Shown here in pieces: positions 1 to 64,000 of a stretch of 64,000 nt of DNA; position 1 is the stretch's first letter; every line of letters starts with the position of its first letter. Source of the stretch: Bolinopsis microptera (taxonomy: Eukaryota > Ctenophora > Tentaculata > Lobata > Bolinopsidae); assembly GCF_026151205.1 (NCBI RefSeq), contig NC_087078.1, positions 7,952,675 to 8,016,674 on the forward strand, written 5' to 3'. Made by a program: the position numbers and the translations under genes. Under the pieces are notes generated by a model. It was not told the origin of the DNA and searched no databases. It saw only the letters and a program-made list of their open reading frames with translations.

Positions 1-393
1 AAATTATAAAATATCGCCGCATTACATTAAAACATCGATAACAACCGCGCTGTTTTATGTTTTAAAGCGGTTAGCCCGATTGTTGTTATTGAAACTGCAC
101 CCTTGTCCGACATGTCCGATTTCGACATCAAAAGTCTTCAGATTAAAAATAAAATATTCTGCCTAAGATTGCATCACGTTGCTTACAGCATCCCTAGAAT
201 GCCACGCCCAATGAAAAAGCTTTTACCAGCCATTACCTTAGCCATTCAGATACATAACTGATTAAATATCTCTTTAAAGTAAACAATATTAATTTAATGG
301 ATACATTTGCATGCAACAGTTACTAACAGCGAGAAATACAGATTCCAGGGTAATAGCAAATGCCATGCCAAAATAACATAATTAATTACTTAA
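1..393. other. 3' flank of SLC35B2-like gene
   Basis: No ORF or repeat is recognised here. On the minus strand this is the 3' UTR and flank of the SLC35B2-like gene. An ATTAAA-type polyadenylation signal can be read on the minus strand at about 293-298, roughly 100 bp past the stop codon. Confidence 0.5.
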
Positions 394-3300
394 TTACTTA
401 GACGCTCTGGTTGATCTTTGCTTCGCGTAGATGCGCAGGAATATAGCAATGAAGACGATAAGAGCGCCCAGGAATGACTGGGCTGTCAGAGGGTGTCCGA
501 ACATGAAGCAGCTGACAATAATGCTGAGGACTTGTCGACACGCCATGATAATGGTGAATACAACAGGTCCAAATGTCTCGATACAGTAGAATATGAAGAA
601 TTGACCTGGGAAATTTGGGGGTGTTAAGGGTAAGAGACATCTCTCTAGCTATTGGAATAGGTGCATCTCACGATTGCCAAAGACATGAAGAGAAACGGAA
701 GTCTGTTCAAGCGTTAAATTTATATGTTTTAACTTTAATTATTAAATGTTATTGAGTCTGCAATACCAATTTCGAAGTTTGAATGATCTTAAATAGATTA
801 ACCTTATTATTTATTTATCAAGTTTTGGGTGCACCATAAAGTCTGCTCTCAGTGGTAAGTTTTTTGGATCATGTTGAAATAGTCAGCCCGACTGAAATGA
901 TAAAATAACTAAACTGACCGGTCATAGAGAAGATGCTCATTCCGATTACATCATAGGCAAGATTGGTGTGTTGGAGACAGAGGAGGAGATTAGAGAACAA
1001 CATTCCTTCCATCAGAAGGGAAACTCCGGTGAAAAGAGAGGAGAAGATGTTCGTACCCAACATGCACTGAAATTAGTAGGGTTATAATATAACACACTCA
1101 CATCACATGTGTGTAATTATGTAATCTATCAACTTTGTAGTACTAGACTTTGTAATTATTATAAAGGAGTGGATAGAAAAGGAGCTTTTCTTCATTCTGA
1201 TTGTGTTTGTTAGGAGATATTATAATTTAATCAGATGTATTTCAAGCGGATTTACATTCCGTTGCAATTAACTCGGAATGTAAGTTGCACGCTGCTTTTT
1301 AAAACGTGTGAAATTAGGCTGTAAGACTAACAAAGTTTATACTAAATACAGGGAAACCACAGTTGATTAATGATCAGGGTGGACCTTCGCAAACTGCAAA
1401 CATCTTCACAAGCAGGTAATCCAGACAGCAGTCAAACCTTAATTCAAACTTCTAAACGTTATAACCGTATGCTTATTAAGCAAAAAAGTTTAGATAAAGG
1501 CGGTGACTCACAATGTGAGATGAATTTAATAAGAAAAAGCATATTTAATAATTAGTTACTTGGTAAGATGACATCTTGTAAGAAGAGTAGAGTTCTCCCT
1601 GCCAGTTTGAAGTGAAACTGTCAAACACTATGTACCCCAGCAAGATGAATAACCCTGAGAGCTGAAAATTGTATTGTTAATTAATCTACTTCATTAAAAT
1701 AGTTAGTAGTAGGGTTACTATAATACATGGAATACGCACCCAAATTTATATACCAAGAACTTTCCTTGCTATATATAGTATATATATACACTATACAGGG
1801 ATCAAATCTATGTGATACATTTTACATATTAACATCTCCAAAATAAATAAACCTAACCAAAAGTTGTTGATAAAAACTAACCGTAGTTTCCTTGGTATAA
1901 TTCTTTGAAGTCTCCTGAGGGTTCCACAATAGGAAGACACTGACACCGACGAATATGAGCGCCGCGCACACGTACTCGTAAGCGGGGTACTTCTTGCGCG
2001 AAACTACCTTACCCATCAGAATAACTGCGAGCGTTTTGCTGGCTTTACATATCACCTGTGGAGTTATATTCTAATAATTTATAAATAAAATAGTTTTAAC
2101 ACTGCTAATAATGGTGTAAAGGGGATAAAATTTATAAATTAAAAAGTTAAGTTAAGATGTGTGTTAACCACTGCTGTATAAATATAAACATGGCTTATAA
2201 CTGCAGATACACAGACTATTTACACTCATTCATGACATCTTCGTCACAATGGTTTGCTATTTCAGTTACTGTAAAGTCCGTGTGGTCGTGTGTTAAACTA
2301 ATAACCTCACAAACAGTTTAAACTTATTGGCACATTCAGGGCACAATGTTAAGTTTGTTATTTAATTCAGTTACCAAGTTCTAACACAATGATTCAGCCG
2401 ATATAACGGTAACATTACTCAGCTTACGTGTTAACAACTTTTTAAATTTTCGTGACGAATTGTACACTTCCAACAATATAACAGCTGCATAGTGTGGACT
2501 AAAGAGTACGATAGGTTTACTTTATAAAAGTAAAAACGTCATATCATAGTTTAAACAATAGTAGATAATATACTATTCACTATATATACATATATTATAT
2601 ATTGTATACTATAATACTATAGTTATTATTCACTATGTACCTGTGTAGGAAAAGAGACATATTTAAGAGCTTCATACTGACACCAACTACTCATAATATT
2701 AGAGAAGGAGGAGAAGGAATACCTGAAAAGAAAGAGTGGTAAGTGGAATGTAGTGATAAAATAGTGATAACATGTATAAAAATGTACAGAATACAGACAT
2801 TTTAAAACTTACTTTACTTTCTTTTAACGTTATAACTTGACTGTTAAACTAAGGTAGAGTAGTAAATGCGTATAATTATTTAGCACTGCTCTCTGTAAAG
2901 TGTAATAATATAAGAACTAAGGATGTGTCACGTGATACTGCCACTAAATCATATTATCCAGGTCACGTGGTCAAGTGGTCACGTGGTGTAAGATGACACG
3001 TGAGAAGAGTGACTGTGTGAGCCTCATCAAACTACTACTACCTTGTACACGATATAACGTGTAACTACAACACACACAAACACACACGGTTATAATATAG
3101 CTAAATTAATAGAGACCTATGTGGAAACTACAAATATTCTATAACTCGTTTCCACGACCAAGTTTATATATGCTGCATTGATATCGGGGACAAACATCGA
3201 GAAATTGGTTTAGTTTTGAGATCTGCCATATTATATGATTTCATTACATACATGGACTGTATCTTACAAACATTGAATCAGACCAAAACAGCTTCCTATC

Positions 3301-5384
3301 TCTATAATCATACATTATACCTTACGAGGCATAATTCCGGTGACCTAAATGATTTGGGAACGAAAATATGAGGTTTTTTTTCCGAAAACCGCCAAATTTC
3401 GTACTCCAAATTAAATCATGGTATTTGGGCATTTTTCCATCTCCTTATTTTACAAAAATGAAACTCAATATTTGAGAAAATTAAATACAAAGATCTTCTC
3501 TGATCAGCTGTTTCATCTTGTAAACAGTTTCTCCGGAGCCTTTGAGAGTTAGCCTAAACTTAACTTCTAATCCTCTAGACTGTATAGAAGACCGACGGTG
3601 TCTGTTATCATCCACTACTCCCGAAATTTCACCGCCGTGGCCAAAATAGTAGTGACAGAGCTTGCTTTCTTTTAACGGAACGTGTCCAAAATCATTTTTA
3701 AATTCATGGTCAAATACTATAACTAGTGTTCATTTGTTTGATGGATCATATTTATAACTTACTATCTTGATAGTAAATCAACGAAGTGATAACTTAGTCC
3801 GAAAATATGGTGTTTTTTTCGAAAAAACACCGACTTTCGTAAGGTTCGTACATTTAAGGCTCTATTTACTAACTAGCGATGTAATAATATTTCTTAGCCA
3901 GCCAATTTAAATAAACTCTCATAATTACTACAGACATATGATTTTACTTTTAAAATTGTGTCATCTGCAAATAAGATAAATGTGACAATATCTAAACAAT
4001 TAGATTTGTTTGAATTACAAGTACAAACTAATTACAAACTAATTACAAACTAATTACAAACTAATTACAAACTAATTACAAACTAATTACAAACTAATTA
4101 CAAACTAATTACAAACTAATTACAAACTAATTACAAACTAATTACAAACTAACTTGTAGAGTGGTGTCTTGTGGGTAGGTTGTTTAACCAAGCTGATATA
4201 CCCAAACACCATGGACAGAGCCAGGATTCTGTTCATAAAAACGAGGAACTGAGAGTCCTGAAACTTGAGATCTCCGTAGGTTGATGTCATTATCTTCTCT
4301 TGTAGATATCCCCACATTAGATAAGAGCACTGCAATCCTGAAGAATTAAGAACAGTTAGTAATAGTATTTATTTCAGTAGGCTCTAGGATTCAAAGCTTA
4401 GTTGTAGTGAACGGTGGATTTTGACGTATTGAACGCACGTTCCAGTCATTTTGTAGTGACGTTAGTGAACGTCAGTGATTATCAAAACAAAAATTCATTT
4501 CCCCGACGATAATTATTAATTTTCCCAGACTGATACAAAATGAAGAAATCCTATTTCTGTGCACCGATTTCTGGCTTTGTCGCCATGAGCCCATGATTAC
4601 ACACAGTATTTATGCTACTGAACACTACTAGTAATTTATCCATAACATTCAGAACGTGAGATGAGTTTTAGTGTGTATAGAAAATTTACACATCATGTAC
4701 AGATAATTGTTAGTGAACTTTCCGTTAGTACACTACAACTGATTCAAAGTATCCTATCTCCTTCACAACGAACAACTTGTATTCAGTAGCTCTTTGTATT
4801 ATGTTCCAAATGTATAATGTATATTGTGAGGCAGTGAAATGGGGACTTTCCACCCCATGGCAACATTAAAATATAGAATTTACCAATAACACAAATGAGA
4901 AGTTTTCTTGGTCCTCCACTCGATTTCTCTTTAGGCTGACCATCCGGTCCTTTCTCTCCCAGATCATCTGCATCCACTAAGTCCTGCTTTCCATGAACAC
5001 AAGTCAGAATCAGTTTATATTGCCACCCACCTGGATCTATAGAATGGGAGTTCTGTTAAGATAAATTATGGTGTAATATCAGAAGACTGATAAATTAAAT
5101 TGAAACAATCTTTTGAGTACATTATAATTAAATATGATCTGTTACATTTTTGGTTGAAGAAATAACTTACTGATTTTCTCGATGTAATTGGTCTGTTTTA
5201 TCCAGCGAATGGCAAGTGCTCCCGGCACGATAACCAGGCTGTATGTGAACAGGTTCTGAATAAGGGAGAGAAACCACTCTGGAAGGAACTTATGAGCCTC
5301 GATCTCAGTGTTGAGCGCTTCATTTCCACTGAGATCACAACTTACTAAGGTCAGCAGTGTCCAGTAACACAACCATGATAACAT
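394..5384 (-). CDS. SLC35B2: PAPS transporter, SLC35B2/PAPST1-like (8 exons)
   Basis: Nucleotide-sugar-type transporter that exchanges 3'-phosphoadenosine 5'-phosphosulfate (PAPS) into the Golgi lumen for sulfation. Minus-strand exons, each with AG/GT borders and matching phase, are 5171-5384, 4884-5030, 4154-4337, 2641-2722, 1882-2055, 1560-1661, 919-1066 and 394-605. Together they give 1,263 nt, or 420 aa plus stop, near the usual length. Family hallmarks read in order: an N-terminal hydrophobic leader ([16 protein letters not shown]), [84 protein letters not shown], and a last exon with [18 protein letters not shown]. The start is the Met at 5382-5384; an in-frame stop lies five codons upstream, and the N-terminus aligns with the vertebrate one. 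Several introns use GTTAGT-type donors. Intron 3 begins directly in a minisatellite. SLC35B3 is the alternative, but the motifs fit B2 better from memory. Confidence 0.9.
2929..3002. promoter_or_regulatory. Cluster of four CACGTG E-boxes
   Basis: Four perfect CACGTG palindromes start at 2929, 2964, 2980 and 2997, within 74 bp of an intron of the SLC35B2-like gene. CACGTG is the site bound by MYC/MAX-, USF- and MITF/TFE-type bHLH factors. Whether this cluster is a working enhancer or part of an unrecognised repeat cannot be told from sequence alone. Confidence 0.35.
4023..4151. repeat. 11-bp minisatellite at a splice donor
   Basis: About 11.7 head-to-tail copies of ACAAACTAATT with almost no variation, inside intron 3 of the SLC35B2-like gene. 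On the gene's strand the array reads ATTAGTTTGTA. The last unit, touching the exon, is GTTAGTTTGTA, and its first bases are the GT splice donor. Confidence 0.95.
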
Positions 5385-6307
5385 AGCTGATGGAATCTAT
5401 GATAAATGAGTTTGCTGCAGTGTTATAGATATATATAGAATAGGTCTCAGAAATATATGACTAAAAGAAAGGAGAGACATACAGATATAATATATAAAAT
5501 GTTTTGAAAAAGTCCTCTCTGGTTTGCCAATTCACCTTAGTACAGTCAAATCCGTCCTAATTTAAGCCTTTGTCGGACAAAATTCGCAACAAAGCGATTT
5601 TAACGGGATATGGTCGAAACAGGTCCCAGGAATCATTCCAGAGAGTTCCCAAAATCCTCGACTTCAGGAAAATCCACAATTACCACTTTTTTACCACCTT
5701 TTTACCACTTTGGTTTTCTGTAAATAAGTCACGTTCTGAATATCCTAGAAGACTCTAGTTTAAAGCATTGTGTTAAGAAAACAAAGAAGAACAACTTTTT
5801 CTTAAACAACTTTTTCAAAAATAAATTATTTAATTAATTAATTAAATAATTAATAAATTTTCAAATATTTCAAAAACATATTTTCATAAAAAATGTTCAC
5901 GATTCCATTCCACGTATAATGAACTAATTTTTATAAAAATTTTCACTTTCAATATTTTGGACTTGTAAAATTTTCGAAATTTGTAAAGAAAAACCACTAT
6001 TTACCACTTTTTACCACATCGAATCTCCGCTAATAAAACGACTTCTGAATTTCGTAGAAGGTTCTAGATTGAACCAATGTGTTCAAAATATAAAAGATAA
6101 CAACTTTTTATATGACAACCTTTGGATTAGATAATTAATTGATTTACTAATTAAATAATAATTAAATTTTTAAAAATTTCAAAATATAATTTTTATCAAA
6201 AATATTTGCCGTGACGTAAAACGTAAAATGAATTTACTTGAATAACAGAACATACACCGTCACATAGATTAGATAACAGATTAAAAAAATCCAGATAAAT
6301 GGAATAA

Positions 6308-7060
6308 ATGGTAAAATATCCAAATTTGTACGATACTATTATAGCTTATAACTATTTACACATCATATCTCTCGACTTAGTGTTGTGCTTAACTAGATTG
6401 TTAAACTGGTTTGTTTGGAAGCTTCAGCTTTACTTTATGTTGACTTCTCTTCGTAAAAAAGTTGAATCTGCTAAAAATCGAGGACTAAAATCACACGAAA
6501 TAGTTAATATTTTGACAAAAGAAGAACACATCGTGTGCCTGATACTGTACGCGTGCAGATTCTATGTGAGTAGCTGTCAACTAATATACAATAATAGTAA
6601 TATGTTTTTACCGTTTTACCTTTAAGTTTTATGTCAGTGGAGAGCGCAACTAGAGGCATTCTTAACCAATACAATGTTTTAATTTACCAGGCAAATGAGG
6701 AGTTAGTTTCGGTGAATAGCTTTAAGAGGGCGAATGATCGACAATGTAAATTTGTATGGAATGAAATATGGAAAGGGTTGCTGTTCCCAGGTACTATTTA
6801 AACTATTTATCTTTTAAGTAAGTACACTAACTTTTAAACTATGCCCAGCAAATTTTAAACGGATACGTACAGTCCTATTCTTTATCCTGACGCCTCTCAT
6901 ACCTTGTATAAATAAACAAATCAATGCACCACAGGTTGGATCAACAACCCCTGGTCACTGAACGAAATTAAACGGCAGTACAACGGCATGACTGATTCAG
7001 CTCAGAGTGACGTCTTGTGTTTATTATTGCAGACAGTGACCATAGACCAGTTCCAAAGAT
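6308..7060 (+). CDS. Unidentified spliced exons inside the TIR element
   Basis: Three exons join in phase. Exon a is 6308-6565 (or starts at the Met at 6437) with donor GTGAG. Exon b is 6691-6790, after a TTTACCAG acceptor and with donor GTACTA. Exon c starts at 6935, after ACCACAG, and stays open until the SINE near 7061. Readable pieces include LRKKVESAKNRGLKSHEIVN, ANEELVSVNSFKRANDRQCK and GWINNPWSLNEIKRQYNGMT. The predicted protein is charged and soluble-looking, and I do not recognise the family. It may be the 5' part of the element's own gene, whose 3' part is the PIN-like reading frame downstream, or a captured host fragment. A further open stretch at 7275-7463 with a CPYC motif may be the next exon. 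The SINE insertion would break the gene. Confidence 0.4.
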
Positions 7061-7270
7061 TCATATCTAGCCTAGCGGTTAGAGCATCAGCCTTCTGCGC
7101 AGAAGGTTCAGGGTTCGAATCCCAGTGTCACCTAGTCTAGGGAGTAGCTAAGGATCCATTAGATCTATGCGATCTCAACGGTCGACTCAACCGAATGATA
7201 GAAAACTTAATTGAGGGTTAAATGAGGAGGGGTACCTGTTAGAAGTTCAAGAAACTTCCTAGGATACCCC
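7061..7270 (+). mobile_element. tRNA-derived SINE
   Basis: A tRNA-like head at about 7062-7135 carries an A box (TAGCCTAGCGG at 7068) and a B box (GGTTCGAATCC at 7112) at normal tRNA spacing, so RNA polymerase III could start here. The D and acceptor stems pair poorly and the anticodon loop is abnormal, so it is not a working tRNA. About 140 bp of unrelated tail follows. The 3' limit and target-site duplication were not resolved. Confidence 0.65.
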
Positions 7271-7569
7271 TTCAGTGCATACTGTAAACATAGTGCTATT
7301 AACTATTATATCGGCCAATGAAGAGGAGTCCGTTGTAACAGAGTCAGGACCATCTTTAGTCCACGAACACAGTTTAAACAAATGTCCATACTGTAACGTA
7401 GAGATCGCAAATGATAAATCCTCAAACCGGATTACAGACATGCTAAGTTATTGTGCGGGGTAGGGGGGAGGTGGTATAGTACACATACGTTAGGCTCTTA
7501 TTAAGTTACTAATTCGCTCGCCCAAAAATTTCACGTGACTTTCTCCGTAGCTTAGTGCACTAGATTCCC

Positions 7570-7660
7570 ACTATCGGAATCGTTCTGAATAGCCGATCCA
7601 TACCTACTCCGTGGATCCGACTGGTGGTGTCTGATCCAGTGAAAGCGTGGCACAGAAATC
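7570..7660 (-). repeat. Inverted duplicate of the GSDTTSR-coding segment
   Basis: About 85 bp here is the reverse complement of about 8022-8105, the part of the broken PIN-like gene that encodes its GSDTTSRIHGVGK signature, with a few differences. It forms an internal inverted repeat with a loop of about 370 bp. Confidence 0.8.
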
Positions 7661-7764
7661 GTGCAGAAAGCCCAATTACGGTATCCTAGCACCCTGTCAC
7701 GTGATAAGCGATTAGGTAATCATTGATAACCCAATCAATTTCGCTAACGAGATAAACAAATTGC

Positions 7765-8580
7765 TTGATAACTTCGTCATTTTCAATCCGTTTCGCACAT
7801 CGTTTTGCAGATGTTTTGATTTGCAGAGAGGCAGTTGAGTGGTCTAATCAAGTTGATGTTTCTGTAATTTGTGATGATACTGATTTGCTCGTCATTTTAC
7901 TGCACATGACAAAACACTTTGCATTTGGCCACCAACTGTTTCTCACCACCAAAAGCTACATCTATGACATTGAGAAAATTCGAAGTGCGACTGGTAGGAG
8001 GTACGTAAACATGATACTGCTGCATGCCACGCTTTCACTGGATCAGACACCACCAGTCGGATCCACGGAGTTGGTAAGGATCGGCTCTTCAGAACGATCG
8101 CATCCATCGATGAAAGTGTAATAGATGCTTTTTATTCGGCAAATTCTACACCAGCTACCATAAAGCATGTCGAAGAACTTTTGATGCTGCAGCCGATCGC
8201 GATTTCATCAAAATCGAGATCACTAGATGAAGCTAGACTTTCAGTTCTTGAACAGAAGTCGCAATCTTTAACAGCTCCCGCCAACATCTGGGGCAGCTGA
8301 ACAACATTCTTATCGTGTTTACCATCAGCTGCAGGTGTGGGATAAGAATGACCTAGATCCGATAAGTTGGGGATGGAAGATGAACAATGGGACACATGTA
8401 CCAGTGACCACTCTTATGAGTACAGCTCTGAAAAAGCTCATTCAAAAAATCAGTTGCAACTGTTTAAAGTCAGGTTGTGGCAATGCTTGTTCATGCAGAA
8501 AAGCAGGAATACATTGTGGATCAACCTCAAATGTCAGGACAATTGCACCTATGTGCCAGCTGAGGACTCATAAGTTAGAC
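7765..8580 (+). pseudogene. Broken transposon-borne PIN-like/Cys-rich protein gene
   Basis: Three reading frames together cover the C-terminal part of a protein family common in mobile elements of cnidarians and other invertebrates. The first frame (7765-8020) has VSVICDDTDLLVILLH, the DTD core of a PIN/FEN-like nuclease fold. A shift near 8020 is needed to continue into a frame with GSDTTSRIHGVGK, the family's signature. A second shift near 8285 leads into SYRVYHQLQVW, ISWGWKMNNG and a tail of clustered Cys ending in CSCRKAGIHC. The N-terminal half is not identified. Two frameshifts and a SINE upstream make it inactive as it stands. Family membership rests on recalled motifs. The PIN-like fold is an inference. 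Confidence 0.65.
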
Positions 8581-9382
8581 TCTTATCTAGTATATATGGT
8601 TATATAAAGTACTACTTCGATTTCCCGATTAATTTAATGAAAGTTTGTTAATTATTCGTGATATGTAATTTTAAAATATTTTGATCAAAAATAATTTTTA
8701 TAATTTTTGAATATTTGTTTAATAATCGAATTAACTAATTAATTAATTATCTAATCCAAAGGTTGTCAGATATAAAGTTGTTCTCTTTTATATTTTGAAC
8801 ACATTGGTTCAATCTAGAACCTTCTACGAAATTCAGAAGTCGTTTTATTAGCGGAGATTCGATGTGGTAAAAAGTGGTAAATAGTGGTTTTTCTTTACAA
8901 ATTACGAAAATTTTACAAGTCCAAAATATTGAAAGTGAAAATTTTTATAAAAATTAGTTCATTATACGTGGAATGTAATCGTGAACATTTTTTATGAAAA
9001 TATATTTTTGAAATATTTGAAAATTTATTAATTATTTAATTAATTAATTAAATAATTTATTTTTGAAAAAGTTGTTAAAGAAAAAGTTGTTCTTCTTTGT
9101 TTTCTTAACACAATGCTTTAAACTAGAGTCTTCTAGGATATTCAGAACGTGACTTATTTGCAGAAAACCAAAGTGGTAAAAAGGTGGTAAAAAAGTGGTA
9201 ATTGTGGATTTTCCTGAAGTCGAGGATTTTGGGAACTCTCTGGAATGATTCCTGGGACCTGTCCCGACCATATCCCGTTAAAATCGCTTTGTTGCGAATT
9301 TTGTCCGACAAAAAGACGGATTTGACTGTACTACCTTGCATTTGTGAAGGGCCCTGCTGACCCGCCATGGGAGGGAGGGGGG

Positions 9383-9411
9383 CCGGGGGGGGGGGGGGGG
9401 GGGGGGGGGGG
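9383..9411. repeat. Poly-G tract
   Basis: An almost uninterrupted run of G just outside the right end of the long-TIR element, followed by GTGACGTCTGAGG. It may be one end of a poly-G-capped element like those found elsewhere in the window, but no matching poly-C end was found nearby. Confidence 0.7.
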
Positions 9412-9712
9412 TGACGTCTGAGGGGGGCGCAAAATGTTCGTTTGAATCTGGAACAATTTTGAAAAACTTAACTGATGTACAAGAAAAAACTGTGCGTTTT
9501 GCTCTGGAAACACACTTTTTTAGAGATTTTGCCGGCGTATCCTCTAAAATCACCTAATTTGTTCAATTTTAGGGTGGAGCGCCAAAATGGGAGATGCACC
9601 AACAGGGGGGCGCTCTTTCAGCAGGGGGCACCAACAGGCAATGTTATGCCACTGACAATAACCATATGAAATTTGGATTCTTCAAGTTTTTACTATGTAA
9701 ACCAGAATAAAA

Positions 9713-10160
9713 AAGAGATTTTGGAAGATTTTTGAAGAGAAGCTTTTGTACCATCTCCTTGACCAAATTTTCCCGGTTTTGACTAAATCTTTGACCAATG
9801 ACCCATCAGCGAGGTCAGTGAGAGTGACACAAGTAGCCATCAAGGTTCTGGAAGCAGTTTATCCGGAGAAATCTTTGATAGACTAAAAATTTTGAAAATG
9901 TCCTATTCCTAAAGAAAGCTTTGATAGACGGAAAATCATCAGAATATCAGAAGAGATTTTGGAATATTTTTGAAGAGAAGTTTTTCTGCTGTCACCTTGA
10001 CAGAAATTTCGGCTGCATTTTTGACCAGTGACCAACCAATGAGGTCGGTGTGAGTGACACAAATCGTCATCAAGGTACTGGAGGTAGTATATCCGGAGAA
10101 ATCATTGATGGAATGAACATTTTGAAAATGTCCACCAGTAGGACATTTTCAAATTTAAGT
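9713..10160. repeat. Two diverged tandem copies of a ~240-bp unit
   Basis: The stretch starting AGAGATTTTGGAAGATTTTTG at 9713 is repeated with substitutions from about 9952. Both copies contain GAAGAGAAG, a CCTTGACC-like stretch, GAGGTCAGTG/GAGGTCGGTG and TATCCGGAGAAATC. No coding frame is supported. Apart from this, 9412-10860 holds short GC-rich repeat pieces near 9560-9640 and an ATT microsatellite near 10720, with nothing else recognised. Confidence 0.7.
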
Positions 10161-11146
10161 TTTCTGCGACCCAAATTTCACTGTTCTAATAATAATAATA
10201 ATAATAAATACAACATTTATAAACCGCCTTATAGCTAAATCATATAACTAAATCATTAAACTAATTTCACAACTACAATTAAATATATTTAGTGAGATAT
10301 GTGTAATGTTACCTACAACCTAATGACCTCAGGCTATCATGTTCATTAACATGAATAGAGATTAGGCGGAATGACAGGCTGAGCGTGGCCCAGTAAGTGT
10401 AATGTTAACCGATAACTTCGATGTTAAGTGACACAGACAGACCCGAGAAGTCCTGGTTCTCCTTCCACTCTTCACAAATCTATGAAGAGTCAGACCCAAA
10501 AGTCTGATCATTTCCGGTTGGTGATTAAGTTCGATTTTTTGGTAGATACAAACTACTTTTTTCTGTTTGTGAATGTCTGGTAAACCGAGAAGCCAGACAT
10601 AACATAACAATAGTCTCCAGACAATGGTCTCCAGACATAGTAATAATATAATGGTCTTAACAATGTGTTTTTGCAAAATAAAGTGCGTGCCTTAGTATAG
10701 CCAAATGATTGGCTGTGATTATTATTATTATTATTAAATCTAAAATAGCTAATAATTTAATAAATTATTAACAGGCCCTTAATATACGCAATAATATACG
10801 CTTTATAAATTATATAAACAAATTGAAGTCTATTTTCCAATGTTTTTAAGTGTCTCTTTAGATCTGTTTTGGTCTTTCGTGGGACAGGCACCGGGGGCAG
10901 ACATCCCAACACCAGTGCGTGGGACATAGTGTTGGTCTGCTTCAGGACGTGTTAGATCCTAGAGAAGCCGCCATCCCCTCTACTGCTTTAGCTCAGCGGC
11001 AGCATGAGCCCTGGTTTCCTGCCACATTGGTACCTCTGAAAGTACAGAAAAGTGGTGGATTTCGGGGTCCAGGATACTCCCTCTTTGTTCTTTATGGTGG
11101 TAATATTTCTCTGAGATATTTGCAGAGTCTTTATTTCATGATCTTT

Positions 11147-11837
11147 CTAGTCGGATAAATCCTGGAGAGCATCATTTTGTCCCCAAAGAAGTTCGACTCT
11201 CCTAATGAATGCTTTTGGTGTGCTGCTTTTTGTTAACATTTCATCTAGATAGGAATGTGCGTCTGCCCCACCCAGCTCTTCTTTCAGTTGCAGGTAACTG
11301 GTGTCTTGCACCTCCAGACACAATAGGAGCTGGTGTACGGGAGAATCAATGAAGCTGTTACAGAAACGACAGGCCTCACCACTGCCACCACCCATGATCT
11401 TTTGGATATTCGCAAAGAGTGGTGAGCTGCCGTGAATGTAGTCCATTATTCGGCTGTCCAGATTTTTACTCGTGTTGTGCCCGAATAAAAAGTTGTTTTT
11501 GTCTAGGAGCAGCCCACTGTTTTTGATCTTTGTGATCACACCGAGTATCTTGGTCTCCTTGTTGTTACTTACAGTTCTGCATTGCAGATTTGTTTCGATG
11601 CTGTCAATCCAGATCTTATTTTTGTAGCTCATTATGTCTGCCTGAGTGTAATAGGCCAGATCCTTGAAATGTTGCTGCGTCAGCCGTCAGGTCTATCATT
11701 CTTGTTCCGTGTGACTTATTTTCTTTCCAAAGGAAGTACTTTTTCAGTGACATTGTTAAGACATGAAAGCTTGGTATTCTGCTTTCATCAACTTGGTAGA
11801 GAGTGAGCATTGGAAAAATCCGACAGGTTGTTTGCAT
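11147..11837 (-). pseudogene. LINE reverse-transcriptase C-terminal fragment
   Basis: Two overlapping minus-strand frames (11616-11837, then 11147-11632) join into one protein after a frameshift near 11620-11640. The end has a Cys-rich motif (CRFCNSF, then SPVHQLLLC), typical of the zinc-finger-like tail after the thumb of some non-LTR reverse transcriptases. The upstream part (SLKKYFLWKENKSHG) looks like the thumb/connection region. The catalytic palm is missing. This is a 5'-truncated dead LINE, and the exact clade is not assigned. Confidence 0.5.
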
Positions 11838-12102
11838 TGATGCTAATGCAACCTGTCAGATTTTTTCCAGCTTGCGCAAGGCGATAATAATTCCAAATTT
11901 ACCAGCAACCTGCAAATAGTTCTTTTTCCGCACTACCAAAGCCTTTTAAAAATTTATTTATTATTAAGACACGCCGTTTTTAAAAACATGTTGGCCATTT
12001 TGCTAATTGTATAAAACTTCCTTTTTATAATTTGTAAATGCTAAACCAGTTGCTAAACCAGCTGTCAACCCCAAAAGAAGCAGGAGATACCCAGCAGTTA
12101 AG

Positions 12103-12423
12103 GTGACAGATGTCGACTTTGCTGACGATCTTGCAATGACAACAGACACCGCAGAGCAAGCGCAAGATCTTCTCCTCAGTGTGGAGCTGGCTGCTAACTC
12201 CGTTGGCCTTCACCTCAACGAGAGTAAGACGAAGTACATCAGAGTCAATCTCTCTGAGTCTGACTCTACCGTCATTAAAGCAGCAAGTGGGCAGGAGATA
12301 GATCAAGTAGATGACTTTGTCTACCTTAATTCTGGACATGCTAAAGAAGGGCACCAGCCTTCCTGTGTTGAAGAGATAAGATCTGTTATGCTTGACCGCG
12401 ACGTGTGGCGAGGAATTGTATAA
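12103..12423 (+). pseudogene. LINE RT palm fragment (FADD box), copy A
   Basis: The open frame begins with DVDFADDLAM, the catalytic YxDD-type box of a non-LTR reverse transcriptase. It continues with SVGLHLNESKTKYIRVNL and QVDDFVYL, the region after the active site. The rest of the polymerase is absent. The second half of the fragment recurs at 20047-20280 in the tandem copy. Confidence 0.7.
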
Positions 12424-14228
12424 TAGCTGCTCCGACCAAGAATGAAGAAGCCGACTTAAGTCAGTCAGTAAGTCAAACCAGTTGTAGCGCGATGCACTAC
12501 TTGATTCACGATGTCAATCCTTCGCAGCTCGGTGAGGCACAGTGGTGCATTTCGCCGATCTACCGAAGTTGCGAGAAGCATTATTTGATGCGCGCGCGAC
12601 CCAGTATGCAGTAGTGCATCGCGCTACAATGCACTACTGGTGACTGGGTCGCGCGCGCATCAAATAATGCTTCTCGCAACGGCAGTAGAACGGCGAAATG
12701 CACCATTGTGCCTCACCGAGCTGCGAAGGATTGACATCGTGAATCAAAATGCACGCCGAATTGCTTGCAATGATGACTGATGAGGTACACTATTTCAAAT
12801 TTCACTCTATCCAGAGCGCGATAGCACATGGTTAAATGTTAAATGAACTACATGAAGCCCGAGGGCTCAGGTTATATATTAGAGCTTACTTACTTATTAT
12901 TTAATTGACGATCATGTCACCCTTTTACTTCCAAAGCAACGATCTCGATGAGAAGCAAAAAATGATCGTTTGCGCGGCGCGTTGAAGCGACAAAATCCTC
13001 CAATAAAATTTCATAATTAAGCTTTTATTTATTAACTGTTTTTATAAATATGAGCTTCAGATTGCTTAAGTTTTTAAAAAGCAAGGTAACATATTGCTTT
13101 GTTTCTAATTTTAGATTCATTTTAAAGTTCTAAACACAAATCAATTAATAGTTGAATTCAAAGCTTTAAAATTGAATCATATGTAATAAAAACCGAGTTG
13201 AGCCTTGATTGTAATGACAACATAAAATCGTGGTCTGAGGTCAAGATTTATAACAAAGGCTGTATTTCAAATTTCCAAAATACTGATCGTTTCTAATTAA
13301 TTTGTAGTTTCCTCATTAAAAGAATCATTCTGCACATAATTTGTTCCTATCACTGTTTGATCAATGGCATTGGTCGAGAAACAAGATTCAGTGCTGCCAT
13401 TTACATTATATGTGTCTAGTTATCCAGAAATAATTTGTTATTAAATAATCGTGTACTTTGGTGTTGTCCAGATTCTGCATAGTGGTGATAAAAGAAGCAG
13501 CGGTTCAAATTGCAGCTTTATCATGTCTGCATCTGTTTTATTAGCCTCTAGCGTGGAGAAAAAGTTCGTTTCAAGTTGTTACGAACCTACATCTCTTGTA
13601 GACCTTCCGAACATAACGTCAATTACAAATAGACGTATTTAGTCTTAGATTTAGTTCTTGTATTTAGTCCCTAGACCAGACCAAGGGTCTGAACTGTTTC
13701 TTGCAGTCTAGTAGACACCTACATAGCGTAGTTTCCTCTAATAGGTTCTTGTTTCATTGAATAGTTTCATGAAAAATGTCTTGTTTCATTGATTTTTTCA
13801 CGATTTTTACTCAATTTCCACCATTTTAAGTTGAACTTCAGAAAACAAAAATATTGTGCAGGAATAGTATACCTGTTGTCTTCAGGGGGTTCGGCATTGG
13901 CGAAGTAGAATGTTAGAGTAGGTGCAAAGCCAAAAGCTTTATCTTCTTTTGAGTGATGGTTTGGGTCACAAGGTATAATTGGATTCATTCTTTTGATTTT
14001 CTTTGAGTAGAAGTTATTGTTGATGAAAATGATTGATTAAGTCTGATAAAATTGATTGTTTATATGTTGAATGATGTGACCTGATCTCGTAAGGTAGGTT
14101 AATTGTCACCTAGCCTAATAAGGGTGACACCATTCAAGTTTGCATGGGATGATGTAAGCCCTGCTTGGGCTGGTTCATAGTAGTCCGCAGACTGGTGCAC
14201 GGACTGGGTCTGAATTTTTTTCTTTTTT
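12151..14228. repeat. Tandem duplication, copy A (~2.08 kb)
   Basis: This stretch is repeated almost base for base in copy B (14248-14295 continued at 20047-22058). It holds the end of the LINE RT fragment, a 263-bp palindrome, about 1.5 kb of AT-rich non-coding DNA, and a minus-strand open stretch (13767-13988) that looks like a first exon with a GTATAC donor. Only scattered substitutions and a few small indels separate the copies, so the duplication is recent or the copies have been homogenised. An assembly artefact cannot be excluded. Confidence 0.9.
12491..12753. repeat. 263-bp palindrome (copy A)
   Basis: The left arm from 12491 (GATGCACTACTTGATTCACG) pairs with the right arm ending at 12753. 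The centre, around 12609-12639, is itself a hairpin (CAGTAGTGCA ... TGCACTACTG). It includes GCGCGCGACCCAGT and its inverted partner. Possibly a foldback MITE. The same structure is present in copy B. Confidence 0.9.
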
Positions 14229-14295
14229 CCCTTGGTAATTCTCATCAGCAGAGCAAGCGCAAGATCTTCTCCTCAGTGTGGAGCTGGCTGCTAAC

Positions 14296-15128
14296 TGTTA
14301 GAATCTTAATTCTATTTGTAGCTTGTTTTTGTACTTCATATTACTAACCCTGTATCTCACTTTAGCAAAGGTTTAGTTCCAGTGATTGTATATACAGTGT
14401 TGGGGTAAAGGGACTCCAGAAGGCAGACAAGGCTCGACTCCAGACTCTAGTTGAAGTAACAGAAGAGAGAGGAGTGTCCAGTGTTTAGTTGACTCCAGAC
14501 TCTAGCGTAGCAGAAGGGAGAGGAGTGACGTTGTCGACTCCAGACTCTAGCGTAGCAGAAGGGAGAGGAGTGACGTTGTTTTAGTGATCCCACAGATTCC
14601 AGTCGACAGATACTATCTGTGTTCTGTGACGTGGAAAGAGTGGTAAGTAGTTTATAGTTATAGTTTAGTAGTTTAGTCTAGGAGTTCCCGCTTCCTCTTT
14701 CACTTTCATTTATAGTTTCACGTGGATTACCTTTCACTTTACTCACGGTAGTTTTCCCCCAGGGTTTTGTTTTATAGTTATCAGTTCCAGTTTTACTTGA
14801 AGTCCTCATCATTCAGAAGTCCCTCATATAGTAAGAAGAACATCATCATCAGGAGTAGTAGTTTTAATTTAATAGTAGTTTAATCTAATAGTAAAAAAGA
14901 CATTGTTTAGTTTAGTATTGAATTGTGTTTTAACTATTAGTCAGAGCAGAGTAGTGTGAGTTACTGAGTCACACCATATCAATCATTCACTATTTAAGAG
15001 AGTACATTGTAGAGTAACAAGGTTACTTTTGACACAAGATTTGTATAACCTCTTTATTCATCTAATTTGTATTTATAATAATTGAGTATTATTTGTTATT
15101 TAATTAACCCAAGAACAGGGTTCCAACA
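14296..15128 (+). repeat. 5' LTR
   Basis: 833 bp, TG...CA ends. It carries two tandem copies of a unit of about 45 bp (GACTCCAGACTCTAGCGTAG...) near 14485-14580 and a TA-rich 3' half. No certain TATA box was assigned. Confidence 0.95.
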
Positions 15129-15129
15129 G

Positions 15130-15139
15130 TGGTAGCAGG
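15130..15139 (+). other. Primer-binding site (tRNA-iMet)
   Basis: TGGTAGCAG is complementary to the 3' end of metazoan initiator tRNA-Met including its CCA tail. The match weakens after nine bases. One base separates it from the LTR. Confidence 0.75.
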
Positions 15140-15240
15140 AAGAACTACGTTACACCGGACCGTATTTATTTTTTGTATATTTTAACTAACACTTAACACC
15201 TAACACCCGATTTCAGCTTTCAGATTCTTCTACATCCATC

Positions 15241-17344
15241 ATGGGAAGTGACAAAGTACCTGTTCTCGATGAGAAGTCCAACTATTCAGATTGGAAACGG
15301 AGAGTTCAGTGGTGGAAGAAGGTAACCACGGTCAAGCCTGAAGCAGGAGCAGCTGCATTAATCATGAATATGTCTGGAAAACCAGAAGCTGTTGCTATAC
15401 AGCTGGACGTGGAAGAATTGTCCAAAGCAGGAGGAATAGATGTTCTCATTGCTGAGCTGGACAAGTTATATGAAAAAGACCAGACTCAGTCAGTCTTTAC
15501 GTCCATTGACAGCTTCATGAACTACAGAAGACCCAAGGAAGTGCCCATGGAAGCAGGAAGAGTATGTGAGAGAATTTAGCCATCGTTACAAGAGCCTTGT
15601 GCAGAAGCGTGGTGCTACTGTGGTATTTGAAGATGGAGTACTAGCGTACTTCTTATTACATCATGCTAATCTCTCGGACCATCAAAAGACGTTAATCAGG
15701 GCAACGGTCTCTAAGTTAAGCTACGAGAATATGGAATCCCAGCTTAAGAGAGCATACGGAGAAGATTATACTAATACATCTTCTTCTTCATCAAGCGCAA
15801 GCGGTGAAACATATTCCATCGGAAAACCAAAGATTAAAGAAGAGCCTGTAAATACTTATTTTCAACAGTACGACATCAACAATTCAGAACATTTTGGTGA
15901 TGACCAGAACAACCAGGAGGAAGACCCTCAGAAAGTTTTTTATCAACAAAGACACCACCAACACAGGGATTTTTATCCATCTAAGAGACCCTTCGGACAA
16001 AGACCCTTCGGACAAAGACCTGCGTTTCAAGGACAGAGTTCAGGAAACGTGTATCAACAAGCTCCATTTAGATCCAGACAAGGAGCACAAGAGCAACGAT
16101 CAGGACCCTTACGTTGTCATATTTGTAAGGAAACAGACCATTTGATGAGAGACTGTAAGTACAACACATTTGGAGAGAAGAAGCTTACATTCTTTGAGTC
16201 TGACTTTAAACTAAAAGACGAAGACAAGTGTCTTATGGGAGAATCGACAAATAGAGCACTTTTAGATACAGGTGCTAGTTCCACAGTGTGTGGGAAGAAA
16301 TGGCTGACAGCCTTCGAGGAATCTCTGACATCAGCTGAACAAGAAGAGGTCAACGTGACTCCTTGTGAGAAGAATTTTTGTTTCGGGGATGGAGATGCAG
16401 TTACAGCCAGGATACAAAAAGCACTCCCAGTAACAATATGTGGTCAGAAAGTAACTTTAAACGTGTTTATTGTGGAAAATGATATTCCTTTGTTACTGTC
16501 TAGAGAGTCCATGAAAAAGATGAAGATGAAGATCGATACTGAAACTGACAAAGTTTATGCTTTCGGAGGAGAAGAGAATCTAGTGATCACTAAGTCAGGA
16601 CACATGATGATACCCATAGGACGATGTGAAAGTTCTATCAGCCAAACAGATTCTGGAAGAACTAATCATGCAACAGAAATTAAGGTCCGTCCTGTTTTAG
16701 AGGAGAAGATTACATCGCCATGGTCACTAAGTGACGATGAAAGTGATCAAGAGGAGGAGTTAGAAACATTCAGTGGAGGTGACCTTGAGATTGTGCAAGA
16801 CAGGGAGTCAGAAAGTGATCTAGAAGGAGAGCCAGAGGATCATGGAACTGTGAGTTCAGTTTCAGGGAACGTGAATCAAGACAGTGATCTAGCAAGTGAG
16901 CTAGAGGACCATGGAGTTGTGAGCTCAGTTTCAGGTAATGTGGATCAAGACAGTGAGCCAGAAAGTAAGCCAGAAATTGAGACAGAAATTGAGCCAGATG
17001 ACCATGGAACTGTAAGTTCAGTTTCAGGGAGTGTGAATCTGTCAGATCTGTCAGTGAATCAGTCGGATTGGGAAAGTGTGTGTCAAACCAGAACAGGCGT
17101 GGGTGTAAAGAAGAATGACATTATCAGGTTCAGATCCTCGGAGAGTGATGATTGGAATAATGCCTTGGTGATAGGTAGAGCCGGGAAACCTACAGGGAAG
17201 AACAAAAATCTTTACAATGTACGACTGGACGAGTCAAACGGTGAACCCGTATCAGTTGAGTTGGATAACTGTACAAGTGCAGAGGTTAAAGATTGTTCAG
17301 GATGTCTCACGAAGAGAGGTGCAGTTTTCAGCAAGCTCGCTTAA
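15241..17344 (+). pseudogene. LTR element gag-protease, one frameshift
   Basis: Frame 1 (15241-15579, 112 aa) holds the gag N-terminus (YSDWKRRVQWWKKVTTV), typical of metazoan copia gag. Frame 2 (15566-17344, 592 aa) continues gag. It has a CX2CX4HX4C zinc knuckle (C184, C187, H192, C197 of the second frame), an aspartic protease core DTGAS at 234-238, an acidic tail with three imperfect repeats around DHGTVSSVSG, and a C-terminal segment (WNNALVIGRAGKPTGKNKN) that in full-length copia lies after integrase. The frames overlap by 14 nt and joining them needs a net +1 shift. A seven-base insertion near 15550 would explain it. Programmed frameshifting is the alternative. No restored sequence is given. 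Confidence 0.85.
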
Positions 17345-19208
17345 GTCATAGATCAAGGATACTGTGAATATGTCAGAGAGAGTATAACTGTTTTGGACTT
17401 TATGTTGTGGAAAAGAGAAGGAATATTTTTGCTCAAATTATTTGTTGTTTGAAATGTCAATTTGGTTAAACAATAACTTTTTAACGTCATTTGTAATAAA
17501 CTTTTAACTTTAAATGTGTGTGTATATATTAGTATTGTTAGAATTACCAACTTTGTAACGAGTCATTTTTACATTTTTAACCTTTCAGAGACTTTTAACA
17601 TGCACGAGGTGTTTGTATTTAACAATCTTTTAAACATTTGTAACTCTTTACACGTATATTAATTTTGTGTTTTTATGTTCTAGAGAAGTTTCTCGAACAG
17701 AAGTTTTGGGAAGGATATTTTGACAATTTTTTGTCGTTAGTTCATATTTTTTACTGAAGAATGTAGTAAGTTGGGAATGTTTGATGAAAAGTTAGTGAAT
17801 CCCATTTTTAGGAACCAGTCTATCCTTTCTTTTCTTTTCTCTTAGTCTGGTAACTGAACTTTGGTTGTATTTGCTAAATTTTCAACAATTTTGGGAGAAA
17901 GATAGATTAGTTAGCGAATTTAGACGTGTGTACCAGCTTTAGCGCTCCTTTTCTTTGTGTTGTAGCGCACGGTCACATTTGTCAGTTGATTTGCTAAATT
18001 TTCTATTACATGGTGTAGAGATAATAAGGATTAATAGATACAATTTAAAGTACATTTTGTACGTGACATGTGTAATAAAATTACCGCTAACAGAATATTT
18101 CAGATTCCTACTTCTAAAAGTCTAACATTTCAGTTTCAAACTTACTTTTCAGAAAGACGATCCTTTTCTTCTCAAAGACATGAAAGTGTTTACCTGATAT
18201 TACTTTATTAACTTGCATCTTCTGTAGGAAGTGTTAACAGGGGATGTTTGGTATTTTCTGTTGGGATGAGCTTGGAGCAGCTTGCTCAGCGTGAGTTTTT
18301 TGGTTTTATAAGAATGCTGTCGTTTCGATCAACATGCTATTACATGTTCTTCACTGATCCCGAGCCTTTAGGGACTCAGTTTGAACCTGTTTTTAAACGA
18401 CAGAATTCATGTATTTTACGTTTTAGAACTGTTTAGTACAGTGGTGTGTGTCAATGATTGGTTAGTGACTCATTATTGACTCTCAAGAGGTTGTGTTTAA
18501 AGCTTGAATAGCTCCTAATATTTAGTTGTAGTACGCAGTTTTTCTGTCATTACGATAACTCGATACAGAAATCTCTCAAGATCACACGTGATTACTGTGT
18601 TGGACGGGTATTTTTTGTGCTCCTGTCAGTCTTAGAACGATGTTTCAATTCCGTTCATAGAAAAGAGATTTTCGTATTAAGAACTTTGATAGTTAATTAG
18701 CTAATAGTTAGACTGTATTAATTCTATCGGACGTTTTGTACAAGTATTATATCTCTCAGATCTCACGCTCAGCGTGGAAGGCAGTCATTTTAGCCACTAG
18801 CCTGTTTTACAGCGGATGTTTTTCCCGCGTTAACAGAGATTTAATCCACTTGTACCACGTGACTCGCCGAATATGGAATAATCGTTAACTGCTTTTTTAG
18901 TTATCTGCTTTTATGACAGTGGACATGACACGTATTAGATTTGCCTTTGTTTGAGCCGCGCATTTGTAGCTCAAACTCATAGAAAGTATCTTTTTCGTTT
19001 AGCGCGCACGACACGTTTTTGTGTTGCGTGTGGGGATTAGAATATTCTTAACTCTACGGTTTTTGCTAGAGTTTATTTCCTAATTTTAACTCGGATAGTC
19101 GGATAGTATTTTTTAACAAAGAAAGTATAGGGAGTTATGACTTTAAGATTGTAAAAGTCATGAGTTAAATTATTAGTAAGTATTTTTTCTTTTTTAAAGT
19201 AGGGGGAA
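17345..19208 (+). other. Non-coding 3' internal region of the LTR element
   Basis: About 1.86 kb between the gag-protease stop and the 3' LTR has only short ORFs and no integrase, RT or RNase H motifs in any frame. It is AT-rich in its first part. It ends in the polypurine tract. Confidence 0.7.
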
Positions 19209-20041
19209 TGTTAGAATCTTAATTCTATTTGTAGCTTGTTTTTGTACTTCATATTACTAACCCTGTATCTCACTTTAGCAAAGGTTTAGTTCCAGTGATT
19301 GTATATACAGTGTTGGGGTAAAGGGACTCCAGAAGGCAGACAAGGCTCGACTCCAGACTCTAGTTGAAGTAACAGAAGAGAGAGGAGTGTCCAGTGTTTA
19401 GTTGACTCCAGACTCTAGCGTAGCAGAAGGGAGAGGAGTGACGTTGTCGACTCCAGACTCTAGCGTAGCAGAAGGGAGAGGAGTGACGTTGTTTTAGTGA
19501 TCCCACAGATTCCAGTCGACAGATACTATCTGTGTTCTGTGACGTGGAAAGAGTGGTAAGTAGTTTATAGTTATAGTTTAGTAGTTTAGTCTAGGAGTTC
19601 CCGCTTCCTCTTTCACTTTCATTTATAGTTTCACGTGGATTACCTTTCACTTTACTCACGGTAGTTTTCCCCCAGGGTTTTGTTTTATAGTTATCAGTTC
19701 CAGTTTTACTTGAAGTCCTCATCATTCAGAAGTCCCTCATATAGTAAGAAGAACATCATCATCAGGAGTAGTAGTTTTAATTTAATAGTAGTTTAATCTA
19801 ATAGTAAAAAAGACATTGTTTAGTTTAGTATTGAATTGTGTTTTAACTATTAGTCAGAGCAGAGTAGTGTGAGTTACTGAGTCACACCATATCAATCATT
19901 CACTATTTAAGAGAGTACATTGTAGAGTAACAAGGTTACTTTTGACACAAGATTTGTATAACCTCTTTATTCATCTAATTTGTATTTATAATAATTGAGT
20001 ATTATTTGTTATTTAATTAACCCAAGAACAGGGTTCCAACA
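19209..20041 (+). repeat. 3' LTR
   Basis: Same length as the 5' LTR, and no differences were seen by eye. This points to a very recent insertion. Confidence 0.95.
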
Positions 20042-20046
20042 CTAAC

Positions 20047-20280
20047 TCCGTTGGCCTTCACCTCAACGAGAGTAAGACGAAGTACATCAGAGTCAATTTC
20101 TCTGAGTCTGACTCTACCGTCATTAAAGCAGCAAGTGGGCAGGAGATAAATCAAGTAGATGACTTTGTCTACCTTAATTCTGGACATGCTAAAGAAGGGC
20201 ACCAGCCTTTCCTGTGTTGAAGAGATAAGATCTGTTATGCTTGACCGCGACGTGTGGCGAGAAATTGTAGCTGCTCCGAC
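20047..20280 (+). pseudogene. LINE RT fragment, copy B remnant
   Basis: Starts at TCCGTTGGCC directly after the target duplication of the LTR element and repeats 12199-12420 with small indels. It covers the segment after the FADD box only, and the frame is further damaged compared with copy A. Confidence 0.75.
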
Positions 20281-20327
20281 CAAGAAGCCGACTTAAGTCA
20301 GTCAGTAAGTCAAACCAGTTGTAGCGC

Positions 20328-20592
20328 GATGCACTACTTGATTCACGATGTCAATCCTTCGCAGCTCGGTGAGGCACAGTGGTGCATTTCGCCGATCTAC
20401 CGAAGTTGCGAGAAGCATTATTTGATGCGCGCGCGACCCAGTATGCAGTAGTGCATCGCGCTACAATGCACTACTGGTGACTGGGTCGCGCGCGCATCAA
20501 ATAATGCTTCTCGCAACGGCAGTAGAACGGCGAAATGCACCATTGTGCCTCACCGAGCTGCGAAGGATTGACATCGTGAATCAAAATGCACG
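20328..20592. repeat. 263-bp palindrome (copy B)
   Basis: Second copy of the hairpin, with arms and centre as in copy A and essentially unchanged between copies. Confidence 0.9.
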
Positions 20593-22739
20593 CCGAATTG
20601 CTTGCAATGATGACTGATGAGGTACACTATTTCAAATTTCACTCTATCCAGAGCGCGATAGCACATGGTTAAATGTTAAATGAACTACATGAAGCCCGAG
20701 GGCTCAGGTTATATATTAGAGCTTACTTACTTATTATTTAATTGACGATCATGTCACCCTTTTACTTCCAAAGCAACGATCTCGATGAGAAGCAAAAAAT
20801 GATCGTTTGCGCGGCGCGTCGAAGCGACAAAATCCTCCAATAAAATTTCATAATTAAGCTTTTATTTATTAACTGTTTTTATAAATATGAGCTTCAGATT
20901 GCTTAAGTTTTTAAAAAGCAAGGTAACATATTGCTTTGTTTCTAATTTTAGATTCATTTTAAAGTTCTAAACACAAATCAATTAATAGTTGAATTCAAAG
21001 CTTTAAAATTGAATCATATGTAATAAAAACCGAGTTGAGCCTTGATTGTAATGACAACATAAAATCGTGGTCTGAGGTCAAGATTTATAACAAAGGATGT
21101 ATTTCAAATTTCCAAAATACTGATCGTTTCTAATTAATTTGTAGTTTCCTCATTAAAAGAATCATTCTGCACATAATTTGTTCCTATCACTGTTTGATCA
21201 ATGGCATTGGTCGAGAAACAAGATTCAGTGCTGCCATTTACATTATATGTGTCTAGTTATCCAGAAATAATTTGTTATTAAATAATCGTGTACTTTGGTG
21301 TTGTCCAGATTCTGCATAGTGGTGATAAAAGAAGCAGCGGTTCAAATTGCAGCTTTATCATGTCTGCATCTGTTTTATTAGCCTCTAGCGTGGAGAAAGA
21401 GTTCGTTTCAAGTTGTTACGAACCTACATCTCTTGTAGACCTTCCGAACATAACGTCAATTACAAATAGACGTATTTAGTCTTAGATTTAGTTCTTGTAT
21501 TTAGTCCCTAGACCAGACCAAGGGTCTGAACTGTTTCTTGCAGTCTAGTAGACACCTACATAGCGTAGTTTCCTCTAATAGGTTCTTGTTTCATTGAATA
21601 GTTTCATGAAAAATGTCTTGTTTCATTGATTTTTTCACGATTTTTACTCAATTTCCACCATTTTAAGTTGAACTTCAGGAAACAAAAATATTGTGCAGGA
21701 ATAGTATACCTGTTGTCTTCAGGGGGTTCGGCATTGGCGAAGTAGAATGTTAGAGTAGGTGCAAAGCCAAAAGCTTTATCTTCTTTTGAGTGATGGTTTG
21801 GGTCACAAGGTATAATTGGATTCATTCTTTTGATTTTCTTTGAGTAGAAGTTATTGTTGATGAAAATTATTGATTAAGTCTGATAAAATTGATTGTTTAT
21901 ATGTTGAATGATGTGACCTGAGGTAGGTTAATTGTCACCTAGCCTAATAAGGGTGACACCATTCAAGTTTGCATGGGATGATGTAAGCCCTGCTTGGGCT
22001 GGTTCATAGTAGTCCGCAGACTGGTGCACGGACTGGGTCTGAATTTTTTTCTTTTTTCATATTGACAGATTTTTCTAAAGTTTCAATAGGAATTTAAATA
22101 AATAAATAAATAAATAAAGTCAATTTTTACAGCACAGCAATATATATCTAAATATCAGATCCTCTGTAATCATAATGTATAAAAAAAGGAGCTTTTCTCT
22201 GTGCTGAAGGATGAATCAAGGCAGATCATGGTTCTGTTAGCAGGCCACCCTAGTTATGGACAATACATATATATAAAATAATTAAATTATAATTTTAAAA
22301 TTGTGTCAAGAATGAACTAAAACATAACTCAGGGTAAAATAGACGTATTCCCTTCGTCAAATTAACTATTTACAATACTAAACTTAAACGAACTCCGGGT
22401 AAAATAAACGTAATCCCTTTGTCGTTCTAGATACAAAACTTATAAGGATTGTCAAACTTGCTATTTACAATAAGTTAATAAATTAATACGGTTGAAAATT
22501 ATTTCATATTCAATAACAATGTAGCATCAATATAATTGATACAAATGAGGAGCATACAGTGAGAATTGCACATAACAGGAGGACTGGAGGTATGGAGCAA
22601 TAATGATTGACAGTGCACCTTTCCACTGATGTTCCTAATTTCCTGTAATAGCTTAATAGGCATGGAAATACTTTGATTGCAGGGGATAGATTGGATTCAC
22701 TTATGTACTGAGATAACTTAACCGAAATAACATAACTGC

Positions 22740-25700
22740 CTAGATACATTGGCTAGTGTTGGGTGGGATCATGAATTTATCGTAAGAGTTATCCCCTTGG
22801 TAATTCTCATCAGTTAGCAACATATTCATAAGAGTTTCTTTGTATAACTTAGAAAATTTCTTAACGTCGTCACACTCTCTAAGGGACTTTGGTAATATGT
22901 TCCAGGCCTTAGTTCCTAGATAGTTAAACTCCTTGTGAGATCTTGATTTAGGAGTATAAAGATTGCAGTTTTCTGCCTCACGTGATCCACCAGAAATATA
23001 CGAGAATTTCCCGATAAAATGCTTTGGACATGTTTCATTGATTATACGGTACATATATGAGCTAAGATGAACCTGTCGTCTCAAATGGAGAGGAAGCCAT
23101 CCCATATTTTTGTATACATTAACCGACCTCTCTCTGATGTTTACATCTAGGGCTATTTTAGCAACCTTTTTGTACATGATATCTAACTCTCCTAGTCGTT
23201 TTTTATATGTTCTTGACCAGATGGTGTCTAAGTAGTCAAAATGTGGCAACATAAGTGCATTAGCAAACATCTTCCTGAACTTAAGAGGGAGAAGTTTTTT
23301 TGATCTATACATAGCACCAATTCTTTTGGATATCTTTTTCTTAATGTTATCAATATGTTCATTAAATGTCAATCTGCTGTCAACTATAAGTCCAAGGTAC
23401 TTATGGGATTTAGTTTCACAGATTACCAAAGTAAGGTCATCACAAATTTCAACAAGGATGGCATCAAGGTTAGGCTTAGAGTCAAGGATCATTAGTTTTG
23501 TTTTTTCATTATTCAGGGATAGTTTATTAGCCTGAAGCCATCTGATAACTAATTTCAACTCTTGTTTGATGTTACCATAGTTTCCTCTAGATATATTGTC
23601 AAAATATAATGCACCGTCATCAGCAAATAGATAAGGTTTAGAAAATAGGCATGCATTAGGCAGGTCATTGATAAAAATGCTGAATAGAATTGGTCCTAAT
23701 ATACTTCCTTGAGGCACTCCAGAGTTCAATGAATGTAAACTGCTTATCCTACTCCCAACTCTAGTTTGCTGTAATCTATCTGTGAGGAAGCTCCTAAACC
23801 AGCTCAATGCAGTATCTTTTATTCCATAATGCTTCAGCTTTTGAATGAGAATATCATGGTTAACAGTATCAAATGCCTTTCTGATGTCCAGGAAGATAAT
23901 TGCAGGATGCTTGGCACTGTTCTTAGCAGTAAATATACGATCAAACAGATCTAACATGAGATAAGTTGTAGAGTGATCTTTACGGAAACCATATTGATGC
24001 TCTGAAAGTATTCCCTTTTCATCAAGATATTGAGTCAGTTGGGAGTTCACACAAAATTCGATGCACTTTCCAAGAATCGGTAAAATTGAGATTGGTCGAT
24101 AATTACTAGGATTTTCAGTATCACCATCCTTATGGATTGGGGTGACTTTTGCAACCTTGCAGCTGTTTGGCATGATGCCACTGGATAAACTCAAATTTAC
24201 AAGATGTGTTAATGGAGCAATAAATGCAGGTAAAATTTGTCTAAACACTCTCAATGGTATATGATCATTAGTGGATTTGCTACAAGGGATACTTGCCACA
24301 TAGTCTAAGATATTGGACTCAGTTATTTCAGTAAAGCTATTCAAGCTGGTCTCGTTGTCAATCTGCTCATTTTGTAGATAAGATAGAAATTCATTTTCAT
24401 TTTCCAGCTGCACTTCTGCTTGGATCTTTGGACCTATTTCAGCAAAATATTTATTGGTGGTTTCAGCATCAAGATTGTTATTGATATTGTTAGCTTTAAC
24501 AGGCAGATTTGATGCTGTCTTTATCGTTTTCCATACACCCTTTAGATCATTCATGGCACACTTGGCTTTCAGTTCTGTTGCTAAGTTAGTCTTCCTATTA
24601 ATTCTAGACAAATAGGTTGAATAGTTTCTCTGCCGTTTATATGCCATCCATAATGAGTCACATTTATTACAGTGTATAAGACCATTTGGATGTATACGTC
24701 TGTTCTTGTTGTGTGTTAAAAATTTACGGTAAAGTTTCCCTTTCAATTTCTTACTTTCTAAAAATTCTGGAGATGGCTTATGGATGTAATCACTATGGCA
24801 CTTAATTTGTTTAATTGGACAGAAGTGATCATAGTAGTGATCAATATGTTCGTTTAAACCATCAACTGCATCATTCAGACTAGTTGAATCTATTATTGGT
24901 CTATAATCACAGGTTTCCAAAAATTCTTTAAGAGCAGTAACATTCATTTTGCTGTGATCTCTTATTAGTAACTTCTTGAATTTTGAGGCCTTATGCACAT
25001 TGAAATCGACAATGAACTTTACGACCTGATGATCTCCTATACAATCATCAAGGACTTTGCAGTCAAGAAACTTGGAGTAAGTGTTTGTTATGACAACATC
25101 GATTGTGGTCTTTGTGATTCTGTTTCCTAGTTTAGCAATGCGGGTAATATCCTGAACTACCTGTACCATTCCAAACATTTTCATTGTAATGTCTAATTTC
25201 TTATAGTTCATACTGCTGATGTTGTTTTGGTCTACATTTACATCACCCAGCCAAATAACATTCTTACTTCCTATACTCATCATGCAGTCTGTCATATAAT
25301 CTAAAAATTTGTCAAGAGGACTAAACAACTCAGATCTGTAGAAACAGCAGATGAAAATATTGCAATCTGTAAGATGGATCCAAATAGCCTCGATTTGGTC
25401 ATATTGCAAAACTAAGTTTAGTTGAATCATTTTAAACTTTATGTGCTCACTGATGAGAATGCCACATCCCCCATGACCATTGTCGTTAGGACGGTCTTTG
25501 CGGATAAAAGTAAAATTCTTGGGTAGGTTTAGACTGGCTGAGTCAATATCCGACTTAAGATTTGTTTCATTCAGGCATAAAACATCTAATTTCTCTTTCC
25601 AGATTAGATCTTGGATTTCAAGACATTTTGGCATACCTGTTAGTCCTCCCTGCATGTTGCAATGTCCCACTGCAAGCTTTTTGGCATGGTATGAAACTGT

Positions 25701-25760
25701 GATTTTACTAATGCACGGGTTAATGCAAGAACTGCTGTGAGAGCATGAAAATTTTTCCAA
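22740..25760 (-). CDS. LINE ORF2: APE-type endonuclease and reverse transcriptase
   Basis: 1,006 aa. The N-terminal endonuclease/exonuclease/phosphatase domain (about 30-250) has the expected active-site series: N35 (HCNMQG), E65 (LNET), D173 and N175 (GDVNVD), D221 (TTIDVVIT) and H244 (GDHQVV). The reverse transcriptase (about 520-790) has NYRPISILPILGK at 553-565, FLDIRKAFDTV with D625, GVPQGSILGP at 681-690, and the catalytic FADD at 712-715. No RNase H domain follows, in keeping with the CR1/L2 group. The C-terminus is a short basic region. The start Met is the first in the frame, 165 bp after ORF1, so a reinitiation-type mechanism is likely. The frame is uninterrupted, which suggests a young copy. 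Confidence 0.95.
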   Translation of the reverse strand: MEKFSCSHSSSCINPCISKITVSYHAKKLAVGHCNMQGGLTGMPKCLEIQDLIWKEKLDVLCLNETNLKSDIDSASLNLPKNFTFIRKDRPNDNGHGGCGILISEHIKFKMIQLNLVLQYDQIEAIWIHLTDCNIFICCFYRSELFSPLDKFLDYMTDCMMSIGSKNVIWLGDVNVDQNNISSMNYKKLDITMKMFGMVQVVQDITRIAKLGNRITKTTIDVVITNTYSKFLDCKVLDDCIGDHQVVKFIVDFNVHKASKFKKLLIRDHSKMNVTALKEFLETCDYRPIIDSTSLNDAVDGLNEHIDHYYDHFCPIKQIKCHSDYIHKPSPEFLESKKLKGKLYRKFLTHNKNRRIHPNGLIHCNKCDSLWMAYKRQRNYSTYLSRINRKTNLATELKAKCAMNDLKGVWKTIKTASNLPVKANNINNNLDAETTNKYFAEIGPKIQAEVQLENENEFLSYLQNEQIDNETSLNSFTEITESNILDYVASIPCSKSTNDHIPLRVFRQILPAFIAPLTHLVNLSLSSGIMPNSCKVAKVTPIHKDGDTENPSNYRPISILPILGKCIEFCVNSQLTQYLDEKGILSEHQYGFRKDHSTTYLMLDLFDRIFTAKNSAKHPAIIFLDIRKAFDTVNHDILIQKLKHYGIKDTALSWFRSFLTDRLQQTRVGSRISSLHSLNSGVPQGSILGPILFSIFINDLPNACLFSKPYLFADDGALYFDNISRGNYGNIKQELKLVIRWLQANKLSLNNEKTKLMILDSKPNLDAILVEICDDLTLVICETKSHKYLGLIVDSRLTFNEHIDNIKKKISKRIGAMYRSKKLLPLKFRKMFANALMLPHFDYLDTIWSRTYKKRLGELDIMYKKVAKIALDVNIRERSVNVYKNMGWLPLHLRRQVHLSSYMYRIINETCPKHFIGKFSYISGGSREAENCNLYTPKSRSHKEFNYLGTKAWNILPKSLRECDDVKKFSKLYKETLMNMLLTDENYQGDNSYDKFMIPPNTSQCI

Positions 25761-25926
25761 TTTATGCTGCTATAAACTTGTCAGAATAAGATAAATTGCA
25801 GAACTGGCAAATTTGTATGAGATAATAACAAAACTTTCTAAAACTTCAATAAACATGAGGAACAATGTGTAATTATCCCTTATCTAGAATCTAGATGAAA
25901 TAAATGTTAACAATCTTTCTGAAAAT

Positions 25927-27801
25927 TCATACTTGCTTATGGGCCCAATACTTCAGAAATTTAGCAAGTCGAATAACACCGCTTGTATTGAGGTGACAGT
26001 TATCAGATATTTTTGCAGATGGTCTGGCAAAATAAAATTCTTTCCTGAATCCACTTCTATTATAGTTAAATAAATTATGGGTGCTAATGTAATTAAAACA
26101 AGAATCTTTGCTACACATATCCTTAATAACCTTATTCAGCTCTGCCACAACATCATTGCGGCCTTTTGTACTCCTGGGAAGAATATTGAGAACATTAATT
26201 GTTGCATTCGGATACACTGACTTGAGATAATTTAAGAGATTACTAATGTCACCCGCTGCATCCTTCAGTGACTTTGAGCCAAAATAGACTGTGTTCACAT
26301 TATTAGTTCCTGTCATAATATAAATAATAGATGGGGATGGAACGGAGTGTAGGTCAGTTTTTAGTTTATTTAACATTACTTTGGCATCAGCCCCAGGATA
26401 AAACAGTTTACTAGCACTAACAGTGGACGATGATAACTTGTCCGCATCAAGAAACCTGAACATAGAGCTGCTTATGAATAGGACAGACTTTTGTGAAGCT
26501 TTGGCTGGCTGTTTGCAAACTGAGAGTGCAGGTGAAGAAGAGTCTGTCTGTTTGTGTCCTGAATGAGGGATGGGTGGGGGCCGTGAACGCAGACCAAACT
26601 CAGTTGACTGAGTGATCCTAGGGGGCTTCATCAGTCTTAGGGTGATGCTGATCCGGGGTTCATCACACATTTCGTCTGGCAGTATCTCATGTTGAAAGTC
26701 AGCCTGAGACAATTTGGACATGATGAAGACATCTCCATGCTGAAGCTGCACAGAGCCCACAACTTCATTGCTGCCGTTTGATCTAATTTGCAGTGTTCTC
26801 GTCGCACCAAGTGAAATGGTTACAATATCAGAGTGTTCTACAATACATGATTCAGAATCGCTATGAGCTGGCATGAACTCTGCTCCAGTTTCATATAGAT
26901 TGACGAGAATACTATTGTGTCTGAAATTGGGTAATATCACATTAATGTAGGAGCTGAGTTTAGCAAGGTAGGAATCATTGTGTACACTTTTTGGGTCATG
27001 TGTTGCACCTGAATACTCATAGGGAAAGTCACCAAAATAAACCGATTTCCTGTTTTTAAAACCGTGACTGAACTCAAGTTCTTCCATTAATAGATCAAGT
27101 GAAAATTTAGAGAATGGACCATCATCTAGTAGGGTAACTGGTTTCACTGGTGATGGGGAACAAGTTACAGATATATTCATTGGCCCCGGTGTTATAGGAT
27201 CGTAGACAGGGGCAGGGACCAAGTTTGGATATTTGTCTCTGGGCTTAGGGGTGTTGATCCGTGATTCACCAGTAGCAGTAGATACAGGGAGATCAGACAC
27301 ATCATCCTCGTCTGCCATAACCTCGTTAACAACAATCTCACTGATAACAATCTCGTTTCCAACAACCTCCTGTGGAACAACCTTGTCCACGACATCGTTG
27401 TCAACAAACAAACTGTCCGATACAACATCTTCCACAACAATGTCATCTACATCAAACGCTTCTACTTGATTGATAACAACGTGTGACTGAGGGGTAATGG
27501 TTATGATCTCACATTCAATCTCCTCTGATAAGTTCGGCAGCAAATTTTCACACTTAAAACTCTGTTCTTGTATTTGAGTTTGATCTGATATGAGACTATC
27601 ATTGTACTGAGCAATGAGATCACTAGTTCTGATAATTTCATTCAATAAAGACAACTTTTTTTCTAAAAAGTCAATCTTGATGTCTTTTGACAGACAATTG
27701 TTACAGTTCTCTGATTTTTCAGACTGGAATGAAAAGTTCAAATGTTCTAAAGGGCGCTCACAAAAGTGGAGACTAATGTCTGAGCTCTGATTATTTGACA
27801 T
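25927..27801 (-). CDS. LINE ORF1: AlkB-like dioxygenase plus SGNH esterase
   Basis: 624 aa. Residues about 40-80 could be a short coiled coil. Residues 100-180 are acidic and low-complexity, rich in Val, Asp and Glu. Residues about 225-392 form an AlkB-like Fe(II)/2-oxoglutarate dioxygenase: YFGDFPYEYSG at 255-265, iron ligands H313 and D315 (PAHSDSES) and H371 (DFQHEILPDE), and the 2-oxoglutarate-binding pair R383 and R389 in PRISITLRLM. Residues about 438-624 form an SGNH/GDSL-type esterase: the block I region is FISSSMFRF with Ser444-446, block III is GTNN at 498-501, and the terminal pair is D600/H603 in DNCHL. SGNH esterases are known from ORF1 of CR1-like elements. The AlkB domain is the unexpected part. 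AlkB enzymes remove alkyl groups from nucleic acids, so repair or demethylation of the element RNA is a possible role (inference). Confidence 0.9.
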   Translation of the reverse strand: MSNNQSSDISLHFCERPLEHLNFSFQSEKSENCNNCLSKDIKIDFLEKKLSLLNEIIRTSDLIAQYNDSLISDQTQIQEQSFKCENLLPNLSEEIECEIITITPQSHVVINQVEAFDVDDIVVEDVVSDSLFVDNDVVDKVVPQEVVGNEIVISEIVVNEVMADEDDVSDLPVSTATGESRINTPKPRDKYPNLVPAPVYDPITPGPMNISVTCSPSPVKPVTLLDDGPFSKFSLDLLMEELEFSHGFKNRKSVYFGDFPYEYSGATHDPKSVHNDSYLAKLSSYINVILPNFRHNSILVNLYETGAEFMPAHSDSESCIVEHSDIVTISLGATRTLQIRSNGSNEVVGSVQLQHGDVFIMSKLSQADFQHEILPDEMCDEPRISITLRLMKPPRITQSTEFGLRSRPPPIPHSGHKQTDSSSPALSVCKQPAKASQKSVLFISSSMFRFLDADKLSSSTVSASKLFYPGADAKVMLNKLKTDLHSVPSPSIIYIMTGTNNVNTVYFGSKSLKDAAGDISNLLNYLKSVYPNATINVLNILPRSTKGRNDVVAELNKVIKDMCSKDSCFNYISTHNLFNYNRSGFRKEFYFARPSAKISDNCHLNTSGVIRLAKFLKYWAHKQV

Positions 27802-28276
27802 AGTTATATTATCAAGAGTTCAATGTTCAGAAGCACAATAAACACTGTAAACGCAATACCTTCAGTCCAGATAGTAGTTTTGATGAGAATAGTTTTGATG
27901 AGAAGGAGGAGGATGAGTAATCTTCAAGTACACTCACAGCAGTCCTTTGCACGTCAACACTTACGCTCGTCTATCATATCTCATACCTCAGATTATTTGT
28001 TATATAGTAGTGTTGAAAGGAACATTTTGACAAGTGGAAAATCACTGCTACTAGCACACTCATTTACGTGGGAGTTGTGAAAATTGTTTAACATTTTTGT
28101 GATCATGAACAGTCAATATCTAATAGAGGTTCAGGTCTTAAATACTAAAGTTTGAATCCCAATCTAATTTCTTATAGAAAATCTGTTCACAAATAAAGTA
28201 TCAAATCTCCGTTTTAAGAATTGTATCACTTTTCAACCAATAAAAACTAACTTGTACATATCAGTGTAGCCGCAAG

Positions 28277-45705
<17,429 letters not shown>

Positions 45706-46212
45706 AGAAGAACTTGAATTCGACTTTGTTATTACTTGACTTTTTAGGTATCCAAGTTGAACACGGCTTTAACTTCGGACTATATATTACTTTAGGTAAT
45801 TTATGTATGTTTATGTATGTACATTGCATGTACAACGTATGTTTAGCGTATGTTAAAACTGTCCAGGAAAACTGAAACTGGCTTAAATGTTAATAGGAAT
45901 TTAGCTTCAAAATCCAGGTGACCACAATGTTTTTATTTGATTATTTTTTAGGATGAACTGCCAACTGGAATTTGTTGCTGTTTATGTTTCGTAATCGATG
46001 AAGACTCAAGCTTAAGAAGTTCTAATTCTCACTGATGGTGATCCAATATGCCATGTGACTTGCATCGGACAGATAGATCTTTTTAAAATATCATTGTCTT
46101 TATTATGAGCTTACATTTTTTATTTTCAAGATATCAAATTCCTCTTCAACTTGAAAAACCTTTTATTGTTAATCAAATTTATAAATTATTAATAATTTTC
46201 TTCCGTTTCCTC

Positions 46213-46218
46213 AATAAA
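46213..46218 (+). terminator. AATAAA polyadenylation signal for PRPS (8b form)
   Basis: Perfect AATAAA about 510 bp after the exon 8b stop codon, followed by a T-rich stretch (CATTTTATTTGTTATTG). Confidence 0.6.
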
Positions 46219-46404
46219 ATCATTTTATTTGTTATTGTATCCGAAATGTCAAAAATTGAACAGCACTAATAATCTTTTAGTTCACACCTCTTCATAAAAT
46301 TAGGTAGATACAATGAGTAAATTGGCGAACTTAGCTAAAACTATAGTTATCAAAACATACTATCGATATTAAATCTGCCATCTGGGTACTTTTGAGGAGA
46401 TTAA

Positions 46405-47780
46405 GGGGGGGGGCCAATGGATATTTTTTTGTGAAACTTGATTTCGAGATAGCAGTTGACCAACAAACTAAGACCAGTGACCGAACTTTTGAGGGGGTCC
46501 CGGACCCCAACCGCCAAACGGTGCCCGCAGGGCAGCCACGCCCATATTTGGTCCAAATTAGGCCCAATTTAGCCAAATACTCTGAACATGCCCAAAACCC
46601 AAATTTTAGGTGCTCTACTTGTAGCTAGTGGTCTCTTGAAGTCGTATATGAAATTTCATCAAGATTGGACAAAAAATGACTGAGTTATGAGCCAAAAACC
46701 ATATGCCCATATTTGGGCATACGCACCAAATTTGGTAGATTTCGTCCCATAAATTGGTCAAATATCAATATTTTTCACTGAAACTTACTTTATATGAAAG
46801 GTAAGCCTAAACTACATATTCTCTGTAAGTTATAGCTTTATATCTGTTTAAATGTGGATACTAAGGCGAAAAGACCACAAAAAATGAACTAAATTGCCCA
46901 TATCTTGGTTCGCGATATTCGCGGAATTGATCTCATTAAAATTGTAACAACTCAATCAGTTTTCAAAATTTTTCCATGAAATTTTCGGAATCGACTCGAA
47001 ATCGCATTTCCACCTTAGTTTGAGAACAGATTTTTGATTAAGGCCTCAAAAAAAATTTGGCGGCCAAATTCTGAATTTCTCCGGGAAAATTTTGGAATTT
47101 GGCCGCCAAATTTTTTTGGAGGCCTAAATCAAAAATCTGTTCTCAAACTAAGGTGGAAATGCGATTTCGAGTCGATTCCGAAAATTTCATGGAAAAATTT
47201 TGAAAACTGATCGAGTTGTTACAATTTTAATGAGATCAATTCCGCGAATATCGCGAACCAAGATATGGGCAATTTAGTTCATTTTTTGTGGTCTTTTCGC
47301 CTTAGTATCCACATTTAAACAGATATAAAGCTATAACTTACAGAGAATATGTAGTTTAGGCTTACCTTTCATATAAAGTAAGTTTCAGTGAAAAATATTG
47401 ATATTTGACCAATTTATGGGACGAAATCTACCAAATTTGGTGCGTATGCCCAAATATGGGCATATGGTTTTTGGCTCATAACTCAGTCATTTTTTGTCCA
47501 ATCTTGATGAAATTTCATATACGAGTTCAGGAGACCACTAGCTACAAGTAGAGCACCTAAAATTTGGGTTTTGGGCATGTTCAGGGTATTTGGCTAAATT
47601 GGGCCTAATTTGGACCAAATATGGGCGTGGCTGCCCCGCAGGCACCGTTTGGCGGTTAGGGTCCGGGACCCCCTCAAAAGTTCGGTCACTGGTCCTAGTT
47701 TGTTGGTCAACTGCTATCTCGAAATCAAGTTTCACAAAAAAATATCCATTGGCCCCCCCCCCCCCCCCCCCCCCCCCCCC
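46405..47780. mobile_element. 1.38-kb palindromic element with poly-G/poly-C ends
   Basis: Starts with nine G then CCAATGGATATTTTTTTGTG, and ends with the inverse followed by about 28 C. The two arms pair over nearly their whole length, with a centre near 47041-47110 (AAGGCCTCAAAAAAAATTTGG ... inverse). TTAA flanks both sides (46401-46404 and 47781-47784), so the target duplication is probably TTAA. There is no transposase. Mirrored ORFs on the arms are by-products of the palindrome. The small arm differences suggest a fairly recent origin or hairpin-based homogenisation. Confidence 0.9.
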
Positions 47781-47784
47781 TTAA

Positions 47785-49287
47785 CCATATTTTTCTGACT
47801 GGGTTGTAACAGTAAACAACCAACGGTATTGCAGAATTGGCCAATCAAAACCCAGTATCACTGTCTTGTGTCCAAACAAATATGGTTCACCTCCTCGTCA
47901 GTATCCAAATCTATGTAGTATGATCGTTCATCAAGTCAAATGTGTATAAAACAAATACGAATTGTAGTACATTTACATATTATATCTGTTTTTCACAATC
48001 AACGTTTAACTACAATATCCTCTGACGGGGAAACATCAGCAAACCTTTCCACCAGTTTCATGGTGGTCTAATGATCTTGGACTTGAATAATTATGAAAAT
48101 CCTAAGAGCAGAAAAAGCATAGAATTTTAAATCTGATGATGAAAACATTGATGGCATGCTTAGATTCAGTCTAGATAAACACAGTAGAGTTGGAGATGGA
48201 TGTTAACATTAGCAAGTTTCAGACTCGCTTCCTCCCAGGTATCTCTATCCTGGTCCGACAGTAGTCTGCTAGCCTGGTAAGCGCTGGTTCCCTCTCGACT
48301 TATAACTGTTGATAGGCACACAAACCGGTACCTGGCAAAAACTTGGTTAAGAATTTACATTTTGAGTTACGCTTCCCCGAAACCCTTAATAATGCTCCTT
48401 GGCCTGATTTATCACTCTACACACGACTGTCACGTGACTTTTTAGACACGTTTTCTTGGTGGCCCTGAATGACTATTCGAAATCCTAGCCCTCTAATCTG
48501 ATCCCAACCCTAACCCAATCTCTAACAAAAGCATATGCTGAAACCCTAACCCTAACGAGAAATTGGACCAACTTCCTTAAATGGTTATATCACGTGATCG
48601 AGCCAGTTTTTCGCCAATATCTCGCCAGGGGAGCATTTTAACCCGATGTCATGGGGGGTGATTCGGAATCAGTGTCCGAAAATACATCAATTCAAGTTGG
48701 TCTCACTCTCAACTGTCATGTCGGGGGCTCTTCTAGAAAAATATCGAAGATCGACTGTAGAGTGATTTAGCACGGTCGTTGGCCTTGTAATTGTAGTTGT
48801 ATATTGTACTGTATAATACAATCGGTTAAATTCAGAGTCCAGTCCCTGGTCCCACTAAATCACTCGCCAAGCTGGGCGAGTGATTTAGTGGGACCAGAGA
48901 CCGGACTCTGCAAGGATTTTCGATTTTTTTATTAATAAGGGTATTGAGCTCATGAAAGTAGCAAAGTGTGAATGTGCAATACATTTTTCGAAACTGATTC
49001 ATTGGTTAAAACGCTTCCCTGATCCTGAGGAGTTATAAGCAAAAACTGTGTTGGTCACGTGACAGGCTAGTAAAACATGAATTTAATTTGATAGTTCTTT
49101 CATTCAAATTTCTGATTGTTTCTGAATACAACCAGTGAAGACAGATTCTAATGGAAATAAATAGCTGAATAAAGTATCGACATTTCTACGTCATACTCAT
49201 ATTCTGAAATAGTATTAATTCAATTATAACGATCAATATTTACATTAAAAATTTGACGACGAAATATATTTCAAACATAATATATAA
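47785..49287. other. Intergenic, small hairpin at 48836-48908
   Basis: No gene recognised. A hairpin of about 73 bp (GTCCCACTAAATCACTCGCC and its inverse around AAGCT) lies at 48836-48908. A few degenerate CCCTAA units near 48510-48555 are too few to call telomeric. Confidence 0.5.
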
Positions 49288-51497
49288 GGACACGTTCATT
49301 TGAGTTTGAGGATATTGGTAAAAATAAGTGACCCTATTAAAAGGCACAGTGTAGTTGACTTTGTCACACTATGAAATTACATAAACCCTTGATGGTTAGG
49401 ATAATCGTCTCATCCTCTAGGCTAACTTTGTCACATAACGATATCAGGTGATAAGATATCGCTTAAATACGGCCGGCACGGAAATGGTTACATTGTCAGT
49501 TGTTACACTATAAACATGTGACGGAGTAAATATGGACCCCTTGCTGCCGTTTTTGACCAAATTTTTGAGTGTCCAGTTGATCGGATGGATACATATGACC
49601 ATTACCTACATATTTGACGACTTTTTTCGTTAGATGGTGCACTCAGGTTTACTATGTCACACATTAAAGAAAATATGTGATGAATGTTTAGGGCACCCTG
49701 ATAAGCAATGCTGAGTAGTGTTGGTTTATTTGATGGCCTGGAAGTGCTGCGAATTGTTATCATATCATATAGTCGTGAGGAATTAAAACACAGAAGGTAC
49801 AACCAAGTTTACTTTGTCACATAATCTTGATGATATCTGAACATGTGTGGAATTGAACAAATAATGATATGCCAGCTTAATTAAACCCCTTATATTACGT
49901 ACTATGGATCAAACAACACTGCTAGTACTATGCACCAGTCACATAAATCATTATCAGGTGGTATGTTAACAGTGTCACAATTTAACTACCGCAACATGGT
50001 CAAAAATAGGGTAATTTCGTCACAAAAAAATTATCATAATTATGCTGGCAAAATAACTAGTTTATCGAAATTTTTTTGATGATAAAGTTACATAGTATTC
50101 TAATAGAGGTATATTTCTTCAAAATAGGTGCAAGACATGTTTACTTTGTCACATCAGTTATTATAAAGTTTTAAGAGTTAGGAAATCGTCATCAGATTAA
50201 AAGATATTTTTCGTAGTTTGGATCGATTAATATACCTGTAATAAAGCATCCTATGCCAATTTTAACACACTATCTTGATATTGTTGGGGCATGGAAAGTT
50301 AATTTTGTCACATTTTCAGTGTCTTTGACAAATTTATCTAAAATTGTTAAAATTGAGCTCTGATGTTCTGGACAATATTCTTTCAATCGTTTCTGAAAGA
50401 ATGTTGAATTCTAATAGAGTTATAGATCTTCAAAATAGGGGCAAGACATGTTTACTTTGTCACATCAGTTATTATAAGAATTAGGTAATCGTCATCACAT
50501 TAACATATAATTTTTTGTAGTTTGGATTGATTTATATAGGTAATAAAGCAGCCTATGCTAATTTTTAAACACTATCTTAAAATTGTTGGGGCATGAAAAG
50601 TTAATTTTGTCACATTTTTAGTGACTTTGACAAATTTAACCTAAAATTGTTAAACTCAAGCTCTGATGTTCTGGACAATATTCTACCAATTTTTTCTGAA
50701 AGAATGTTGAATTCTGATAGAGTTATAGATCTTCAAAATAGAGGCAAGACATGTTTACTTTGTCACATCAGTTATTATAAGAGTTATTATAAGAAACTAT
50801 TTCATTCTATAATCATTGTTTTTAATCTATTTACGATTTCGCATAATTTTTTGTGACAATGTAAACATGAACTGAGCTTAACTTGCATCAACTATATTGT
50901 CATCATATAAAGTTTTCCCACCTTTCAAACCAAAATTAGATATAAATAATTCGCCCAAAATTTAAAATTTCATATATATTGTGACAGAATTAACCTCATT
51001 TCCCAATAACCAAGTGCCTGTATTAGCTAACTATTCAAAACAACATATTTTAGGGCTATGATTGGTAGAGAAACCATCAAATAATAAGTTGAAAAGGTCT
51101 TTAGGACACCTCACAGTTGAATAGAGGTATGGTATCATGAGTGTGACAAAGTTACCCAAATATTGCCTTGTAACCGTTCGATCCGTGCCCATTAACCAAT
51201 GTTGTATCATAATTGTTAGATTGACCTAATTTACTATATTTCAGACCAAGGAATGATAAATAGACAACTGCAGTGCAGCAGTTAACTAAGTCACACAGAA
51301 TGTGACATTTAAAACATTATAGTGCCTAACAACAATAGATTTTCTTTCTGAGCAGTGCATATGGGAGTATGGGTTACATGGCTAATGTTCAGAACTTCTG
51401 AACGTGCTAAGTTAATAATTGTCAAAACTAAGCCACTATCGTCGAAAACGCTATTATTTTTGTTTACCAATTTCCTCAAACTCAAATGAACGTGTCC
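49288..51497. mobile_element. ORF-less TIR element rich in GTCACA motifs
   Basis: 2,210 bp. The left end GGACACGTTCATTTGAG continues for about 35 bp and recurs inverted at the right end with one or two mismatches. It is flanked by a 4-bp duplication ATAA (49284-49287 and 51498-51501). The interior has no substantial ORF. A GTTTACTTTGTCACA-like motif occurs twelve times in plus orientation (GTCACA at 49363, 49430, 49656, 49816, 49938, 49974, 50019, 50148, 50307, 50459, 50609, 50762). It then appears mainly in minus orientation (TGTGAC at 50852, 50980, 51142, 51301), with one more plus copy at 51292. A unit of about 300 bp is tandemly repeated at about 50098-50800. Confidence 0.85.
50098..50800. 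repeat. ~300-bp tandem repeat, 2.3 copies
   Basis: Units start near 50098, 50411 and 50712 with TTCTAATAGAG and share TCAAAATAGG, GCAAGACATG and ACTTTGTCACATCAG. Part of the TIR element around it. Confidence 0.85.
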
Positions 51498-51973
51498 ATA
51501 ACTGTAAAATAGTTATCCACTGTAAAATAGTTTTTAACGAAATCGGAGCAAATATGAACATACAATTTATCAAATAGGGCTGAAAATTAACGAATGGCTT
51601 GACGTGTACAGGAGATAATAGATTAAAAGAGATAAAAGAAATTAATGGACAGCTGCAGAGGAGTGAAATTTAAACGAAAATATTACTATTTACACGTCAC
51701 TCAACTAAAAACTGTGTTAGATTGTGGATTGTTCAACTCTGTTTTGTCGTTGAGTGTTGGTTTCTTTTCAACTAAAAATCGGCCTTTTTTAATCTTTCTG
51801 TTGATCAGAACATCAGTCATCACTCTGAGTGAATTAGTAAAAGACTTCAGAGTCTTAGGCGCGCAGAGTTTCTGTCATGGTGAGGGACAGCACTTTGTCT
51901 TTTCATAACAAAATACAAATTTGGTGCGCTTACTTACCTGCGCGTTACGTACAAAGATAAATTCGAATCCTAC

Positions 51974-54900
51974 CTCTCCACTTCTAAGTTGTGACATTCA
52001 GCTATAACTTCGTCCGCCAAATCCTGTCCTAACTGAAAATAAATTAACTTGCTTATAAATCCTGCTGTCGAATTAAGAGTGAAATGAGACGATTCTATTA
52101 TCAGTCATGAGATTTGTGGCTTGGCCTTGATCATGGCCTAAATCATGACCTTAATCATGGCCTTAATCATGGCTAATCAGTGCTTATCAGTGTGAAATTG
52201 ATGTTAAAATTGTATGTGACAATATAACATGATAAAACGTGATAAGATTTGGGACTTATTAGTGCTTACTAGTATATGACGAAGCCAAATGATTAAGGAT
52301 TTTTCAATCGGCCGGTGGTTTAATTGATCATTTTGTGACCCAAATGTGATATTAAAGTGTCTCACGTACTCTTCCCCTCTCCCACTCTCGCCCCCTCTCC
52401 CCTCCCAACAGATTTGCTATATAATTAGGTAATTTGGCAGGAGGGCCTCAAGATTGCTTATCAAGTATCACTATTAGATACGTAAGGGGCACTCAGAATT
52501 AAATTGCGGACTGTTTCTACTGTTTCTACTGAGCAAAATGTAATGAGTGTTTTCGAATATAATAGGTGGGCTTATACTTTTGTATTTCATCTGCGATAGT
52601 GAAGTCCCAACCGTAGGCACGGGTTACACTAGTATGGCTACAAGACATTATAACTAATTTGAGATATCACACAAGAAATTCGCCCAAACGGTCACAGATT
52701 ATACGTCTTATGACTATATAACTATCTGAAAAGTTTCGAGAAAATCGTATATTCGAATCTGGAAAAAATTTAAAATTATTCTTAGTTATTTGCTGAAACT
52801 TTTGATTTTCGACTTTTTGATTTGGTACAGTTTTGACGAAAGTCCTTCTGAAATTACCTTGACCCCGGTATGAAAGTCTGGACTGTTGGCCTTTTCAGAT
52901 GGAATATCACTTAATACTTTCTCAAAAAGGTTGGTAAGTTCTTTTCGTGTAGGTTTTCTAGTTGGTTCCATACGGTAGGTATTCTCATATTGCGGCACAG
53001 ACTTTTTCCGCCTTGCATTCTGCAACAGAAAGATGGGATTAGCGAATCATACTATTTCCGATCTCTATTCCTTTCTCAGATCTTCTTTCACTTTCGGAGA
53101 AAGTATGAAAAACACCATTACAATATAATATAACAAGTGCGATAGATAAGTTTGTGATAGATAAATTTGTGAGTTTTGACTTTTGATAAATAACAATTGT
53201 ATCATATATATATATTTCATGGCTGGACTTCTACACAATAAAAGAAAGCGGTTGTGATTAGATCTTCGAAAGTCTTTGCATCGTTTATTTACATCAATTC
53301 TGAGAAATTATATCATTAAAGTAACTACAACAAATACGAATCATATACAATTGAGAATAAATACAAACTAAAAGCAGTGGGAAAATCTGATGAACTGAAA
53401 TTTAAAAAAGAAACTGAAAGCCGTTAAAAATGTACTCTTATCTTATCTCTTATCTAAATACTGATAACTGATTCTCGGAAAATCACTTAAAATCACAACA
53501 AAAACCTGTAAAATTTATACTTAAGTAAAAAATGTTATATGCACGTCTCTGGAATAATGGTATAACTAAATAAAATCTACAAAATATACTAAAACTAAAA
53601 CTAAGCTCCGGCAGATTTAAAAAGTAGATGGTTACTATCAAGGGTGTTCATACCCCCAAACCGTTCAAGGGTTTTCAATTGGGTCTGGTAGAACCCCTCT
53701 CTAGCTTATAGCCTTTTCTTTGTCTGCTTTACTAATATTAGGCTCAAATACTAAAGCGTCTACTATAATGACAGAAAGGTGCTTACTGAGTGAGGAATTA
53801 TAGGAGGCTATGGTACTAAAATCTAAATCATGATCAATATCTAAAAAATGGTTAACTAATTTACAACTTCTTATACCTTTCTTTATGTGACTCTTATGGT
53901 TAGAGAATCTCTTAGGGAGATTTGAGGTAGTATAACCGACATACGACTGTTTACAAGTCTTACACTCCATTAAATAAATGAGGTTATAACTCTGACAAGA
54001 TATATACTTAGTTATAGGGAAAACTTGTTTAGAATGGTGACTACTAAAATTGGAACAGGGGGACAGGAAATTTTGCTTACAAACATAACATTTACCACAA
54101 GCATGGCACCCTGGGTCGACAGCCCCGGGAACCGCCCTTAGACTTTCGGAGTCTGGTTCCTGGATCTGGCTTGCAGTTGTTTCTCTCTCATTATCACAGT
54201 TTAAAGTTCCACTGGCACGGTACTTATTGTGTACAAGCATGCCACCGATAGTTTGATTCTTTCGATGACTCACGAATACACTGTCCGCACGTACCAGCTA
54301 TATATATATATGTGAATTTCGTGTTTTACTGTTTCACTGAATGTCTCAAATATATATATATATTTGAGATAAGCAGGTTTCTATAATAGTGTCATATATA
54401 TTTTGAGTGACTATTGGCTGGCACTTCGGGCCAGTCCCCAACAACCAACATATTAATTATCAAAGCTATATTAGATTTTATACGAACACAGCGAATAAAT
54501 TAGCCGAAAATATTTCAACTTACATTCGAATCCATTGAATCTTTTGACTCAGTCTGTCTTACCAATTCTGAAATTTAGTTTCATATCTTCTCTACTAATA
54601 ATATCGATAAAACCCTGAATTCGATAAATGAAATATTTCCATCATTCTATAAACCAACGAAAATGAAATGTGTAACTTTGATTCATGCTAAAAACTGGAG
54701 AGAGTTTAGTCAACTACGGAGTGGCCTATAATTGACGCAACCACGTATTTTTCTTCCAAAAGTTGGTCTACGATACTGTTTTACGCTTGCACACTATAAA
54801 AAAATCCTAGACAAGAGCTATTGTTCTCATATATATCGCATGGAATCAACTTCTAATGGGCCCTCCTAATTCCTATACTATGTATGTATTATCTATTCGT

Positions 54901-56831
54901 GTAATTTATTATTAGAAAAGATAAAATTCATTCGTGCTTCTTCAGATTACCTTTAGGTATGTCAGATACATCGGACAGTCTTTCAATGTCTCCAGAACTT
55001 GCAACGAGCCCTACAGCTGGATCAACATGCCCTTTTAGTGAAAATGAACCTGAAACAGAAATAGCAGTCGAGTCAGACCCAGATAGTTACATTCTACAAA
55101 CCTTTTCTTTGATTATGATTAAAATGACTGATTATGATTAAAATGATTAAATTGCTATTGTAATAATTGTTATTTTTTGCTATTATATTAATTGTTATCA
55201 TAAATACAGGTTTTAAACTTTTTTTCTAATTGGGTATTCTAAATAATCAGCCTCTGACTGTAATTTATCGAAAAATGAAATGTCAACAAAGTCAATAATA
55301 TCTACCTCTAGAATGTATTTCTGATACTCCGTGTTTGACTTTCGGATGGGCAGCAAACATACTACTTCGTCTTTCAAACCCCTGTAGTTCTTTGAAATGG
55401 AACATCAGAACAATATTCCTCCCGAATAATATAAAAACGTCAGGAATCAAAATCGAGAGATCTTATCTAAGGGTGCTGGTGGCCAACAAGTCACCGTGCA
55501 AACGTTTGGGCGTATTTCTCAGTCACTAAGTGCTGGTGCCCGATCGAGATAATTTTGTCTCGTATGATTTACTATGATCACCATTCATACGAGGAATATT
55601 TAAAATCAAATAATAATTGTGTTCATTTTCTTCAAACGAAGGTTCATTCTTTAAGTCATTTAAAAATTACTGGATCGAGTCAAATTGGCCATTAAAATTG
55701 CACTTGTCCTGAAGAGCTCTAGCTTCTCAGATGACCAAGGAATCTAGCATATTAGCATAACGAGTTTATTCATTACGCTTGATAACTCTGTCATTTTAAC
55801 TCCGTTGCGCATAATTTCTTTCAGATCATATTTATTAATAATTCCACATCTGATGAGTTATTGCGATATGTAAAAATATTATTTACCTGCTTGCTCATGG
55901 TGTTAAGTGCGATACCAGACATCTGCATCGAGGGCATTTCCATCTGCATAGCTGTAACCGACATCTTTGCCAAATGTTTATTCATTACGTGGGATCAGGC
56001 GATTGGGTTGACATTAAATCCACACTATGGGAATCGGTGGGGGCCGGGGGAGGCTGACCATATTGAATTTGATCAAAATGTAGGTATTTTGCCGATTTAA
56101 TCCCGGCGGACCCGGCCGTGCCCGGATACCTTAATAAACTTTAATATACCTATTTCCCGATTTTTTTGGAGGCCTAAATAAAAACTTCGCCCAAAATAAG
56201 GTTGAAATGCGATTCTTAATCGATTCTGAAAAATCCAAAAAAAAATATTTAAAATTAATGGAGTTATTTCAATTTTAATGAAATCACTTTCACTACCGTT
56301 GAGCTGTAAATCACAGAGAATATTTAGTTTAGGCTTACCATATGAAGTTGGTCTCATTCAAATATATTGAAATTTGATCAATTTATGGGCCAAAAGCTTT
56401 CAAATTTGGGCCGTATGCCCAAATATGGGTATATGGTTTTTTGGCTCATAGCTCGGCCATTTTTTGTCCAAACTGGATGAAAATCATATACGAGTACAGG
56501 AGACCAGAAAACAAGCTGATCTTGCCAATCTGAACCAAGAATATGGCTAGCCTAATTTAGGGTATATCAAGGTATATTAAAGTATAGGCATTTTGGCGAT
56601 TTGACCCCGGGGATATATACTTGAATATACTTTACATATGGCTAGTGAATGAAATGGAGTTAGTTAATAGTTAGTGATCAGTTTAGTATTTACCTTGTTT
56701 GACATGACGTTAAGTGAGACACCAGACATCGAGGGCATTTCCATACTATTCTGCATAGCTGCAACCGACATCTTTTCCATAATTTTCTCCTTCGGGCTAA
56801 GCTCTAATGCTAAAGTTTCTGGTTGGGCCAT
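51974..56831 (-). CDS. Partial Tctex-type dynein light chain gene
   Basis: Minus-strand exons 56694-56831 (46 codons from MAQPETLALE, phase 0), 52858-53019 (54 codons) and 51974-52032 (19 codons plus two bases) join in phase with GT-AG borders. The middle exon has YENTYRMEPTRKPTRKELTN, matching the Y-x-NTY-x-hydrophobic start of the Tctex-1/DYNLT fold. The next reads QDLADEVIAECHNLEVE, matching the helix that precedes RYK in that family. The conserved C-terminal beta-sheet exons (SRCLWD-type) were not found down to 46 kb, where two large mobile elements sit. The gene is therefore truncated, disrupted, or has exons I missed. DYNLT proteins bind dynein intermediate chain, and several serve ciliary dynein. 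The first exon is assigned only by phase and strand. Confidence 0.5.
53214..54300 (-). mobile_element. Penelope-like element, 5'-truncated
   Basis: Bordered by (AT)n on both sides (about 53200-53216 and 54298-54314), inside an intron of the Tctex-type gene. It contains only the C-terminal endonuclease part of the ORF plus about 480 bp of 3' sequence. The borders are approximate. Confidence 0.6.
53701..54273 (-). pseudogene. Penelope-like GIY-YIG endonuclease fragment
   Basis: 190 aa. A Cys cluster (C56, C59, C62, C65: CHACGKCYVC) resembles the zinc-binding linker of Penelope-like elements. Then comes a GIY-YIG-type domain: NLIYLMECKTCKQSYVGYT at 97-115 with Y100 and the Y111-V-G triplet, R122 and H126 (NLPKRFSNHKSH). 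The RT domain is missing, and the frame opens in the linker region. It is probably a non-functional 5' truncation. Confidence 0.75.
54948..55101 (+). other. Possible exon on plus strand, unidentified
   Basis: After a CTTTAG acceptor-like site an open Ser/Glu-rich stretch (SDTSDSLSMSPELATSPT ... VESDPDSYILQT) looks coding in composition. There is no domain and no partner exon was found. Confidence 0.2.
55886..55985 (-). pseudogene. Diverged duplicate of the Tctex gene first exon
   Basis: The minus-strand reading KMSVTAMQMEMPSM... with donor CAG/GTAAATAA parallels the real first exon (KMSVAAMQNSMEMPSM, donor AAG/GTAAATAC). It lacks a good acceptor and the upstream MAQPETLAL start. It may be an alternative first exon or a relic. 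Confidence 0.5.
56022..56642. mobile_element. Diverged relative of the poly-G palindromic elements
   Basis: 56160-56530 matches the arm of the 1.38-kb palindrome (GGAGGCCTAAAT, CAGAGAATAT, TTTAGGCTTACC, ATGCCCAAATATGGG, TTTTTTGTCCAA) with many changes. Its outer parts (56025-56155, 56570-56642) resemble the 121-bp hairpin at 34281 (GTATATTAAAGTATA, ACCCCGGGGATATA). It links the large and small forms into one family. Here the poly-G ends are eroded (GGGGGCCGGGGG at 56040). Confidence 0.6.
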
Positions 56832-57388
56832 TTCAAATATCTTTCTAAATAGACACCGTGTGAGATTAAATATTTAAAGTACTCTTATACTCTCATAGAT
56901 TGGAAGCAAGATTTAACTCTGTATGCGAAGACACCTCCACAATCACCGATAAACGCTAAACAGGCAAGAAGCATTTAAATTGGCAGTCTAATTCGACGTT
57001 AATTTAGATGATTAATTCTTTAAAAGGTCAACCTTGTCGATTTAATAATTATTTATTAGATCTCATTAAAATATGAGTTTATATTAACGTAAACACTAAA
57101 CACTAAAAAGTTGTTTCAACACACAAAATTCAAATTAAACATTATGAATATTAACAATGAAAATAATATTAAAATAGCTGAAAATATGTCTCTCTAGACT
57201 AAATGTCACTGACAGAATATATGTATATATATATATATGGTGTATACAAAGTATTGTACAAAATGATAATTAATCTTTTAATCTTGTCTTAACATTGCTA
57301 TGGTTCCCAAAAATAAAGAAACGTTCGTCAAAATTGAGATATTCATTTCGTCTATCAATATAAGTCGGCCAGTCAGTTTATGGTTCTA

Positions 57389-58739
57389 TCAAAAGGACGC
57401 AGAAATGATTTGTTGCATGTTTTTCTTCATTTTGGCAACTTCAGCGTTGTGACTCTCCATCAAAAATTTCTTGTGTAGCATAGAAACTTCACGTTTCAAC
57501 TCGCCCTGTAACAAAAAATCTTTAGAAATAAAGAAAAATGTGAGTTTCTTTTAATACGAGCTTGTGAATCAATTTGGGTCCGAGTTAGTCTTAAAAGATG
57601 TATACTGTATCTCTGTATAGGGATTGACGTCACATTGCAGACCTAAACTTGAATACCAATAAAAAAATGGGTAATTACAAGATAATTGGAACTTGTCAAC
57701 ATATTTTTACAACATGATAACAAAATAAAATATTATTACATACAGGTAAATCGCCTTGTTGGTTTGTGTGAAGTTTATCTAACTCTTCTGATGCAGTGTT
57801 GTACTGCTTGGCAAGATTCTTTAAGTCGTTTAGTATCTTTACCTGTGATATGTCAAAATAAACAGGGAGAAACTGGATCAATGAAGATTCCTATCGCAAT
57901 ATATAAAATATATATATGACTAAAAAATTGTCTTATTTTGATAGCAATCATACTGAGCCCAGCTAGATGGTCATTATAGACTGACTTGATTGACTCGGAG
58001 AGTAGTGTAGAATTTCTGTTGCGTCCGAAAGGTATTGGCCAGTTTTTCTTCCATCTCCTTAGATTTCTCTATTTCACCCTCCCAAGTGTGAATCAAAGTG
58101 TCGACCTGCACTTGATATTGCTCTTGAAGTTTCCTTCGTTCTGTCCCTGGATTTTCACGTTTAAACAATCAAACTCTTTCTAAATTGTAATTTGAACAAG
58201 GTTGTATACGAGATTGAAATATTATACGTGAGTAATGTCAACGAGACTCTATAGTCTATATGTATATAACATAGAGAGTATATCTATTATCTACCTTGCC
58301 GATGGACAATATCCTCCATTTTCTTAGAACTAACTTTCACCGAAGCGTGTAGAAACTGTTCTGAGCGCTTGCGCTTTGCACCAGTTTTCTGAGCTAAGTT
58401 CGTCTGCATCATGTTGAGAAATGCGCTCATATCATCAGGCGAATCAAGGTTCTGATACGATTTTTAATTAGCCAACTTCTTATTTAATATGTCTTGTTTT
58501 ATAGTCCTGACACATGTCACATATATTACAGAACCTCTTGTAACCGAACTTAAGGCAAAAACTAATCAATCCAAAGATTTAAAAACTCTGTGTCACGTTA
58601 ATCTACAATTTACCTGTGATTCGAGGTTCAGATCATCGTTTTCATCGTTGTCAGTATGGTGATCTATCGTCTCCTCTTCCTCTTTAGCTCGTTTCTCTTC
58701 TGCTTCAGGTTTTTTTACCCTCTTGTTCGTTGGCGCCAT
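57389..58739 (-). CDS. SYCP3: Synaptonemal complex protein 3
   Basis: Lateral-element protein of meiotic chromosome axes. Five minus-strand exons join in phase: 58614-58739, 58295-58451, 57986-58146, 57744-57842 and 57389-57505. They total 660 nt, 219 aa, against 236 in human. The N-terminus (MAPTNKRVKKPEAEEKRAKE) is basic and acidic and poorly conserved. The Cor1 coiled-coil domain covers most of the rest: KRKRSEQFLHASVKVSSKKM, LQEQYQVQVDTLIHTWEGEI, EMEEKLANTFRTQQKFYTTL, LKNLAKQYNTASEELDKLH, and the end REVSMLHKKFLMESHNAEVA then MKKNMQQIISASF, parallel to the vertebrate C-terminus that ends in SMLF. No transmembrane or enzyme motif. Known SYCP3 self-assembles as antiparallel helical tetramers. 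The start Met is the first in exon 1. Confidence 0.9.
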
Positions 58740-61020
58740 ATCTTTGTTGTACAAAGCTATAAAAATTTAGTTAATAAAATATGAATAATAAATAAATGAT
58801 ATCAAGTTTATTTTTCAGTTGGAATTATACTATTATAGGCTTTTCAATTTCAATATAATATCAATATTTCTGCTGTATAATGTCTGTACGACCGCCCACG
58901 TGCAAATTGGGTAAACAAATAGAAGTTGCATAGTAACCATAGTAACGAGGGTTGTTACACGCACGTGCACGTGCAAAGATTGGCGAACGGCATTTTTATC
59001 GGTTTTGTTGATATTACGTTTTGTTTAGTGCGAGCAACATTTTAATCGGCTGTATCTTAACAAAAACTACTATTAGCTTCCTCCCTGTGACCACGGGTTT
59101 TCTAGTAATATATAATATCATTTTAATTTTCCTTTGTTCCATCAATACTGAGTCCAGTTGTGTTATGTGTATCCAGTTGTGTCCAGTCGTGTATCATAAT
59201 TCAATAATGAAACAAAAAGTATTGGGTAAACTTTTACAATAGCGGTATTATTACTAATTTTAAGATGTTGGAATGAATATTAAATATGTTGCAAACAGTC
59301 TTCATAATCACAAGATACAATATGATAATTGATAAGTTTATGTATAAACACATAAATAAATAAGCTAAAATATTAAATATTTGACATTCGTTCAGCTCCA
59401 AGACAAACACAATAATTAAGTGCGAGAAGGGGGCCGCGCGTCCTGAAAATCGAGTCTAAAAATCTATCTTCTATATTTTTAGAGCAATCACCCAGAATTT
59501 GAGATAGGCCTTAGAGAATTTTTTATTCGTTTTTTATTCGATTTTGAAAATCTTGGGCCACGTTTTTTGACGATCTTTTATTGCAGGTGAGCTTAAAGAG
59601 TAACTGAGCACGCACCTTAATTAAAATTTCGGCTTCAAATTAAGGGATAATAATCACAACTGGATCATTTTCAGCTTTAAAATATGGTTTTTACGAAAGA
59701 GTCGAGTGTGATATGACTCATATCATATGAGTATCTAAATGTCATTGTCAAATATATTTAAAGATAAATGTTGTTTCATATACATGTATAATAATTACAT
59801 TTCCTGTTTCAGAAACGGTGAAATAAAAAACTTTTCAATACTTGACTTTGTGTAAACACCAAAACCTGTAATCTGAATTGAATGGCCAAAGCCAATTTAT
59901 GACACTTCTTTAAGATGATATGCATTAATAAGCTAAAAACAGTACGAGAATTATTACGTTTGAAAGAATAAAAAGCAATAAAAGAAGCTTATTTAATTGT
60001 AACAGCATACGGTAAAATTTTTCAACTACAACTAATACTACGACAATTACTACTACTACTACTATGCTATATTAGTAGAATTACTACTCGAGTAGAATTA
60101 TCTGAACACAAAAATTAAAACTTGGAAGAAAACACAGGGGTCAAAAAACCTATAACAGGGTAACAGTGTAAACCTCTTAAAACATCGATAAAATATGAGA
60201 ATATTTAAGCTACGTAAAATTTGATTGCATGTGAGCTCATAGCTTCATAAGTACGGTTTTATCAGAACATTTCTGCATTGCTTTTGATTCTTCATACTAT
60301 GTTTTGTTATAATTGAAAGTTGGAACGTGAAGATCGTTTCAAGGGCTCCCTTGTCTCTGCCCAGCAACCCCCTACTACTTGGCACTTTGCACTCCTTAAA
60401 TCCGTGCTTAACCCTTATCCAACCAGAGCATAAACTTCACATCGTTACGATGGTAACCATGGTTACAATGGCCCCTTTTCCTTAGCAATTCAGTCATTTA
60501 GAAACTGTACTTTGAGATACGCGCAATGTAACAAGAACAACAATCTGCTTACAATTAACAAAACAAGCTATGTTTACGTTTGTTCACTCATGCAGTTTCT
60601 TCGAATAGAAAATTAAATAATAATGAAAACAACTATACATTTGACTCATCGCCTTATAGTAATACCTAGAATTAGAGTAAAAAATCTATATATTATTCAT
60701 CTTAAGCGATATAATACTACTTAGTAACAAAAAGATAAGATCATCTAAACGAATTAAACGAGTTGTCAAACGAACACTAAAAGGCTAAAAATGTTGCATT
60801 AAACTAATGTTTACTTATTTAAAAAATGCCCAATATGATATAGTAAATATATATTCGCAATACTGTGCACTAAACTGTCAAGGGAAAAAAGCTATTTCTA
60901 TGATAATAATAATTATAATATTTACTCAATACTCATTCAGGTTTTTTAAAAGGTACTACTTTAATGGCGATGAATTCCATTTACGCACTAAGAATTAAGA
61001 TTTTAGGTTACAGATATATC
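58740..61020. other. Upstream of SYCP3, no gene seen
   Basis: The first 240 bp contain ACGTGCACGTGC near 58960-58975, which could be part of the SYCP3 promoter. The rest is AT-rich with no recognised gene, and ORFs in it are short and featureless. There is a CTA microsatellite at about 60035-60065. Confidence 0.5.
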
Positions 61021-61082
61021 GCTAAGTGTACTGCAGTGCAGTGAATGCTGAGAAATACTTGAATTGCTTAGTACATAATATG

Positions 61083-61704
61083 CAGTGCAGTGCAGTGCAG
61101 TACAGTGCAGTCGGTGCAGTGCAGTGCAGTGAAGTGCAGTGCAGTGCAGTGCAATGCAGTGCAGTGCAGTGCAGTGCAGTGCAGTGCAGTGCAGTCGGTG
61201 CAGTGCATTGCAGTGCAGTGCAGTGCAGTCGGTACAGTGCAGTGCAGTTGGTGCAGAGCAGTTGGTGCAGTGCATTGCAGTGCAGTGCAGTGCAGTCGGT
61301 ACAGTGCAGTGCAGTTGGTGCAGAGCAGTTGGTGCAGTGCAGTGCAGTCGGTGCAGTGCAGTGCAGTGAAGTGCAGTGCAGTGCAGTGCAGTGCAGTGCA
61401 GTACAGTGCAGTACAGTGCAGTGCAGTGCAGTACAGTACAGTGCAGTACAGTACAGTGCAGTACAGTTGGTGCAGGTGCAGTGCAGTTGGTGCAGTGCAG
61501 TTGGTGCAGTGCAGTTGGTGCAGTGCAGTTGGTGCAGTGCAGTTGGTGCAGTGCAGTTGGTGCAGTGCAGTTGGTGCAGTGCAGTTGGTGCAGTGCAGTT
61601 GGTGCAGTGCAGTTGGTGCAGTGCAGTTGGTGCAGTGCAGTTGGTGCAGTGCAGTTGGTGCAGTGCAGTTGGTGCAGTGCAGTGCAGTGCAGTGCAGTGC
61701 AGTG
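61083..61704. repeat. GCAGT satellite with 14-bp higher-order unit
   Basis: A run of about 620 bp built from GCAGT pentamers with occasional GTCGGT and TACAGT variants. From about 61470 on, the array becomes a regular 14-bp unit GTGCAGTGCAGTTG repeated about 15 times. All frames on both strands are open for long distances, producing repetitive ORFs that are not genes. It lies some 220 bp past the CPEB1-like stop codon. Confidence 0.97.
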
Positions 61705-61920
61705 GATGATAAAATGGAGGGACAAATTTGGGGGTCCGATTTTGTAAGGTACACTTAAAGACTTAAAATAAGGTAATTTTTACAACAAACAATGCCATTT
61801 TTCAATTCAGAACGGATTAATTCTTAATTGACATAAATTAGCTTAGATTTAATTACATTTTTGCCAAACATCGCGAAAATTCGAATGAGATTAATATATT
61901 AGATAGTTTTAGTCACAGAG

Positions 61921-63582
61921 TTACACAATTTTTCCGTTTCGAGTACGACACACCCTTTCGTGCTTTGTAGAGGAGTTTCGCATGTGCCAATCCCAACAGT
62001 CTTCGCAAAAGTAGTCAAGGCACTTACGGCAGTAAATCGGACCAGGATATTGGCACTTGGAGCAATTTTCGTTCTCTCGAATATAAGGGTCTATTTGAAT
62101 CCTTTTATCGACCTTAGGGGAGATACACTGAACTTGGACATACTTTTCTTGGATGGCTCTCTGATAGCTCTCCAAGCTCGAGAAATTCACCCTGCCAGAA
62201 CCCAGAGGATATTTATACTTGTCGGTGTCTATTTCAACATAGGCTACATTGCCAAACAAGTCGTTCATGACCTTGGAAAGGCCGGTCGCTGTAAGCATCC
62301 CATGAAGTCCTCCGACAAACACTTGATGGTGCATGTTGACCTTGTCTTTAGTACCAATGACTTTGGTATCATCATTCAAATTCCATGGTATGACTTGTAT
62401 TTCCTTGCTATGCATTTTCTCTGATCGCACATGGTATTTGTACATGGTACCGTCTGAGACATCACGGAATACTCTTGCTGAGTAAGATCGACAAAACTCT
62501 AGCAGGTTGGTAACGGAGGTGGCATCATCAAAGACTATGTAAACATATCCTTTAGGTTTTTGGCCATTTTTGTTGGGTGGCCACTCTACCGCCAGACTTC
62601 CAAATACCTCGAAAGTTTCTTTAAGGTTCTCATCTTTGATATCCCAGGGGACGCCACCCAAGAAAACCTTTCTTGAGTATTTGTTATCATTGGCATCCTT
62701 GGGAGGGAGCTCCCCGGTCCACTTAAGAGGGGGACGAGGAGGGGCGCAAAATGGCTTCAGCTTCTCTTTTGGCTGTCCGTAGCTAACATCAGTTCCCTCA
62801 GGAGGATTATATACGTCATGATGGTCACGAGAGTTTCCCAACTGCATTGGGTTCAGTTTTGCTTTAATCGGGGTAAGAGAGAATGATGCCATTTGTTTCT
62901 TCACAGGCGAATGGTGACGAGACAGCGATGCATTAGACAAACTAGGCATGAATGCCCGGCGACTACCAGGGGTCCGGCTGAAGTCGACTGCTGGTGACTT
63001 TTGGAAACCCATTACTGGTGATTGTATCAGGTTTTTTAAGTTCTCCATGATATCGGTCATCGGACTATTCTGCTTTTTATCTCTGAAGTTGGGAATTTCA
63101 AGAAGAGATTTCTTTTTAGGGGATTGATATTTAGGAAAGCTATGTATGTTGGTCCATCTTGGAGAGTATGATTTCCATGTCTTTCTTTCTGGAGTGGTTG
63201 GTTTGTAGCTTCTGCTGCTGTAAAAGCTTTCTGGAGAAGTCTTGCCCCATCCAAATTCTCCAATACTGTTCATGTTATCAGTCGGTCTGTTTGTCTCCCA
63301 CTGGAAAACATCATTTTAGTAAATGATGGATCCGGATATAAGATCTTAAATCCAGAAGAAACAAATCAAATATTGACTGTGGCAAACTGAAAATAAGCTA
63401 TATACCGATATAGCTTTATAATTTAATGCAATATTATGCAAGTTAACATCTGTATATCATTGCAAGTGACTTTTAATAATGAGGAAAAAAACGAAATAAA
63501 AATATTACCTTTTTAATCTCATCAAAGTCGGTATTTACAATTATGACCGTATCACTTTCAACTATTCTGACTTTATAACTTC
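61921..63582 (-). CDS. CPEB1: Cytoplasmic polyadenylation element-binding protein 1-like
   Basis: Binds U-rich CPE motifs in 3' UTRs and controls poly-A length and translation, classically in oocytes. The main exon is 61921-63300. A preceding exon at 63509-63582 (24 codons, TDFDEIKK at its end) joins in frame ahead of the Met at 63271-63273, so the true start lies further upstream and is not in view as a complete exon. Numbering from that Met (450 aa): Ser/Pro-rich regulatory region 1-195 with SP/TP sites; RRM1 with RNP2 KVFLGG at 202-207 and RNP1 KGYVYIVF at 241-248; RRM2 with QVFVGG at 317-322 and SGRVNF at 359-364; ZZ-type zinc-binding domain with C404, C407, C415, C418, C423, C426, H430 and H438. 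The VEIDTDKYKYPLGSGRV and QIDPYI segments fit CPEB1/Orb rather than CPEB2-4. Both RRMs and the ZZ domain appear complete. Confidence 0.92.
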
Positions 63583-63730
63583 CTGAAGAAAGGTTTAGTA
63601 ACAAGAAACAATATTAATATGTAATCTGTTTTTTTGTCAAAGTTTCTGAAAATCTGTTTTTGTTTTGCGCCAAATTTCTCTCTCTTCGTTTTAACACTAA
63701 CAGTACTGCACCCCTTGTATTTGTAACTTG

Positions 63731-63973
63731 ATGCCCGACCATATAGCCAAGGCGAAGACGGCCTACAATGAAATTGTCGATATATTGGATAGTTTCCCGA
63801 CTATAAATAAAAGCAACAGATCGAAGGAAGACAGTCAAAAGGCGTTTGATAATTCCAAGCTGAAGATTTTCAACCTCATGAAGACAAGCATTCTGCCTGT
63901 TATCACTGATAAGGGTGCTACATCATACACTTACATTGTAAAGGAGAATGTGCGAGTATCGGCTGACTATTGA
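63731..63973 (+). CDS. Small unidentified ORF (80 aa)
   Basis: Starts ATG at 63731 (MPDHIAKAKTAYNEIVDILD) and ends with TGA at 63971-63973. It is mostly helical in character, with charged and polar residues, no signal peptide and no membrane segment. Balanced composition and normal codon usage suggest a real single-exon gene or a terminal or first exon. It lies head-to-head with the CPEB1-like gene, 150 bp from its visible 5' exon, so it either shares a bidirectional promoter or is nested in a CPEB1 intron. I do not recognise the family. Confidence 0.4.
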   Translation: MPDHIAKAKTAYNEIVDILDSFPTINKSNRSKEDSQKAFDNSKLKIFNLMKTSILPVITDKGATSYTYIVKENVRVSADY

Positions 63974-64000
63974 AGAGCACTGGAATCTGATTCAGGCCAA

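Follow-up and report, generated by a model that had tools for sequence, protein, structure and literature searches.

What would a LINE retrotransposon do with an AlkB-type dioxygenase? The LINE ORF1 proteins known so far are binders of RNA or of membranes, or chaperones, and AlkB-type enzymes remove methyl damage from cellular DNA and RNA. A preliminary description of 64,000 nucleotides of the ctenophore Bolinopsis microptera (contig NC_087078.1, positions 7,952,675 to 8,016,674; hereafter the window) proposed a LINE whose ORF1 fuses an AlkB domain to an SGNH esterase. We confirm this fusion, find it to be wider in the genome than had been noted, and weigh what the AlkB domain may contribute to the element.

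The frame that had been placed at 25,927–27,801 is present, on the minus strand, which the earlier account did not give (Table 1). That ORF1 is a chance ORF is rejected: at a stop frequency of 0.062, the chance of 624 codons without a stop is about 4e-18. Residues 261–389 match the AlkB profile PF13532 well over its cut-off (66.9 vs 31.2 bits, E = 3.6e-18), human ALKBH3 aligns at residues 251–393 (E = 8.8e-15) and is 35% identical over a segment, and the five residues previously read as an AlkB signature (H313, D315, H371, R383 and R389) all stand at the positions given for them. AlphaFold2 predicts a double-stranded beta-helix fold, with pLDDT 86–97 in blocks over 251–390, and a Foldseek search with this model returned ALKBH2 as its best four matches (1.1–1.7 Å) and ALKBH3 chains at 1.9–4.7 Å. 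Judged by profile, fold and residues, ORF1 carries an AlkB-type domain that is complete in its iron ligands and RxxxxxR motif, and its activity is predicted. Its nearest solved relatives in a PDB sequence search are ALKBH3, ALKBH2 and E. coli AlkB, which are of the m1A/m3C type, ALKBH3 being an enzyme of single-stranded DNA and RNA. The PF13532 match begins at profile position 57 of 194, and the N-terminal lid region is modelled with pLDDT 44–54 in the block 221–250 and below 50 at 233–245; with a substrate lid this short and this poorly modelled, the sequence does not tell what the substrate is.

Table 1. Features of the window element, with coordinates counted from the first base of the window
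Feature	Position	Strand	Evidence
ORF1 (624 aa), from an acidic low-complexity N-terminus through the AlkB domain and a linker to the SGNH domain	25927..27801	-	
Helix predicted at residues 39-72, perhaps a coiled coil	27586..27687	-	AlphaFold2, block pLDDT about 42-73
AlkB-type 2OG-Fe(II) dioxygenase domain, residues 250-395: N301, Y303, H313, D315, E317, H371, R383, R389	26617..27054	-	PF13532, ALKBH3, AlphaFold2/Foldseek, bacterial columns
SGNH (GDSL) hydrolase domain, residues 437-624: S446, G470, N500, D600, H603	25930..26493	-	PDB 1fxw and 4c1b, PHROG 14008; Pfam below cut-off
Inter-ORF spacer; ORF1 stop TGA overlaps an ATG (ATGA) opening only a 7-codon frame	25761..25926	-	
ORF2: N35, E65, GDVNVD and GDH, presumed AP-endonuclease motifs; reverse transcriptase (FADD)	22740..25760	-	Pfam, motifs
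(TTTA)n run, 3' region, probable 3' tail, read by eye	22094..22118	-	sequence

The SGNH profile match is weak in the window copy (Lipase_GDSL_2, 23.6 bits vs a cut-off of 32.9), and among 12 other transposon ORFs scanned only that of a Helitron, L129, passes the GDSL cut-off (43.7 bits). The domain matches PHROG 14008 (E = 2.5e-9), aligns to PAF-AH Ib (PDB 1fxw, E = 0.0009) and aligns weakly to the ZfL2-1 ORF1 esterase (4c1b, E = 0.029). The motifs GTNN and DNCHL, on which the esterase had been recognized, are found at 498 and 600, and S446, G470, N500, D600 and H603 are invariant in 19/19 copies of the window family, which we call family A. The first GDSL block reads SSS instead of GDS in the ORF1s read of families A–D. 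With the full-length model, Foldseek matched CE2 esterases (E about 2e-9), but at an rmsd of about 20 Å over two domains; modelled alone, the SGNH domain is low-confidence (52.5), its best match being PAF-AH at E = 0.022, with none at 0.001.

ORF2 had been called intact. Its frame is indeed open and encodes a reverse transcriptase (RVT_1, E = 6e-37), but the endonuclease, with its motifs present, falls below the Pfam cut-off (Exo_endo_phos, 1.9e-4, 21.7 bits vs 24.5), and no in-frame ATG lies ahead of the APE motif-I Asn35 in the window ORF2, where there is none before codon 36, or in 19/19 other fetched copies. A Pfam scan of ORF2 found no RNase H match. Beyond the (TTTA)n run a separate repeat starts at 22,058; no target-site duplication was detected as a direct repeat of at least 10 bases between the flanks searched. 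A PRPS exon adjoins the element. By its domain content, the window element is an APE-type LINE whose ORF1 fuses a predicted AlkB dioxygenase to an SGNH hydrolase.

The fusion extends well past this copy. Family A is young, with 20 stop-free full-length or near-full-length copies at 98–100% identity in the same genome, and further AlkB-SGNH families occur there, identity between families being 37–50%. All 12 further transposon ORFs scanned exceed the PF13532 cut-off (59.6–83.3 bits), and HxD.E, H and RxSx[TS]xR are kept in 42/42 transposon loci examined, most of them found by resemblance to AlkB or ORF1 and only L141 through SGNH alone. One locus (L112) contains a second, partial AlkB match that lacks the motif. 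None of the three outcomes named beforehand as refuting the AlkB proposal (no score against AlkB profiles, a single copy, unconserved H/D/H/R residues) was obtained. An endonuclease and/or reverse transcriptase follows ORF1 in 9/9 LINE families checked: reverse transcriptase was found in families B to H, with none in the family I piece fetched, and APE exceeded a cut-off in B, E, G, H and I, fell short of it in C and D, and gave no score in F. Elements B and C are 97.6% identical in ORF2 and 3' DNA, while the fetched parts of their ORF1s align over one 633-base stretch only, at 71%. As far as these alignments tell, the pair is an ORF1 exchange, with AlkB present on both sides.

The proposal that the domain is maintained finds support from selection in family A, though not in family E. 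Among 19 intact family A copies (a set that leaves out one 626-aa copy, L115), mean pS over ORF1 is 0.010 and pN/pS is 0.10 in AlkB, compared with 0.42 in the N-terminus and 0.26 in linker plus SGNH, and the AlkB variants comprise 8 synonymous and 3 amino-acid changes (binomial P = 0.0004). These counts support purifying selection, with AlkB the most constrained part of ORF1. Between families, AlkB dN/dS is 0.08 (D–D2), 0.12 (B–C) and 0.17 (A–B), with dS near saturation in the last two; 5/9 between-family pairs were saturated and gave no ratio. Comparisons among four Helitron-type loci give 0.05–0.18. The seven family E loci show no clear AlkB constraint, at small counts: pairwise dN/dS is 0.3–1.4, from 0–6 synonymous and 1–10 amino-acid differences, and 3/21 pairs have no synonymous change.

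In a tree of AlkB domains, the host's own ALKBH3/2-like genes fall outside a clade made up of the main LINE AlkBs (UFBoot 95). The host genes L089 and L090 group with ALKBH3 and L091 with ALKBH2; the tree does not group the LINE AlkBs with animal ALKBH3, as orthologues would. One row, H_L127, was shortened for this tree, and its full protein has the H and both Arg residues. ALKBH3 and ALKBH2, from human and from L089–L091, have the fold and catalytic set in common with the LINE domain, but are cellular genes with Asn (RxNLTFR) where the LINE AlkB has Ser. A host ALKBH3 pseudogene is rejected as the source of the signal: the host genes are separate, and the copies are dispersed and linked to ORF2. 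Searches of prokaryote contigs found no relatives with the single AlkB domain as query and 259 with the AlkB alignment. The window AlkB keeps 25/40 columns with a conservation of 90% or more among 49 bacterial AlkBs, taken from the best 80 of the 259, and the least typical of the 49 bacterial rows keeps 88% of the same columns. Bacterial contamination is likewise rejected, given the adjoining PRPS exon, copies on many contigs and the distance from all bacterial rows. AlkB relatives occur in 12 phage records (26–34% identity among the 10 listed); no SGNH relatives were found in phages, and viral contigs, searched with ORF1, ORF2, the single AlkB domain and an alignment of three AlkB sequences, gave no confirmed relative.

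AlkB is also carried by elements of a different class. Helitrons end in 5'-TC and a 3' hairpin-CTRR, and move via a single-stranded DNA step. All three giant-ORF loci (L129/L130, L139 and L140) are Helitrons carrying AlkB: Helitron_like_N is present in each, and PIF1 helicase (E = 5.1e-25) in L130, the only locus whose downstream part was fetched, in a Helitron-type frame that stays open over 3018 codons or more. SGNH scores in 2/3, where it is placed before AlkB, the reverse of the LINE order. Helitron proteins act on DNA, and a substrate common to both classes is an assumption. According to section 9 of PMC6431247, RepHel proteins of Helitrons and Helentrons have likewise gained domains (RPA, OTU, AP endonuclease); SGNH and AlkB are absent from that section, and the word "oxygenase" from the whole paper.

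The closest known design is that of ZfL2-1 ORF1p (PDB 4c1a/4c1b) and the SGNH-bearing ORF1s of CR1/L2/RTEX elements. The window protein resembles these in its place as ORF1 ahead of an APE-RT ORF2, in having SGNH at the C-terminus and in a helix, possibly a coiled coil, towards the N-terminus, but differs in the AlkB domain set between N-terminus and esterase and, in families A–D, in the change from GDS to SSS. The term AlkB is absent from PMC3905857 and PMC4120745, and a LINE with AlkB was not among the matches listed from the open-licence literature, a corpus outside which Repbase reports and most subscription papers lie. Positive-strand RNA viruses of plants (Flexiviridae and Closteroviridae) offer a second parallel: according to excerpts of PMC544882, their AlkB domains too have HxD/H/RxxxxxR within a larger protein of a genetic element with a single-stranded intermediate, but sit in a replicase polyprotein, without reverse transcription and with no SGNH mentioned.

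What, then, is the domain for? We infer enzyme activity, substrate and a benefit to transposition from sequence, and we put at roughly 55% the probability that AlkB acts in cis, demethylating N1-adenine and N3-cytosine in the element's single-stranded intermediate. As part of an ORF1 ribonucleoprotein, it would use Fe(II), O2 and 2-oxoglutarate to strip these Watson-Crick-face methyls off element RNA and perhaps the first cDNA strand; left in place, such groups would bring the reverse transcriptase to a halt. The AlkB-SGNH module of the Helitron transposases fits repair, since Helitrons pass through single-stranded DNA, and because many elements of the same genome, including those of a different class, carry the pair, it gives the impression of a retained tool, not of an accident. 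The SGNH partner may target the complex to membranes, a role proposed for ZfL2-1 in excerpts of PMC3905857. A broader proposal, which we hold a little more tentatively, is that AlkB-SGNH constitutes a transposon toolkit module that became fixed in a diversified LINE group and, in reverse order, in Helitrons of this genome, by two to three acquisitions or by transfer between classes, and that may keep RNA, cDNA and rolling-circle single-stranded DNA free of N1-A/N3-C methylation, as a counterpart of RNA-virus AlkB.

The preliminary description had named both repair of element RNA or cDNA and escape from a methylation-based defence, and our results favour the former. In the latter, AlkB would erase a silencing methyl placed by the host (m6A, m1A or 6mA) on element RNA or DNA, or act on host transcripts, which we consider unlikely. 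There are precedents for such an activity in excerpts of two studies: an AlkB-type 2-ODD encoded by Ty3/Gypsy retrotransposons of the orchid Phalaenopsis demethylates m6A in RNA in vitro (PMC9289625), and fungal DNA transposons contain TET/JBP dioxygenases (PMC12730594). The orchid protein is, however, a separate, ALKBH5-like ORF in a plant LTR element, whereas the window domain is a LINE ORF1 fusion nearer ALKBH3. The m6A version is less supported than N1-A/N3-C repair, because the nearest solved relatives are of the m1A/m3C type and ALKBH5 and FTO gave no match to the ORF1 AlkB up to E = 10 in the PDB sequence search; moreover, L1 in human cells is promoted by m6A and suppressed by ALKBH5, according to excerpts of PMC7873242.

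Less probable still is a role outside nucleic-acid catalysis, in which the AlkB fold binds nucleic acid, builds the ribonucleoprotein or modifies a protein. Several departures from the canonical enzyme would suit it: position 385, two after the first Arg, is Ser in 42/42 transposon loci and Asn in all cellular rows; position 301, Asn in the window ORF1, is Thr in 7/13 transposon rows; and the lid is divergent. The Asn residues at both positions are, we presume, 2OG contacts in E. coli AlkB. The altered first block of the esterase points the same way, and the Pfam profile scan found no RRM or zinc-knuckle match in ORF1, so another part must bind RNA. Yet the iron ligands and both Arg residues are kept in 42/42 loci and Tyr303 in 13/13 rows, no other part of the family A ORF1 is as constrained as AlkB, and a mere binding fold has no need of HxD/H. 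That AlkB is a passenger, a fragment of a host gene that does nothing for the element, is very improbable: transposons do pick up host gene pieces and family E lacks clear constraint, but the families have diversified deeply, family A is under purifying selection, AlkB stands on both sides of the B/C exchange, the host genes are separate, and LINE and Helitron proteins alike carry the domain.

We return to demethylation of the element's own intermediate as the preferred reading. The window family presents a LINE ORF1 with an apparent nucleic-acid repair enzyme under purifying selection. If the enzyme is active, damage to or modification of the template would limit retrotransposition enough to justify about 150 codons. 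The reverse-order pair in Helitrons points to a target that the two classes have in common, the single-stranded intermediate. With its 20 near-identical copies free of stops, and with its diverged relatives, the young family provides natural variants for comparison.

The domain in the first open reading frame (ORF1) of the window's LINE can be firmly assigned by sequence to the AlkB family, as the preliminary description had proposed: it scores 66.9 bits against PF13532 (cut-off 31.2), matches human ALKBH3 at E=8.8e-15 and contains every signature residue listed there. ALKBH2 and E. coli AlkB are the next-ranked matches, and ALKBH5 and FTO are absent among matches up to E=10. An AlphaFold2 model using a bacterial AlkB alignment gives pLDDT 86-97 for the AlkB core and 59.3 for the whole protein. 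Foldseek ranks ALKBH2 in the top four places (about 150 columns at 1.1-1.7 Å), closely followed by ALKBH3 chains (1.9-4.7 Å), and against viral models the best 50 of 607 include AlkB proteins of plant, picorna-like and giant viruses. The esterase part of the proposal stands on the alignment with PAF-AH Ib (weakly also with the ZfL2-1 esterase) and on retention of S, G, N and H, with a Pfam score under cut-off in the window copy. The endonuclease of its partner ORF2 likewise shows its motifs with a profile score under cut-off.

Features of the window and of the ORF1 protein
Feature	Position	Strand	Remarks
LINE reverse transcriptase-like fragment	12103-12423	plus	FADDLAM, by eye; overlaps start of duplicated 2-kb repeat
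2-kb direct repeats	12194-14229 and 20042-22058		98.6%; bound the LTR-type element
Probable LTR retrotransposon	14296-20041		833-bp repeats 14296-15128 and 19209-20041, 100% identical
Gag-protease-like ORFs of LTR-type element	15241-17344		weak zinc-knuckle match
ORF2	22740-25760		3' of ORF1; RT (6e-37) and endonuclease
ORF1	25927-27801	minus	624 aa
ORF1 N-terminus	residues before AlkB		acidic, low-complexity, single predicted helix 39-72
ORF1 AlkB domain	residues about 250-395
ORF1 linker	between AlkB and SGNH		Pro/Ser-rich
ORF1 SGNH domain	residues 437-624
Apparent first coding exon, ribose-phosphate pyrophosphokinase	28277-28459	plus	PRPS1-like, E=2.6e-25
Long simple repeats	28932-29998		poly-G, 9/33/60-bp units, CTC-rich array of about 850 bp
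CPEB-type ORF	61921-63273	minus	450 aa, uninterrupted; RRM_7, CEBP_ZZ

The PRPS1-like exon, divergent from the LINE and about 475 bp upstream of the ORF1 start, and the CPEB-type ORF, possibly a retrocopy or a single-exon gene, point to an animal-like host. No long pol ORF was found in the LTR-type element. Across 25761-25926 and ORF2 codons 1-36 of the window copy, the APE motif-I Asn35 lacks a preceding in-frame ATG, the first Met being codon 36; the same holds in 19/19 other copies, one with a stop in that stretch, which implies a non-AUG start, reinitiation or splicing.

AlkB is not confined to this copy. The window's own assembly (264.65 Mb, 232 contigs) holds ORF1 matches at no fewer than 81 places (71 of 960 candidates scored), including 20 stop-free copies of the window's family (family A) at 98-100% identity, 19 covering residues 1-624 and one 1-622, as well as truncated or stop-bearing copies. 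ORF2 is full-length (1006 codons, one piece) in 14 of the 19 other family A copies fetched (L099-L117) and broken or cut in five. Related ORF1 families show about 42% identity (ORFs of ~611 aa), 37% (~537 aa) or, in one of ~645 aa, 50% in the AlkB domain and 40% in the SGNH domain. A query with human ALKBH3, for which 150 of 496 candidates were scored, gave at least 150 matches. Host genes take the top three places (L089, 50%; L090, 41%; L091, 40%), and many of the other 147 sit in ORFs of recurrent sizes. ORF1s of families B to I pass PF13532 (one ORF per family; D via L123) and have readable SGNH motifs, GDSL being weak by Pfam and without a match for H. RVT_1 lies downstream of ORF1 in B to H; APE exceeds a cut-off for B, E, G, H and I, stays under it for C and D, and has no score in the scanned F frame; the fetched piece of I showed no RT. 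RT and/or endonuclease are thus present in 9/9 LINE families including A. The ORF2 frames of E, G and H (L134, L135, L137) carry a Cys/His-rich, PHD-like segment ahead of the endonuclease, with no zinc-finger match by Pfam at E 0.01. An SGNH-only query gave at least 151 matches (150 of 444 candidates scored), and L141, the sole weak match fetched (28%), also bears AlkB motifs.

The suggestion that the domain is maintained was borne out in family A. Among 19 intact copies (the window and 18 others, one 626-aa copy excluded; mean ORF1 pS 0.010), pN/pS is 0.10 in AlkB, 0.26 in linker plus SGNH and 0.42 in the N-terminus, with 8/3, 11/12 and 9/16 synonymous/amino-acid variants and binomial P against neutrality of 0.0004, 0.007 and 0.066, respectively, taking variants as independent. 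None falls on a checked catalytic residue, and the AlkB domain is shown to be constrained. Between families, AlkB dN/dS is 0.08 (D-D2), 0.12 (B-C) and 0.17 (A-B), with saturation in 5/9 pairs; it is 0.05-0.18 among L128, L129, L139 and L140, the last three being Helitron loci and L128 a shorter related frame. Constraint is unsupported in family E, where ratios across seven loci run from 0.3 to 1.4 on few changes; four of these have frames of only 407-501 aa, and decay after insertion may explain the ratios. The H/D/H/R residues are conserved across copies: HxD.E, H and RxSx[TS]xR are kept in 42/42 loci (41 fetched plus the window), most found through AlkB or ORF1 similarity, so that broken ones are under-sampled. 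L112 has a second, partial AlkB match that fails the motif.

Regarding origin and REARRANGEMENT, a midpoint-rooted tree of 26 AlkB domains (154 columns), to be read with caution given its long branches and cropped row H, joins LINE families A-E and G-I in one clade (UFBoot 95). LINE family F, which joins the cellular rows (96), and the Helitron-type loci fall outside it; human ALKBH3 groups with host L089/L090 (87) and human ALKBH2 with L091 (100). A recent copy of ALKBH2/3 was rejected as the source of the window domain, whose terminal branch is about 2 substitutions per site versus 0.5-0.7 for the human proteins in a tree with 49 bacterial rows. LINE elements appear to swap ORF1s, judging from sequence mismatches between parts: elements B (L119+L131) and C (L132+L120) are 97.6% identical in ORF2 and 3' DNA, whereas their fetched ORF1 parts align over just 633 bases at 71% (the C ORF1 N-terminus lies outside the fetched piece), and G and H share 68% in ORF2 but 34% in AlkB. 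Both B and C carry AlkB. Such exchange is described in other LINEs (PMC4120745).

SGNH ORF1s have been described (PMC3905857, PMC4120745), as have AlkB in RNA viruses (PMC544882), AlkB in an LTR element (PMC9289625) and retrotransposons bearing DNA methyltransferases (PMC5890265). Searches of an open-licence library turned up no earlier LINE with AlkB, which is no proof of its absence; AlkB is not listed among Helitron domains in one review (PMC6431247, section 9).

Three matches to the ALKBH3 query have frames above 2000 aa (2225, 2459 and 3226), all fetched in part. PF13532, DUF6570 and Helitron_like_N share a single frame in 3/3 Helitron loci (L129, L139, L140), with AlkB and DUF6570 fused ahead of Helitron_like_N; the L129 frame continues into L130, which bears a PIF1 helicase. 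In two of them an SGNH match precedes AlkB towards the N-terminus (43.7 bits in L129 and 29.6 in L139, against a cut-off of 32.9), the reverse of the LINE order; L140, whose fetched piece starts within the SGNH-like region, has no such match.

The modifications m1A and m3C, which AlkB/ALKBH3 enzymes take off ssDNA and RNA, halt reverse transcriptases. On the likeliest reading, the AlkB domain in the ORF1 RNP would clear template methylation and give longer cDNA. The Helitron version fits this reading because rolling-circle movement exposes ssDNA. A non-catalytic role is possible, given the reduced lid, the Ser in place of Asn at 385 and the variable Asn301. Position 385 is Ser in 12/13 transposon rows of the tree (and in the full protein of cropped H) and Asn in 13/13 cellular, non-transposon rows; Asn301 is Thr in 7/13 transposon rows. 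The window domain keeps 25 of the 40 columns at least 90% conserved across the bacterial rows, including those of the iron triad, N301/Y303, E317 and the two Arg. Among the 15 lost is the Asn two residues past the first Arg (Ser385). As the lowest-scoring bacterial row still keeps 88% in a leave-one-out count, the window domain lies well outside the bacterial range. For the rival reading, removal of a silencing mark of the m6A type, orchid Ty3/Gypsy elements offer a precedent, but their enzyme is ALKBH5-like (PMC9289625) and m6A is described as aiding L1 in human cells (PMC7873242). The interest of the finding lies in the spread of AlkB over two transposon classes within one genome.
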